From positions 28,950,001 to 29,014,000 of the forward strand of contig NC_080568.1 of the NCBI RefSeq assembly GCF_030253575.1: a stretch of 64,000 nt of DNA, written 5' to 3'. The notes under the pieces are model-generated. The model was not told the origin of the DNA, did no database searches, and saw only the letters and a list, made by a program, of their open reading frames with translations. This document shows, one piece after another, positions 1 through 64,000 of the stretch. The stretch is from Rhododendron vialii (Eukaryota; Streptophyta; Magnoliopsida; Ericales; Ericaceae). Position 1 is the stretch's first letter; each line of letters begins with the position of its first letter. Made by a program: the position numbers and the translations under genes.

Positions 1-1132
1 AAAAAATCACTGGACTCATGACTGGTAGGAGGTGGGATAATGAAATGAAATCAACCGCTAATCATGTGATCTTCCTTGATTATACTCAATGTATCTAAAA
101 CAAATTATAATACGACAAAAGGGAAAAAAATAAGAACCACTCAATTGTGCAAAGGTTCTATAATCTGCACCATCTTAAATTCCTATCCAAAATAATGAAC
201 AATGTGGCACATAACTTGTTAAGCCGTGGCTTGTGATTGATAGAGACGAAAGAAAGTAGTTGACAACTTGACATAAAATTCCAATAGAACTCCGTTCCTC
301 ATGTCCATTGATATGTCTCATTTTCAGCTAGCTCCAAGTTTAGTTCAGTGATTGTTGTGTTACAAATGACTTAGATGGATAGATACATCACATCCTGGCT
401 TAAAGCATTAGCAAAAAAGGGAAATTTTCTGAACAAACCAAAACAAAACATGAAGACTGTGCTTAAGATTTGTGTCAATGTGGTCATCATATTGGGCATG
501 CTTTGTTGAAGTAGTGTTACCATCCTACGAGGCGAGCACGACACTTCCAAAAGGCAGCCTCATCACGATATTCTAAGTAAGTACTCCTTTTCCACCAGAT
601 AACCAAGTAATTTCCTGAAACTTCGTTCCACTATTATGTTTTCAACATAACTTCTTTTGTGTTTTACAGAACCCTTTCTTGGGCTTGTTCATTCCACTCT
701 GAATGGAGCCTTAGTGATCCTCTTCCACAAGTAATTGGTATACTACCAGTCACTTACACGCGGTTCTTTGATGCAGATTCTAGGTTTTGCTTATCCTTCG
801 ACATTGCATAATTCTCGATGTTAACAGATTGTAAGAAACAGTGAGACTTTCATACAAAATACCGATGCATTTCGCTAGTGTAGATACAGTGACAATGTGT
901 GTGTGTATATATAACATGCATTCTTTTGTATCTAGCTTAGTCCTGGTTTCCAGTGTCTCTATTGTGGATTCCTTATCCTTTGTACTGTTCCCCAAAGTTG
1001 GCACTGATTTGAACTGCATGACAATGAAGTCATACACATGGTACCCTGCAGTGGCTTTTTGAACCATAAATTGATTGCTTTTTAGATTCTTTCCTTTGTG
1101 CTTCTACTTTTCCAGGTTTTCTGATTATTATT
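1..1132. other. No gene recognised
   Basis: AT-rich sequence with only short open frames and no exon pattern that I can assign. It ends in the left copy of the 5-bp target duplication (TTATT, 1128-1132) of the solo LTR. Confidence 0.5.
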
Positions 1133-1666
1133 TGTTAGTAATTTATTTTAATCAACGGATATCTCTGTAATCTTAACGTGGTGGAGAGATAAACAAGTCT
1201 TTAATATCATGAAGCTCGTAATATAATTGAGATAAAGACGGGAGTGCAATTATAATACTGTAGTGAGGTGAATTATAATTAATGAAATAAGAAATAGAAT
1301 CCTGGGATTAGGTTTTTTTATTTACACTGGGAGGCTAGACTTATTACTCATTAGGTCCCTATCATAGCCCTATATATACACGTTATGCTATTCACGAAAT
1401 AGAGGCAGGCTTAGAGAGAGCAAACAGATCACGAAAAAGTCCACACTCGGTTCGTGCTCTAGATGTGCAGGGGATACGATAGAAGATCGTAACGTATGGT
1501 CGAGAAGTATTCGTGGTTTATAGTAAGGCGTGCTATAACAAGTTCAACTAGGGATCGTGTCGCAGGGAGTTAAGGTAGAACCCTAATTCCGCCTTACAGG
1601 GTTTTGCAATTTTTATTGTCTAATCTGTACGCGTCATTACTGGTTTCTAGGAATCGTTTCCCAACA
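1133..1666. mobile_element. Solo LTR of an LTR retrotransposon
   Basis: The 534-bp segment begins TGTTAG and ends CCCAACA, so it has the TG...CA ends and the short inverted TGTT/AACA termini of plant LTRs. It is flanked by a perfect 5-bp direct repeat, TTATT (1128-1132 and 1667-1671). A TATA-like string (ctatatataca) lies near 1370, about 240 bp into the segment, as expected for an LTR promoter. No internal gag-pol sequence or second LTR adjoins it, so it is best read as the product of LTR-LTR recombination. Copia or Gypsy affiliation cannot be decided from the LTR alone. Confidence 0.75.
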
Positions 1667-1671
1667 TTATT

Positions 1672-4600
1672 AGGGTTTTCAGGATCATGGGATTCCTTAG
1701 GCATTGCATCATGAACTCTGCAAAGCCGATGAATGAGTATCTACGTAGCACAGACACAAACACATTGACACAGTTCGGAAACATTTACATGTCTGTTTTT
1801 AGGAAGAGTGCTAGGCACGACCTTGTGGTCATACTGTCAGAGATTCCGGAGGTATGTGAAATTCATAGAGAATCCGGAGGTATTTGGAATTCGAAATTCT
1901 TGATTTGAGCTCTACATAAAAGTTGACAATTTTTACTTTTGGTACTCAGCACATAGAAATTGGTATGCAAAAGCAGCAAAACACATTATCCAAATCCCTT
2001 CTGCTATGTGGAGGCCAAAATGTCGTCACTTAGATTTAGGTGACCTTCTTTGTTACTTTTTCGCCCGTGCCTGTACTCTTTCCTAGTTGTGGTCTTTCTC
2101 GTGCCTCAAAAAAAAAATTTATATTTTCACACTTAGAAATTTTTGCCTTTCGTATTTTCGGTCGAATTTTTTTTGTCCCAGACAAAAACTTTTTTTTGTT
2201 TTTCCTGTTGAATTGTATTGTTCTCAATATTATTGTCCTTGTTTTTTGTTTTCTCTTGCTGGCTTCTGCATTTTACTTTTTGCAGTGATACCAAAACTCT
2301 AGTTCTAAGTGCCACTATATATCGATATCTGCTGCATGGGTTGGAAACATAGCAAGGCCATGTTTGTTTCATGGGTTTTCGGAGGGATTTGTTCAGAAAA
2401 ACCAGATGAAAGGAGAAATAGATTTAGCTTCTTCAATTCCTTGTCTTTTTTTTATCTTTCCCTTTAAGCTTTTTATTTCCCTCCGTAAATTCTTTTACAA
2501 ATCTATGATCCAAACATAACCTAAAGGGTGATTCAGATTGATATGCAAAGATGGCATAGGAGTAATGAATATGGTGCTTAGTCACATAATCCTCGAAAAT
2601 GCAATGCGCTTCTGCTCTCAATCTTCGCACTGCGCTCTTAATCCTCGCTCTCGCGAATTTTAGCTTACTATGTGTTTCAAAGGTACATTCGCACTCGAGC
2701 TCCCTCTCCTGCTCACACACCCGCACGAAAATTATGTGATTTTAGATATAGTGAAATTTTATTTTTTATTTTTGATAATCGAGTAACAGTCCTACAGTCG
2801 AAACCAAGGCACACAAATTGTGTGATTTTAGATGCGGTGAATTTAGATGACCAGCCAGGGTACACAAGTTAGTGGGATGTATGCATCAACTTCCACTACG
2901 ACTGACAATGGCCAAGTTGGTCCAAATTTTATGGGGTTATCCCAGATAGGCTTTCCTTTTATTGCCAGCACTGATAGAGATTGATAACCACATAGGGGGC
3001 CCATGCTCTGCAAAATGTCCCCAACACTAAAATCGTTGAATTGGATGATGAACTTTGCAATTGATCATTGAGCTATGTTGTGAACTTTGATACAAGGTGA
3101 GGAAGAAGGAAAACATCTCCACTTTCCCGTATCCGTATACTAGATAAATGCGGAAAAAAAAAATTGAATTCGGAAAGGTTTTTCCTTCATTTCTATTGGG
3201 TCCGGGGCAGGATTGTCGCTGCCACTTGAAGGTTTTTTTTTTTTTTTGATCTGCGCTGCCACTTGAGGTTGATTGGGAGTTATTTGGGCTTCCTGTAAAA
3301 GCATGGCGATCATATTCTTGGATTTCTCATGCTCTCCAAGCCCATGACGTGAGTGTTTCTAAAGTTTTAAGCTGAATTTAAAGGCCGAAAGGCCCGGTAC
3401 TAAAATAAGACTGACAAACGAGCTGAGTGGTAGATTAGTGAAAGGTGCGCACGTCGTTCTGTGCTCATTGGATTCCTCACAATTCACTTTATGTAACCTG
3501 TGTTCAACTGGTTCAAGTTCTCACATTCTTTCTTCATCATTGAATCTAGAATAAGAATCAAAATTAAATCCTCATAATCAAAATCAAATCCTTGGTTGAT
3601 TTACTCTCTCTCTGTGTTTGAATTATGTATGTGGAGTGGAGAATCAGAACCAGAAACAAAATCAAATCTTTATTTGATTATTTGCAAGATTTTTGAATGA
3701 TTCTGATCCCTCCCTCTCTCCCTCGATCTCACAGAAGATCTAACATGCAAGAGTTTGGGGAGAAAATCTTGGAAAGATGTGATTTTTTTTAAAAATTTCT
3801 AAGGATTCTCGGTGCACGAATCACCGAGTGGCTTGGGGAAGAAAAAGCAACGCTAGATTTTGGGCCAACTGATTTTACCAAAGAAACCCTGCGCAAAGGA
3901 CAAAAAAGAAAGGAACTAAGAAGAAGAAAAAAGGACATAGAGGGGAAAAGTTGAATCGAAAAACCCATTAAAGTAAATTGTAAAAACATGCTACAGTACA
4001 GTACACAAATAGTACTCGTGGGCCACCACCCAAAAGTTTGTGTAACGACCAAAAATGCCCCCTTCAATCCTCCCTCACGACAAATCACTAAAATGAAGAG
4101 ATAAAGGGGGCATTTTCAGGAGAACAAAGCCCAAAAACCAACAAGCCAATCCTTCTTCATGCAAGCAAGCATGGATAATCAAGCTTTGTTCGTTTGTCAA
4201 CCTTGGCCGAAACTGTTCTCTCGCCGAGCATATTCTAACGTTTGTCTCAAATTTTTTTGACACCTGCAATTATCTCTTTTAGGAGTCAACATGGACCGCA
4301 TCGGTTCTGGTATACTCCGCGTATTTTTTTTTATACGAAAAGAGGTATACTCCGTATGAAAAACCAAAAACCAAACAATTTATACGGATTCAAGATTTAG
4401 AGAACCATAAACTGTTTTTTCAGTTAACAGAACATGGTTAGTACAAATAATTGAACCTACAAGAAGTGCCAAAGAAACCATCGAAACACAACCTTCACTA
4501 TCAAAGTAGTTAATCCTTTCCAAACCTGTTACCTGAAAAACCAAACCAAATTTACTGGTTCTAAATGGTTAATCGGTTCTTTTGCATGCCCTTAATTTTT

Positions 4601-5080
4601 ATTTTGTTTTTACTGGAGGGAAACAACATATTTTCAGGTTCTTAACTACATATATACATCAAAACTCAGAAATATTAGAAGTGAGAACTGCTACAGGTAC
4701 ATGGAAATAGGGCCCAAGCCGTAGGGCTCGCTTTCTTGGCGTTTCCACACAAATTTAACAAGCGCAGAAACCCGCCAAGCATTAGGCCATTTTGGCATAC
4801 AGTGCGACATTTTTATCTGCTTAAAGTTTCCCTTTCCTGAAAAAAGATTCTCCCAAATAGGGGTAGAGTAAATTCTACATCCAAAACAACTTCTACCAAA
4901 GCAGAACACAACAGAAAAGATTTTACCCGCAGCTGGTAAAATTATGGGGACCTAGTTAAAGAATGAAACTGTTCGAAAGACAAAAAAGAAGGGGAAACAA
5001 CCTAAGCACGTACAACCGAGTTCTGGAATCTCCAATCTAACCCCCCAAGTTACCAGCAAAATTTCTCAAAAATGAGGACT
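1672..5080. other. Intergenic; 3' flank of the translocator gene
   Basis: No gene recognised. The stretch has T-rich tracts (2100-2290), a short direct duplication around 2710-2850 (gtgattttaga), and poly-T at about 3234-3247. The last few hundred bases before 5081 should contain the 3' UTR of the minus-strand translocator, but no polyadenylation site can be fixed by eye. Confidence 0.4.
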
Positions 5081-8000
5081 TCAAGCTGACTTTGGCTTTG
5101 GCTTAATGCGCTTCACCCTTGAATACAGGAATACTCCAGCCAGGGCCACACCAGTGCCTGCAGCAAAAAGCAGGAAAATTGCAAGAATTTAGAGAAGAGA
5201 CCTGCTAGTAGTATATGTAAAGTTATGAGAAAACCATTTTTTCCAGATCTAACAGAAAACTGTAGTTTGTTATAAACATTACCACAGCTTGTGGGAGTTC
5301 AAGAGGAAGTAATCATTACCGAGAGAGTTGATAGATGAAACAGGCGTCCGGAAGAAGAGAACAGAGGTGACAATAACCACCACCCGCTTAACGCAATTTC
5401 CAACAGAGTGGGTAACTGGGGATACCCTCTGCAATATCATATATGAAACCTGCATGACAAGCTCAGATCAGCCTCTCTATGAAAAAAACAACTATTACAA
5501 ATAGATAATTTTAGTAGAGGGGTAAGTTGAAGTTAAAGAACATTATAAGCATGTTCTTAGAAACTTTACATCGTGAAAATACTGGAAAGTTCTATAAGCC
5601 ATGTGGATAACTTGAGCTTTCATGGCATAAACTCTACTATGTCAGTGGCTATGAGCTTACTAGTTAAGGCATGCATCAACGTGGAGCATTGAGTGTTAAG
5701 ACACTGAATTTGAAACAACCTGATAAGTTCATAACAATACGTTTGGGGGAAAATAAACGAATTGAAACCTGAAAAGCTAAGAAGAAAAATATATAAAGCT
5801 GGAAGACTTCAGAATGGATGATGCTGAGCAAGTTTGTGTTTGGAACTACCTGTTACATTTAGTAGGTAATGCACAGAATCTCCAAAACTGATCATTACAC
5901 ACTACTTCAGTAATCACGCCATCTATGCTTCAATCGCAAAAAGAAAATATGACCTCTAACTTGTACCAATAAGGAACCAACGACATACAAGTCATGGTTA
6001 ATTTACATACTACAATCGGAATCACCAGAATTGCAATTAAAACAGAGTTTGATCTGCCAATTACACACATTGTTTTAAGGTCACAACAATGGCTCAACAG
6101 AGAACTATGGCGTTAGAACAACAGAAAAACCGAACTTACACAATAAGCATTGTAAGGGCCACAGAGGACACGGTCATCATCAATTTGACCGGAACGAGAT
6201 AAAAAAGTCATTACTTTTGGGTGGATCCATTTGTCATCTTGTTATTAAGGTAGATCATATGATTCTACGCAAAGCATTCTGTCACCCATGAAAAAAAGAA
6301 TCCCTCGCCGAATCTTTCTCTAACTGTTACTTTCCTTCCATACCGAGCTGAACTCACCACCGGCTTGTTGAAGAGGGAAATATGATCAAATATCCTCCTA
6401 AATGCAGGCGTGATCTTACATATGATAGCACCAGACACACTCTTGCCTTTTTTGGAGTCAAAACTCTTCTCTCCAGTGGAAGTACATCAACAAGCAAAAT
6501 ACGGTGAAGATCACCCAATAATGTCATATCTATTTTCAAAAGCATATGTAACACAGTAACAGTGATTATTGACAGCACTTGACAATCCTCTATTCAGAGT
6601 GTCTTAACCCTACTACGCAGTTCTTTTCATTCCCCCTTTTCCGGTTGTCTGATACTTTTCATTAACAACCGATAATATGATGGTTTTATAACATCGTAGG
6701 ATGGGTCTCACAGTTCAATTCAAGTTACAGACAATGCAATATTTGTCACCTTTAATTTGGACCATAACGCATCCGGAACTTGAAAAAGAGAACATTAGGA
6801 AAACATATTTTTTTTAACTAAGCACAAAGAATAAATAAAATACCAATATTGAAATAAATTTCTTACCTGCTGATATGCATGGAAGCAGAGTGCAGCAAGG
6901 AGAGACCTGGTGTAAACCTGTCTGACATCCAGTCCCTGACAAGCAAAACCAAAAAAATCAGGACATTACATATGACAAAGATGTACGTTATGTGGACAAA
7001 TAAATAACTGAATAGAATCTATTGTTAACATTTCAAATTTACTCACAGCTGCTTGCAGGTATAAAGGTGTGATCTTGACTCCTTCCATGAAGAAAGTAAC
7101 AGGAGCCAGCAAGAATAAGGACATAATCGTTATAATTGAGAAGAGAGTGATGTTGTCCAAAGATTCCTGTACAAACACATACTAATCACTTACTTGAGAA
7201 GAAAAACCAAAAAACACACAAAATCTTCTTCTTCAATAAAGAAAAAGAATTACCTTGAGAAAAAGAAATTTAAAAAGGCAAAAACAAATCAAAGACGAGT
7301 TATCTATTGCTCACTACATTTTGCAAGTACTTAACATCTAAAAGAAATTAACTGTTCCACTGCATGCACTCTGTGCTACAAATTCTCTAGCACTTGACAA
7401 CAATCAATAAAAGAACAAACTATACCTACAAAATAGGTAATCGCAAACAATTACATTGAAGTAAAAAAAGCACTTTGTTCTAAAATTATTGTCGAAATGA
7501 AACCATGAGTGAATACCTCTTTCTTAACCATAAACTTTTTGCTAAGGACGTTACGTGATTGGTTGGTCAAATTAGAAGCCATTGCACTCCAAAACCCAGC
7601 CCTGTTTCACTTACAAGAAATAATAATCAGAATCTAGGATAACAGTTCAACTACTAATAATCAAAGTGATTCTTATATAATCTAAAACTCGACACAGGTA
7701 AGAAGGTACCTATAGGCAGAGGAACATTTCCTCTCTATTTAAAACTTTGTTCGGTTCCATCCAGTATTAGGCAACAAAAAGGTGGGTAGTGATTTACAGC
7801 AAATACAGGTGTAGTTACTCACCAATTGAAAGAAGCCTCGGTCATTGACGCCAGTCCCACTCCACCAACAATTGGTATCAGAGAAGCAACCACCCAGGGA
7901 GTGGGTATCTGTTTGGGCAGGCAAAGAAGGAAATGGTTAGACTTAGACCAACTCGTCGGTAATGCATATTTGCCAGTAAGCCTAGTACCAAAGGTACATG

Positions 8001-10154
8001 TTCATTAATTAAAATTTTCCACAGCGGGTAAAGATTAAGTTACTCAGACACTGTTTCAAAGCATGGCAATGAAGATGACACATAAATAGGGTCTACTAAC
8101 TACGATTCCATTCGGGAATTAATGTGGGACTCCATCCTTATTCCACAAACGTCGAAGAAGAAACAAAATGACAGGATCCCCTAGGGGACACCCCAACACC
8201 TAGGTCTCACTCCAAATAGAAAGATCTCAAGCTTGGGTCTCCCTCACATACCTATCAAAAACATGGAAGGAATGGGAAGCAATTGAAATACAAACCTCCC
8301 CTAGAAACATAGCTGAGAGGACAACTGAGAAAAATGGCTCCATGGCTTTGATTGTGTGCGTGAAAGAAACGGCAACTTTTCCCAGGCTCATATTCGTGAA
8401 AAGGTTGCCTAAGGTGTGCACCATTGCCAATGGCAGGATTGCTAGAAGCTGTCAACAGAAGTAAACTAATTAATCAGAGTCAGCATGATTACAGCAACAT
8501 AAATACATATTGAACCATACGAAAATACCTGTGCACCACTGATTTTTGGTCGTCGGTAGAGATTGGAGGTCCACATAAAAAGAACAAGTACAGTCCCAAC
8601 GGCAAACTGAACTGTGGTGACGGTTACTGGAAATGGGAATACTTTCAAAACCTGTGAATGAGAGGCATTAGTAATCCTGTTTTTTTCTGCTTATTAGAAA
8701 AGGTTCAACATTCAAATTCAATGGGGCAATATCCAGCACACTTAAGTTCCCAAGTGTACTGATTGCAAATATTTGGTCGCTGTATCATAGATCAATTGCT
8801 TTCAGCCTTTCAGGATATGACACATTTGTTAGATTGTGTATACCACAAAAACAACATTCAAAACCATGACTCCTTGAGAACTATTATTAGCTCCGTGGTC
8901 AACCATCTAACCTTTACACGAAGAATTTAACATTTGCACGCATTCAAAGGAAAAGCAAGTTATAGTCATGCAAAAACTACTAAATAACCACACCAAAAAA
9001 AAACGTGGTCACTTGCTTGGCCAAACGCCGATACAGCTCAATCTCTAAACGAGAAGGTTCTACACTTGAGGTATTAACAGTTTGTCAGTTTAACACATTC
9101 AAAGTTGCCAAACATCACCAAATGTAAAACTCAGTGTTCTAAAACAAGGAATTAATCGGTGATTAATTGTGGCGGAGCCTATCCGACTAGGTCCAACTAA
9201 CGACTAATCGTTGATTACTAATTAATATGCACTGATTAATCGCCAATTTATCTGATTAATCGCTCGAAGGTGGCCGACCGCCCGACTAGCGCCTAGCGAC
9301 TTTTAGAACATTGGTAAAACTCGATTCAAGCTGTCAAATTTTACCACCATTATCCCTGCATTTTATTGGCTCATCTCAGGAAGTACAGAATCCAAGCAAT
9401 CTCAAATCACAGACATGAGACCATCCATGTGTAAATAACAATACAAGTCTATAGACATACCCGTACACGATATTATACACATAGAAAACAACCAAATCAA
9501 GCCAGATCAGCGAAAATAAAGATCATCACAATCAAAAAAATTGCAAAAACTCAAGTTCCACACACACAAAAACGAACAAACAAAAGAGATCCATATTATA
9601 ACCAATTTACCACCTGCAAAATACTCTTTAGACAAGGTCTGACCTAACTCACATAACGCGCATGCGCGAGAGCCAAAATGTCTCCCAAAACATCCCAATC
9701 ATAAAATTAGCGAAGCAATGATAGAGAGCGCGAGCGCAGGATCTACTGAAGGATTATATTGTAGTAAAAGGTTTACCTGCTTGTTGTAGATGTTGAAGTA
9801 TATATTGAACAGGTACCAAAGCCCGAACAGAGACCCCAGCTGCAACGTGCTCATCAAACTACTCGTCTTCTCAGTCTCCCCGGCGGTGCTCTCCGCCGCC
9901 CTAACCTCGACCGCACCAGATTCGCGCTCGGCGGGCACGACCGGCGGGGTCGAAATCCAGCCATTGAACCTCGGCGAAGAATAACAAACCGACGGCGATC
10001 GGCGGAGGGAAGAGTTGGGTGCGAAATGGAGGGATCGGGAAGGGGAGGGGGTTGGTAAGGGGCTGAATCTAGGTGTGGAGGCGGTGGGGGCGGAGGCGAT
10101 TCGAGCTTTGCGGAGAGAGAGGGAGGGGGAGAAGGAGAATGCTGCGCCCTGCAT
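5081..10154 (-). CDS. PPT: Plastid phosphoenolpyruvate/phosphate translocator
   Basis: Exchanges phosphoenolpyruvate for inorganic phosphate across the inner plastid envelope, feeding the shikimate pathway. Nine exons with GT-AG borders and matching phases join to 406 aa, close to known PPTs (about 400): 10154-9777, 8651-8529, 8448-8296, 7908-7823, 7601-7517, 7166-7047, 6935-6867, 5449-5320, 5157-5081. Residues 1 to about 95 are Ser/Pro/Arg-rich, as in a plastid transit peptide. The carrier core follows: [14 protein letters not shown] (about 113-126), [17 protein letters not shown] (185-201) and [10 protein letters not shown] (356-365). The Lys-Arg pair (359-360) matches the phosphate-binding residues of the triose-phosphate translocator family. 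The tail ends [10 protein letters not shown], as in other PPTs. No frame defects. Intron 1 (1.1 kb) holds a hAT-type MITE. The sequence fits PPT rather than the TPT or GPT branches; PPT1 versus PPT2 is not resolved. Confidence 0.95.
9132..9313. mobile_element. hAT-type MITE in PPT intron 1
   Basis: A 182-bp element with ends CAGTGTTCTAAAA and TTTTAGAACATTG, which are near-perfect inverted repeats. It is flanked by the 8-bp direct repeat GTAAAACT (9124-9131 and 9314-9321). The CA-GTGTT start and 8-bp duplication fit the hAT superfamily. The interior is rich in GATTAAT repeats and codes for nothing. Confidence 0.8.
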
Positions 10155-10167
10155 GGTTGAGATCCAG

Positions 10168-10200
<33 letters not shown>

Positions 10201-10322
10201 GGGAGCGTTGGGGACTCCGCTGGAGAGCTAGGTGGGCGGGGGTGGGGAGAGTATACAGTGTGGACCAGAGGGATTTGGAAAGCAAAAGAGGGATATTCTT
10301 GGGATTTTTGTAGAGATTCAAA
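10155..10322 (-). promoter_or_regulatory. PPT 5' leader and proximal promoter
   Basis: Directly upstream of the translocator ATG on the minus strand. It has a long CT-rich tract (GA-rich on the plus strand, about 10165-10203), common in plant 5' leaders, and a weak TATA candidate (gtatac, 10250-10255). A MITE begins only 169 bp upstream of the ATG, so the undisturbed proximal promoter is short. Confidence 0.4.
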
Positions 10323-10487
10323 TTTTTTACATTGTCGGTCGATGTAAATATTTATTTATTTCAAATCAATTATATTGAGTTAAGTCATTATATTCAAATA
10401 TTGGGACTATTATTTTGACGATGTAGCGCAATATAATTGATTTAAAAGAAATGAATGATTACATCGACGATGTAAAAACTTTAATCT
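10323..10487. mobile_element. Foldback MITE in the PPT promoter
   Basis: Inverted arms of about 50 bp: TTTTTACATTGTCGGTCGATG on the left pairs with the right arm ending at the same string read in reverse, followed in both by ATTTATTTCAAATCAATTATA-type sequence. A second member of the family lies at 34297-34466, sharing the inner arm (TTTCAAATCAATTG) and the outer TTTACA...GGTGTAAA pattern. Confidence 0.65.
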
Positions 10488-13469
10488 CATTTTTGTATTG
10501 AATCTATTGATGCTACTATTGTATTCTTTTCTCGTTCACTTGTCAAAAAATTAGTGCTGAATTTTTTTTAAAAGTGAACTAATGAAGTGGAGTATTTTGA
10601 TAGGCAAAAAGTACGATTATTTCTCTTTATGCGGTCGTTTGATATAAGAAAATTAAAAAATGGTTGAAAGTACTGCTTTTAATGTAGTAGGTTAGGTTTA
10701 ATTGCGACGAAAATATTCGTGCAAAATTTGTTTTGTTTTGTTTGCGGGGAAAAGCTAATTTAAATGGGAATTTTTTTTTTTACTAACTAAACCCGTATAA
10801 AACAAATAATTAAAATTTTTAACACGTTGTTTTCTTTTTTGGCAAATGAATGGACCCTAGGGTCCGGTTGAAGGACTAACAGACTAGTTTAATCTGCTTT
10901 TTTTTTTTTCAAGAGTTGGGAATTGTGTTCTGAACTTGTTTGTATGATCAAAATCATCGACGGCTAAAATCTGCCTGAGAGTTGAGATAATAATTACTCT
11001 AAAAATTAAGATGATGGAATATCATGTGAAATAGTTATAACATTCATTTATTTTATCAACAACATTTTATCTCTCTCAAGAGAAATGTGGTTTGAAATAT
11101 ATATATATATATTTTTTTTGTTAACTCATGTTTTAAAGTCGGTATCATCAAACAATCAAAAAGGGACGAGAGGATTCAAACGCTTTTTGTTTTCTCGGGA
11201 ATTCGGGAGAGGGTCCACTAGTGTAGGTAGGTAGTGTCGTGACCTGGATTTGGTAAATTACATTGTCGGTCCATATAGTTTTGATGAGGTTCCAGTTTGA
11301 TGGATTCAATTTCGATTTCATTGATTTGAACCTTTTATTTCCATCTGTTAAATGTAGATCCTTGGTCATTTGCTGTTAAGGAGGAAAAAAAAATTCATAT
11401 GCAAAGAATACACATTTTAAATGAGTTGTATGAAGAAAGCAATGTATGTACACTAGTTTAAATAAGTGGAGTGAATGAAAAAAATACTAGCCATACTTTC
11501 TCCCTCGATCATCAAACATTTTATCATCCAAGTAGCCTCAATGACGGATTCCAATTAAAAGTGGAGAGGCTATTGCGTTTAGTGGACGTTGCAGATTTAA
11601 ATGCCTCGTGAACTGCACATTATCAAAACTAAAGTTATGGTTGCACATGAGCAGGATTTCACTATGGTAAGTTCTATTGTTTTTCCTTTTGTTTCCTTAT
11701 GTTGCATTTCAAAACTTGATTAGAAGGTGTGGGTTTTTTTTTTTTGTTTAATCTAGTTTTTCTTTGCTTATATACTTTTATGTTTTGCGTTATTGCTATA
11801 TTAATGATTTTTCTAAACTACATAAAAATGCAAAAAATGTTACAAGATATTTTCAATACTTGAGAACTTAATTAGAAATTAAGAACTAATGCCAAAAGGG
11901 AATTCTCCAGAATTACAACAAAACAAATCAAAGTAAGAACTATCTATAGTAGATAAAAGGAACTACACGCTGCTTAGAGAAATACAATGAGGAACTTGTC
12001 AATTTTTTGACTAGTAGAGATAACAAATCAGAAGTCTTGATGTTCCTTGAAAGGCCTTAACCCTCACATCAAATCTAATTTGCTCAATGACTGATGAAGT
12101 ATACTACAGCAAGAGAACTTTTGCATTGAAACTAGAACTACCAAGAGACCTTTTGACTCTTTGAGACCATGGATTAGGACCAATATGAACACAAGAGAGG
12201 TGAGAACATGCAGCCAAACATAAACGGAAAGGGGCCCCTTCAGGAACATCCGATAAAATTGGAATGATACAGAGAAAGATAAGTGGAAAGGGAGCATTCG
12301 AACAATAGATGGACATAAGGTTTTAAATTGAAGGCATTGAAACTACATGGACTATGGTATGGTCATGGAAACATACAGGGGCCAGTGGATTCACCAGTTT
12401 CTATATTTTGTTTTACTTTTTGGGCCAGGGGCAAGTTTGGTAGTCGAGGGTCCAAATTTGGGGCCATAATTTTCATACCAAACAGCAAGAAAAAAATACC
12501 AGTAGGTCAGTTCCTACTGGGTGGGAGTTGGGGTAGGGAATTACATGGAGGGATGATTAGTGGGACCCATTACCAATAACCAAACACCAAAAAAGGTTGG
12601 TGGGCTAACTCACAACTACATTTTTTTATTTTTTTTTATAGCTGGATGTCCGGATTAGCTTGCGTGCATTTCGATTAATTTTCGGAATCCTTAAGATAAC
12701 GACCGGATATAACCTCCAACTATTGTAGGCAGCAAGCTCACGTCAAACATATTTCTCCTTTTCCTTGAGAATCAAAAAAAGAAAAAACCTTCTTTTTTCT
12801 TTTTCATTTTTGCATCATTAAGAAAATAAATTAGGTACGGGAGGCAGGATAGAGGGAGGTGGCCGCTATGCAGTGGGTGGAATCCGTTAGTAATTTTTAA
12901 TTAATTTAGGTGTGCGTAAATTATTCTGAACATTTGATTATAAAAAAAAGAAGCAAAAAAGCTCTTGGGAGTATTGTTAAAGCCTTGATATGTTATTGGG
13001 TCTATGTTATTGCATCACCTGGACACGAATGCAGGGTAACTTTCATTTTTTTAAATTGATTAACAAAAAATAAAATTTATTAATTTTTGAATAAATAGTA
13101 CAAATACAAAGATTAAAGGGACACAAAGCACGATGACATTATAACGAGAAGCAAAATCCCAACAAAGTTGACACTAGAGCCTCTCAAATTGATTGTTGGT
13201 TAAGGACTAATTTCCTGAGTACAAATAATGCCCCACGTGCATGCAATAGAAAATCCTAGGATAAGATATTGATGGGATTAATTACGCTAACAACAAAATC
13301 GAAAGTCAATATAGTTCCGATCATGTAACAATGGATGAATAGACAGTTCGGATTTTAGTCTGAACAATGGATGCTTCGGATCAATAAGAATTTGGATTAA
13401 ATTCGAGTCATCTACACCAAAATGGTCGGCCGGATCCGTCGTTCTACAACCCTTGTAGACTGTAGTGAG
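10488..13469. other. No gene recognised
   Basis: AT-rich intergenic DNA with short, incoherent open frames. Nothing in it matches a protein family or RNA gene that I know. Confidence 0.45.
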
Positions 13470-13629
13470 TTTTTTTTTGCCAATATTGTGTACATCAGTG
13501 GGGGTTAGTGGGGTGTTAGTATATTAGTCAATAGAGAGTTTAGAGGCTGTCCATAGCACTGAACTCCAAATTCGCCCCCGTAGGACTTGAACTTTCGCCT
13601 CCACAGTAGAGGGAAGATGAGACAACAAA
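13470..13629 (-). mobile_element. tRNA-derived SINE (minus strand)
   Basis: Read on the minus strand, the segment has a tRNA-like head with an RNA polymerase III B-box match (AGTTCAAGTCC) and ends in an A-run (T-run 13471-13478 on the plus strand). Its 3' half is shared with 37686-37873: T-run, then ...atcagtgggggttagtg..., and ...gaggctgtccata. Two copies sharing a tail after a pol III head indicate one SINE family. Confidence 0.6.
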
Positions 13630-14132
13630 CTTCATTAGGAAGGGTTTCTCGACAGCACGACATGATTTCCAAATAAACTGATCATATTTATTAGTCGATC
13701 CGACCATTCATCTCGAATGAACGATTCGGATTTAATTCAAACTCTACAAATCCAAGCATTTGACTGTTCGAATCAAAATTCAAACCGTTTATTATCGAGA
13801 TGGACGATCGGATCGATCGCATTACAATTTACACGTGTAGTGAGGGGTATTTTATTTTATTTTATACAATAGAAAAGTTCAAGATTATTGGATCCGGAAG
13901 TGGTTCCCACCAGTCATAATTCTTGTTTTCAGTTACCGGTGCGCCTCTGAAAACATCCAAACAGCCTTCGCCACCGGTGGACTCCCCCGTTGTCCCATGC
14001 ATAGCTGCGACACCCAAGTTCCCTTTTCAAATTCCCGTCGTTATCTCCTCTTCTTCTTCGAAACGGCAGAAAACGTTACCCAGTTCTTGAGCTGCGAAAA
14101 TCTCCCACTTCGCCTACTCTGCTGCGGGGTCT

Positions 14133-14208
14133 ATGGTGGATTTCGCGTGCGACTCATCCGGTTCCTCCTTGCTCTGCCTCCGTGCGCGCGCTCAAATCTC
14201 GTTCAAAG
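14133..14208 (+). CDS. Possible orphan first exon
   Basis: ATG at 14133 opens a frame coding for MVDFACDSSGSSLLCLRARA and ending at a donor-like AAAG|GTGCGC (14208). It lies in a locally GC-richer stretch (13940-14230) that resembles a 5' exon region. No downstream exon was recognised before the repeats at 14.6 kb. It could be a gene remnant or chance. Function unknown. Confidence 0.2.
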
Positions 14209-14623
14209 GTGCGCTTCTGAGACATTTTCGTGGGGTTTGATTGCGGGTTCGTTGTTTGGTTAAAAATTACTAAAATGCATGTCTTTGGTTATTGTTTTAG
14301 TTGAAGTTTTGTTGGTTGAGCGAGATTTGAACTTTGAACCCCTCTCGAATGCGCATCGGTGTACATAGTGCCTATCTACCAGCTGAAAAAAGAAAAAAAA
14401 AAAAAAAAGGCTCTAAGGGTTAAGTTTGGTAGATCGGTGGGTTTGCTTTCCACACAATTGACCAAGGTTCGATTTTTTGACCGTAAGAAAGTAATTTTTA
14501 GTGAATCTCCCGGAATGGATGGACTGCATTTGACCTGACGGAGAGGAAAATAGTCGAGGTGTGTAAGCTGGCTGGACACTCCATACCGGCTTGCTAATGG
14601 CTCACAATAGAAACTAGAGAATT

Positions 14624-14770
14624 GATAATGTCAAAACTATTTTTGTTAGTGTCAAAACTGTTTTTGTTGGTGTTAAAACTCTAATGCATAAAAGGCTTGT
14701 ACTACGTACAATGTATAAGACTTTTATGCATTGGAATTTTGACACAAACAAAAACGGTTTTGGCATTATC
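14624..14770. mobile_element. Small foldback MITE
   Basis: Left arm GATAATGTCAAAACTATTTT pairs with the right arm ending GGTTTTGGCATTATC; the inner arms (aatgcataaaag / cttttatgcatt) also pair. About 147 bp, non-coding. A diverged relative is suggested at 54370-54500 (aaaactgtttttgtta ... tgacaaaaataag). Confidence 0.55.
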
Positions 14771-14855
14771 ACTACCCTCGAAACTATTGTTTTTTGAACG
14801 GCAAATGCATACATGGTATCTAACTATCATTCTGACTTAAAAAAAATAAGAGTGT

Positions 14856-15062
14856 TGCTACAGGTATTTACATATACACACGAAAAGGGGTGCTCCGATC
14901 AAGCACCCTACACACCTCGGATGACGTTGATTCCCGCGTGGGGCCCCTCGGTTTTTTTTTTAGAATTTTTGGACGGCTCGGATCGGCCGTCCGGTGGCCG
15001 GAGACGGCCCGCCGGCGGCCGTCGGTCCGATTTTCGGTCCCCCAATTTCGGTACCTGTAGCA
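14856..15062. mobile_element. GC-rich MITE with TGCTACAGGTA ends
   Basis: Begins TGCTACAGGTA and ends TACCTGTAGCA, an 11-bp perfect inverted repeat. Inside is an unusually GC-rich core (14976-15030) with a hairpin GGACGGC...GCCGTCC. Base composition differs sharply from the neighbourhood. No coding capacity. Superfamily not assigned. Confidence 0.55.
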
Positions 15063-16077
15063 TTTTTGAAAAAATAAACTGTTGTCTTTTGTACGGGGAA
15101 ACGACCTTGTTGTAGCCGTTATGCAGTCCCAATTATTGTTAGTTGAGAATTTGTTGAGACATTTTTTATGGCTTGTTTTTAGGGATTTTGAAAAGGGATA
15201 CGTTGAGAGTTTTTTGAGAAGAACGGGTGCGGAGAGTTAGGGATTTTGATAAGGTGGTGTGTAGGGAAGTTTTTTTTCTTTCTTTTATTTATTTATTTGG
15301 AAAATGCATAAAGAAGTTAGGGTTTTGTTCAGAACTCTTAGAGTGAGGCCGAACATCACAACGTTCTCTTCAGGGGTTGGAGACCGGAGATAAGGCTTAG
15401 ATTTTTGGAAATTCGATTTCGAATTTTAGAAAAAAAATCAAGAGATAAAATCTGAAAACTCGATAATTTTACTTCGATTGACAATTCGGGAATCGGATTC
15501 CAATTTTGATCATTTGAAAATGAGATTTAGACATAACTTTGAAAATTTGAATTTTAGAAAATGGGTTACGATCTTGAATTTGAAGTTAGAAAATTTTGAA
15601 ATTTGATTCCGTTTCGGAGATATAATTTTGAAAAATTGGAAATTTGAAAATTCGATTCCGAACTTGAATAGACAATTTGGTAATTTTATTCCGGTTTTGA
15701 ACATTTAAAATTTAGAAAAGAAAATGTTGAATTTTCCTAGGGATGTGAAGCTGCCAAATATCCTTCCAACCCATTTTCGTAACATCTGCATGAATGGAGC
15801 TCTCTTCGTCTCTGCCCTGCGCTAAACCTTGCCGTTGCAACTCCAAAGAGGCCATGTGACCTGAATTAACAGAGTATTGCCCAGAATGCGTGAAGACATT
15901 AAGAATTAGAATTCCGAAAATTTTGGGACTTGAAAGATCTAGGGATAAATCTTGTTGCTGTGAATTTTTTTTGGCGTTGTAGATCGTGACATATTTATCC
16001 TGCTTTCTTTGCTGCTTCTTTTACTTTCTACGGAGTTTCTGAGCCTTTTTGTTGATTTGAACTGTTTCAATTTCAGG
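15063..16077. other. No gene recognised; low-complexity stretch
   Basis: 15400-15730 consists of degenerate short repeats of the type ttgaaatttgaaaattcga, which produce open frames without meaning. 15790-15900 contains a Cys-coding fragment (tattgcccagaatgcgtgaag) that could be an exon relic but cannot be assigned. Confidence 0.35.
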
Positions 16078-17453
16078 ATGGCTTCTCATCATCGGGGCAA
16101 GGAGGCTGCTGCGGGTCCTTCCCGATCTAAGCGCTCCCGTGTGCAGCCAGCGCATGAGGGGCCCTTTTTTGAGGGGGAAATGGCTGAGTCTGAGGACGAG
16201 GCCGCTGAGGCAGGATCTGGCTATTATGAGCAGTTTTCCTCTTCTGGCGATGGTAAGAGTCATAGGGGTTCTTTCACTGTAGAGAATTTGGCCGATATTC
16301 AGAGGTCTGTGCAGGATACTCCTATTCTTAGAAACCTATCCTCCCACCCATCCGTGTACTTGCGGGCTCAAAAGGTTCCTCCTCCTCTGCCATACAGGGG
16401 TGCTTGGTTCTTAGCTGTTACTGCTTGTCAGACTGCACGTGAGAGCTTGCGGATTTTTCTTGATGATCATGGGTTTAAAGATTTTTTAAGGATTTCTCCT
16501 TTTCGATCTAGACACTCTTTGGTTCAAGCATTGGCTGAGCGTTGGTTTAGTGAAACCAACACTTTTCATTTGGGGATTGTGAGTTGGGTGTGACGCCTTT
16601 GGATTGGGCAGCGGTAATGGGCATTAGGTTTGGGGGAGATCCTGTGAGGTGTCTTCCGAGTTCTGTCACTACTGCAGATGTGACGAGGGTTCTGGGTATA
16701 AGCAGCAATGTAATTAGAGAACACAGGTTTTCTGCTTCTGCCCTGAGAGGAGAGGACGGGCTTTTTCGGGAGGAGTGTTTTGGGGTGGTTCGGGACCAGC
16801 CACGTAGGAGGTTGCTCCTGTACCTCCAAGTTTCCTGCTTTTGTGCTACAACGGCTCTTGATTTTCCATTGATTATGTGAGCCTAGTGGATTTTCCCTGA
16901 CGGGAGTGTTATTGATTGGGGCTCGTTCACTTTTGGTACCTTCCTTCAGGCTATGTGACGTCGGGTCAGCGGCCCTTCTCCTTCTCAGCTGGGGTTTTGG
17001 CCTTTCCTTTTGTGGTGGTCTTTCGAGCATATGGACGTTGCCCGTCCAAGGGTTGAGAGAGGGATCGACACGTTTCCTTGAGCTCTGCGTTGGATCAGGC
17101 CTAGAGCTTGCGAATCCGACCTGTCAGACTTCGTGACATTGCGGACCCAACTCGAGGTGATTGAGGCGGATCATATCGACTGGTTGCCTTATGAAAATCT
17201 TGTTGAAGCGCGTAATTTGAGGGCAGAGTTAGTTCTGTCAAGGTCCCGGCGTCCCTTTTTTTATAACTCCTGGGAGCTATACATGGGAGAGCAATGCTGG
17301 CGGCAGTTGATGGGCAATTTTGCGATTCCAGTTGATACTCCGAGGGTTACATTTGGCCAGCGTGACAGTAGGTCAATCCCTCAACCTGAGAGTGCAGATA
17401 GACTTTTGAGGCCCGGGGATTATATGGATTTTGGTTTAAAGGAGTCTCGATAG
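16078..17453 (+). pseudogene. Decayed plant-mobile-domain (MAIN-like) gene
   Basis: The start MASHHRGKEAAAG (16078) leads into a disordered acidic region and then sequence resembling the plant mobile domain (aminotransferase-like PMD) found in MAIN proteins and in some Mutator- and Gypsy-type elements: LVQALAERWFSETNTFHL, then V-TPLDWAAVMGIRFGGDPV (from about 16585), then IEADHIDWLPYENL and FFYNSWELYMGEQCWRQLMG (17157-17310). The two halves are in different frames with the break near 16576-16590. Further stops or frame changes occur between 16878 and 17133, and after 17453. I infer a mobile-element gene or relic, not a working host gene. No terminal repeats were found. Confidence 0.6.
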
Positions 17454-18429
17454 GCAGGTTTACTTCTCTTGCTCGGGTGGTCGGGGGATGATCGGTCGGT
17501 GTCGAGCAGGCTAGGTACTTCCAGCTGTTTGGTGGAAACCCGGATATGGTGTCTGGGGACCTGTACAGGCAGGTTCTTGCGGAGAGGGATTATTACCGGG
17601 GGTGTCATGAGAGGGCGGGGCAGGCCGGACCCTCTTCGGAGTGTCGGTATCCGGGGGTATGTGATTTTCCTTGTGCTTTCTTTCCCTAAGTCCTCACCTT
17701 TTTTGTTTGGGTAAGGAAGTCCTCACCTTTTGATTTCGTCTTTGTGATAAAAATCTCTCGTACTTTCCAGGGTTGTACTTTTAACTTCTTCAATTTGAAT
17801 GCGGACGAGGACGAGGACCCCAGCTTTGTGTTCCCCGATGTTGGACCTGGGGACAACGATCGACTTGCCGCCCCATCTAGAGGGGCCGACTAGGACTGCT
17901 GGAGTTTTTGTGGTTATCGTTTGTTTGAGAGGAAGATATGACAGTAGGAGAACTACTTGTTTTGAACATGTAAATATTCTAGCATATAGACAGAGGTATG
18001 AGCTAAGGCACATAAAGCGCGGGTAGGTGCGAATGCAGGAGTGCGAGCGTAAAAGCATCTCTAAAAAACCTCCAAAACAACTAAAATTTGTGCGAGAATT
18101 GAGAGCGCGAGCGTAAGCCATATTGAAGAATTATGTGACGTAAGGGTACGAGTAACATTCAACCGGATTTCAAGCAAATAAGCCAGTTGGACGCCAAACC
18201 AAATGAGCCCGGATAACTTCTCCAGCAATTACACACTTCAGATCACAAAGCCAGAAAATTAAGCCGTCAAGGCAAAGCTAAAAAGAGACAACCACCACAC
18301 TTATTCCGTTAATTTCTCATTGCACACCATATACTTCCATCCACTGGGGGGAAAATGCACAGTTAATGAAGATTGCAAGTGTTCACTTTTCAAAATACAG
18401 AAAAACGTGCGTGTGTATCTGTATGCCGT
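17454..18429. other. Decayed continuation of the PMD region and RING gene 3' flank
   Basis: 17454-17700 has G-rich coding-like sequence that may be the tail of the PMD relic. 18000-18130 has short repeats of 'gcgagcgtaa'. 18130-18429 is the likely 3' UTR side of the minus-strand RING gene. No other gene recognised. Confidence 0.35.
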
Positions 18430-21013
18430 TCAGGGCATGAGTACTTGTACACTTGCAGTCTTCATGCCCTGACATACGGGGCAAACATCAACAACCCCTT
18501 CGCAATCCTCACAAAGACATAGATGTCTACAAGGCATCAACAAGAAACGGACTTCTTTACCCTTGCAAGCCCTACACTTCAGCTGCTGTTGCTGGTTTCC
18601 GAAATTCTTGCCACTGTAAGAAGCAGCACCATCAACCTCGCTGTCCCCCCATCCTTCCCTTGCTGGGACCCCACCTTGCGCAACGACCTGCTGGATATTG
18701 CTCTTCAGGGCGTTGACTACAGACTCGCTATATTTGGCTCGGCATTGCCAGGCATTGGTTTCCATGGAGAATTGCTTTATTCTCTCCGTTAGTTCTTTGT
18801 TCTTGCGGTTCATGTCGTCTATTTCGAGTTGTTTCTCGTGTAACTTTTTGCCAAGTTCTTTATCTAAGGCATTTAGTAAAGAAACCGTCTGTTTCTGCTT
18901 CAACTCTCTTATACCCTTCATAATGTTTGCTTCCTGTTCGACAAAGACACTAACACTGTAAAAGTACCACTTTCATACAAATAAAGCATATAAAGTTTCA
19001 CATTCAAAACAATTGTCGAATGGAAAAACTAGAAAACCCACGCACCAATCTGTTGTTTAAAATCAACTCTCCGTTATACGATCAAAACTATTACCATAGA
19101 GAAATTTGTTCATTCTTAACCAAACTTTATGAAACAAGAGAGTAGAGCTTAGGACCGGATTTACTTTGCAAAACACGAGGCACAAGGAAAAGAACATTTC
19201 AGAGGGTTGCGCAATCACTGGACTGACTTTTGGAGCAAAACTGTGCTACCTCTTTCTTCTAAGTTTCTAACACAAGCAACTACAAGCCAGTCTAATGCAC
19301 TCTTCTTATTACTGTTCCAAGAACAAAATATTTCTGAAGCTTTCTGTATTCATTTCCTAACTCAGAAATGGCTTCCAGGCAATGATTAAAGTGCATACCA
19401 GAAGGTCCAAACTCTAGTTTAATGGTGACAAGAAATGTCCCTCCGAAATATGACCCAGTTAGAAATGAGAAACAAATCCAACCATACAATAACAACTACC
19501 ATCAATTGAGTTTTGGGGAAGTTATAAATGTACATAATCACTTGCAGAAGGATATGGACATGAAACATAGTCCTCAGTAATTAAAATCAAGACAGTACAC
19601 TCCCAGGTGAAATAGAATGGTAGTCGTGGTGGATATGTAACAAGATGACACAAGTGTTTGAAAACAGTTTACCTGAAGTCTGATATAATGATCCATTTCT
19701 TCTCCTTGCCGATCAATCTCAATTTTGAGATTATCACTGAGGGAAACGATACCAGGAAGGAAAGCTTTCATGCCTTCGCTGGCGGAAGTCACCGAAGAAT
19801 TGCGTTCGTCGTCCTCATATGAAAGTCTCAGCCCCGTTGAAACAGGATTTTGGTTCAAAATTCTTCCAGAAAGGCCAGTTTCATATTGGAAAAAATTATT
19901 GCTTGTGGATATCTGAAACTTTTGCGGTCCAGAAGCAGGTTCTGTTTCTCTGCCTCTTTTAATAGGTCGGTTTGTGGCTGTTGCATGCTTATTGCCCATG
20001 TAGTTCAAGGGATCAACACCACAAGCAACTGGGACTGCAGGATAATTGCAAAAGCAAAAATGAAAATGCTTTTGAGATAAAATGTATGAGCCCCATCGAT
20101 AAAACTCTTCACGATCAAGAAAAATGCAGAAATGACCAATGGAATCAGTGAAGGAAGAAAGGAACGGGGGGAATCTAGGTGGGAATCTAAGTAATCAAAT
20201 ATAGGTTGCAAAAAATTCGGGAAAGTCTATATTGAAAGCAGCAAGTGCTTCTACTATCCCTAATATCTTACGGGGATGAGGTTCTTTTCCGTTCTCATAA
20301 CCATCCTCAACTACTTGTATAGAACAAGATACACAGACAACGTGATATACTAAGTTATCCAATCTTAAACTGTTCTAGAAACATGGGGTTTTGACTTACT
20401 CATATTCGTATAGCAATGAATCTTGACCACATTGCTATAATCACGTCATCGCAAGACTCGTAATTATAAGCCAAGTTGCAATTCTACATCAAAACTCACA
20501 AATCATAACTAGTTAACTTGCAAGAGGAATTAATGACTTAAAAAATGACGAGACAAACATGGACTGTGGGGTTCATATTCCTCCTGATTTAGAGGTCCAG
20601 CACAGCTACCTATGAGAGGCAAGCCACAAAGCTCTAAGACAAGTTATTATGAAAGAAATAGAGAGGCTTGTAAGCAAAAACCAATAATATAAAGCCCCTT
20701 AATGCAAATTGTGTATGTCACAATGCGCCCCAGCCTAATAAAATGCCTTAACAAGGGTACGATAACTATGTTTCACTAGCTAGTGGCACGCATGGCAAGC
20801 GCATTAGACCTATTCACTGAGTTAAATATAGTGACAATTTAACACATTAAGATCCCAGTAAAATCCTACAAACAATCCGGTTTTTAGTCGGTTGGAAAAC
20901 TCACCATCTCCAAATAACTGCAGCTGAGGCAATGCATTACCACCATATTGGAAGCCCTCTTGCTCAAGGAAAACAGGAAGCAAGGGATTCCTGTTATCAC
21001 TCCCCCCAAACAT
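18430..21013 (-). CDS. BOI/BRG-type RING E3 ubiquitin ligase
   Basis: Likely a RING E3 ubiquitin ligase of the plant BOI-related (S-ribonuclease-binding-like) group; known members restrain stress and defence cell death and gibberellin signalling. Three coding exons with matching phases (21013-20905, 20034-19673, 18933-18430) give 324 aa, normal for the group. The N-terminus MFGGSDNRNPLLPVF and the block VDPLNYMGNKHATATNRPIK are typical. DNLKIEIDRQGEEMDHYIRL precedes a charged coiled coil (about 166-215). The C-terminal C3HC4 RING starts at Cys277: CRAC, 11 residues, C-R-H, then CEDC and CPVC, ending MKTASVQVLMP. All metal ligands are present. Start chosen because MFGG is the family start and lies 5 nt after an acceptor (CAG, 21020-21018), implying a leader intron. 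Closest type is BRG1 or BRG3; orthology is unresolved. Confidence 0.93.
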
Positions 21014-21929
21014 ATTCCTGATAGCATAATTCCAACAAATTAGCCATTGCAAGACACAAAACTCAAAAAATTCAACTGGAAAACAAAACCTGATCAAGGA
21101 CATTCAGAAAAATAAAACAACAGAATAATGGGCTTCAAACCCCAATGCTGCTAAAGAATGTCTTACACAGGGCAAATCTTTAGCCACATACGCAACAAAA
21201 CTATATCCAAAGTCTCATCAGTTTCATATTTGCATAATAATGAACTACATTAAGAAAAATTCTACTCCGGTTTAATAGAAGGTGTGGGTGCGATGGGAGT
21301 CAAAAACGGCAAATCATACATCGCCCAATAGGAGTATACTGCTTGTTACAAGCAAACAATAAATCTTACACGCTTATCCAACAAGACCAATAAGGGCATG
21401 TAAAAGAACATTAAGAAAAATCATAAAAATGGTATAAAGAGACCATAGATTTCCTGAATCAAACCATTACAATATATTTCAAACCCCAGAAAAAAATTCT
21501 TCCCAAAAAAGAAAAACCGGAGATTCATACTACTAATTTGAAAATCTTTCCCGGAACTAAAACAAACCAATTTCATTTCAAAACCCAGAAGTAAATTCCC
21601 CCAACAAAAAGACAAATTCATAATCGTTGAAGATCTTTCCTACAGAAACTATGACCAAACACATCTCAAAACCCAGAAAGAAAATCTCTCTCAAAATGGG
21701 AACAAACCTGGTATTGATACTAAAACCATGACTAAACTAATTTCAAAACCCAGAAACAATTTCTCACAAAAATGGAAAAAACCTGAGATCAATACTATTT
21801 CCAAGATCGCCAAACCACCACATGTCCACACAGAGCTAGAGAAAGAGGCGGTTTTAGCAATCCCCTAACAATACGTCAATATCGACAAAAGATACATACA
21901 TAAATATGTTTGAATCGGAAATGGGTTAC

Positions 21930-22010
21930 CTCGAAATGCTCGGATTGCGACAGAGAGAGAGAGAGAATAGGAGCGGTTGAGGAGGGTTCAGATGTGCGGC
22001 ATAAGAATAG
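21930..22010 (-). promoter_or_regulatory. Leader exon of the RING gene
   Basis: A donor site (GAG|GTAACC, exon end at 21930) lies about 0.9 kb upstream of the acceptor before the MFGG start. The sequence just upstream on the minus strand is a TC-run leader (GA-run 21951-21964 on the plus strand), as in many plant 5' UTRs. The pairing is inferred; the transcription start is not visible. Confidence 0.4.
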
Positions 22011-22019
22011 TAATTGTGG

Positions 22020-22814
22020 TTAAGGTTGGTGGATGGGGTGGTGGTGTGGTTGGAGGGGTTTGGGTGAAGAAAGTGGATTCCCGTTTGTTGGGGTTAGAGG
22101 AGTATTAGGAGCTGGAATTGGATCATTTGGGGAAGAAGAAATCTTCCTCATCATCGCTCCCGTCTGCCTCTCTGTCTGTCTGTTTGGCAGCTTTCTTTTC
22201 GTTTTCCCACCAGTCATAATTCTGTTTTTTTATACTAGTATTTCAGTTATCGATGTGCCATTGAAGATAGATTATTCAGTGTTCCTGGAACACCGTGCTT
22301 TACGCTGGCTCGGATTTTCAGAGAGAAAGAGAAGAGAGAATGTTTTAATCTGGACCGTCCAATACACTTTTGGACGGCTAATTTCAGATTTTCTAGTACC
22401 CACCCGACACTAGAAAATTTCTCCTTTCCAGAACACATTACACTGGGAATCCATATACTTATGCTCGGGTCCTGCAGAATTTTGTGGTTGAGGAGATGGA
22501 TAAATTTTCGCCATTGAAATGACCCAAATAGCCTAGGTTTTGTTTGGAAGTTGGAGAAACATGGAGGGAAAATAATTGAGGAGAGTCGAAGAAGGAGAGG
22601 AAAAGAAAAATTAATACAGTATGGAAGAAGAAAAATTATTAAGGGGGCGTTTGGAAGTATGTATTTTTTTGAGAGTACGAATTTCGGATTGTCAATTATA
22701 ATTCTTGTATGATAAAATCATACCGAAATAACAGGGAGGAGGGGTCAACATACATACGTTCATAACTTAAAAAGAAAATTACCAGTAGAAATTTATGGAG
22801 GTTTCAAGAATAGA
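22020..22814. other. Promoter side of the RING gene; no other gene
   Basis: Purine-rich in its first 150 bp. 22206-22230 repeats the string ccaccagtcataattct found at 13909-13925. No coding region is supported. Confidence 0.35.
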
Positions 22815-25130
22815 TTTTGATATATGTTGTTGACCTTTTTACCGTCGCCTAGGATTGGTTAATAGCATTCGTTATAAATGCATCTAATCCTTTTAGGAAA
22901 ATTTGTTTGGCCTATAACACTTTTGTTAAAGTTTTTTATTTAAAAATTGTATACTCAAGTTGCTTCACCTAAATATAAAGTCCCATTTAATCGCAAGTCC
23001 GAAAATTTAGCCAAAGAAATTACTATCACATTCCATCTATCTCTATATTATAGTACCAAGCAAAATACAAGAGTATTTTTGATAAATTGAAAATTAAAAT
23101 AAGAAAAACTAAACATCAAACTCACTATATAGGGGGAATATATATATGCATGAGGGATAAGGGAAAGACAAATGGTGAGGATGATTTTGTCTTTTCCTTA
23201 TATGGTTGGAGAACGTGGGACACTCACATGAGACATATGAAGTTGATTTTCGTGTTCGAACCGGCTCTAGGAGAGGATAAGGAGGCGCCTGCTTCGGGCC
23301 CCAACCCAAACTCGAAAAAGAGGCCCAAATTTTGGCGGAACATGTATTGAGCGTAATTATTTTTATTATGTATTGAGCGTAATTATTTTTATTACTAGAT
23401 CCCAACAAAGCAAAATGGCCCAATTCTTGTTAGTATGTATTGCATTTCAATTTTTGGACATAAACGAAGACGCAAACTTGTTGCCCATTCCATACAGGTG
23501 GAAGAGCATGCTCGGTTTTTTTCCCGCATTTCATGTTGGATAGGAGCAAATTAGGGTTCATGATTTGAAGAAACTTGAATCATCGAATAAAATATACAGT
23601 AGATAAAGAAGATATAATAGTGATCTACATACTAAAATTTCGCCTTAAATTGGGTACTATAAGAATGGATATATCAAATTGAGCCCGATCGATGAAATTC
23701 AAATCGCCGATCGATGCAATTCAAATCGATGGGGTACCGACGGGTACGCGGGACCCACTCTGGATCCCGCATGGATAATCCAAGCCGTTCAATAATTTTT
23801 AGTTTAAAAAAAATGAGTAGGCGGAGAAAAATCAACTCAATCCGATATGTGTAGGAGCTTGATCCAATCTTCTATTTTTTCATTCAAATTTTAGGTGCAA
23901 GACCCGAAATGGACCCTGCATGCCTGTCGGTATCCCATCGGTATCAATTTCATCGGTCCCCTTTGGATTAACGTATCAAATCATACATAACAAACAGGGG
24001 TACTATCACGGGTGGAGACTAACCAAGGAAAAAGGGGGAAAAAAAAAAATATCCCACTTGTTAGAATGAATAAGTTTTGGAGTTTTGTATTTGTAGCTTT
24101 TTAAGGTTAATTTAGCTCTAATTTTTTGAACGAAAGATGTTTTTTTTATTTGAACGGAAAGTGTATGAAGTACCTCAAATTTGTATTTTTCCTTGGCCCC
24201 CAACAAATTAGAGCTAGCCATGTTCGTGTTATTGCTCTAGCCGTTAGGTTTGGAAATAGATTCCGAGAATATTCATTCTAATATTAACATCCGAACGCTC
24301 AAAATGTAAAAAAGAAGCTCCCAAACACTACGTAATAGTTTCACTAGTAAAATATTAACAATAGCGAGATACGTGCCATAAAGAACCTTATTAGAATTTT
24401 GACAGGAGTAAAAGGAAAAGTAAAAGGAAAAGTCTATTAATACTTTCATTCTTATGGAGTAACATATTTATGTGCATGCCACTCTCAAATAAGTTCATTT
24501 TTCTGATAACTCCAAGTGTCCGGCCAACTTACCCGAATTTTGGGAACATATCCTGATATCCACAACAGCAAGACAAGATAATCAAGTAAAATTATTTTCT
24601 CTCTCCCCTCCCCCTCCAAATATTCCAACCTTTTCTTTGCCTTTCACTCTTTGTCCACAGTTAGTAGAAACAAACGAGAGGACTAGAACCTTTTCTTGCC
24701 CTTCCTCTTTCTCTCTCTATCATTATAGTTAGAAACATTGGAATGTCCAAACAAAGAGGTAAAACAAGTACTAATTTGCAACTGTAAGTTAAGGAGTAAA
24801 AAAATAGAAGGAAACAAGAACGGTGAATGCTCAATTTTAACTATTTATGACTGTACATCAAATAGGCATACATGTACTATAAAAGGTGGAGTACCAAACA
24901 TGGAGTAATATAATACGGCAAGTCAAAAAACCAGAAATTCTATGTTGAAATAAACTAGTCAATTTAAGCGAAGCTTTGTCTTCTTCGATAGGCAGATATG
25001 TTTGTTTGCATGAGAGACTTGTTCACAGTGGGACAAAAGTTTTGGAAGGGATTCAAGGGAGGAAGCAAATAGGATAGAGAAAAATACACACTTCGGAATC
25101 ACAATCCACCGCGTTTCCGAGAAAAAAGCA

Positions 25131-25741
25131 TTAGAGGGGGGAGAGAGCTCGAGGGGGATTGCAGATGAGAATAGCTAGCAAGGAAATCACATAGATGATC
25201 CATGAGATGATCCTGAGGCAAAGGGGAAATGATATGGTAACAGCGAAGAAGAAAGCCGTAACCCCGAAGAGTACTCCAAGATTGTTGAGCATGTGGGCTG
25301 CATAGGGTTGCTTCGGGGCTATGTATTTAGCTACGAAGATGGAGGCAAATGCAAGCACAACCATTAAGTAGAGGGAGTGAAAGTATAGGGGGTGAATGGT
25401 GTGTTTTTGGAGTGATTGGGCGGCGATCTCAGTTGCGCACGCCAAGCAAAAGGCTACGACTAGTTTCGGAAAATCGAGGTTGTCCTGGTGCTGTTGCTGC
25501 TGACCATTTGGTTGTTGAATTGGTAGTACCAAGTCAGAGGGCTCGTTTTGGGGCTCAAGCAGCAGAGCATTTGGTAGCGGTAATGGTTGTTGAATTGGTA
25601 GTGCCAAGTCATGAGGGGGCTGGTTTGGGGCTCCATGGGAGAATTTGGAAGAGTTGGAGTGGGAGGCTGTCTCTGCAAGAATTGCGCCAGTCTCTGCAAG
25701 AATTGCGGCAATGGTTTTTTCAAAGGGGGCATGGTTTCCAT
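25131..25741 (-). pseudogene. Four-helix Pro/Gln-rich membrane protein, copy A, frameshifted
   Basis: Paralogue of the genes at 36688-37293 and 62843-63373. It starts METMPPLKK (25741). The frame is lost in the C/A run at about 25624-25632, where copy C has one more C and copy B one more A. After that point the rest reads cleanly in a second frame, with the proline modules, a Gln/His run, four hydrophobic segments (VVAFCLACATEIAAQSL, MVVLAFASIFVAKYI, FGVTAFFFAVTISFPLCL, IISWIIYVISLLAILIC) and a stop at 25131. An in-frame duplication (QFLQRLAQFLQR) is unique to this copy. It is a recent pseudogene, or a single base miscalled in a homopolymer. Function of the family unknown. Confidence 0.7.
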
Positions 25742-25802
25742 TCCAAACACCAAGAAGGATATATTGGCGAAATTTTTGACATCTATTGCTGTTTCTATGG
25801 GC

Positions 25803-25811
25803 TATATATAC
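25803..25811 (-). promoter_or_regulatory. TATA box of copy A
   Basis: TATATATAG on the minus strand, about 65 bp upstream of METM. The leader string atattggcgaaattt between TATA and ATG is shared by all copies. Confidence 0.6.
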
Positions 25812-25839
25812 AGGTATATGACGTCAGACATCTAGACTT

Positions 25840-26290
25840 CTTGCTCCTCTGTTTCCCAATCACTTTGAACACTTGTTGCTCCTCTAAGCGGCTGTTTCCC
25901 CAATCACTTTCAACATTTCCAGTGCCCCTCCTATCACTTTCAACACTTCTTGCCCCTAAATTTCCCCTATCACTTTCAACACTTCTTGCCCCTCTAAGCG
26001 GAAAATTCTTGCTCCTCAATTTCCCCTATCACTTTCAACACTTCTTGCCCCTCTAAGCGGAAAATTCTTGCTCCTCAAATTCTTGCTCCTCAATTTCCCC
26101 TATCACTTTCAACACTTCTTGCCCCTCTAAGCGGAAAATTCTTGCTCCTCAATTTCCCAAAATTCTTGCTCCTCAATTTCCCCCCTCACTTTCAACACTT
26201 CTTGCCCCTCTAAGCGGAAAATTCTTGCTCCTCTGTTTCTCCTATCACTTTCAACCAAAATCCTTTTGCCCAATCACTTCCATACTTTTG
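25840..26290. repeat. Minisatellite upstream of copy A
   Basis: Degenerate tandem array with a core of about 60 bp containing atcactttcaacacttcttg, cccctctaagcggaaaattc and ttgctcctcaattt. Roughly eight to ten cores; several units are shortened or have the ttgctcctc segment doubled. It begins about 30 bp upstream of the TATA box of copy A. Open frames here follow from the repeat and are not genes. Confidence 0.85.
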
Positions 26291-26348
26291 CGCAATCACT
26301 TTCAACTCTATTTAACCAAACACTTTTACAAAGTCATTGGCACAAGAG

Positions 26349-26452
26349 GGGAGAAGTTTTTGGGTGCCGGGTGGATACCACACATGTGGTACTCCGTTGG
26401 CATAAATGGGTCACGTAGTATCTGCTCAGCACCCAAAAATTTCTCGCTGCAT
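26349..26452. mobile_element. Small foldback MITE
   Basis: GAGAAGTTTTTGGGTGCCG on the left pairs with CAGCACCCAAAAATTTCTC on the right. About 104 bp. The inner sequence (ggataccacacatgtggta) is itself palindromic. Confidence 0.55.
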
Positions 26453-26528
26453 ACAAATCAGCTGAAAGACTCCGGTCGTTTGGCGACTCATTCACACGCT
26501 GCAAGTTGCACACAACCCCCACCCACCA

Positions 26529-26576
26529 CCCCCCCCCCCCCCCCCTATAAAAAATAAAAAATAAAAAATAAAAAAT
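26529..26576. repeat. C-run followed by AAAAAAT repeats
   Basis: About 17 consecutive C followed by four units of AAAAAAT. The length of the C-run is likely to be uncertain in any assembly. Confidence 0.8.
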
Positions 26577-26639
26577 GCAGATCAACATCGAAAACCACAA
26601 TGCCTGCGATCCATTTTAAAGTCTCACACTAATGATTGG

Positions 26640-26792
26640 AGTCGTTAATAATGATTGTTGAATTGGTAGTGCCAAGTCAGGGAGCTGGTTTGGGGGCTCG
26701 ATAGGGGAATGCGGAGGAGTTGGAGTTGGAGTCGGAGGCTGTCTCTGCAAGAACTTTGCCAATGTTTTTCTCAATAGGAGCATGGTTTCCAT
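26640..26792 (-). pseudogene. Four-helix gene, 5' fragment (copy D)
   Basis: The start METMLLLRKTLAKFLQRQPP (26792) and the first proline module (LPDLALPIQQ) match copies A-C. Similarity stops near 26640, before the membrane segments, and the frame ends at 26616. The conserved leader atattggcgaaattt (26811-26825) and a TATA-like string (agatatataat, 26853-26863) are kept. It is a truncated tandem relic lying 1 kb upstream of copy A in the same orientation. Confidence 0.75.
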
Positions 26793-27044
26793 TCTAAACA
26801 AGCGAGAAAGATATATTGGCGAAATTTCCGACGGAAAACTCTCTTGCTCAATGGAGATATATAATTGGGTGTTGTCATTACGTCACCCCGCCCCCAACAT
26901 GCCCACTCGGGGGTGGTTTCTTCTTATGAGATCCCGTAGTCGGCCAACATGTCGTAAAAGAGACTCGGGTTTGCAAAAAAAAAACACAAGTGTGCGATTA
27001 TGACTCATATAACACAATTATATGAAGTTTTTCAAATGAAAATA

Positions 27045-27205
27045 AATTTCATTTTGAAATTTTATCAAATGGTATCGGATCGATGTGATTTTCGGCATGA
27101 TTAATATTCACTGCGAGCTCTAAAAAGTAAACGGTTTCTATCAATGTTGTGGGCTCGGAAAGTGCCTTCAAATGACTCAAAACTGGACGGATCAAAGCAT
27201 ATTGG
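27045..27205. mobile_element. Diverged arm of a foldback family
   Basis: Matches the right arm of the foldback at 58318-58986 in order: atatc/tatcggatcgatgtgattt, gcgagctctaaaaag, aacggtttctatcaatgttg, tgggctcgga. The site where the 58-kb copy carries a MITE is empty here (ctctaaaaagtaaacgg). Confidence 0.55.
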
Positions 27206-27536
27206 AAGAAGTTGTTTGTTGACAAAGTTGTAGATATTTTGTTTTCGGTATTGATTAAGTTGTTGATGAGTTTAAGAGTGAAAAAATTATTGAAACAAAA
27301 AATTTTAATTTGTGTGAACAAGAAGTTAAAAATTTCAAAATTTGTTAATTAGTTTAAACGAGATGACAAAAAGACCTAGATTTTTTTCAAAAAACTTGGT
27401 GGAAACGGGGGCTTAGTTCTGATATTATCCTTTCTATCCAAACCCGTACACATTGCTTTAGATCCTAGAAACTACGGTACTACCCACAAGCGAGAGCAGT
27501 GTTTTCTTGAATAAAGTGGGATCCTTTCTCCAAACG

Positions 27537-27925
27537 ACCAATGCTACATACACTACATACTTTCACTACATCATCCACTATATTTTTTATGAGACTCATT
27601 TCGGGTCCAACAAAAAATGCAGAAAAATATCCATAAATTTTAAAATAATATTTCAGGGGGCCCTGCAAAAAATCAGCTTTAACCGGTAACGGTAAGTATT
27701 ATTTCTAAATTTATAAGAGTGAAAATGCTCAACTGCGCAGTTTCGAACATACGAACCCAGAAATAATATTTATCGATACCCGTTAGAGCTGATTTTTTAC
27801 GGGGCCCCCTAAAATATTATTTTAAAATTTATGAATATTTTTCTGTATTTTTTGTTGGACCCGAAATGAGTCTCATAAAGAATGTAGTGGATGATGTAGT
27901 GAAAGTATGTAGTGTATGTAGCATT
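27537..27925. mobile_element. Foldback element, about 390 bp
   Basis: Left arm AATGCTACATACACTACATA from 27540 pairs with the right arm ending tatgtagtgtatgtagcatt (27925). The pairing continues inward through the tttcgggtccaacaaaaaat / attttttgttggacccgaaa strings and the ggggccc strings for over 170 bp per arm. ctccaaac occurs on both sides (27527-27534 and 27927-27934) and may be the target duplication. Non-coding. Confidence 0.75.
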
Positions 27926-28004
27926 CCTCCAAACAAAATAGTCCTAAACAAATAAAGCGGGCGCCTCCAACAAAACAAACTAGGCTATTGCCATACACAA
28001 TTAT

Positions 28005-28136
28005 GGAAAAATATCGATCAATGACGTGTTTTGATAATTAATATCTGTTAAGGATATTTTTAATATTAACAAATGTTCTTAGTTTATCCTTCACGGGTAT
28101 TAATTATCAAAATACTTTCTGAACCGTCATTTTTCC
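28005..28136. mobile_element. MITE, GGGAAAATGACGG family, copy 1
   Basis: Ends GGAAAAATATCG...CGTCATTTTTCC with subterminal TTTTGATAATTAATA / TATTAATTATCAAAA. Flanked by a perfect 9-bp direct repeat, CACAATTAT (27996-28004 and 28137-28145), the Mutator-type target size. Confidence 0.85.
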
Positions 28137-28210
28137 CACAATTATACACAAACTCTCACATCAAATACTGATCCACACATATTACACACATTAAGTGTGG
28201 GTGTGCCACA

Positions 28211-28415
28211 TCTATATAATAAAACAGAGCTGTGTTTGAATCCAAAAGACAACCAACGCTCCAGATTTATCTCTTCCTCCTGCATAAATCTCTACCCTCC
28301 ATTCTACAAAATGGCATGTCCGTAAATTGATAACTTTTTTTGACCATTTTTTAATCACACATTCCTCTTCTATTTTGGAAATCCGATTTTCATTTCCAGG
28401 CCCCTCTCCCTCTCA

Positions 28416-28449
<34 letters not shown>

Positions 28450-31400
28450 GAATACGATAATACGATTTGATTTCCAGACCCTCTCTCTCTCCGAATACGG
28501 CCTTCCTCCGCCTCCTCCCATCACGCAGGTTGGCCAATCCCTAACGACCCAACATTGTTTTCGTGCCCTGTAATGCTATTTGGAAACGAATTGCAAAAGT
28601 CAATTTGGAAACGAAAACACATGCAGCTACCCATTTGGAAACGAATTGTTACGGGTTAGCATGGCTGATTATACCTATATATTTTTTTGTGCAATGTTGA
28701 TTCATGCCCTGTACGTTGTATAATCTGATTGTATTGTTTTCGTGCCCCGTACGTTGTATATAGATTTTTCCAGTTCTTTGATTCACGCCCTGCACATGCA
28801 TTGCGTGTACCCAATTTGTAATCGGTATGTTCAGACGGTAGTCTTCGGGCAAACCGGAAGTTCCTTATTTTAATGCATCCTAGGTGTTTGTAAAAATGCC
28901 TCATACAAATAGAATTGCTCTGTCATAATTCATTAGCTTCAACTACTATGCCTTCTGCAACGTGGGTCAGTTGAATGGCATAGTGTTCCTTGAGCTCCTC
29001 AATTTTCAAAGAAATAATGCTTCAGTACATTACGAGACCAATTAAGTTGTTGCCATTCGTCTACGCCAAGCCAATTGAAGCTTTTCTATTCCATCGGTTC
29101 ACACCAACAGAGTGCACCATTGCCTTTTAGTACTCCATTTGTCAGAGACTTAAGTGACTTTATTTTTGCCGTCGCAAGGCGGTGGTCTGCCCCATATCAA
29201 TAGTATAAGGAGCCACTATTTCAATATTTTCTTTCCAATCTTGGTTTGTGATTTTTTTTTGTTGTCTTTTTGCATTAGGCAATGACCAGCAAAGGAAAGC
29301 CAACATGTGTTAGCAATGGAGAAAAAGATTCACGGGTATCACCCTTTGACGTATCTTCTCTCTTCTTTCTTTATAGTTAATAAGCTAAACGACATTCTAA
29401 TTTCTCAAATTTGTTTATACATGTATTTTGGGAACAATCTGGTAAAGATATATCAAAAGGTACACTAGTGCAACGTGCCCGACGAGAACGAGAACGTATT
29501 TTTAAGCAAACCACTGAAAGGCGATTGGAACAACACTCGCCGATAAATACAAGTGTAAGACTCTTATTAATCAAAATCATGTTTGATTATCTACATTTTC
29601 TATCCATATTTTTTTTAATGTAATTCTTTTTCAATTGTTGACTTTATACGTAAAGATTCAACCTCTCCGAGACGGGAATATTAGAGCCGATGGGTGAGAC
29701 CACCATGCCGTACATGTTCCCGAGGTAGGTCTCCATATAATTGTGGAGTTTCTTGCAAACCTAATTAGTACCCGTAATGCAATTTATGTATTTCTTGCAT
29801 TTGTTTCAACTGGTAGCATGATAACCTGTGCAATGAATGATCGTTCAAATCTGCAAATGTATATATGTTTCTTAGTAAACCAATTAAGAATGCACTGTTG
29901 GATGGGTTTGGTTTTCTTTATGACAAGACATAGTGCACTTTGGCAACTCTCAGTTATGGTGCAATTGTAGTCACGAGACTGCCATGGAACTCAGGAAGCC
30001 TTTGTTTTGGGGCTTGACTCTCACGCGTGTGCTATTAATTCATGTGTTCGACTATCTATATCTTCTAACCATTTTTTTTATTTATAATTCTTTCTCAATT
30101 GATGTTCACCATGCTATCCATGTTCACGAGGTAGGTCGAAGCCTTTGTTTTGTGAAACTAAGCCTCTTTTTTATTTGTCATTAAGTAAACCAGATTAGGC
30201 GATCACTAATTAGCATACAAATCATTAATTCTTGCCAAAAGACAACTGAGTAGTTCGAAGAACAACTTCTGTGTATTAGCTTTTACGGTGCTATTACCAT
30301 GTTCACGGTGTCTATCATGATCCTAGGAACAAAATTGTTGAAATAGTAAAACTTTATAACGAAAGAGGAAATGGAAAAAATTGCAATGAATCACTAGCCT
30401 CAGTAAAGTGGTTTCTCAACATGCTTTCTAAAGGACGTATTGCCCAAACGTTGGATCAGATAGTTGAATGCAGGATGAGAGCTTTATTTTCTTTGTTGCA
30501 AGTATGTTCATTCACTTTGCTATGGGAAAACCCTGGAGAATTACATAAAGCACTATTTCTTTTCCAGTAGTTAATGGCAATGAGAGAAAAAGGTGGCGTT
30601 CTTTTATCATGGAGGTTTATTTGTTTAAGGAAAGCTTGGCCTAAGAAACAAGACAATATCCCACTGTCATTTTTTGAATATAATCGTCCTTTCTCTATTT
30701 TTTTGGAAGGGTAAACCGAAGAAGATAATGGATTCTAACATAATTATAGAGATAATCTCGGTATCGAGAATGTACTAATGTGTGTTGTCAGTTTCTTTTT
30801 TTAGATGGCTTCACTTAGATTAAGTTTTTAAGCTACTTAATCATATATTTTGACATTAATAAGTGTCGATTGATACCAAACTTCTTTTTCTTTCCAATTC
30901 TTGCAATATTTGAGACTTGGTAAAAAGACATGTTGGTGTTCGTGGTGGTGATTGGCAGGCAGTAAGACTTGGTAATATAAAGGGGTTTTTTTTAACGGAA
31001 GACTTTTTAGCCGACAGTGATATTTTTGTTCCCCCATAATGGCCAGTTTCGAAGAACCATTCAAACATAAACTTCAGGTAGCATTATTTGTTGTTTTCTA
31101 CATTTACATGTCTGGATATTTGTCAGCTTTGAATATTAGATTCACTCTACTACAGCTACAGCATTGCTGCTTATTTGGCTGCGATTCAAGTTGTGTTTTT
31201 TGATGAGAAGTCAGGTTAAATGAAGAACGTGGTTATTAGTAGAGAAGAGTAGTCCTTCTTTTTTTTTTGGAAAGGCAAGAGTAGTCCTTTATGTACATAA
31301 TTCAAATAAATGGACCCTGTTTGAAGTTTATTTGAGACACAGCCTGAAGGCGCGACGAAACATGTCTTATGGGAGATTTTGTGTTCATTGGTAAAAAGGG

Positions 31401-32366
31401 CAATTCAATTTTTGTTTCAACACATGTTTTGTCGTACCTTCAGGCACGGGCAATATCAAAACCCTCCAAATCTCATTTGAATTTTCAATACTGTATTGAG
31501 AAACTACATTACGGAAATTGTGATGATTCATTGAAAGTTTTCACTCCATGATTTGTGCGACGATCTAAATTTGAGGAAAAAATAAAATCGCGAGTCCAAA
31601 ACTTATTTACGTGTGTTGATCATTCGAGCCGTGCTTTCAGGCCCGAACATGCACTACCTTTATTTGCTTATTGTATAAATTACATTGTATAAAATTAAAA
31701 TAATATTGCAGTACCTTTATTTGATTATTGTTTTGCCAGGATAATAAGGGTGCAAATGCTCAAAGACTATATTTCTAAATATTATGGGAGCTCATATGTG
31801 TTAATTATTCCAGCTCCAACAACTGGGAGTCTTGACCATGGTGCCTTTGTGGTGACTTTCGTTTTGAAAGTTGATTGGTCATAAGAGTGTTGGCACCTTT
31901 CCAAAGGTAATAAACGATTACAAAGATTATAGGGGGCATAAGTTGTCCTTTTTTCTTCATTGTCATACTTAGATTATACATAAACCAATCCATATTCTGT
32001 GATGAATTTAATAATTCTTTATCTTATTTATGTAGAAATATCGAGGACTGGCAAACGAACAATGGGATCGTCATGATAAGAGCTTTGTTAATAGATTGGG
32101 AATTTCATGAGGAATTTTTATTTGTTAGGTTGAGTTTTACAAATATATATTCGGTTTTATTACGCGTGTTGGGTGATTTATGGATTTGGGATATTTTTAA
32201 CTTGCTTGAATATTTTTTGCACCCCAATTTGACATGCACATATACAGCATATATTTTACTTTGTTCCTACCCATTTTTTGTCCACCATTTGCTCATTGTT
32301 CGACCTGTAGCTTTAGTTGTCTTCAAAATGTGTTGCGTCGTGCCTTCAGGCACGGGCATTCGCTAG
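28211..32366 (+). mobile_element. Helitron, about 4.2 kb
   Basis: The 5' end is TCTATATAATAAAACAGAGC preceded by host A. The 3' end is a hairpin CGTGCC-ttca-GGCACG, then GGCATTCG and CTAG, followed by host T. This is the standard Helitron layout: 5' TC, 3' hairpin plus CTRR, insertion between A and T, no target duplication. No intact RepHel gene was seen. A basic segment at 29450-29560 (GTLVQRARRERERIFKQ) recalls the N-terminal basic region of plant Helitron proteins, but this is weak. Variant hairpins of the same kind recur at 31340, 31437 and 31630. An open segment at 30286-30570 may be captured or decayed coding sequence. Confidence 0.75.
30286..30570 (+). pseudogene. Unassigned coding-like segment inside the Helitron
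   Basis: A stop-free run of about 94 codons without a clear start includes YYHVHGVYHDPRNKIVEIVK and SLASVKWFLNMLSKGRIAQT. It looks more like real protein than most frames nearby. I do not recognise the family. It could be captured host exon sequence or decayed Helitron protein. Confidence 0.25.
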
Positions 32367-32511
32367 TATTTGATGTGAGAGAGTTTGTGTAAGTGTATAT
32401 GGTTAGAAAATTATTGCTCACCAAATAGGCCTAAATAAACAAGGGCTGACAAAATAGGCCTCAATAACATGTAGGCCTAGAGATGGCAATTTCATGCCAT
32501 ATTTTTTATAT

Positions 32512-32642
32512 GGAAAAATGACGGTCAATGATGTGTTTTGATAATTAATATCTATCGAGGACATTTTTTTCATTAACAAATGTTCTCAGCATGTCCTTGG
32601 TAGGTATTAATTATCAAAACACGTCCTGGGCCGTCATTTTTC
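32512..32642. mobile_element. MITE, GGGAAAATGACGG family, copy 2
   Basis: GGAAAAATGACGGTC ... GGCCGTCATTTTTC with subterminal TTTTGATAATTAATA / TATTAATTATCAAAA. The flanks (tttttatat / tttttgcta) match only partly, so the target duplication has decayed. Confidence 0.75.
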
Positions 32643-33096
32643 TTTTTGCTATCTATCCAACCCGTCCATATTTTATAATAGGTTTATATGGTTAAATCCA
32701 TATAAACCCATTTTAATATGTGGATTTAGATGAGTTAAAAATGGTTGAATCTGGATTCAGCTAAAAGACCCACAGCCTATTATAAAGCGTAAAAACACGA
32801 AAGGAAACACAAAACGCGGAAGAAAAGGTCAAGCTAATTACAAAATTGCCAATTGATATATGGAGTAAAGACAGTCACTCGTCCCTCTCCTCTTCTCTCT
32901 CTCTCTAGCTTTTATCAGGATCGTGTGCCACAGCACCTTTTTTCTATTCCTATTTATTTATCCATTTCATTTTTCAAACCTTTTCTCATCCATTAAAAGA
33001 CCACATTAATTCCACACCCTTTTTCAAATTTGATAAAAGAAAAAGGATAAGAAGAAAAAGGAAGGAGAATGGTCAAGACGGAGATCATACTTTCAC
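32643..33096. other. No gene recognised
   Basis: AT-rich, with a (TC)n stretch near 32890-32906. No coding region is supported. Confidence 0.4.
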
Positions 33097-33419
33097 TTGT
33101 TCGGCCTAATAAGCCAAATGATTTATTTTTTGTTATTATTCAATTTTTTTTTATATTTGTTAGTTTTTCGTCAACTTTTTGTCCATTATTGCTTTTTCAT
33201 GATTGGAGAAATCTAAAAAGTAAAAAATTACTATCGAAATCTAAATTTTTTGAATAAAGACAAAAATAAGTCAATAAGCTAATTTTTTCGTATTTTTTAG
33301 ATTCTTCTCACCGTGACGAAACAATAATCTACAAAAAAGTTGACAAAAAACTAAAATATGTAATTTTTTTTTGAATAAGAACAAAAAAAATAAATCATTT
33401 GACTTATTAGCCGAACAAG
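33097..33419. mobile_element. Foldback element with TTGTTCGGCCTAATAAGCC ends
   Basis: Left end TTGTTCGGCCTAATAAGCC pairs with right end GGCTTATTAGCCGAACAA-type sequence (gacttattagccgaacaa). Inner strings ttatttttt and ctaaaaagtaaaaaattact recur in inverted order. Related in arms and core (aagtaaaaaattatgatcga) to 52583-52848. Confidence 0.65.
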
Positions 33420-33708
33420 CCCGAAATAGATGTGGACGTTTTCGTTTTCCATTTCAAATCAGAAAAATAAAAATGGAAAGAAACAGAGGACCATGAGGTG
33501 GTGTATTTGGGGTTTCTATTTTGAACTGGGTTTTGTATTGTATTCCGGAACCACGTACCCAATTTTTGAAACCTTTTTAATGCAGGGGCCCTCTTTTTTT
33601 TTGGATGCAGTGCAAGTAGAAAATTTGAAGAGAGAAAGTGCTGACGTGAGACGAGGGAGAGAAGAGTCTCAAGTCCAAAAGTTATAAGTTCCATGGCAAG
33701 AAGGATGA

Positions 33709-33790
33709 AAGGGAAAGTTGCCAAATAGAAAAGGAGCGGAAAGGGGAAAAAAAAAAAAAAAAGAGGGGAAGGGGGGGGGGGGTTGGGGTT
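33709..33790. repeat. A-run and G-run low-complexity tract
   Basis: A purine tract with about 17 A and then about 11 G. The T-rich minus-strand frame over it is an artefact. Confidence 0.7.
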
Positions 33791-34296
33791 GACTAGACTC
33801 ATATTTGATCCGACCTATTTTAATCCGCCTACTTTTTACCCGTATTCAATCCGTCCATATTTGACCCGCAACCCATTTCAATCCGCCCGAACTCGCCCGT
33901 TTGCCACCGCTACGCAAGTCTTAATAGCACGTGACGTGAGAATGTAACGTAGACTCTCGCTTGTGGAGGAAATTTTTTTCAGTGTCAAGTGGGTATCACG
34001 TGGTGTCTGTTCGGCACATTCGAGCTGTTCATTGTATTTTTGGATGGTTCAGATTTGGAGAAAGAAATAGAAGAGAGAAAGTTTTGGAGTGAGAGTAAAT
34101 AGAGGGTTTCAATCCGAACCTTCAAAAAATGTACTGAACGGCTTGAATATGCCAAGCCGGTAAAAGGAGAGAGAGGGGGTAAGTCGGTGAAACTTTTCAT
34201 GAAAAATTACGTCGCCATTAACGTCACCCCACCCCAAACACGGCCGTCTCTTTTAGCTAGCAAGAAATCTTTCAACTAGTTGATGTTTTGCGGAGG

Positions 34297-34466
34297 AGAA
34301 TAAATTCTTTACACCCACGGTGTAAACATTTCTTTTTTTCAAATCAATTGCATTACGTCACGTCGCCATATTTTATTAATTGAGACCACTATTTTAACAC
34401 GTGTCGCAATGCAATTGATTTGGAAGAAACAAATGTTTACACCGACGGTGTAAAAAATTTATTCTC
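34297..34466. mobile_element. Foldback MITE, sibling of the PPT-promoter MITE
   Basis: GAGAATAAATTCTTTACACC at the left end pairs with GGTGTAAAAAATTTATTCTC at the right end; the inner arm TTTCAAATCAATTGCATTACG matches caatgcaattgatttgg. Same architecture as 10323-10487. Confidence 0.7.
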
Positions 34467-34908
34467 GTTCCGGAGTATGCTTTTAGCTCTTGCGGATGCC
34501 TTCCTAGAAACCTACTGGAGTATATAAGTGCGGCAACTGTTAAAAAGGGCCCGCATCGGATCTTGATGTTGTCCTGCGATTTTCTTTTAGGTTTTGTTTG
34601 GAACCCAAAGAAAAGAAATGAAAAGAAGAAAAAAAATTTACCTTCCATTATTTAGTTGGAAGAGAAAGAGTGAAGAAAATAAGAATTTCAAATGTAATGA
34701 ATAAAAAATTTTCCCTCTCATTTTCCTTCTCTTTTATTTTCCCTTCCTTTCCATGGGTTCCAAACATATTTCTTTCTTTCCGCTTCTTCCCTTTAGTTTC
34801 AAGAGCTATGCTAACTGCACACATATCCACATATTTTGTGTTGCGCCCCCGACTTATTCTCAAACTTTAAATGGGTAGGACGGTGCGGATGCTCTGTTGA
34901 GCTGCGCC

Positions 34909-35076
34909 ATGGAATCAAGAGCTCCAAGTGACTCTATTGGGCAGAAACTAGATTGTCTTGCCATGGAATCGAGAGCTCCAAGTGACTCTATTAGGCGGAA
35001 ACTAGATTTCTTTGGCTATTTGGCCTCAAATACTCGTGCTTTCATGTCCTGCTCGACGCCTATCCTGCTGAAATAG
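34909..35076 (+). CDS. Small ORF with an internal 18-residue duplication
   Basis: 55 codons from ATG at 34909 to TAG at 35074-35076. MESRAPSDSIGQKLD at the start is repeated as MESRAPSDSIRRKLD 18 residues later, reflecting a 54-bp tandem duplication in the DNA. The opposite strand also has a stop-free run here (containing GMPRQARQDAFLLLVAYFSR, about 35030-35165) that looks equally protein-like. Which strand codes, if either, cannot be decided. No family recognised. Confidence 0.2.
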   Translation: MESRAPSDSIGQKLDCLAMESRAPSDSIRRKLDFFGYLASNTRAFMSCSTPILLK

Positions 35077-35477
35077 GCGACAAGCAACAAGAAGGCATCT
35101 TGTCTAGCCTGTCTTGGCATGCCCAAGTTGCTCACCACCCGTTTGCCGACCAGTAGTAGGGGCAATTTGACTCCCAAAGGCACGTGTTAAAACAGCGTGG
35201 CGTTTCAAAGGTATTACGGTTTTTCTCTTCCTTTTAGGAAGAAAGGAGCCCATCCTCAGCCTTTTGCCTTCAATTGCTCGTGCTTTCACGTTTTGTGGGG
35301 AATGCTCGGGAAAAAAAAAAAAACCAAAAACGACATGCTCTTTTGGTAAGCTCGTCACCTATTTCAATGAGATAAGTGGCACGTACCAACCAAATGATCT
35401 CCTTTGGCTACGACATTGTTGCTTCGGAAAATGCTTGGCAGCTCGTTGTGGAAATCTTCCTTGATGACGCATTGGTG

Positions 35478-37340
35478 TTCCCTCTATGTGATTGGAGAAT
35501 GTAGAACGCTCATATGGGACACATGGGGTTGATTTTCATGTTTGGAACCGGCTCTAAGGGAGGATGAGGAAGCGCCCGCTTCGGGCCCGTACCCAAGCTC
35601 AAATAAGAGCCCCATATTTTGGTGGGGCATGTATTGAGCGTAATTATTTTATTAGAGCCCAACAAAGCAAAGGGCCCAATCTTTATTAGTATGTATTGCT
35701 TTTCAATTTTTAGACATAAACGAAAAGACAAACTTGTTCCCCATTCCATACAGGTGGAAGAGCATGCTCATTCTTTTCACATTTTATGTGGGATAGGAGC
35801 AAATTCGGGTTCATGATTTGAAGATACTTGAATAAAGATTAAGAAGATATATAGTGATCTAAATACTGAAATTTCGCTCTGGGCCCCAACAAATTAGAGT
35901 TCGCCATGTTTGTGTTATTGCTCTATCGGTTAGTTTTGGGAATAGATTCCGGGAAGATTCATTGTAATATATACCAACATCCAAAACGCTCAAAATGTTA
36001 AAAAGAAGCTCCCAAACACGGTGTAACAATTCTACTAGAATATTAGCAATAGTGAGATATGTGCCTTGAACAGCCTTACTAGAATTTCGATAGGAGTAAA
36101 AGGGAAAGTCTTAATACTTTCATACTTGCAACCAATCTTATGGAGTAACATATTTAGGTGCATGTCAGTCTCACATAAGTTCATTTTTTCTCATGACTCA
36201 AGTGCTCGGGCCAACTTACGCATGTCTCGACTAATTCTTGAGACCTATCCACAACAAGAAGACAAGGATAATCAACTAAAATTCTTCTCTCTCTATCCAC
36301 GACATCAAGACAAGGATAACAGGTTTTACCAAGGCCATGATAAGAGTCCATGAAAACCATCCATGAAAGAATCACAGATTTCACTTCCATTCATGGATAG
36401 AGTTCATGGGCACTATCAAACCCCTTCTACCAAACAAGTAATATAAGACCACAAGTCAAAATACCAGAACTTCTATGTTGAAATAAACTAGTCAATTTAG
36501 GTGAAGCTTTGTCTTCTTCGGCGGATTTGTTTGTTTGAGAGACTTGTTCACAGTGGGACAAAAGTTCTGGAATTGATTCGAGGGAGGAAGCAAATAGGAT
36601 AGAGACGGGAATAGACTTTCCCAGAGGAAAAAAAAAGAGCACCCTCCTGAATCACAATCCACAGTTCCAGAAATACGCATTAATTAATTAGAGGGGAAAC
36701 CCGAAGAGAGCTTGAGGGCCATTGCAAATGAGAATAGCTAGCAAGGAAAGCGCATAGATGATCCACGAGATGACCCTAAGGCATAGGGGAAAAGTTATGG
36801 TAACAGCGAAGAAGAAAGCCGTAACCCCAAAGAATACTCCAAGATTGTCGAGTACGCGGGCTGCATAGGGTTGCTTCGGGGCTATGTATTTAGCCACGAA
36901 GATAGAGGCAAATGCAAGCACAACCATTAGGCAGAGGGAGTGGAAGTATAGGGGGTGAACGGTGTGTTTTTGGAGTGATTGGGCGGCGATCTCAATTGCG
37001 CCTGTCAAGCAGAAGGCTACGACTAGTGTCGGAAAATCGAGGTTGTTCTGCTGCTGAGCATTTGGTAGCGGTAACGGTGGTTCAATTGGTACTAGTACCA
37101 AGTCAGGGGGCTGGTTTGGGGGCTCAAGCAGCAGAGTATTTGGTAGCGGTAATGGTTGTTGAATTGGTAGTGCCAAGTCAGGAGGCTGGTTTTGGGGCTC
37201 GATGGGGGAATTTGGAGGAGTTGGAGTCGGAGGCGGAGGTTGTCCCTGAAAGAACTGTGCCAAGGTTTTTCTCAATGGGCGCATGGTTTTCATTCCAAAC
37301 ACCGAGAAGGCTAGAAGAATATATTGGCAAAATTTACGAA
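35478..37340. repeat. Segmental duplication block, copy B
   Basis: Collinear with copies A and C from the tgattggagaa string through gtattgagcgtaattatt (35631) to the four-helix gene, but shorter. About 0.5 kb present in A and C is missing after 35870, and the stretch before the gene (36270-36440) is different. Confidence 0.85.
36688..37293 (-). CDS. Four-helix Pro/Gln-rich membrane protein, copy B
   Basis: Intact 201-aa frame from MKTMRPLRKTLAQF (37293) to a stop at 36688, no introns. The N-terminal half is disordered, with two proline modules (NQPPDLALPIQQPLPLPN and NQPPDLVLVPIEPPLPLPN) and a short QQQ. Then come NNLDFP and four hydrophobic segments: VVAFCLTGAIEIAAQSL, LCLMVVLAFASIFVAKYI, FGVTAFFFAVTITFPLCL and VISWIIYALSLLAILIC. 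The linker KQPYAARVLDNLG joins helices 2 and 3. The likely topology is a small four-pass membrane protein with the Pro-rich tail on one side. I do not recognise the family; it is not the PGG domain of ankyrin proteins. The start is chosen because METM/MKTM aligns in all copies, about 75 bp below a TATA box. Confidence 0.7.
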   Translation of the reverse strand: MKTMRPLRKTLAQFFQGQPPPPTPTPPNSPIEPQNQPPDLALPIQQPLPLPNTLLLEPPNQPPDLVLVPIEPPLPLPNAQQQNNLDFPTLVVAFCLTGAIEIAAQSLQKHTVHPLYFHSLCLMVVLAFASIFVAKYIAPKQPYAARVLDNLGVFFGVTAFFFAVTITFPLCLRVISWIIYALSLLAILICNGPQALFGFPL

Positions 37341-37362
37341 GTCTTAATTCTATGGGTGTGGG

Positions 37363-37372
37363 CTATATATAC
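37363..37372 (-). promoter_or_regulatory. TATA box of copy B
   Basis: GTATATATAG on the minus strand, about 75 bp upstream of MKTM; matched in position by copies A and C. Confidence 0.6.
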
Positions 37373-37685
37373 AAGTTCTTCTCTTTTCTTTATCATCTCA
37401 AATGACACTAAGGCGTATTATAAAAAACATTTGGCCCACCGCAACTTTGTTTTATCTGCCACGAACAACTGCTTTTTGATCCGTTCTTTTTTTTATTGTT
37501 TGAACATGAATCTCAGTGTTCAAGTCATCAATACCGTGTTTGGATGAGTTTTTAAAATTTTTTTTGGAATTATAAGTAGAGAGAGAATGAGAGTAATAAT
37601 TGAAAGTAGAAGTAATGAGTGAAGATAAATAGAGAGAGAAATGAGAATAATGAATAAAGATTGAGATAATGAGTGAAAAATAATG

Positions 37686-37873
37686 ATTTTTTTTTTGTCA
37701 CAACGATATATATCAGCGGGAATTAGTGAGGGTGTTAGAGTTAGTACGGAGAAACCAGAAGCTATCCATAGGCCTGGCCCCTAAAGGGCCTGTCCCTGTT
37801 GGACTCGTTGGACTCGAACCCAGAACCCTTCTACAAAAGAGAAATAGTGACTCACCAATTGGACTAAGCAAAC
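37686..37873 (-). mobile_element. tRNA-derived SINE (minus strand)
   Basis: On the minus strand it begins with a tRNA-like head: an A-box-like TTAGTCCAATTGGTGAG and a B-box GGTTCTGGGTTCGAGTCC about 45 bp later. It ends in an A-run (T-run at 37687-37697). The body matches the copy at 13470-13629. Not a functional tRNA, since no acceptor stem pairs. Two 31-bp direct repeats (aaattttcaaaaaggaaacga) follow the head. Confidence 0.7.
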
Positions 37874-37949
37874 AAATTTTCAAAAAGGAAACGACCAAGC
37901 AAACGAATTTTCAAAAAGGAAACGAACAAGGAATCGGAAACTTTTTACT

Positions 37950-39454
37950 AGGAATATTATAAGAGTATTATAGGAGACTAGGGAGTGTTTGTCTAGAGTC
38001 ATTGTTAGTTACTCCCAAAACAAAAAGCATACTCCCTAAAACATAAGAATTATTCAGTAGTGGGCCAACATGTCGCAAAAGAGACTCGGGATTACAAAAA
38101 AAACAAGTGTGCAATTACGACCCATATAACACAAATTATTATCCTTTCTATCAAAACCATCCGCCACGTACAACTGCTTTTTAATCCATTCTCTTTTTTT
38201 TTTTTGAACATGAACCTCAATGTTCATTAATGTTGTATTTGGATGAATTTTTGAGAATTTTTTTGAAATTATAAATAGAGAGAATAATGATTGAAAATAG
38301 AAGCAATAAGTAAAGATAGATAGAGAGAAAAATAAGAATAATAATTAGAGATAAAAATAATGAGTAAAATATAATAATTAAAAATAAAAATAATGAATAT
38401 TTTTTGAGTTGAATAATTTTCTTAAAAAAGAAACGAACAAGGATTCTGAAACCGTTTACGAGTAGACTAGGGAGTGTTTGTCATAGGAGACTAGGGAGTG
38501 TTTTGTCCAGAGTCATAATGATTGCGAGTTTCTCCAAAGCAAAAAGTATACTCCCTAAAACATAAAAAGGAAACCAACAAGGATTCTGAAACCATTTACT
38601 ATGAGTATTATACGAGTACTAGTATTTATCCGTGCCTACGGTATTACGTTATTACGTACTTCGGTAATACCGTAGGCCCGGCATTTTTGTAATATATATA
38701 TATATTTTATTCCAAAGTCAGAAGTCGAGCAGTAGGTAAAAAGAATCGATGACATTTTTGTAATATATTTGTAAGAGTGTGAGTGTTTTCTTAAGAGAGT
38801 TAGAGAGTACACATCAACCTTTGGATCAAATGAATCTCAGTACTTTTTTTAACTTACGTTTGTATGGTCTCCGCACCATTTTATTTTATTAGGTAAATTA
38901 TAGGAGACTATGGAGTCTTTGTCCAGAGTCCTAATGATTGCGAGTTACTCCAAAGCAAAAGGCATACTCCCTAAAACATAAAAAGGAAACCAACAAGGAT
39001 TCTGAAACCGTTTACTAGGAGTATTATAAGAGTATTAGTGCTTATCCGCGTTTTACAGCATTACGCATTGCGTATTTCGGTAGTGCTGTAGGCACGGGCA
39101 TTTCTGTAATATATATTTTTTTCTTTCAACGTCAGAAGCCGAGCAGTAAGTAAAAAGAACTGATGACATTTTTGTAATATATTTCTAAGAGTGTAGGTGT
39201 TTTCTTAAAAAAGTTGAAAACTATACATCAGTCCTTGGATCAAATGAATCTCAACTATTCTTTCAACTTGTATTTGTGTAGTATCCACGCCCTTATATTT
39301 TATTAGATAGATTGTAGGATACTATGGAGTGTTTGCCCAGAGTCATAATGATTGTGAGTTACTCCAAAACATAAAGCATACTTCCTACTAAAACATAAAA
39401 AGGAAACCAACAAGGATTTTGAAACCGTTTCCTAAGAATATTATAGGAGACTAA
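37950..39454. repeat. Tandem array with ~410-bp units
   Basis: Units start at about 38497, 38902 and 39316 with taggagactagggagtgttt-type sequence, then gtccagagtcataatgattg, actccaaagcaaaaag, actccctaaaacataaaaagg and gaaaccgtttac. Partial units lie at 37955-38050 and 38440-38496. Each full unit holds a hairpin around cggtattacg...cgtaataccg / gcattacgca...gtgctgtaggc followed by GCACGGGCATT-like sequence, reminiscent of a Helitron 3' end. The array continues after the Mutator-like element at 49114-49225. Confidence 0.8.
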
Positions 39455-39697
39455 GGTCCCGTTCCAGAAATCTTTTTAAAAAATAAGCAGTTTATTTCAC
39501 ATTTTCAAACTAAAAAGTAATGTAAATAAAAAATTATTATTATTATTATTTTACACCTTATAAAAAATCTTGATGAGATCTATCAAATACTTGAGATTCA
39601 TATTGATTGAAAAATTATTTGCGTAAATACGTGATTTTTGAACTTAAAATTATCTTATTAAAAAATAAGTACTTATTGAGAGTTCTGGAATGGGACC
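39455..39697. mobile_element. Tourist-like MITE (PIF/Harbinger type)
   Basis: Ends GGTCCCGTTCCAGAA and TTCTGGAATGGGACC, flanked by the 3-bp direct repeat TAA (39452-39454 and 39698-39700). It interrupts a unit of the ~410-bp array: gagacta on the left and ggagtgtttg on the right are contiguous in the other units. Confidence 0.8.
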
Positions 39698-39715
39698 TAA
39701 GGAGTGTTTGTCCAG

Positions 39716-39995
39716 CAGTAGTGATACTCTGACCGAAGGATTTTCCCGCACCCTTACCGCAAGTGTGGTCCCCACCTTAAAAAAAAAAGGAAAAAAGAAA
39801 AATGGCCAAACGGGCAAAACCAAAACAAAACGCCTTCCCTCACCCAAAATTCACATCACGTTCTGTTCGAGAAGAGAGAGAGGACAGCCACCATCACCAC
39901 CGCCGCCGCCAACTACCACCAACGCTGAGTCCCATCACCACCTCCAACCACGTCAGCAGCTCCACCTCCGGCACTCTCACCGCCAAAGGTCTCTC
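39716..39995 (+). repeat. Left terminal inverted repeat of the MULE
   Basis: Pairs with 48785-49113. Shared blocks include gatactctgaccgaaggatt, gcaagtgtggtccccacctt, gaggacagcc, catcaccaccgcc and tctcaccgccaaaggt. The right arm contains an extra duplicated stretch (cggcaaaacc-aaaacaaaa twice), so the arms differ in length. Confidence 0.85.
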
Positions 39996-40222
39996 TCTCT
40001 CTCTCCCAAAAATTAGGGTTTCAAAATTGGGGAAATTTTGGATTTTTGTGGTCAATTTGATTGGGTAAATTAGGGTTTCAAGTTGAATATGGACTATGAT
40101 TCTCCATCTGTATCTAGAGCTATCCAACCTGTGACTTGTCTGGCTCAACAGTCTCAGTGTTATTTTAATCCTCGATCTTGATATTTCTTTGTTAGATGAG
40201 ACAAATTATTGACATGTTACAG

Positions 40223-40328
40223 GAGCTTAATTTGGAGGGATTTGTGACACAAGAAATCAGCTTCCAAGATATCAACAAAGCTTTTGAGTTACTTCTCCAG
40301 GGGATGCATCATATGGATGGATAAATAG
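40223..40328 (+). pseudogene. Alcohol dehydrogenase-like last exon fragment inside the MULE
   Basis: After an acceptor (ttgacatgttacag, ending 40222) the frame reads ELNLEGFVTQEISFQDINKA then FELLLQG, and after a small deletion CIIWMDK and stop (40305-40328, shifted frame). This matches the C-terminus of plant zinc-dependent alcohol dehydrogenase-like proteins, where an intron precedes the same exon. The deletion near 40303 removes a few residues and shifts the frame. Upstream, the left TIR could act as promoter and 5' leader. I infer a host exon captured by the MULE (transduplication). Confidence 0.65.
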
Positions 40329-40459
40329 AAGGATTGTTGCTTGTACTAACTTCTATTTCTACTTCTGTTTTTGTGTCAACTATGCCATTGTATTGCAAAC
40401 TAAATTCAAGCATGTCCCTGCAAAAAAATTTTGATCAGAGCACATCCCAGAACATTTGC

Positions 40460-43280
40460 CACTACTAGAATAATGGATAAAGAACACACTAAGAAAGTTA
40501 GAAAGATCACAGTTTTGATGAAAACGTGATAAAGAAATGTGAGGTGAATTTTTAATGTCACTTTGCTAATAAAACCGTGGTAATTAACATTTATTATAAC
40601 AGTTTTAATAGAACCGTGATTATAAGTGCTTAATTTAACCACATTTTCCTGCAAGTGTGATAAAAATGTGTCTATTTAATCACGCTTCGTTACAACCATG
40701 ATAGAAATGTGTCTATATTAACCACACTTTCCTACAAGCGTGATAACATGAGTCTATTTTAACCACGTTTTGTTACTACCGTGATAAAATCTATCTTTCT
40801 TGTTTGATTTAACCACATTTTTTTTAAAACGTGATTAAATGTGTTTACTTATTTTAATCACGTTTATCTAAAAGTGTGATAAAATTTTCTTTTATTTATT
40901 TTAACCATGTTTTATTAACAACCGTGATAAATTATTTAGGTGAGGAGAGGACCTACAAGATTTCCAAAACACTCCTAAAAAAATTAAAAAGTTTGGCGCG
41001 CATTTTGCCGCCAATTCACCCAATCCTATAGGCTATAACCCCGGCCTCGTTTGAGCAACTAAAGGAAAACCCAACTGTTTCAGCGCTTTCTCCTCTCCTT
41101 CTCCATCCCGGTGAGGTCGGCGCCCTCTTTCTCTTCACTGTCGCGTCTTGTCATCTTCGTTAACCTTCGTATCCTGCAGCATGTTTCATCGCTTGCTTCC
41201 TGTTGCAACATCCGCGATCACCACCACCCTTTCGATGAGAAGGGGATCCCTCGCCCACAACCATCTGTTGAGGTGATTTTGATTAGAAGAATCATCCTCT
41301 GGGGTTAGTGTTTCGCCCAGATTCGATTTCTCTTTTCGAACTTTCCCTCCTTGCTCTTGTTCTTGTTTTGTACTTTCAACCTACGGTGAGTGTTTTGGGA
41401 CTTTGTCTCGGTTATCTAATCAATGACGGGCTATTTAGTTTAGTGCTGATTTCCAGGAAAGATATTCGAATGTTGATGGCGCTTCCTCCATTCGCACCGA
41501 AGTCGTGCTTATTTTTCACGGTAAGCATGCTCTTGGTCTTTTGGATTGTGATTATGTGGATATTGACAGATTGTTATGTGTTTTTTACAATCACGGATGA
41601 TTCTGCACATTAGGTGTTCGATAAAAGTACCAAACGAGTTTTGGTATTAATTAGTATAAGAATTGCAATCTATAGGAGTCTTAAGTCCCACACCGGCACT
41701 TGGTAGTTCCAATTTTGTTGTTTCTACTTTCTCTTCCCAGTTTTTATGTGCTATATTTCACAAGTTAAATTAAAGCTTCAATTGTTGTTTCTTGAAAAAA
41801 CAAAAAGGAAGTAAAAATGGCCTCTTATCCATAGAGTGATCGTGAGTGGCAATGGCAATGGCACTGGAATCCCCCCTATTGCATCGACGAAAGGTGCAAT
41901 TAAGTTCTTCGAAATTGGCTTTGTTAACAAACTCAACTTATATTATGTTTGTTATAGAGCTATTCATGTTAATCTCTATTTGCATATTTATAATGCGACA
42001 CATGGCTGACAACTAACCAGATAACCGACCTTATGGCGCTACTTTATTTAAGTGTTATTTAGTAATATTTTAGATTCGTTAATTTATCCTGTGATGTTTT
42101 TCAGCACCCAATATGCTTAGGGTGTCTGTGTAAAAAGCAAGATGGTGAAACTAAAGAAAAACTTACGTGGCTCTGTTTCAGTCTCCCAAAACTCAACTTT
42201 AGTGCGGCTATTTGAATTGAAGTTGAATTATGTTTTTTTTTACGGTGGGAGGATTGTAATATATATTGCTTGTGACCTGCATAATGATATGTTGCAGGTG
42301 GTAGAAGAGATGGGTTGGTCACAACTTTGCAACTACAAGGCTAGAGGTCATTGTATGTATGTATGTATCTTGTTCTATGCTATATGTGACATAATTTATC
42401 CTTTTTTTGGGTAAATTATTGATGTGTTTGTAATTTTCCTGCTTGCAGACGACTGCCAATATTCAGATTTGGTATGGAGACTATGGACTATAGTATGAGT
42501 CTTGAGGAAAACTCATTTGTCGTTGTTGCAAATGGTAGACGAACTTGAGAGGCTAGTTAGCTTATTTGTCATTCGTTTTTGCTTGAACATTGATCTAGCT
42601 AGGCTTTATTTTTTTGGCTCAATACCCGGACCATGTAACATGTTTGATTCTCTTATTTGTGTGTAAAACGCTTTCAGATTAATATATTATAAGTTCACAT
42701 ATTGGCTTTTTCAATTAGTAAATGTATTTGCCATACCATTGCAGTATGATGCACTTGTACAGTTAGCAATGGGGAACAAATTTTAGGTTCAGAGCTGGAA
42801 AGTATCTAATTTAAGAAAATAAACAAGTTCACCACAGTTTCTCAATAAAGCGAGATATTTAAGTCCATTAACAACCACGGGATCTGGAAAAACTGGAATG
42901 TTATAGATAATAAGATCACGGTTTTAGTAGAAACTGTGCTTATTTGATTGAAAATGATCACAGTAAAGAAGATATGATCACGGTTTGAGTAAAAACTATG
43001 ATTCTTTTATATATTAAAACTATCACAGTTTGACTAAAAACTGTGATTAATTCATTTAAAATGATCACGTTTTTTTTTATAATACTGAGATTTTTAATTG
43101 GAAACAATCACGTTTCTTACCTATGAAGCACAATTTTTAATTAGCTTGTATCACTGTTTATAACCATGATTAAAAGTAGGACTTTTAATAACGGCCCGAT
43201 AGACCACGGTTTTGTAACCGTGATAAAAATCAAAAGATTACGGGTAATAAGTGTGATCATTAAGCATTATTGTAGTAGTG
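40460..43280. mobile_element. Non-autonomous CACTA (En/Spm) element, 2.8 kb
   Basis: Ends CACTACTAGAATAATG and CATTATTGTAGTAGTG (15 of 16 inverted), with the 3-bp target duplication TGC (40457-40459 and 43281-43283). Subterminal regions at about 40490-40940 and 42860-43265 consist of many degenerate 12-14-bp units such as accacggtttt / aaaccgtgatta in both orientations, typical of CACTA ends. No TNPA/TNPD-like gene is evident. The 41.0-42.8 kb interior has GC-richer, exon-like stretches (41090-41620) that may be captured host sequence. Confidence 0.88.
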
Positions 43281-43283
43281 TGC

Positions 43284-43962
43284 TAAATTCTATCATGAGA
43301 AGCTAAAATTCTATTTTGTAGGTGCCATGATGATGTTCAGTTGCTAGCATATGGGACTTCAAAATGGGTGAATAACTAACTTGAAAATGGTTCCCTTGGA
43401 ATGAGGATTTCAATCGGGTGAGATTTGGGCATGGCAATCCAGTGCAGTTTTTACGACTCCGACCCATAGAGAGCCCTTGGAGATTCTTAAATTCGAAGTC
43501 TTCCTCAATTAATTTGTACCAGCGGAATTGAGCCCTTTTGTGGAGCTGTAACGGCTTCTTTTTTGGTTGAAATGCATTGGTTTTGTATTGTGTGGCCTCT
43601 TTATGTTTCATATTCTGGGTTAGGACTGGTATAAGGAGTCTTGAGTCTATTGTAGCCTCCCTTTGTGGGAGTGAGTTGGTTTCTTTTGTTGCTTTGTTTC
43701 ATGTTTGCTGGGGTATGCCCCTTTGCTTACTGTAATTGGTTGTGGAATTGGAATAATGAAATGTTAGTGGCTACAATTGTAAGACTCATGTTGATTACTT
43801 TAATAATGAAACATGTTTGCATTTTTCTGAGAAATTGAATCTGTCAGTTGAGATATTGGAATGGCATAGTTTGTATTTTTGCTATTGTTTGATGAATGGA
43901 ATGGAATAGAATGCAAAGTTGCTTGTGGACTAGATTTCACAAGTAATTCGTATTTGTGTCGT
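43284..43962. other. MULE interior between nested insertions
   Basis: No gene recognised. The T-rich and G-rich sequence resembles a 3' UTR. It was contiguous with 40456 before the CACTA insertion. Confidence 0.35.
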
Positions 43963-43970
43963 GTGCTAAT

Positions 43971-44799
43971 CAGTGTTATGGATCCCGTACCGTCCCGTCC
44001 CGGATTTGTGAAATTCCGGTAAGTTGACCGTCTGATACCGTTCCGGTGCCAATACCGGCGATTACTGGTCTGTACCGGAAAATTCGGCAAATCTCGGCCG
44101 AGATGTCGTTACCGAAAATTTCGGCCGGTATTTTGCAAAGTTGGGCCGTTTGTAATTTCATCAGATTCCGGCGAGTTCCGGCCTTAACTGGCGAGTCCCG
44201 GCGTTACATGCCAAAGAGAAAATAGGAGAAATAAAAGAAAAACAGAAAGAAGGGGAAGAAGACACGAAGTTATGGAGAACAGAGGGAAGACGAAAAGTAT
44301 TTCTGGAATCGATTTCTGTTCAGATCTAGTCTTTTAGAGACATTCCGATGAACTTCTCTGTCTTCTTCATGCCTCTTCACCCTTTAGTCGGTTCCTGCCA
44401 AAGTTTTTGGTTTTGTGGTGCAGTGACGGAGTGGGTAAAGTAATACTTACAGCTGTATAGCAGGAGCAGGAGGTAGCTGTATAGCAGGAGCAGGAGGTGT
44501 GCAGCTGCACATCAACGTAAAATTCAATGCTAGAGTGTTTTTCTTTTCTTTTCTTTTTTTGGATTTGTAAGGAAAATAATGAATTTAAGTTAATTACGTA
44601 GATTTTGTTGTCTTAATACATGTATTTTATGATGAATTGCATGGTATGAAAAAAAAATTTGAATTATAATTATGTATAATTATGATATATATTATAGTTG
44701 CGGTAAATCCGAAACGGTACCCGGTACCTGACCGGTACCGGTACGTACCATACCAGTAAGAAAATCGGTACCCTGTCCGAAACGATATTCAGAACTTTG
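43971..44799. mobile_element. hAT-like non-autonomous element
   Basis: Begins CAGTGTTATGGATCC and ends GATATTCAGAACTTTG; only the outer bases are inverted matches. Flanked by the 8-bp direct repeat GTGCTAAT (43963-43970 and 44800-44807). The interior has many ccggtacc / gtaccgg-like strings near both ends (43983-44110 and 44706-44775), an unusual GC-rich subterminal repeat. It also has a 24-bp tandem duplication (agctgtatagcaggagcagg, 44452-44497). Confidence 0.65.
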
Positions 44800-45426
44800 G
44801 TGCTAATGAATTTTTGGCAAGAAATAACTATTTATTTTTCATGTCCCAAGCAAGTTATCCATTTGGCTGGCAGATAGCTCTTCTCTTCCATAAAAATTGA
44901 TTTGTCATGTTATGCATTAGGCATGTTCCAGACTTCATTCATTCTTTTATTTTCATCGGTGCAATAACGGATTAAGGTTAGATCGGAATACAAAGAACCA
45001 AATACCCATCTGTGCATGATTGATGAAGAGCTTGATATACCCATTGGCCAACAACACCAGAAAGTTTGAAATGAATAGCAGGCTAGTAACCATTTTGGCA
45101 AAAAATAGCTATTCAAACCAATATACACCATAATTTCAACAAAAGAAGGCCATTACAAACCATATACTTGATCAAGAAAAAACCTTTATAGCATATCCAC
45201 AAAAAACACTTCATCATCCCTGTCTCCAATAACAAAAAGGTGCCAGGTTGGCTTTCCACTCATTTCTTCAACTTCCTGCACGAAAAAAAACAACAAAACC
45301 AAACAAAATTTAAATGGCTTCACTCCTTTCTTCAACTTATGAGATGGTAAGCATGGACAAACAATTGCACTCAAGAATGAAAAAGAAACTAAAAAAAGGA
45401 GATGAGCAACATAATCTCAGGATCAT

Positions 45427-47907
45427 TCAGACTACCAACAGGAGACGATCATCACCTTGTTTTCTATTGTTCACATTATCTCTTCCATTCAACAAATCCA
45501 AAAAACTTTGTTGTCCTCCTCCCCAACCCTGCTCTTGACTTTCAAAAAAGTTTGATTGTCCTCTCCAAACTTGAGTTCCCGTAATTGATTGTCCTCTCCA
45601 AACTTGACTATTGAATAAACTTGGCATGTTGCTTTGTGAAGTTGGGAAGTTGCCCAAAAATTGGTTGAAACCTGTTCCACTTGTTCCAGTTGGGCATAAA
45701 GTTGGAGAAAATGGGAGGATGCTTCCGGCTTGTGTCATATTTGGTTGCAAATTCTGGGGCATCATGTTTGGCCACATAAATTGCCCCATGTAGCCTGGGA
45801 TACTCTGCCAAAAATTAAATATAACATGAAACATAATACATTGATTATAGAAGGAACGAACTTAGCAATTAAAAAAAGTTTCTTACATTTACATTTACAA
45901 CACTTTCTTGTGTCCCAAATTCATTGCTTACTGCATTCTCCTGGACCTTATGAAATTAGTAAAACAATATAGCTAATAAGCATTTATCCAAGATATGCAT
46001 ATGTCCATATTAACAAGTAAGCAAGGGCAAGTTAAAAAATAAACTTATACCTTCGCTTTTTCGTTAGACAATGTCTTATTTTTTTGTTCTCTTTTCTTCT
46101 TACAAATTTTTTCAACACCACCTTGCTTTCTTTTTGATGGAGGTCTCCCTTTTCGACGAACAGATTTCGGGTCTAGGATGGTCATGTTCTCTTTGGAAGG
46201 TAGAACTATATCTTCAAATGAAAAGGAATCATTTGGAGTATCAGAAACCATATTACTTTCACAAACAATCGAAGATTCAAGCAGCTCTCCTTTTAGCTCC
46301 TGTAGCCGTCCCATGACCTTTTCATACTTCTCTTGAGAATCTTCCGCCAAATTGGCAACCTCGTTAAAGAGATTGCACATGTTGTCATGCCGACATGCTT
46401 CAATTGTCGAGGACGAGTTATCGTAGTTGATTCGAACTTTAGTGTGAGCCCTTTTCAGATTTTTGCTCCATCTTCTCAAGACATACTTCTCAGGTATTCT
46501 TTGAACTCTCCTTTCATGGAACACCATAAGTTGATGTCGACACACCATTCCTCTAAACTCAAATAATCGACAATTACAATTTGCTTCATTGGTCTCACCA
46601 TTAAACTCAACCTTAAATGACACATGTTTTGTCCTTTCCTCTTCCCCTTCTCCAAATTTGATGTCTTCTTCTATCTCATATTCTGACCAAACATCACCTA
46701 CTTTTCTTTCATACAAAGAACAATTAAGTTTTCCCACAATTTCGTCTTTAAACTCTTTAAACTTTGCACGCGTATAAGCACTTTGGAATTGTTTCTCCAA
46801 CTGAGCTGCAGTTATGCACGGGATGTAAGAGTGCAAATCTTTCATATCTTCATAGTTTTCATTTTCCACATTTTTAGCCAATGCATTCTCATATTGCTCT
46901 ACAAATTGTTTCAAAGTCGTCTTCGAGTTGATGTAACCATCAAAATATGAATTCATACTCTCACTTCTTTGTGTGGATGACATTCCCGCCCAAAACACAT
47001 CCTTCACAAAAGCCGGCACCCATCGATTCCTCTCTAAATACAACCCATGTAACCATTCATTATTTTGAAGTGCGTACTTTTTGATGAACATGTCCCAAGC
47101 AACCTCAAATTTCTCTATTGTCAGTGAATCATAAACTACATTGTGCAAAGAAGGTGAAATTGATTTACGCTCCTCGCAGTTTCCCAATTTTTCTGGCACC
47201 TTTTTCAAAATATGCCATATGCACCACCGGTGTCGAGTGTGAGGGAATACTTCTTCTATAGCATTCTTCATGGCCATACATTGATCGGTAATAGTTGCTT
47301 TGGGAGTACAACCCCACATGCATGTCATCCAAGTCCTAAATAACCAGGAGAATGACTTTGTGTCTACATGAGAGATGAGTCCACATCCCAATAATATCGA
47401 CTGACCATGATGATTAACACCTACAAATGGAGCAAAAGGCATGTCATACTTATTTACCAAGTATGTTGTGTCAAACGTCACAACATCCCCAAACTCTTTA
47501 CAAGCTGCTCTACTCATTGCATCAGCCTAGAATACATTTACTAGTCGAGCCTCATCATCCAAATCCATGGCAAAAAAGAAATCAGAATTGTCAGCTTTCA
47601 TCTTCATGAAATAGTTATGCATCGCCTCAGCATCTCCTTCAACAAGTAATTGACGTCGCTTTTTATCCAAAAAATTTCTGCAATCTCTAGGAAGAAATGG
47701 AAGGTTCTGAGGCCCCCCGCTTGAATTTGAAGTGAGTCATAAGTCTTGTACGACCTAATCCTGGCTTTATCATTCAATAGGAGCTTTCTTTTCACATGTT
47801 CATCAAGCACCCTATAGCATTTGTGAAACCTGGTCTTTCCCGGGCTATTATCATGATTGTGTACCAAGGCAGCCCGATTTAACCTCCACTTTCCATCCGG
47901 GTCTCTA

Positions 47908-47939
<32 letters not shown>

Positions 47940-48302
47940 TGTTTGTGGCCGTGGTTTGACCGGATTGGTTGCTGTGATCACCGCCTTTCCACCACGATTG
48001 CACATAAAAGTTACATGTCTCAAGTTTCCATCTTTCCCCTTTCTCGAGTTTCTTTTTGCCACAGCAAACCCCTTTTCTTTAGCATATCTTAAATAATATA
48101 GATAAGCTTCATTTGGTGTGTTGAATATCATTCCCTCCTTCGGTTTAACTATATGTTCAGAAATCTCTATTGCCTCATTTTCATCCTCATTAGTACCTAT
48201 ATCATCACAATCTTGTTTTGAAGAACCATTCGATACCTCTTCTTCTTCTTCAATGTCTCCACTTGATGAGATCAAATATGATGGTGATGGCAACGGAATC
48301 AC
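45427..48302 (-). pseudogene. FAR1/FHY3-type MULE transposase, frameshifted
   Basis: Main exon 48302-46051, then 45946-45887 and 45804-45427, joined by phase-0 GT-AG introns. Order: acidic N-terminus; FAR1 zinc-binding domain (NEAYLYYLRYAKEKGFAV ... IECPARL ... VHNHD); MULE transposase core with FGDVVTFDTTYLVNKYDMPF, ATITDQCMAM and HRWCIWHILKKVPEKLG, keeping Asp residues of the presumed catalytic triad; SWIM zinc finger CNCRLFEFRGMVCRH; a Lys-rich stretch; and an Asn/Gln/Met-rich tail. Two defects: the frame shifts at a six-base run (47713-47718), and a TAG (47529-47527) stands where Trp is expected. The first exon has no ATG near its 5' edge and follows TAG|GTGATTCC, so an upstream exon near the right TIR is likely. 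It lies inside a MULE, which favours transposase over domesticated FRS gene. Confidence 0.85.
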
Positions 48303-48784
48303 CTACATGTTCAAAAATTAAACGAAGAAGTAAGCATTTTCACAAGCTAAGACAATTCTATTTCTATCTATTCTTAAAAAAGAAACAAAAAAAATTCTAA
48401 ACAGAGACCAATAAAAATAAAAGCTTTTCCTTTCACATGAGCAACAGCCCAGACTATTTCATCCAAACCCCTTGGCCTTCTCAGTGTGTACATTTAGCCA
48501 TATGGACCTACTAACACTAGTTGCTTGTCAGTGTGTACACAAAGTAGGATTTATGCTTAAAACCTATAACTAATGCTGTTTATTGTCTCGTAAAATTTTA
48601 ATCTTGCACCATGATACATTTCTCATGCTTTATCTTTTAAAATTTGAGCATTCCCTAAATTAAAAAAAAAAAATTACATTACTACAGGATGAACATTCAA
48701 CACTGCCAATGTTTATTTACGTTTCTTAGTTTGTGAAAGCCCACTTCCACTCAGAGAGAGAGAGAGGGAGGGAGGGAGAGGAGG

Positions 48785-49113
48785 AGGGACCTTTGGCGGT
48801 GAGAGCTCGTCACGATTTGACCTAAATTTTGGCGATTCTCGTGAGATGGAGGTGGTCACCGGAGGTGGAGACGCAGACATGGTGGTCGGCGGTGGTGATG
48901 GGGCTGTCCTCTCTCGCGAACTCGAACAGGGATGCAATGTGGATTTTGGGGGGAAGGATTTTTGTTTTGGTTTTGCCGATTTTTGATTTTGGAGGGAAGG
49001 GCTTTTGTTTTAGTTTTGCCGTTTGGCTTTTATCTTTTTTCCTTTTTTTTAAGGTGGGGACCACACTTGCGATAAGAATGCGGGAAAATCCTTCGGTCAG
49101 AGTATCATTACTG
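48785..49113 (-). repeat. Right terminal inverted repeat of the MULE
   Basis: Inverted partner of 39716-39995. Read on the minus strand it leads toward the transposase gene, so it probably supplies its promoter and 5' leader (pyrimidine-rich, 48756-48790). Confidence 0.85.
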
Positions 49114-49225
49114 TTTGTCCAGAGTCATAATCATTGCGAGTTACTCCAATAAAAAAACATACTCCCTAAAACATAAAAAGGAAACCAACGAGGATTTTGA
49201 AACCGTTTCCTAGGAGTATATAAAA
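49114..49225. repeat. Array unit continued right of the MULE
   Basis: TTTGTCCAG then agtcataatcattgcgagtt, actccctaaaacataaaaagg and gaaaccgtttcctaggagt continue the unit interrupted at 39715. Confidence 0.85.
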
Positions 49226-50165
49226 TAGTATCTACCTACTGAAGAAGAAAGACTCGTCCGTCTCATCCACTATAATGACTTGTTACCCTCAACACTATTG
49301 ATTTATTTTCATAAAATTCTACCCCAAATTCTTTTTTTTAATGATAGGGTACCCTAGAATTTATGCACTTTTATAGAGTTTTAGGGTGCACTTTTTTATT
49401 ATAGGGTTTTAGTGGTTTAAATATTTTCATAGGGTACCCCATATTTTTTCGGCACTTTCATAGGGTATCTCATGATTTTAGGCACTTTTATAAAGTAGCC
49501 GGATTTTAGTGTTTTAGACACTTTAATAAAATATCCTAGAGTTTTGTTAGGCATTTTCACTAACTTTTAGTTATTAGTGATTTTTCACTAGTTTTGTAGA
49601 AAGATTTTATTAGTAATCATGCAACACAATTGTCGATCCATGTCCTAAAGCTAAAAAAATAAATTTGATGAATTTTTGGCAAAGTCCCCCGTACAACCTG
49701 GGAAAAGGGAGAGCTTTTACAGGTGGGACCATGGGAGTGATTTCTGTGATAGCTTTTACGGAGAAATTTCTGAGTGGGATATAGGTGGCGTATGGCATAC
49801 GGCATGCAAGGGGTATTTTTGAGAGTTTTGGTGTCTTTGGATTGCGCGCGTTAAAATGTTACCGTATTGGATGGACTAACCGCTGCAATATCTATTCTAA
49901 TATATAAAATGAGAGCATCCTTTAGTGTCTCTTTCCTTTGTCATGTGTTTTTTTTTTTTCTAAAATACCTTCTAACAAAAAAATTACACAAAACAAAATA
50001 ATTAGTTTTAGGAATATATTAGACATTTTACCACACAAAAAAAACTCCCAAAAACAGTTACCAACCTTTTCCCTTCAATTGCTCCGTCTCCAGCAGTTCC
50101 CTCTCATTCATTTCACCACTCTTTTCGGTTGTTCCACTGCAAAACTTGCTCTGTTTCAATTAAGG

Positions 50166-50206
<41 letters not shown>

Positions 50207-51043
50207 GCACACACACACACAAAAGCAATAGTCTTATAAAGTACATAATTGTTATTAGACATATTAGTAATAGTTGTACAGTAGCATTTTATCTGATAGT
50301 CTTTAATGTAAGTACTTATACTTATGCATTTTACCTTCATTGTGATTAAGATTAGTAAAGTACACGAGCATTGCATTTTGGTGATCTATTTATTTGGATC
50401 GAGGTGAGTGGTTAAACATGTGATCCCTTTTTTTGAAATCTTCTTGAGCCAATCTATTATTGACAATTTGATATTCGTTGCAATCCGATAATTGAGAATA
50501 TTCGTGATTGATCGATTGCCCTTACTTTTATTGTTGTCGATTCGTTGATTCCGTGATATTATTATGACTATGCAGTGAAGAATGAGAAACTTTTTCTGCA
50601 TCAGCATAAGAAACTTGCATCTAATTTCAATGTTTTTATAGCAAACTGTTTTGTATTATAGCAAACTGTTTTTGGGGAAGATTAGTTGGAAAAAATAAGT
50701 GATTTCAATTTTGTTGGACAAGTGCAAAGAGTGGTCGCCGGAGTCAATGGTGATGGTGGTTGGCAGCATCGACGGTGGGAGGTGAAAGTGAGTTAACTCG
50801 ATAGTGTGTGTGGTTTGGAACTGAGTTAGTGAAGTTGGGTCAAAATTTTGGGCATCATGGTGAAATTTTGAATTGAAAAATAAAAGAGACTAGAGGCTGG
50901 GGCTCGGATTTTCACAACGTTTTTGTAAAAATGTTTTTCACAACGTTTTTGTAAAAATGCTTTTCACTTATTGTTTGATCAAAACAGCCTCTAGTTATTA
51001 CCGGCATGAATATCCACCACCAAACAGACCAATTCGCGGCGAC
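49226..51043. other. No gene recognised; microsatellite and possible Helitron 5' end
   Basis: 49320-49570 repeats ttttagg(c)actttnatagggtat at short intervals. 49891 onward (TCTATTCTAATATATAAAAT after host A) resembles the 5' end of the Helitron at 28211 (both continue ...AGAGC). 50168-50222 is a (TC)n then (AC)n microsatellite. 50916-50965 is a short direct duplication (cacaacgtttttgtaaaaatg). Confidence 0.35.
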
Positions 51044-51153
51044 TACCACAAACACTTGTGTATACACAAATTCCAAACTCACACATACACAACTTCTCTC
51101 ACATTACGTGTGGACCTTGTGTATAATGTACGTACGTGCAAGTGTTTGTGGTA
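51044..51153. mobile_element. Small MITE with TACCACAAACACTTG ends
   Basis: TACCACAAACACTTG on the left is matched by CAAGTGTTTGTGGTA on the right, a perfect 15-bp inverted repeat over 110 bp. Confidence 0.65.
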
Positions 51154-52082
51154 CTAGACTCGTTGTTTTCAATCCCATTTGAAGACTTCATCTTGTAATC
51201 CAGTTCATGTCGGGGCCTTCAAGCCAATCATGAAGATCCAAACTCTTTCATTGTATAAGAGCCTTTGAGTTTGAGTACAGCATAGACGAGAAAATTATTT
51301 TGTACCAGTATGATTTAAGGCCAAGTGACCCTATGAGGCCGGTGGAGAAACTCGGCCTAAACTCACATTAACCTTGAAAACAGTTGACAACGAAGAAAAT
51401 ATATGATTAAATCTAGAAAATATTTTTAAGCTTTAATATTCGTTAAAGAAAAACGAAAGGTTGTGTGGTTTTTTTTTTTTCAGGAAACCTTCGCAGATGG
51501 CTTGAGTGAGCTTATATTTGAGTCATTCTTAATTTGAACAACTCGACAAACATAAGCACTATGAAAAACTAAAGTTTTCTCTCTCGGCTTGCGATCATCT
51601 TTTTAACGAAAATTTGTTTTAGATTGGTTCAAATTATAAACAATTTTCAACATGTTTTTAGGGTCGGTTGAGACTTTCAAATGTAAACACAATCAAAAAA
51701 CTTGAGTTGATTTAGCCCAAGTTCTTTTTTTCATAAATGTGACCTTTAGTTTTGAATGAAAAGACATTTTTATTAAAACTGGCGGCTTCAGGGTTTTAGA
51801 CAATTTACTCTCAAACCTACGAGTCTAGGCTTCAAATGTAATTTTACTATAGAAGGCTCAGATGTAGAAATTATAGACTACAATTGAGAAGACTAATAAC
51901 GATATTAATATATAATTTACACATATACCACCGACATGTTCTTATCCTATGTTTTACCTTATTCGGATCCGTATCATATCATATATATTTTGTATTTTTT
52001 TTATTGAATAAAAATAAAAATAGATTATAACCTACCGTATCTACATATATAGTGTATATGTGCTTCATGAATAACAGTATTA
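51154..52082. other. No gene recognised
   Basis: AT-rich intergenic sequence without a supported feature. Confidence 0.4.
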
Positions 52083-52284
52083 CTACATCCGTCCCATTTT
52101 GTTCGTGTCAGTTTTCAATCGCGTATATATTTCAATATGAATCTTTAAAAATATGTAATATAAATATTATTTTCAATTAATAAGTTTATAGTACAAAACT
52201 TTTAAAGTTATCAAACATAAAAGACCGGTACGAATAACGAAAATTGGAGGAAAAAAAATACTAAATAAATTGGGACGGAAAAAG
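52083..52284. mobile_element. Stowaway-like MITE
   Basis: CTACATCCGTCCCATTTTGT at the left and AATTGGGACGGAAAAAG at the right, with TA on both sides (52081-52082 and 52285-52286), as in Tc1/mariner-derived Stowaway MITEs. Confidence 0.7.
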
Positions 52285-52582
52285 TACACCGGAGTATGAA
52301 CCAAAACCAACCGCGTGTTTCCCCACCCTCCACAAACACCGTAATTATCCACTCCTAGGTCACCATAATTTAAACCACCACACCCCCCACCCGAGAAACT
52401 TTTTGGTATACCCGGTATACCACAAACTTGGTATCTCCTCCTCACAAAAAATGTGACACTTGGCAAGCTGTAATTTACAAGGACTTCAATTGTAATTATT
52501 CCTCCCAATTCATATTGGGTTTTTTTCTGGCACAAGCGCCTCTTGGCACAAAAAAGCTAAACACCCCCGACCCCAAAAATTG

Positions 52583-52848
52583 GTTGTTAGGACAAATAAG
52601 CCAAGTGGCTTATTTTTTTGTCCTTATTCAAAAATTTTTTTTGCATTTTTTAGTTTGTCGTTAATTTTTGAGGGATTATTGCATCGTCATGACGAGAGGA
52701 ATCTTAAAAGTAAAAAATTATGATCGAAATCAAAAAAAAATTTGACGATGCAATAATCCCCCAAAAATTAACGACAAACTAACAAATGCGAAAAAAATTT
52801 GAATAAGGACAAAAAAATAAGCCACTTGGCTTATTTATTCAAACAACG
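52583..52848. mobile_element. Foldback element with AATAAGCCAAGTGGCTTATT palindromes
   Basis: Each end contains its own palindrome (aataagccaagtggcttatt, and aataagccacttggcttatt), and the arms pair inward through ttttgtccttattcaaa and taatttttgagggattattgc. Related to 33097-33419. Confidence 0.7.
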
Positions 52849-53632
52849 TGCTACTGTCCCTGCTAATCTTTTTGCTATCTTCTCATCTATTTTTATATTT
52901 TTTAATATTTCCAGCTCCAAATAAAAAAAAGATCATTATTTTATGAATAAGTAACTACATGTTTCAAGGGTTTATTTTTTTAATTGTAATTTAAAGGTAA
53001 AGTATAAATTATGAGGATTTAGACCATTCCAAAAAATAAAAGGTCCGCAGTAAAATTTAACAATAGTAAAGTTTCCGTTGAAAGCACAAAGATTTAACAA
53101 AACTAGAATAGCCAAAAATTAAACAAAAACTACAATGACTATATCATTTTGTTTTGCCCTACGAATTCTAAGAAAGCCTTTACCAATATCTGTTGGAATT
53201 GATTTTTTACAGGAACCCTTCAGAAAAATATTTTTAAAAAGATGAACGATTCGGATCATTTTTGTGAAATCTCAATATGAGCCCCACAAAAATATATGTG
53301 CAAAAACATATGTGCAAGTAGCACAGTTGTTTTACCTTTTAGCATTTGTGCCGGAAAAAGAGATTGTTTAAGCGCCAATATGAATTGGAGAGGAATAATT
53401 ACACTTGAAATTCTTGTAAATTACGGTATCCCGGGTATACCAAAAAGTTTCTCCCCCCACCAACCCCCCGCCCCTCCAAAATGACGACAACGGACGAAAA
53501 TCGTTACCAAATCCTCTCTGCCTTTGTTCGAATTCCCTTGTTTTTCGCTCCCTGATACTACCACTCGGAGGAAAAAGCCGAAAAAATTTTCAACAAAAAA
53601 GAAAGTGGAAGAAAATCCCGAGTTAGATTCAG
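52849..53632. other. Upstream region of the UVR-ApaG gene
   Basis: No other gene. The string ggtataccaaaaagtttc (53435) is close to an inverted copy at 52396-52415 (aaactttttggtatacccgg), so a larger inverted pair brackets 52.4-53.5 kb. The last 100 bp are probably the 5' UTR. Confidence 0.35.
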
Positions 53633-56600
53633 ATGACCTCGTTGAATATGAAGACGTTAAGTGGTTTCAATCCGGGCACGACGGCAACTAGGTCGTGGCC
53701 GGGGCGACTCCGGGATTTCGAGGCGCTGACGAGGAGGCAGTGGTTGAATTGCGGGAATCGCGCCAGGACATTGAGAATCACCGCTTGTGCTTCTATTAGC
53801 AGCGGCGGAGGAGGGAGTGGTGGGGTGGAAGGTCAGAGAGAGAGAGTGAGAGTTCGTTTCTGTCTCGGAGCCAGACTTACGCTCTGTTGAAACAGAAAAT
53901 GGAAGTTGCTGCCAAACTGAGGTAAATTTTATAGCATACTAGTTGGCCGGGCGCACGATGCGTGCGCAAATCGTATTATGCGAAAGAGGAAAATCTTCAA
54001 TTTCGATTAATCTCTGAAGAAGTTTTTTTTTTAGGCAGTTAAAGAGTTAGAAGGGTTAATTTAGGGGATAAAAATGCGAGTCGGCCTCAAACTCACCGTT
54101 CACACCATGAAAAAGTGTTCCCTTTTGTAATTGAAATCGGCAGTAACAGATAATAGATATTTTCTTTGGTGAGTGTTGATGTAGAAGAGGTGTTGGATAA
54201 TTTAGGTTTTCTAGAGCATGCATTTTGATTTTGATGATGTACAATCTGATATGTGAAGTTATCTACTGAAGGAGGAATCGAATTCAAATGTTTGGAGTAG
54301 TTCAGTATTTCATGTAGGAAATATCTATTCAAGAAGTTTATTTGAATAGTTTTTTGGGGTCGGTCGGGTGTTAATTTCAAAACTGTTTTTGTTAATGCCA
54401 GCTTTTGTAGTGAGTAAAAGACTTGTACCATGTGTAGGGCGCAAGGTTGATGCATTAAAAATTCTGGCATTGACAAAAATAAGATGGGATTAAAATTTCC
54501 CATACATCAAGCCTCAAATTTAAGATTTAGATTATCCTGAAGAAGGATGTGAATAGGATTCTTACGTAGTTTGGGTTCATATTTAAGATTTAGTTGGATG
54601 GACGATAGGGTTCATTTCCCGCCTCCGTTCAGTTTAAAAAGTGTAGTAAATGTGGAGATCCGTAATCACACACTCATTGCCCTCAAGATCCCTGCAATCC
54701 AAACTAAGCCTATATTGTCTTTTGCATCGGTTTGTGTATAATTGTATGTGTAGATTGGGGTCTTTTTATGCAGTTCCACTCTTAAATTTATGATTGATTA
54801 TGATACTCTAGGTTTTGATTTGATTGTAGGACTACAAAGAGGCAGCTAGACTTCGTGATTCACTGAGATTATTTGCGGAAGAAGAACCTATTTTGCGGCT
54901 TTGTAGATTAATTAAGGGGGCAGTTGCTAATGAGAGGTTTGAGGTACCATATGCTGATTCCTTAATTGGCATTTTTCTGGAAAGTACAGTAAATGCTTGT
55001 TATGTTACTAGAAATTATATTATTGTGGGAATTCATTTTTAATGATGTCTTATTGTGATCGGTAAGGTCTTGTCTTACATGGAAATTAGAAAAGATTTCA
55101 TCGTGTGTTTGCCTCAGTCTTAGATAATTGATTTGGGTTTAAGTGACGCACAGAATTTATGTTCAATAGGCTATGTGTAATGCGCAGTGCATAGTATTTT
55201 TTGTGATTGATCCTCCATCATTTCTTTTTTTACTGAACTGTCATTTCCTCAAGCGGGGTAAGTTGGGTGTCTGCACAATTAATTGTTGTATGTCAAAAGT
55301 CGTGGTTATACTTTTAACTTTTATGCTCTAAGCCTCTAATGTGTGTACTATTTTCGTTGCGAGTTTCGAACAAGCAGAACGAATGTTCATAAAGTCCATT
55401 ATGTAGGCGTTTTTGGTCATTGTAATGAAAGGGTGCTTCAAGCCAATGGGAAAAAATAAAGTAAAATGAAAGGGTGCTTCAATCTAGGTTATCCTACTAC
55501 AGGCTGAACTGCTGCGCAAACCTTGATGTTTTCATTCAATCACATGTTCTCCTAGTCCTCATTTTTTTTTAATTTTTCTTTAGCTCTAGTCGCTTTGATA
55601 AGTTCCTGGTTATTTTTTCTGTCTTAAGACATGCCTTTTTTCCAATAATATCAAAATGATCTGGACATAACAGAGTTGCATAAAGGGCCAATTCTTTTGT
55701 ACTTTTGTGATCAATGACAATATTTATGTGTCATGATTCTATGTATCTCCACTAATCAATACAGCTGAGCATGCAACTGGATGTTAACTCTTAACTGCAA
55801 TGGGATTATGAACTATGCTACATTTTTTGAGTTTCAGAAAATATCTAGCCAGCATTGCATCTTTGTTTTTACTTTTAAAACTTTTTCTTTCTTCTTCATC
55901 TCCTTTCAGGATGCTGCTAGGTACCGTGATGAACTGAAGGATATTGCCCCGCACTCTCTCTTGAAATGTTCAAGTGATGCGACGACATTGGTGGGTAAAC
56001 CATCGGATTTCTCGTGCTAATAAGTTCTTAGGTTTTACTTTTACTTTTGCTTTCTGTGTCTCAGATGATTCTGTCTTTTCCTTGGGTTTTACTTTTGCTA
56101 AATAAATAGGTACTTGCTCAAATGTTGACAAGTTGTTTCATAATGGCACAACAGGCTTTGAAGAGATAAAGATAAGATGTGTTTTAAGAAATGGCATTAG
56201 ATGTTTCTTCATGTTCTATATACCGTAGCTTTTAAATTATTTGTATGTTTACCAATTTTCATCTTTTAATTCAATTATGATAGAGGTTCATAGAATCTCT
56301 ACTGGGGTATACATTTACTGAACGTATTGATGAAAAATCCTGTTAATGAAATGACTTTAGCTTCAATGAGAATGTCGAGATGGAGAATCGATATTACCAA
56401 ATCAAAGATAAAATAAGAAATAAATCAATGGGGAAGGAGTAAGGGGCGGACTGACCATGTACATTGTAGGTTGATTATTTACCTATAAGGAGTGTCTTGA
56501 TAGATGTGGTAGATGGATAGTTGAAGAAGTATAGGAGGCGAAGGAGAATATGGATTTAGGAGGTAACAAAAGACATGACTATGGGTAGCCACAGTGGAAG

Positions 56601-57790
56601 GATATTGTCAGTAGGGCCGGACCAATACATTGAGAGATGTTCTTGTTATAGATTGATTCATTTAATGATCTTAACATATTTTGGCACGACAGCTGTTACA
56701 TCATTTTCTGAGGACTCTGGGGGTCTTAAGTATTAGTAATATTATGGGTCAATTTTTGGTTGTCACTTCTATGAATCTTAACAAACTGCATCATTTACAT
56801 ATTTGGATATCTGACCGAACGTTTTGGAGTTTTAGTTGTGTTTGCCTATTGAAACAAATCGGTTTGTCGTCGTTACCATTCCTCAACCTACACATAATGT
56901 CCTCGGGTTTGGATTTAGCATTTTCTCTTTGGACAATAAATCATTAACACTATCTCAAGTCTCAACCAGTACAATAGTCTTCTTAGTAGTGAAAAAGAAG
57001 TGGTAAAACTAATGCATCATTAGTTTATATATAAAGTAAACTGGAAGAATCTATTTTTATATATTCTGGCTGTGTACCACAAAAAGGACTGATTTGGTAT
57101 TCAACTGTGATAGCTTCTTCAAAGACTATAATTCAGCTTACACTCTTCCACTAGATTTCACACTTGCTAAATTCAACAAATCATTATTTTTCATCACATC
57201 TGGAGCTTAAAGTAACAAGGGTTTTTTTTTTTTTGATCCGCGACAAGGTTTACTCCGTTGCTTTTGTGGTTCGTCCTAGTAGTGTTTTAGACTTGAATTG
57301 AACTTTTAGTTTCTCCTCGGAGTTAACAAAGCTTGCTGAAAATAATTCGACCATTGATATTTCAAGTTGAATTTGAAAATTTTCAGGGAGTCAGGGTTCA
57401 AGTTAGGAGCGTGTACATTGAAGGCCGAAGCCAGCCGACAAAAGGCCAATACTTTTTTGCATATAGAATAAGAATTACGAATAACTCAGATCATCCCGTT
57501 CAACTTCTCAGAAGACACTGGATTATTACTGATGCAAATGGGAAGACTGAAAATGTTTGGTGAGTTATGAGTTCTTATTATTATGGAGTAACTATTTTTG
57601 CATTTTCGAATGTTGATCCCTGAAGTTTTTTTTCCTCCTTTTTTGGGAGTGGGATACAAATGCCTGAGTGATTCAGCTGCTTCTTCATTGCAGGGGAATT
57701 GTAGTTATTGGCGAACAGCCGGTTATACTTCCCAATAATGGGTTTGAATATTCATCTGCATGCCCGTTAAGCACTCCAAGCGGGAGAATG
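53633..57790 (+). CDS. UVR-motif and ApaG-domain protein; exon 1 frame broken, last exon not seen
   Basis: Exons: 53633-53921, 54830-54943, 55910-55990, 57387-57559, 57694-57790. Exons 2-3 encode tandem UVR-like helices ([40 protein letters not shown]). Exons 4-5 encode an ApaG (DUF525) domain: [86 protein letters not shown]. Such plant proteins are usually plastid-directed; the biochemical role is unclear. Oddities: from ATG 53633 the frame runs through [16 protein letters not shown], but the family sequence [21 protein letters not shown] is in another frame, the switch falling in the (AG)n run at 53835-53847. A second 1-base shift is needed before the exon-1 donor to enter exon 2. The expected final exon after SGRM was not found up to 64000. 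Confidence 0.75.
53939..53972 (-). mobile_element. Helitron 3' terminus in intron 1
   Basis: On the minus strand: hairpin GCGCACG-cat-CGTGCGC, then CCGGCCAA and CTAG followed by host T. This is the canonical Helitron 3' end. No matching 5' end was recognised in the intron, so it is probably a truncated copy whose right limit is unknown. Confidence 0.5.
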
Positions 57791-57889
57791 GTAACTTTAA
57801 TTTCTGCCTTCCCAATTAAATTTTTGCTAGATCAAGTACTGAAAGAACATTTAAGTCTTGTAGATACCGTACTAGTTGGTGATTTGGTA

Positions 57890-58171
57890 CTCCCTCTATC
57901 CTCTTTTTAAAGTTTAGTATTTCATTTTGGGCTGTCTTTTAATAAGTGTCCATTTTGCAAAGTTAATGGGTAAAAGTTGGTATATTTTCTATTTTGCTTC
58001 TAAAAGTATATATTCCATTTTGAAAAATTACTGAGTAAAAATGTAATGATGATGTCTCCATAGAGGGTAAATAGGAAAAATAGAGATAATAGTTGATGTG
58101 AAAGGTGTAATGATGATGTTTTCTTAATAAGTTGAGTTACGAGTGAGACATTTAAAAAGGGATAGAGGGAG
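57890..58171. mobile_element. Stowaway-like MITE
   Basis: CTCCCTCTATCCTCTTTTTAA at the left and AAAAAGGGATAGAGGGAG at the right, flanked by TA (57888-57889 and 58172-58173). About 282 bp, 100 bp downstream of the last recognised UVR-ApaG exon. Confidence 0.8.
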
Positions 58172-58410
58172 TACAATATTCTAGCAAAGGGCAGCATGAG
58201 TTGATAGTTGCATAACTTATGGCGATTGGCAAGATTCTATGTTACATGACTCGGGCACGATATTGGGTAGGAGTGTGTGTGAGAGTGCTTTGGATGATTG
58301 CATCACAAATTCGGGCTAGGGTCCTAACCAGTTACCCATCCAACCGGTCCAGTTTGGATCCGTTGTGGGCCCTTTCTGGGCCTACAACAATGATTGGAAC
58401 CTCTCATTTT

Positions 58411-58541
58411 GGGAAAATGACGGCTAAGGACATGTTTAATAATTAATACCCGTCAAAGACATTTTCAGCATTAACAAATGTTCTTAGCTTGTCATTGGCG
58501 GGTATTAATTATCAAAACACGCCCTGGGCCGTCATTTTCCC
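58411..58541. mobile_element. MITE, GGGAAAATGACGG family, copy 3
   Basis: Starts GGGAAAATGACGGCTAAGGA and ends GGGCCGTCATTTTCCC. 9-bp target duplication with one mismatch: tctcatttt / tttcatttt. Inserted in the left arm of the foldback. Confidence 0.85.
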
Positions 58542-58781
58542 TTTCATTTTTTAGAGCTCGTTGAGAACATTAGCCACGCCAAAAATCACGTTGATTGGAT
58601 ATCGTTTGATATGGTTTCAAAATGTATTAAGTTTGGGAAAAAAAAAAGTATGTAACACTGGATTACAACCCATTTGACACAATTATCCAAAGATAAATGC
58701 ATTTCGATATCATATCAAACAATATCCGATCAACGTGATTTTTGGCGTGACCAATGTTCTCAACAAGCTCTAAAAAATGAA

Positions 58782-58887
58782 GGGAAAATGACGGCCAATG
58801 ACGGATATTTTCAGTATTAATAAATGTTCTTAGCATGTCTTTGGCGGGCATTAATTATCAAAATACGTCATGGGCCCTCATTTTCTC
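58782..58887. mobile_element. MITE, GGGAAAATGACGG family, copy 4 (internally deleted)
   Basis: Starts GGGAAAATGACGGCCAATGA and ends GGCCCTCATTTTCTC; lacks about 25 bp of the left subterminal part. Flanks aaaaatgaa / aaaagtgaa match in 8 of 9. Inserted in the right arm at the position mirroring copy 3. Confidence 0.8.
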
Positions 58888-59258
58888 AAAAGTGAACGGT
58901 TCCGATCATTGTTGTGGGCCTGGATAGAGCCCACAATGGATTCAAACTGAACCGAACTGGTTGGGTGGGTAATTGGTTAGGACCCTCACGGTATAGTATT
59001 TGGAGTATAATCAGAAGAACAGATTTTGATATGTTGTTGATCTTTTTACCGTTGCCTAGAATCGGTTAAAACTTAATATATATGGCATTCATTATAAATG
59101 CATCGATCTAATCCTTTAAAGACAAATTTGTTTGGCCTATAGCACTTTTGTTTAAGTTTTTGATTTAAAATTGGTATACTCAAGTTGCTTCACGTAAATA
59201 AAAGTCCCATTTAATTGCAAGTCCGAAAATTTAGCTAAAGAAATTATCTCATTCCATA

Positions 59259-59480
59259 CTCTCTCTGTTCTATATTGAGAGTCTACCACGAAAGGTCGTG
59301 CCATTAACTACTTCCGTGTATAATTTTTTGAAATTTTTTTGTTACCAAATTAAAGTACTAATCGATATCTTTAATATGGTGCGAAAAAGTTTGAAAAATT
59401 ATACACAGAAGTAGTCGATTTTTTGATTTGAAAAATGACAAAAGTGAGAAAGTGAGACTCTTAATATGTAATGGAGGGAG
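59259..59480. mobile_element. Stowaway-like MITE in copy C
   Basis: CTCTCTCTGTTCTATATTGAG at the left and ATGTAATGGAGGGAG at the right, flanked by TA (59257-59258 and 59481-59482). Copy A has only a short remnant at this point (23037-23055). Confidence 0.6.
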
Positions 59481-59777
59481 TACCAAGCAAAATATACATT
59501 GATAAATTGTAGAGTAAAATTAAAATAACAAAAACTAAACATCAAACTCACTGTATGGAGGGGTTAGGGTAGGAAAGATAAATGGTGAGGGATGATTTTT
59601 CCTTACGTGATTGGAGAACATGGGATGCTCATATGGGACGTATGGGGTTGATTTTCTGTTTACCTGTTCGAACCGGCTCTAGGGAAGGATGAGGAAGCGC
59701 CCGCTTTAGGCCCCAACCCAAACTCGAAAAAGAGGCTCAAATTTTGGTGGAACATGTATTGAGCGTAATTATTTTAT

Positions 59778-59918
59778 GGGAAAATGACGGCCCAGGACGT
59801 GTTTTGATAATTAATACCCGTCAAGGACATGCTGAGAACATTTGAGTACATTTCTTAATGCTGAAAATGTCCTTGGAGGGTATTAATTATCAAACACGTC
59901 CTTGGCCGTTATTTTCCC
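59778..59918. mobile_element. MITE, GGGAAAATGACGG family, copy 5
   Basis: GGGAAAATGACGGCCCAGGA ... GGCCGTTATTTTCCC with 40-bp inverted ends. Perfect 9-bp target duplication TTATTTTAT (59769-59777 and 59919-59927). The empty site (gtaattattttatta) is preserved in copy B at 35640-35654 and nearly so in copy A. The core is inverted relative to copies 3 and 4. Confidence 0.92.
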
Positions 59919-60134
59919 TTATTTTATTACTAGATCCCAACAAAGCAAAAGGGCCCAATTTTTGTTACATGTATCGCAGTTCAATTTTTGGACATAAATG
60001 AAAATGCAAACTTGTTGCCCCTTCCATACAGGCGGAAGAGCATGCTCGGTTTTTATTTTTTTCGCATTTCATGCTGGATAGGAGCAAATTAGGGTTCATG
60101 GTTTGAAGAAACTTGAATCATCGAATAAAATATA

Positions 60135-60531
60135 CAAAAGTGCTACACACACAACCAATCTCTAGCCGTCCATTGCTGTAATAAATAGCTAGGATTCGCT
60201 TAAACTCTTCCCCATAAAAGTTAAACTTTTCCTGAGAAGAGTTTTTATAAAATCTAGACCGTCTAAATACATCTGGATGGTTAGAATTACGCACACAATC
60301 AACACAACGGTTGTGCAAATATAGATAAGATGTATTTGGACGGTCCAGATGTAATTCTGACCGTCTAGATGTATTTGGACGGTTTAGATTTTATAAAAAC
60401 TCTTCTAAGGAAAAATTTAACTTTTATGGGGAAGAGTTTGAGCGAATCCTAGCCATTTATTACAGCAATAGACGGCTAGAGATTGGTTGTGTGTTGTGTT
60501 TTACACAACCATTGTGTGTATAGCACTTTTG
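60135..60531. mobile_element. Foldback element in copy C
   Basis: CAAAAGTGCTACACACACAA at the left pairs with tgtgtgtatagcacttttgg at the right; both arms carry accaatctctagccgtc / gacggctagagattggt and the taaaaactctt blocks. Copy A has no such element between gaataaaatatac and aagatataatag. Confidence 0.8.
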
Positions 60532-60975
60532 GAAGATATAATAGTGATCTACATACTAAAATTTCGCCTTAAATACTATAAGAATGGATACATCAAATTA
60601 AACTTTTCCTGAGAAGAGTTTTTATAAAATCTAGACCGTCTAAATACATCTGGATGGTTAGAATTACGCACACAACCAACACAACGGTTGTGCAAATATA
60701 GATAAGATGTATTTGGACGGTCCAGATGTAATTCTGACCGTTTAGATGTATTTGGACGGTTTAGATTTTATAAAAACTCTTCCAAGGAAAAATTTAACTT
60801 TTATGGGGAAGAGTTTAAGCGAATCCTAGCCATTTATTACAGCAATGAACGGCTAGAGATTGGTTGTGTGTTGTGTTTTACACAACCATTATTTGTATAG
60901 CACTTTTGGAAGATATAATAGTGATCTACATACTAAAATTTCGCCTTAAATTCTATAAGAATGGATACATCAAAT
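60222..60975. repeat. 377-bp tandem duplication
   Basis: 60222-60598 is repeated as 60599-60975 at an offset of 377 bp (for example cctgagaagagtttttataa at 60231 and 60608, and gatctacatactaaaatttc at 60546 and 60923). The unit spans the inner two-thirds of the foldback plus host flank, so it arose after that insertion. Few differences: recent. Confidence 0.88.
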
Positions 60976-61942
60976 TGAGCCCGATCTATGAAATTCAAAC
61001 CACCGATCGATGAAATTCAAACCAATGGGGTACCAACGGGTATGCGGGATCCACTCTGAATCCCGCACGGATAATCCGAGCCGTTCAACAATTTTTATTT
61101 TAAAAAGAAGAGTGGGCAGAGAAAAATCAGTTCAATCCGATATGTGTAGGCGCTTGATCCAATTTTCTATTTTTTTATTCAGATTTCAGGTGCAAGACCC
61201 GAAGTGGACTCTACATTCCCGTCGGTATCCCATCGATATCAATTTCATCGGTCCCCTTTGGACTAACGTATCAAATCATACACAACTAACAGGGGAACTA
61301 TCACGGGTGGAGACTCATGAAAGAAAAAGAATTACTACTAACCAAGGACAAAAGGGAGAAAAATATGTATATCCCACTTGTTAGAATGAATAAGTTTTGG
61401 AGTTTTGTATTTGTAGCTTTTTTAGGTTAATTTAGCTCTAATTTTTGAACGAAAGATTTTTTATTATTATTTGAACGGAAAGTGTATGAAATACCCCAAA
61501 TTTGTATTTTGCCTTGGCCCCCAACAAATTAGAGCTAGCCATGTTTGTGTTATTGCTCTAGCCGTTAGTTTCGGAAATAGATTTCAGGAATATTCATTCT
61601 AATATCAACATCCGAACACTCAAAATGTAAAAAAAAAGCTTCCAAACACTCCGTAACAGTTCCACTAGTAGAATATTAGCAATACCGAGATATGTGCCTT
61701 GAAGAACCTTGTTAGAATTTCGAGACAAGTAAAGGGGCAAGTCTACTAATACTTTCATTCTTGCAACCAATCTTATGGAGTAACATATTTATGTGCATGC
61801 CACCCTCAAATAAGTTCATTTTTCTGATAACTCAAGTGTGGCCAATTTACGCGAATCATGGGAACATATCCACAACAGCAAGACAAGATAATCAAGTAAA
61901 ATTCTTTTCTCTCTCTCTCTTCCCCTCCTCCCTCCAAATATT

Positions 61943-62321
61943 GGAGGTGGGGGGCTGCTGTGCCCGAATTTTGGGCCCACTTTGATCTCGCTCCGATGAT
62001 CGGAAGCGTTCACTTCGTAGAGCTCGTCAAGTAGAACAACTATGCAAAAAATCAGCTTGATTGAATATCATTAAGTGCCTGATTGGAACTTTTTTATCTT
62101 GAAAAGAATGGATCCGAAACACTGGGTCAAATCCACTGTAACCCATGGACCGAGAGTTATATGGATTCCGATCAGGCACTTAATAATATCTAATTAAGCT
62201 TAGTTTTTGCATAGTTGTTTTACTCGACGAGCTCTACGAAGTGAACGCTTTCGATTATCGAAACGAGACCGAAGTGGGCCCAGAATTCGGGCACAGTAGC
62301 GCGCTGCTGCCCCCCGCCTCC
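61943..62321. mobile_element. Foldback element with Mutator-size target duplication
   Basis: Ends GGAGGTGGGGGGCTGCTG and CAGCAG-type GCTGCTGCCCCCCGCCTCC, with arms of about 150 bp pairing through gggcccac, gcgttcacttcgtagagctc and taagtgcctgat. Perfect 9-bp direct repeat CCAAATATT (61934-61942 and 62322-62330). Empty site in copy A: ctccaaatattccaacc (24615-24631). Confidence 0.9.
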
Positions 62322-62842
62322 CCAAATATTCCAACCTTTTCTTGCCTTTCTCTCTTTGTCCACAGTTAGTAGAAACAAACGAGGACTAGAACCTTTTTTC
62401 TTGCCCTCCCTCTTTCTCTCTCTCAACATAGTTAGAAACAATGGAAAGTCCAAACAAAGAGGTAAAACAAGTACAGTACTAATTTGCAACTGTAAGTTAA
62501 GGAGTAAAAAAAAAAAGAAGGAAACAAGAACGGTGAATGCTCAATTTCAACAATTTATGAGTGTACATCAAATAGGCATACATGTGTACTATAAAAGGTG
62601 GAGTACCAAACAAGGAGTAATATATAATACAGCAAGTCAGAAAATTCTATGTTGAAATAAACTAGTCCAGTCAATTTTAGTGAAGCTTTGTCTTCTTCGA
62701 TCGGTAGATTTGTTTGTTTGCATGAGAGACTTGTTCACAGTGGCCGGGACAAAAGTTTTGGAAGGGATTCAAGGGAGGAAGCAAATAGGATAGAGAAAAA
62801 TACACATTTCGGAATCACAATCCACCTTTCGAGAAATAAGCA

Positions 62843-63373
62843 TTAGAGGGGGAAGAGAGCTGGAGGGGGATTGCAGATGAGAATAGCTAGCAAGGAAAGC
62901 ACATAGATGATCCACGAGATGATCCTGAGGCAAAGGGGAAAAGATATGGTAACAGCGAAGAAGAAAGCCGTAACCCCGAAGAATCCTCCAAGATTGTTGA
63001 GCACGCGGGCTGCATTGGGTTGCTTTGGGGCTATGTATTTAGCTATGAAGATAGAGGCAAATGCAAGCACAACCATTAGGCAGAACGAGTGGAAGTATAG
63101 GGGGTGAGCGGTGTGTTTTTGGAGTGATTGGACGGCGATCTCAGTTGCGCCCGTCAAGCAGAAGGCTACGACTAGTGTGGGAAAATCGAGGTTGTTCTGT
63201 TGCTGTTGCTGTTGCTGCTGAGCATTTGGTAGTGGTAATGGTTGTTGAATTGGTCGTGCCAAGTCAGGGGGCTGGTTTGGGGGCTCGGTGGAAGAATTTG
63301 CACGAGTCGGAGGCTGTCTCTGACTCTGAAAGAACTGCGCCAATGTTTTTCTCAATTGGGGCATGGTTTCCAT
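62843..63373 (-). CDS. Four-helix Pro/Gln-rich membrane protein, copy C
   Basis: Intact 176-aa frame from METMPQLRKTLAQFFQSQRQ (63373) to a stop at 62843, without introns. It has one proline module (NQPPDLARPIQQPLPLPN), then a pure run of eight Gln (52-59) coded by alternating CAG/CAA, NNLDFP, and four hydrophobic segments at about 66-84, 92-112, 128-149 and 150-167. The charged linker AKYIAPKQPN lies between helices 2 and 3. The frame is open for another 49 codons upstream, but METM aligns with the other copies and follows the shared TATA and leader. Helices are nearly identical to copies A and B, which suggests constraint or very recent duplication. Function unknown. Confidence 0.7.
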   Translation of the reverse strand: METMPQLRKTLAQFFQSQRQPPTRANSSTEPPNQPPDLARPIQQPLPLPNAQQQQQQQQNNLDFPTLVVAFCLTGATEIAVQSLQKHTAHPLYFHSFCLMVVLAFASIFIAKYIAPKQPNAARVLNNLGGFFGVTAFFFAVTISFPLCLRIISWIIYVLSLLAILICNPPPALFPL

Positions 63374-63438
63374 TCCAAACAAGCGAGAAGGGATGTATTG
63401 GTGAAATTTATGACGAAAAAGTCTCTTATTCCATGGGG

Positions 63439-63463
63439 TATATATAGGATGGGGTATATATAG
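63439..63463 (-). promoter_or_regulatory. Two TATA boxes of copy C
   Basis: A short duplication of ggggtatatatagg gives two TATATATA motifs (63439-63446 and 63455-63462), 66-90 bp upstream of METM. Copies A and B have one. Confidence 0.6.
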
Positions 63464-63477
63464 GGTAGTTTCATCGT

Positions 63478-63660
63478 GTACGTTTTCAGTTATGGAAGTG
63501 AAATTCCAAATGTACCCCACCCCAAAAGTGTATGCTTCCAGTTATGCAAGTGAAATTCTGAATGTGTGCTTTCAGATATGCAAGTGAAATTCCGAATTTA
63601 CCCCCCTAAAAAGTGTATGCTTTCAATTATGCAAGTGAAATTCCGAATTTACCCCATATC
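63478..63660. repeat. Minisatellite upstream of copy C
   Basis: About four units of tttcagttatgcaagtgaaa then ttccgaatttacccc, some with aaaagtgtatgc between them; unit length 40-60 bp. It begins 15 bp upstream of the TATA pair and is unrelated in sequence to the array upstream of copy A. Confidence 0.8.
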
Positions 63661-63699
63661 CCCAAAAAAACTGTGCATATAGATTGCCTTCCTAGAAAC

Positions 63700-63815
63700 T
63701 ACAAAGTGCGAGATTTCCGCTTGAACGAAAATAAGGAAACAGTACAAAGTGCGAGATTTTCCACTTGACCCAAAATAAAGAGGAAACAAAATACGAAGTG
63801 CGACCTTTTATAAGA
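63700..63815. repeat. Second short tandem repeat
   Basis: Three units of acaaagtgcgagattttccac then ttga(a/c)c...aaataa(g/a)gaaac, about 40 bp each. After it, 63816-64000 has no recognised feature. Confidence 0.7.
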
Positions 63816-64000
63816 ATATAAAGTTCACTTGCGATCTGGAACCAATGTTCGCTCTCAAGATAATGTAGGTCGCCTCACCCTTTTTCGTATGACTTTTCGT
63901 TGAGCAGCTTGGTATGAGGCGGATCAAAAAAGAAGAAGCTCGGTATAAGAAAAAAATGGTCGTCCTATCTGTTGGAGAACCAACCAAGGGAGGCGGTTTT

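Follow-up and report, generated by a model that had tools for sequence, protein, structure and literature searches.

A decayed FAR1-domain Mutator-like element with a captured host exon in Rhododendron vialii

In the window, the 64,000-nucleotide stretch of the Rhododendron vialii genome analysed here, a Mutator-like element (MULE) occupies positions 39716-49113 (9398 bp) and is bracketed by perfect 9-bp duplications, TTTGTCCAG. The features in and beside it are as follows.

38483..39453, unstranded: tandem array of 2.3 copies of a 414-bp unit, in which the target site is present unoccupied (repeat comparison)
39707..39715, unstranded: left target-site duplication TTTGTCCAG (sequence)
39716..40003, plus strand: terminal inverted repeat of the left end, with a core of 86 nt and a similarity that, indels included, extends to about 290 nt
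40160..40459, plus strand: captured host segment, part 1, comprising the intron end, last exon and 3' region of an alcohol-dehydrogenase (ADH)-like gene
40223..40321, plus strand: captured ADH-like last exon (ELNLEGFVTQEISFQDINKAFELLLQG...)
40460..43280, unstranded: nested CACTA-type element with ends CACTACTAGAATAATG / CACTACTACAATAATG
43284..43749, plus strand: captured host segment, part 2, common to the C8 copy of that segment and absent from the C6 gene
43971..44799, unstranded: nested hAT-like insertion with 8-bp duplication GTGCTAAT (43963-43970, 44800-44807)
45427..45834, minus strand: probable C-terminal coding exon of the transposase (YMGQFMWPNMMP...), splicing predicted
46045..47721, minus strand: MULE (DDE) and SWIM domains of the transposase, one internal TAG at about 47528
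47691..48302, minus strand: FAR1 DNA-binding domain of the transposase, in a frame different from the MULE part (Pfam)
48776..49113, minus strand: right terminal inverted repeat (sequence comparison of both ends)
48791..48880, minus strand: putative transposase exon 1, MSASPPPV...LSPPK followed by a GT donor, splice predicted
49114..49122, unstranded: right target-site duplication TTTGTCCAG (sequence)

The two ends are inverted relative to each other over a core of 86 nt (39716-39801 and 49028-49113) that is 88% complementary, and more inverted blocks lie beyond this core, as far as 39974-40003 and 48776-48805. Over the outermost 62 columns, a length that we chose post hoc with the ends already inspected, 58 match, while 500 dinucleotide shuffles averaged 18 matches and reached 30 at most. 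The 9-mer TTTGTCCAG by itself is no more frequent in the window than chance would have it (24 matches with up to one mismatch against 22 expected, which is not significant); its weight comes from its placement at both ends of the element and not from its frequency. The 27 bases starting at 49114, with up to three mismatches, occur four times in the window, where 100 shuffles predict 0. Three of these four occurrences are uninterrupted neighbours inside the 414-bp array, at 38502, 38918 and 39332, as the original prediction of an unbroken target unit nearby had anticipated; the 9-mer is perfect in two of the three units and carries one mismatch at 39332. The joined target site resembles the array units for about 15 bases leftward and about 115 bases rightward, where the likeness stops, and the repeat unit occupied by the element is therefore a partial one. 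When we applied the Mutator TIR-MULE criterion, a target duplication of 8-11 bp, the duplication measured 9 bp, and the long terminal inverted repeats and MULE/Transposase_mut DDE transposase typical of TIR-MULEs are likewise present.

The minus strand of the element encodes a transposase with FAR1, MULE (DDE) and SWIM domains that is interrupted by one frameshift, located between 47691 and 47721, and one stop codon. Pfam detected MULE (1.8e-33), FAR1 (3.1e-16), Transposase_mut (4.8e-6) and SWIM (6.6e-5), in the order FAR1, DDE core, SWIM, the FAR1 part being in the other frame. A 490-aa open frame at 46045-47517 retains D16, D78 and E186 (D/D/E spacings of 62 and 108). The C-terminal exon stretch at 45427..45834 is also open in three copies elsewhere in the genome (C1, C4 and C9), and the protein P0244 has a similar end. 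The predicted fold of the transposase has a mean pLDDT of 71, and the best 5 of its 814 matches in a fold search were the ISCth4 transposase (E from 1.4e-6 to 1.4e-4), a member of IS256, bacterial relatives of Mutator; a sequence search for relatives with solved structures returned none at E 0.01. An intact transposase, the mark of an autonomous element, is absent from the window copy; the frames of its relatives C4 and C9 are open. The window element is a dead relic, complete with both ends, and in its duplications, inverted ends and Pfam domains it bears out the original prediction of a whole Mutator-like element with a FAR1-type transposase at 39707..49122.

The predicted size of 9.4 kb was exact to the base as an extent, but it includes two later nested insertions, CACTA and hAT-like, and the captured host exon had been missed; the element's own DNA amounts to about 5.7 kb. 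The CACTA-type insertion is flanked by the 3-bp duplication TGC (40457-40459 and 43281-43283), and the label hAT-like is a guess whose sole basis is how long the duplication is and how the ends look. Both insertion sites are empty in copies C1 and C3. All seven matches of the captured exon in a phmmer search of the PDB at E up to 1 were alcohol dehydrogenases, the best at E 0.0078, a weak score from a 33-residue query. The captured segment matches the C8 copy at 82-86% identity and the terminal part of a multi-exon ADH-like gene on C6 at 85%. Candidate donors thus lie elsewhere in the genome, at identities of 82-86%. The left end of the element also holds an exon-1-like stretch whose last residues, ALSPPK, end at 39988 and are followed by a GT splice donor (39989). 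This splice donor before the captured ADH-like last exon mirrors the predicted donor of the transposase itself.

A genome search for recurring paired ends, set beforehand as a test, found the ends of the window element at three further places, C1, C3 and C2. Across the six elements that we inspected, the target duplication is perfect in four (window, C3, C4 and C9), matches at 8/9 positions in C2 and is missing in C1. The C1 flanks (TTTTAGAAA and TAAATTGAA) show no matching duplication, and this copy is therefore either rearranged or not a simple insertion. The C1 transposase is broken several times, and the C3 copy lacks the core. The test was passed. The search was also expected to find a full FAR1-type gene between 9-bp duplications, and the C4 and C9 elements carry such a full reading frame; their ends are related to those of the window element and different from them. 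C4 and C9 are 6.9 kb long, 99.3-99.7% identical to each other, and sharply bounded by perfect 9-bp duplications (TTGAAATCT and ATTCAAGAT). Their transposase frames run for 781 codons with no stops, and the C9 frame carries FAR1, MULE and SWIM. This near-identical pair may represent a FAR1-type MULE that has been active recently in a dicot.

These copies bear on whether a once-mobile element has been domesticated, its transposase now being kept by the host. Over 401 codons, the window copy and C1 give a dN/dS below 1 (0.51 by NG86, 0.72 by YN00), and the open frames of C4 and C9 are also compatible with retention. A modest degree of constraint, however, should remain from the period that preceded insertion, the window frame has its stop and frameshift and that of C1 its several breaks, and C4 and C9 lie, nearly identical, in unrelated places with duplications of their own, as after recent transposition. 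We consider domestication highly improbable.

Public databases name two of these transposases as host genes. P0001, "FAR1-RELATED SEQUENCE 5-like [Rhododendron vialii]", is the frame of the C1 copy (100% over all 430 residues), and P0245, "FAR-RED IMPAIRED RESPONSE 1-like", includes an exact copy of the C9 frame. The misreading as a host FAR1-related gene against which the original prediction warned has thus occurred: both of these R. vialii FRS/FAR1 entries are transposases inside elements with their own ends, and in genomes of this sort annotation-based counts of FRS genes may be too high. A host FAR1-related (FRS) gene lying by chance between two inverted repeats would accord with these names, and the domains are the same as those of R. 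vialii FHY3, P0236. Nor do the catalytic residues discriminate, since D, D and E are retained in P0236 as well; we therefore rejected the idea that domestication is marked by a loss of the DDE residues. In the 120 hits listed for FHY3, D stands at the second acidic position in 96 and E at the third in 88; in the 120 listed for the C1 transposase the corresponding counts are 112 and 113.

A host FRS gene should, however, lack terminal repeats and a target duplication and have an intact frame that groups with FHY3. In the window element a perfect 9-bp duplication directly abuts the inverted ends, and unoccupied units lie next door; the unit recurs with a new duplication on C3 and nearly so on C2; and the window frame is broken. 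Of the 30 genome matches that score best against the C1 protein, 17 are interrupted by stops, and matches ranked below these 30 probably include true host genes. Identity to nine rows of the FHY3 set in the alignment is 31-33%, and the branch that separates the element's lineage from the FHY3 clade has support of 100/100 and a length of 1.39 changes per column. The duplication and the unoccupied units refute a host gene between chance repeats for the window copy, and together with the recurrence they led us to reject this explanation as highly improbable.

Because the element's lineage is so far from the FHY3 clade, across a long and fully supported branch, it says little about the origin of the FHY3 family, and we rejected that connection. 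The original prediction overstated this bearing on FAR1/FHY3 transcription factors; FAR1-type MULEs are, moreover, already in print in Table 1 of PMC6446971.

We hold it to be nearly certain that the locus contains a TIR-type, FAR1-domain Mutator-like transposon with the following history of capture, nesting and decay. A FAR1-MULE-SWIM transposase would have bound the long terminal repeats and inserted the element. The target, a 414-bp repeat unit, would have been cut with a stagger of 9 bp, whose filling-in gave TTTGTCCAG, as the anatomy and known MULE behaviour suggest. An ancestor would have captured the ADH-like last exon and 3' region beside the left end before the three long copies of the family separated. 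CACTA and hAT-like elements would later have jumped into the window copy, whose transposase would also have been broken by one frameshift and one stop codon, while the related copies C4 and C9 probably separated recently and kept open frames.

The two ends share a first-exon-like stretch, after which each has a splice donor, in the same phase (LSPPK, then GT). Nested in a clade made up otherwise of Rhododendron and Actinidia are one protein of Orobanche gracilis (P0006) and one of Curcuma longa (P0248), and such close relatives hint at horizontal transfer. A bolder reading of these sequences, which we consider unlikely, is that the element is a built-in exon trap, one end leading into the transposase and the other in frame into the captured ADH last exon so as to yield fusion proteins, and that its lineage crossed between distant plants. 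The captured exon offers a lead on exon trapping and the Orobanche and Curcuma relatives a lead on horizontal transfer, and both are testable.

The element is a TIR-type MULE of the FAR1-domain (Jittery-like) kind, a kind that is itself already known. The FHY3/FAR1 transcription factors (P0236 of R. vialii and P0121 of Arabidopsis) share the FAR1, MULE, SWIM order of its transposase but stand on the opposite side of the 100/100 branch. Pack-MULEs carry a host gene fragment between MULE ends, as our element does, and the element additionally encodes its own transposase. PMC2528002 and PMC1947982 mention Pack-MULEs. Among the matches listed in a literature search for FAR1-type Mutator-like transposases, none mentions Rhododendron, and the words "TIR", "TSD" and "Jittery" are absent from the main text of PMC8599713 (NAR 2021, on FAR1) by word search. 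FAR1-type MULEs with terminal repeats have been published as the Jittery group (PMC6446971), whose members, as tabulated there (Table 1, group 36, sub-group dicots and monocots), resemble our element in an N-terminal FAR1 and C-terminal SWIM domain and in a single transposase gene, with terminal repeats of 39-292 bp. The duplication of the Jittery sub-group is given in that table as 8 bp or not indicated, whereas ours is 9 bp, and our element adds a captured ADH-like exon, in a comparison made with the published description of the group. The grapevine Jittery-like MULEs, as described in PMC2528002, have single-copy cousins that are FAR1/FHY3-type genes. Like our element, these MULEs have 9-nt duplications, where duplications were found, and captured gene pieces, which are ULP1-like in grapevine and an ADH-like last exon in Rhododendron.

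The Mutator-like element at 39716-49113 is real, was delimited correctly and was interpreted correctly as to kind; its class is an ordinary one. What we add to the original prediction is a captured alcohol dehydrogenase (ADH) exon with a mirrored donor, a recent pair of elements on contigs C4 and C9, the misnaming of transposases in databases, and a lead on horizontal transfer. The sequence bears out both proposed ends (39716 and 49113), the inverted repeats at them, and the duplication, TTTGTCCAG, at either side. The ends match at 58 of the first 62 columns; 500 dinucleotide shuffles averaged 18 matches and reached 30 at most. A 414-bp tandem array adjoins the target, and the proposal that the target unit survives uninterrupted next door passed an internal empty-site test: the 27-base stretch beginning with the duplication is uninterrupted at 38502, 38918, and 39332, with 1, 2, and 3 mismatches (shuffling predicts 0), and two of these three units carry the 9-mer of the duplication without a mismatch. 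Alignment of the joined flanks to these units extends ~15 bases left and 115 bases right of the site before likeness ends, so the occupied 414-bp unit is partial. Two open frames, one on either side of the element, appear from their sequences to be a duplicated gene family.

36688-37302, minus strand, open frame of 204 aa, one of the pair
62843-63520, minus strand, open frame of 225 aa, one of the pair

The two are the same at 99 of their final 114 residues (DFPTLVVAFCLTGA...).

The transposase is encoded on the minus strand of the element.

47604-48302, minus strand, stretch containing the FAR1 domain (3.1e-16)
46045-47517, minus strand, stretch containing the MULE domain (1.8e-33)
46045-47517, minus strand, stretch containing Transposase_mut (4.8e-6)
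46045-47517, minus strand, stretch containing the SWIM domain (6.6e-5)

Aligned to the open 781-residue frame of the C9 element, it is split over two frames and interrupted by one TAG; the damage is thus a single stop plus a single frameshift, the latter between 47691 and 47721. Exon 1 would lie in the right end region, at 48880-48791. The 490-residue frame contains D16, D78, and E186, which we take, by IS256/Mutator spacing, for a putative DDE triad. The same three residues are kept in R. vialii FHY3, and the triad therefore cannot separate element from host gene. The five best matches of the predicted fold (mean pLDDT 71; 814 matches at E up to 10) are all the ISCth4 transposase. Comparing the window and C1 copies across 401 codons gives a dN/dS of 0.51 by NG86 and of 0.72 by YN00. 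Two insertions are nested in the element.

40460-43280, CACTA-type element, 3-bp duplication TGC
43971-44799, hAT-like insertion, 8-bp duplication

Neither site is occupied in the C1 or C3 copy, and the element measures ~5.7 kb without the insertions (9398 - 2821 - 3 - 829 - 8).

The genome searched comprises 532.6 Mb in 13 contigs, the window being C12 28950001-29014000. Of the 21 hits that the left 301 bases have in this genome (E ≤ 0.001), eight are the paired ends of four elements (window, C1, C3, and C2); some of the others are second pieces of these same elements, and the remainder match an inner part only, element ends having been inspected among these places at C4 and C9 alone.

C3 copy, perfect duplication ATTGTTGTG
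C2 copy, duplication matching at 8 of 9 positions

No matching target duplication was found at the flanks of the C1 copy. No transposase core is left in the C3 copy, which contains an 11.65-kb insert bounded by long direct repeats (95.6% across 863 columns); the insert resembles an LTR retrotransposon. The C2 copy is a 1.1-kb derivative in which the transposase part was unmatched. The C1 copy (locus L011, 451-7691) bears a 1440-bp insertion between TTTCG repeats, starting TGTAACGCCCC and ending TTACA, that resembles a solo LTR.

At C4 and C9 lie members of a sister family that seems to have moved recently.

C4:18826836-18833726 (loci L053/L052), complete element, open transposase
C9:6065594-6072483 (loci L055/L054), complete element, open transposase

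The two are 99.3-99.7% identical over 6.9 kb, start GGATAATGC, have inverted repeats of their own (~555 columns, 75-76%), and are flanked by perfect 9-bp duplications, TTGAAATCT and ATTCAAGAT. Their frames of 781 codons lack stops and differ at 3 residues; that of C9 contains FAR1, MULE, and SWIM. Their core is 86% identical to database protein P0001, named 'FAR1-RELATED SEQUENCE 5-like [Rhododendron vialii]', which is itself the C1 frame (100% over its 430 residues), and P0245, 'FAR-RED IMPAIRED RESPONSE 1-like', includes the C9 frame letter for letter. These names confirm the warning that the transposase would be mistaken for a host FAR1-related gene. A genome search with P0001 returned at least 100 matches, a lower bound (98 of 922 candidates scored) that includes distant matches, which may be host genes; in the best 30 places, the aligned stretch has no stop in 13 and a stop in 17.

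The left part of the element carries a piece of different origin.

40223-40321, captured host exon, reading ELNLEGFVTQEISFQDINKAFELLLQG plus some further residues

Seven PDB sequences match it at E ≤ 1, every one an alcohol dehydrogenase; the best E-value, 0.0078, is weak for such a short query. Searching the genome with 40060-40456 found six places: three element copies, C8 (86%), C6:11.55 Mb (85%), and C6:1.20 Mb (78%, spanning part of the exon). At C6:11.55 Mb several open frames have ADH-like stretches, the last exon reading, by eye, ELNLEGFVTHEISFQDINKAFDLLLQGKSIRCIIWMDK. The C8 place (locus L019, C8:6864000-6870500, 4990-5761) has ~770 bases in common with the element at 82-86%, in 40160-40459 and 43284-43749, and the left terminal repeat was unmatched in the 6.5 kb compared around it. 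Because the C6 ADH-like gene and C8 carry the likeness, C8 without a left terminal repeat match, we conclude that the piece was captured. The C8 copy has a damaged ADH exon and reaches beyond the match of the C6 gene. Relative to the C6 and C8 copies, ~9 bases near the exon end are missing in the element, hence its altered last residues. The segment is common to the window, C1, and C3 copies; the 2.2 kb at the left of the C4 element show no match to it. The left repeat has an ALSPPK end and a GT donor, mirroring LSPPK on the transposase side; the ADH exon is entered in phase 0 after an AG; and the left frame is open from ATG in C1, with a stop in the window copy. This arrangement suggests splicing from the left-repeat donor into the ADH exon.

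For phylogeny, homologue lists comprised the best 120 of 2632, of 1081, and of 2807 (7990 candidates scored for the last). In a first tree (54 proteins hand-picked from 240, together with the window and C1 copies; rooted at the midpoint purely for display), all 15 rows of the FHY3 set fall across a 100/100 branch of length 1.39, with the caution that the long row P0098 meets the FHY3 branch. The window, C1, and P0001 group together (100/99) and belong to a set of 14 rows, these being Rhododendron and Actinidia apart from one Orobanche row and one further row. In a second tree (50 picked proteins plus two), 23 rows form a set (100/100, stem 0.37): 20 from Rhododendron/Actinidia, P0006 (Orobanche gracilis), P0248 (Curcuma longa), and one further row. 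The fork nesting Curcuma has 99/99; those nesting Orobanche, 93/83 and 90/68, are under the support mark. These two FAR1-MULE proteins, relatives of window 46045-48302, may reflect horizontal transfer; the loss of old lineages in other plants is another possible explanation of their placement, and protein comparison by itself does not separate the two. Castanea also falls among Camellia rows, making host mixing wider than Orobanche and Curcuma. Separately, a further FAR1-type protein of Orobanche gracilis, P0293, pairs in the second tree with Trifolium pratense P0268 (100/100, branch 0.45), possibly a host-to-parasite transfer. PMC9168764 cites horizontal MULE transfer between Setaria and rice, and PMC4958966 describes hAT transfer into broomrapes.

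FAR1-type MULEs with ends, and gene capture by them, are already known from descriptions of the Jittery group: FAR1 at the N-terminus, SWIM or CCHC at the C-terminus, and either TIRs of 39-292 bp or no TIRs (PMC6446971); Jittery and FAR1 in one clade (PMC3903597); and Jittery-like MULEs, of which some have captured ULP genes, with FAR1/FHY3-like cousins that are single-copy (PMC2528002).
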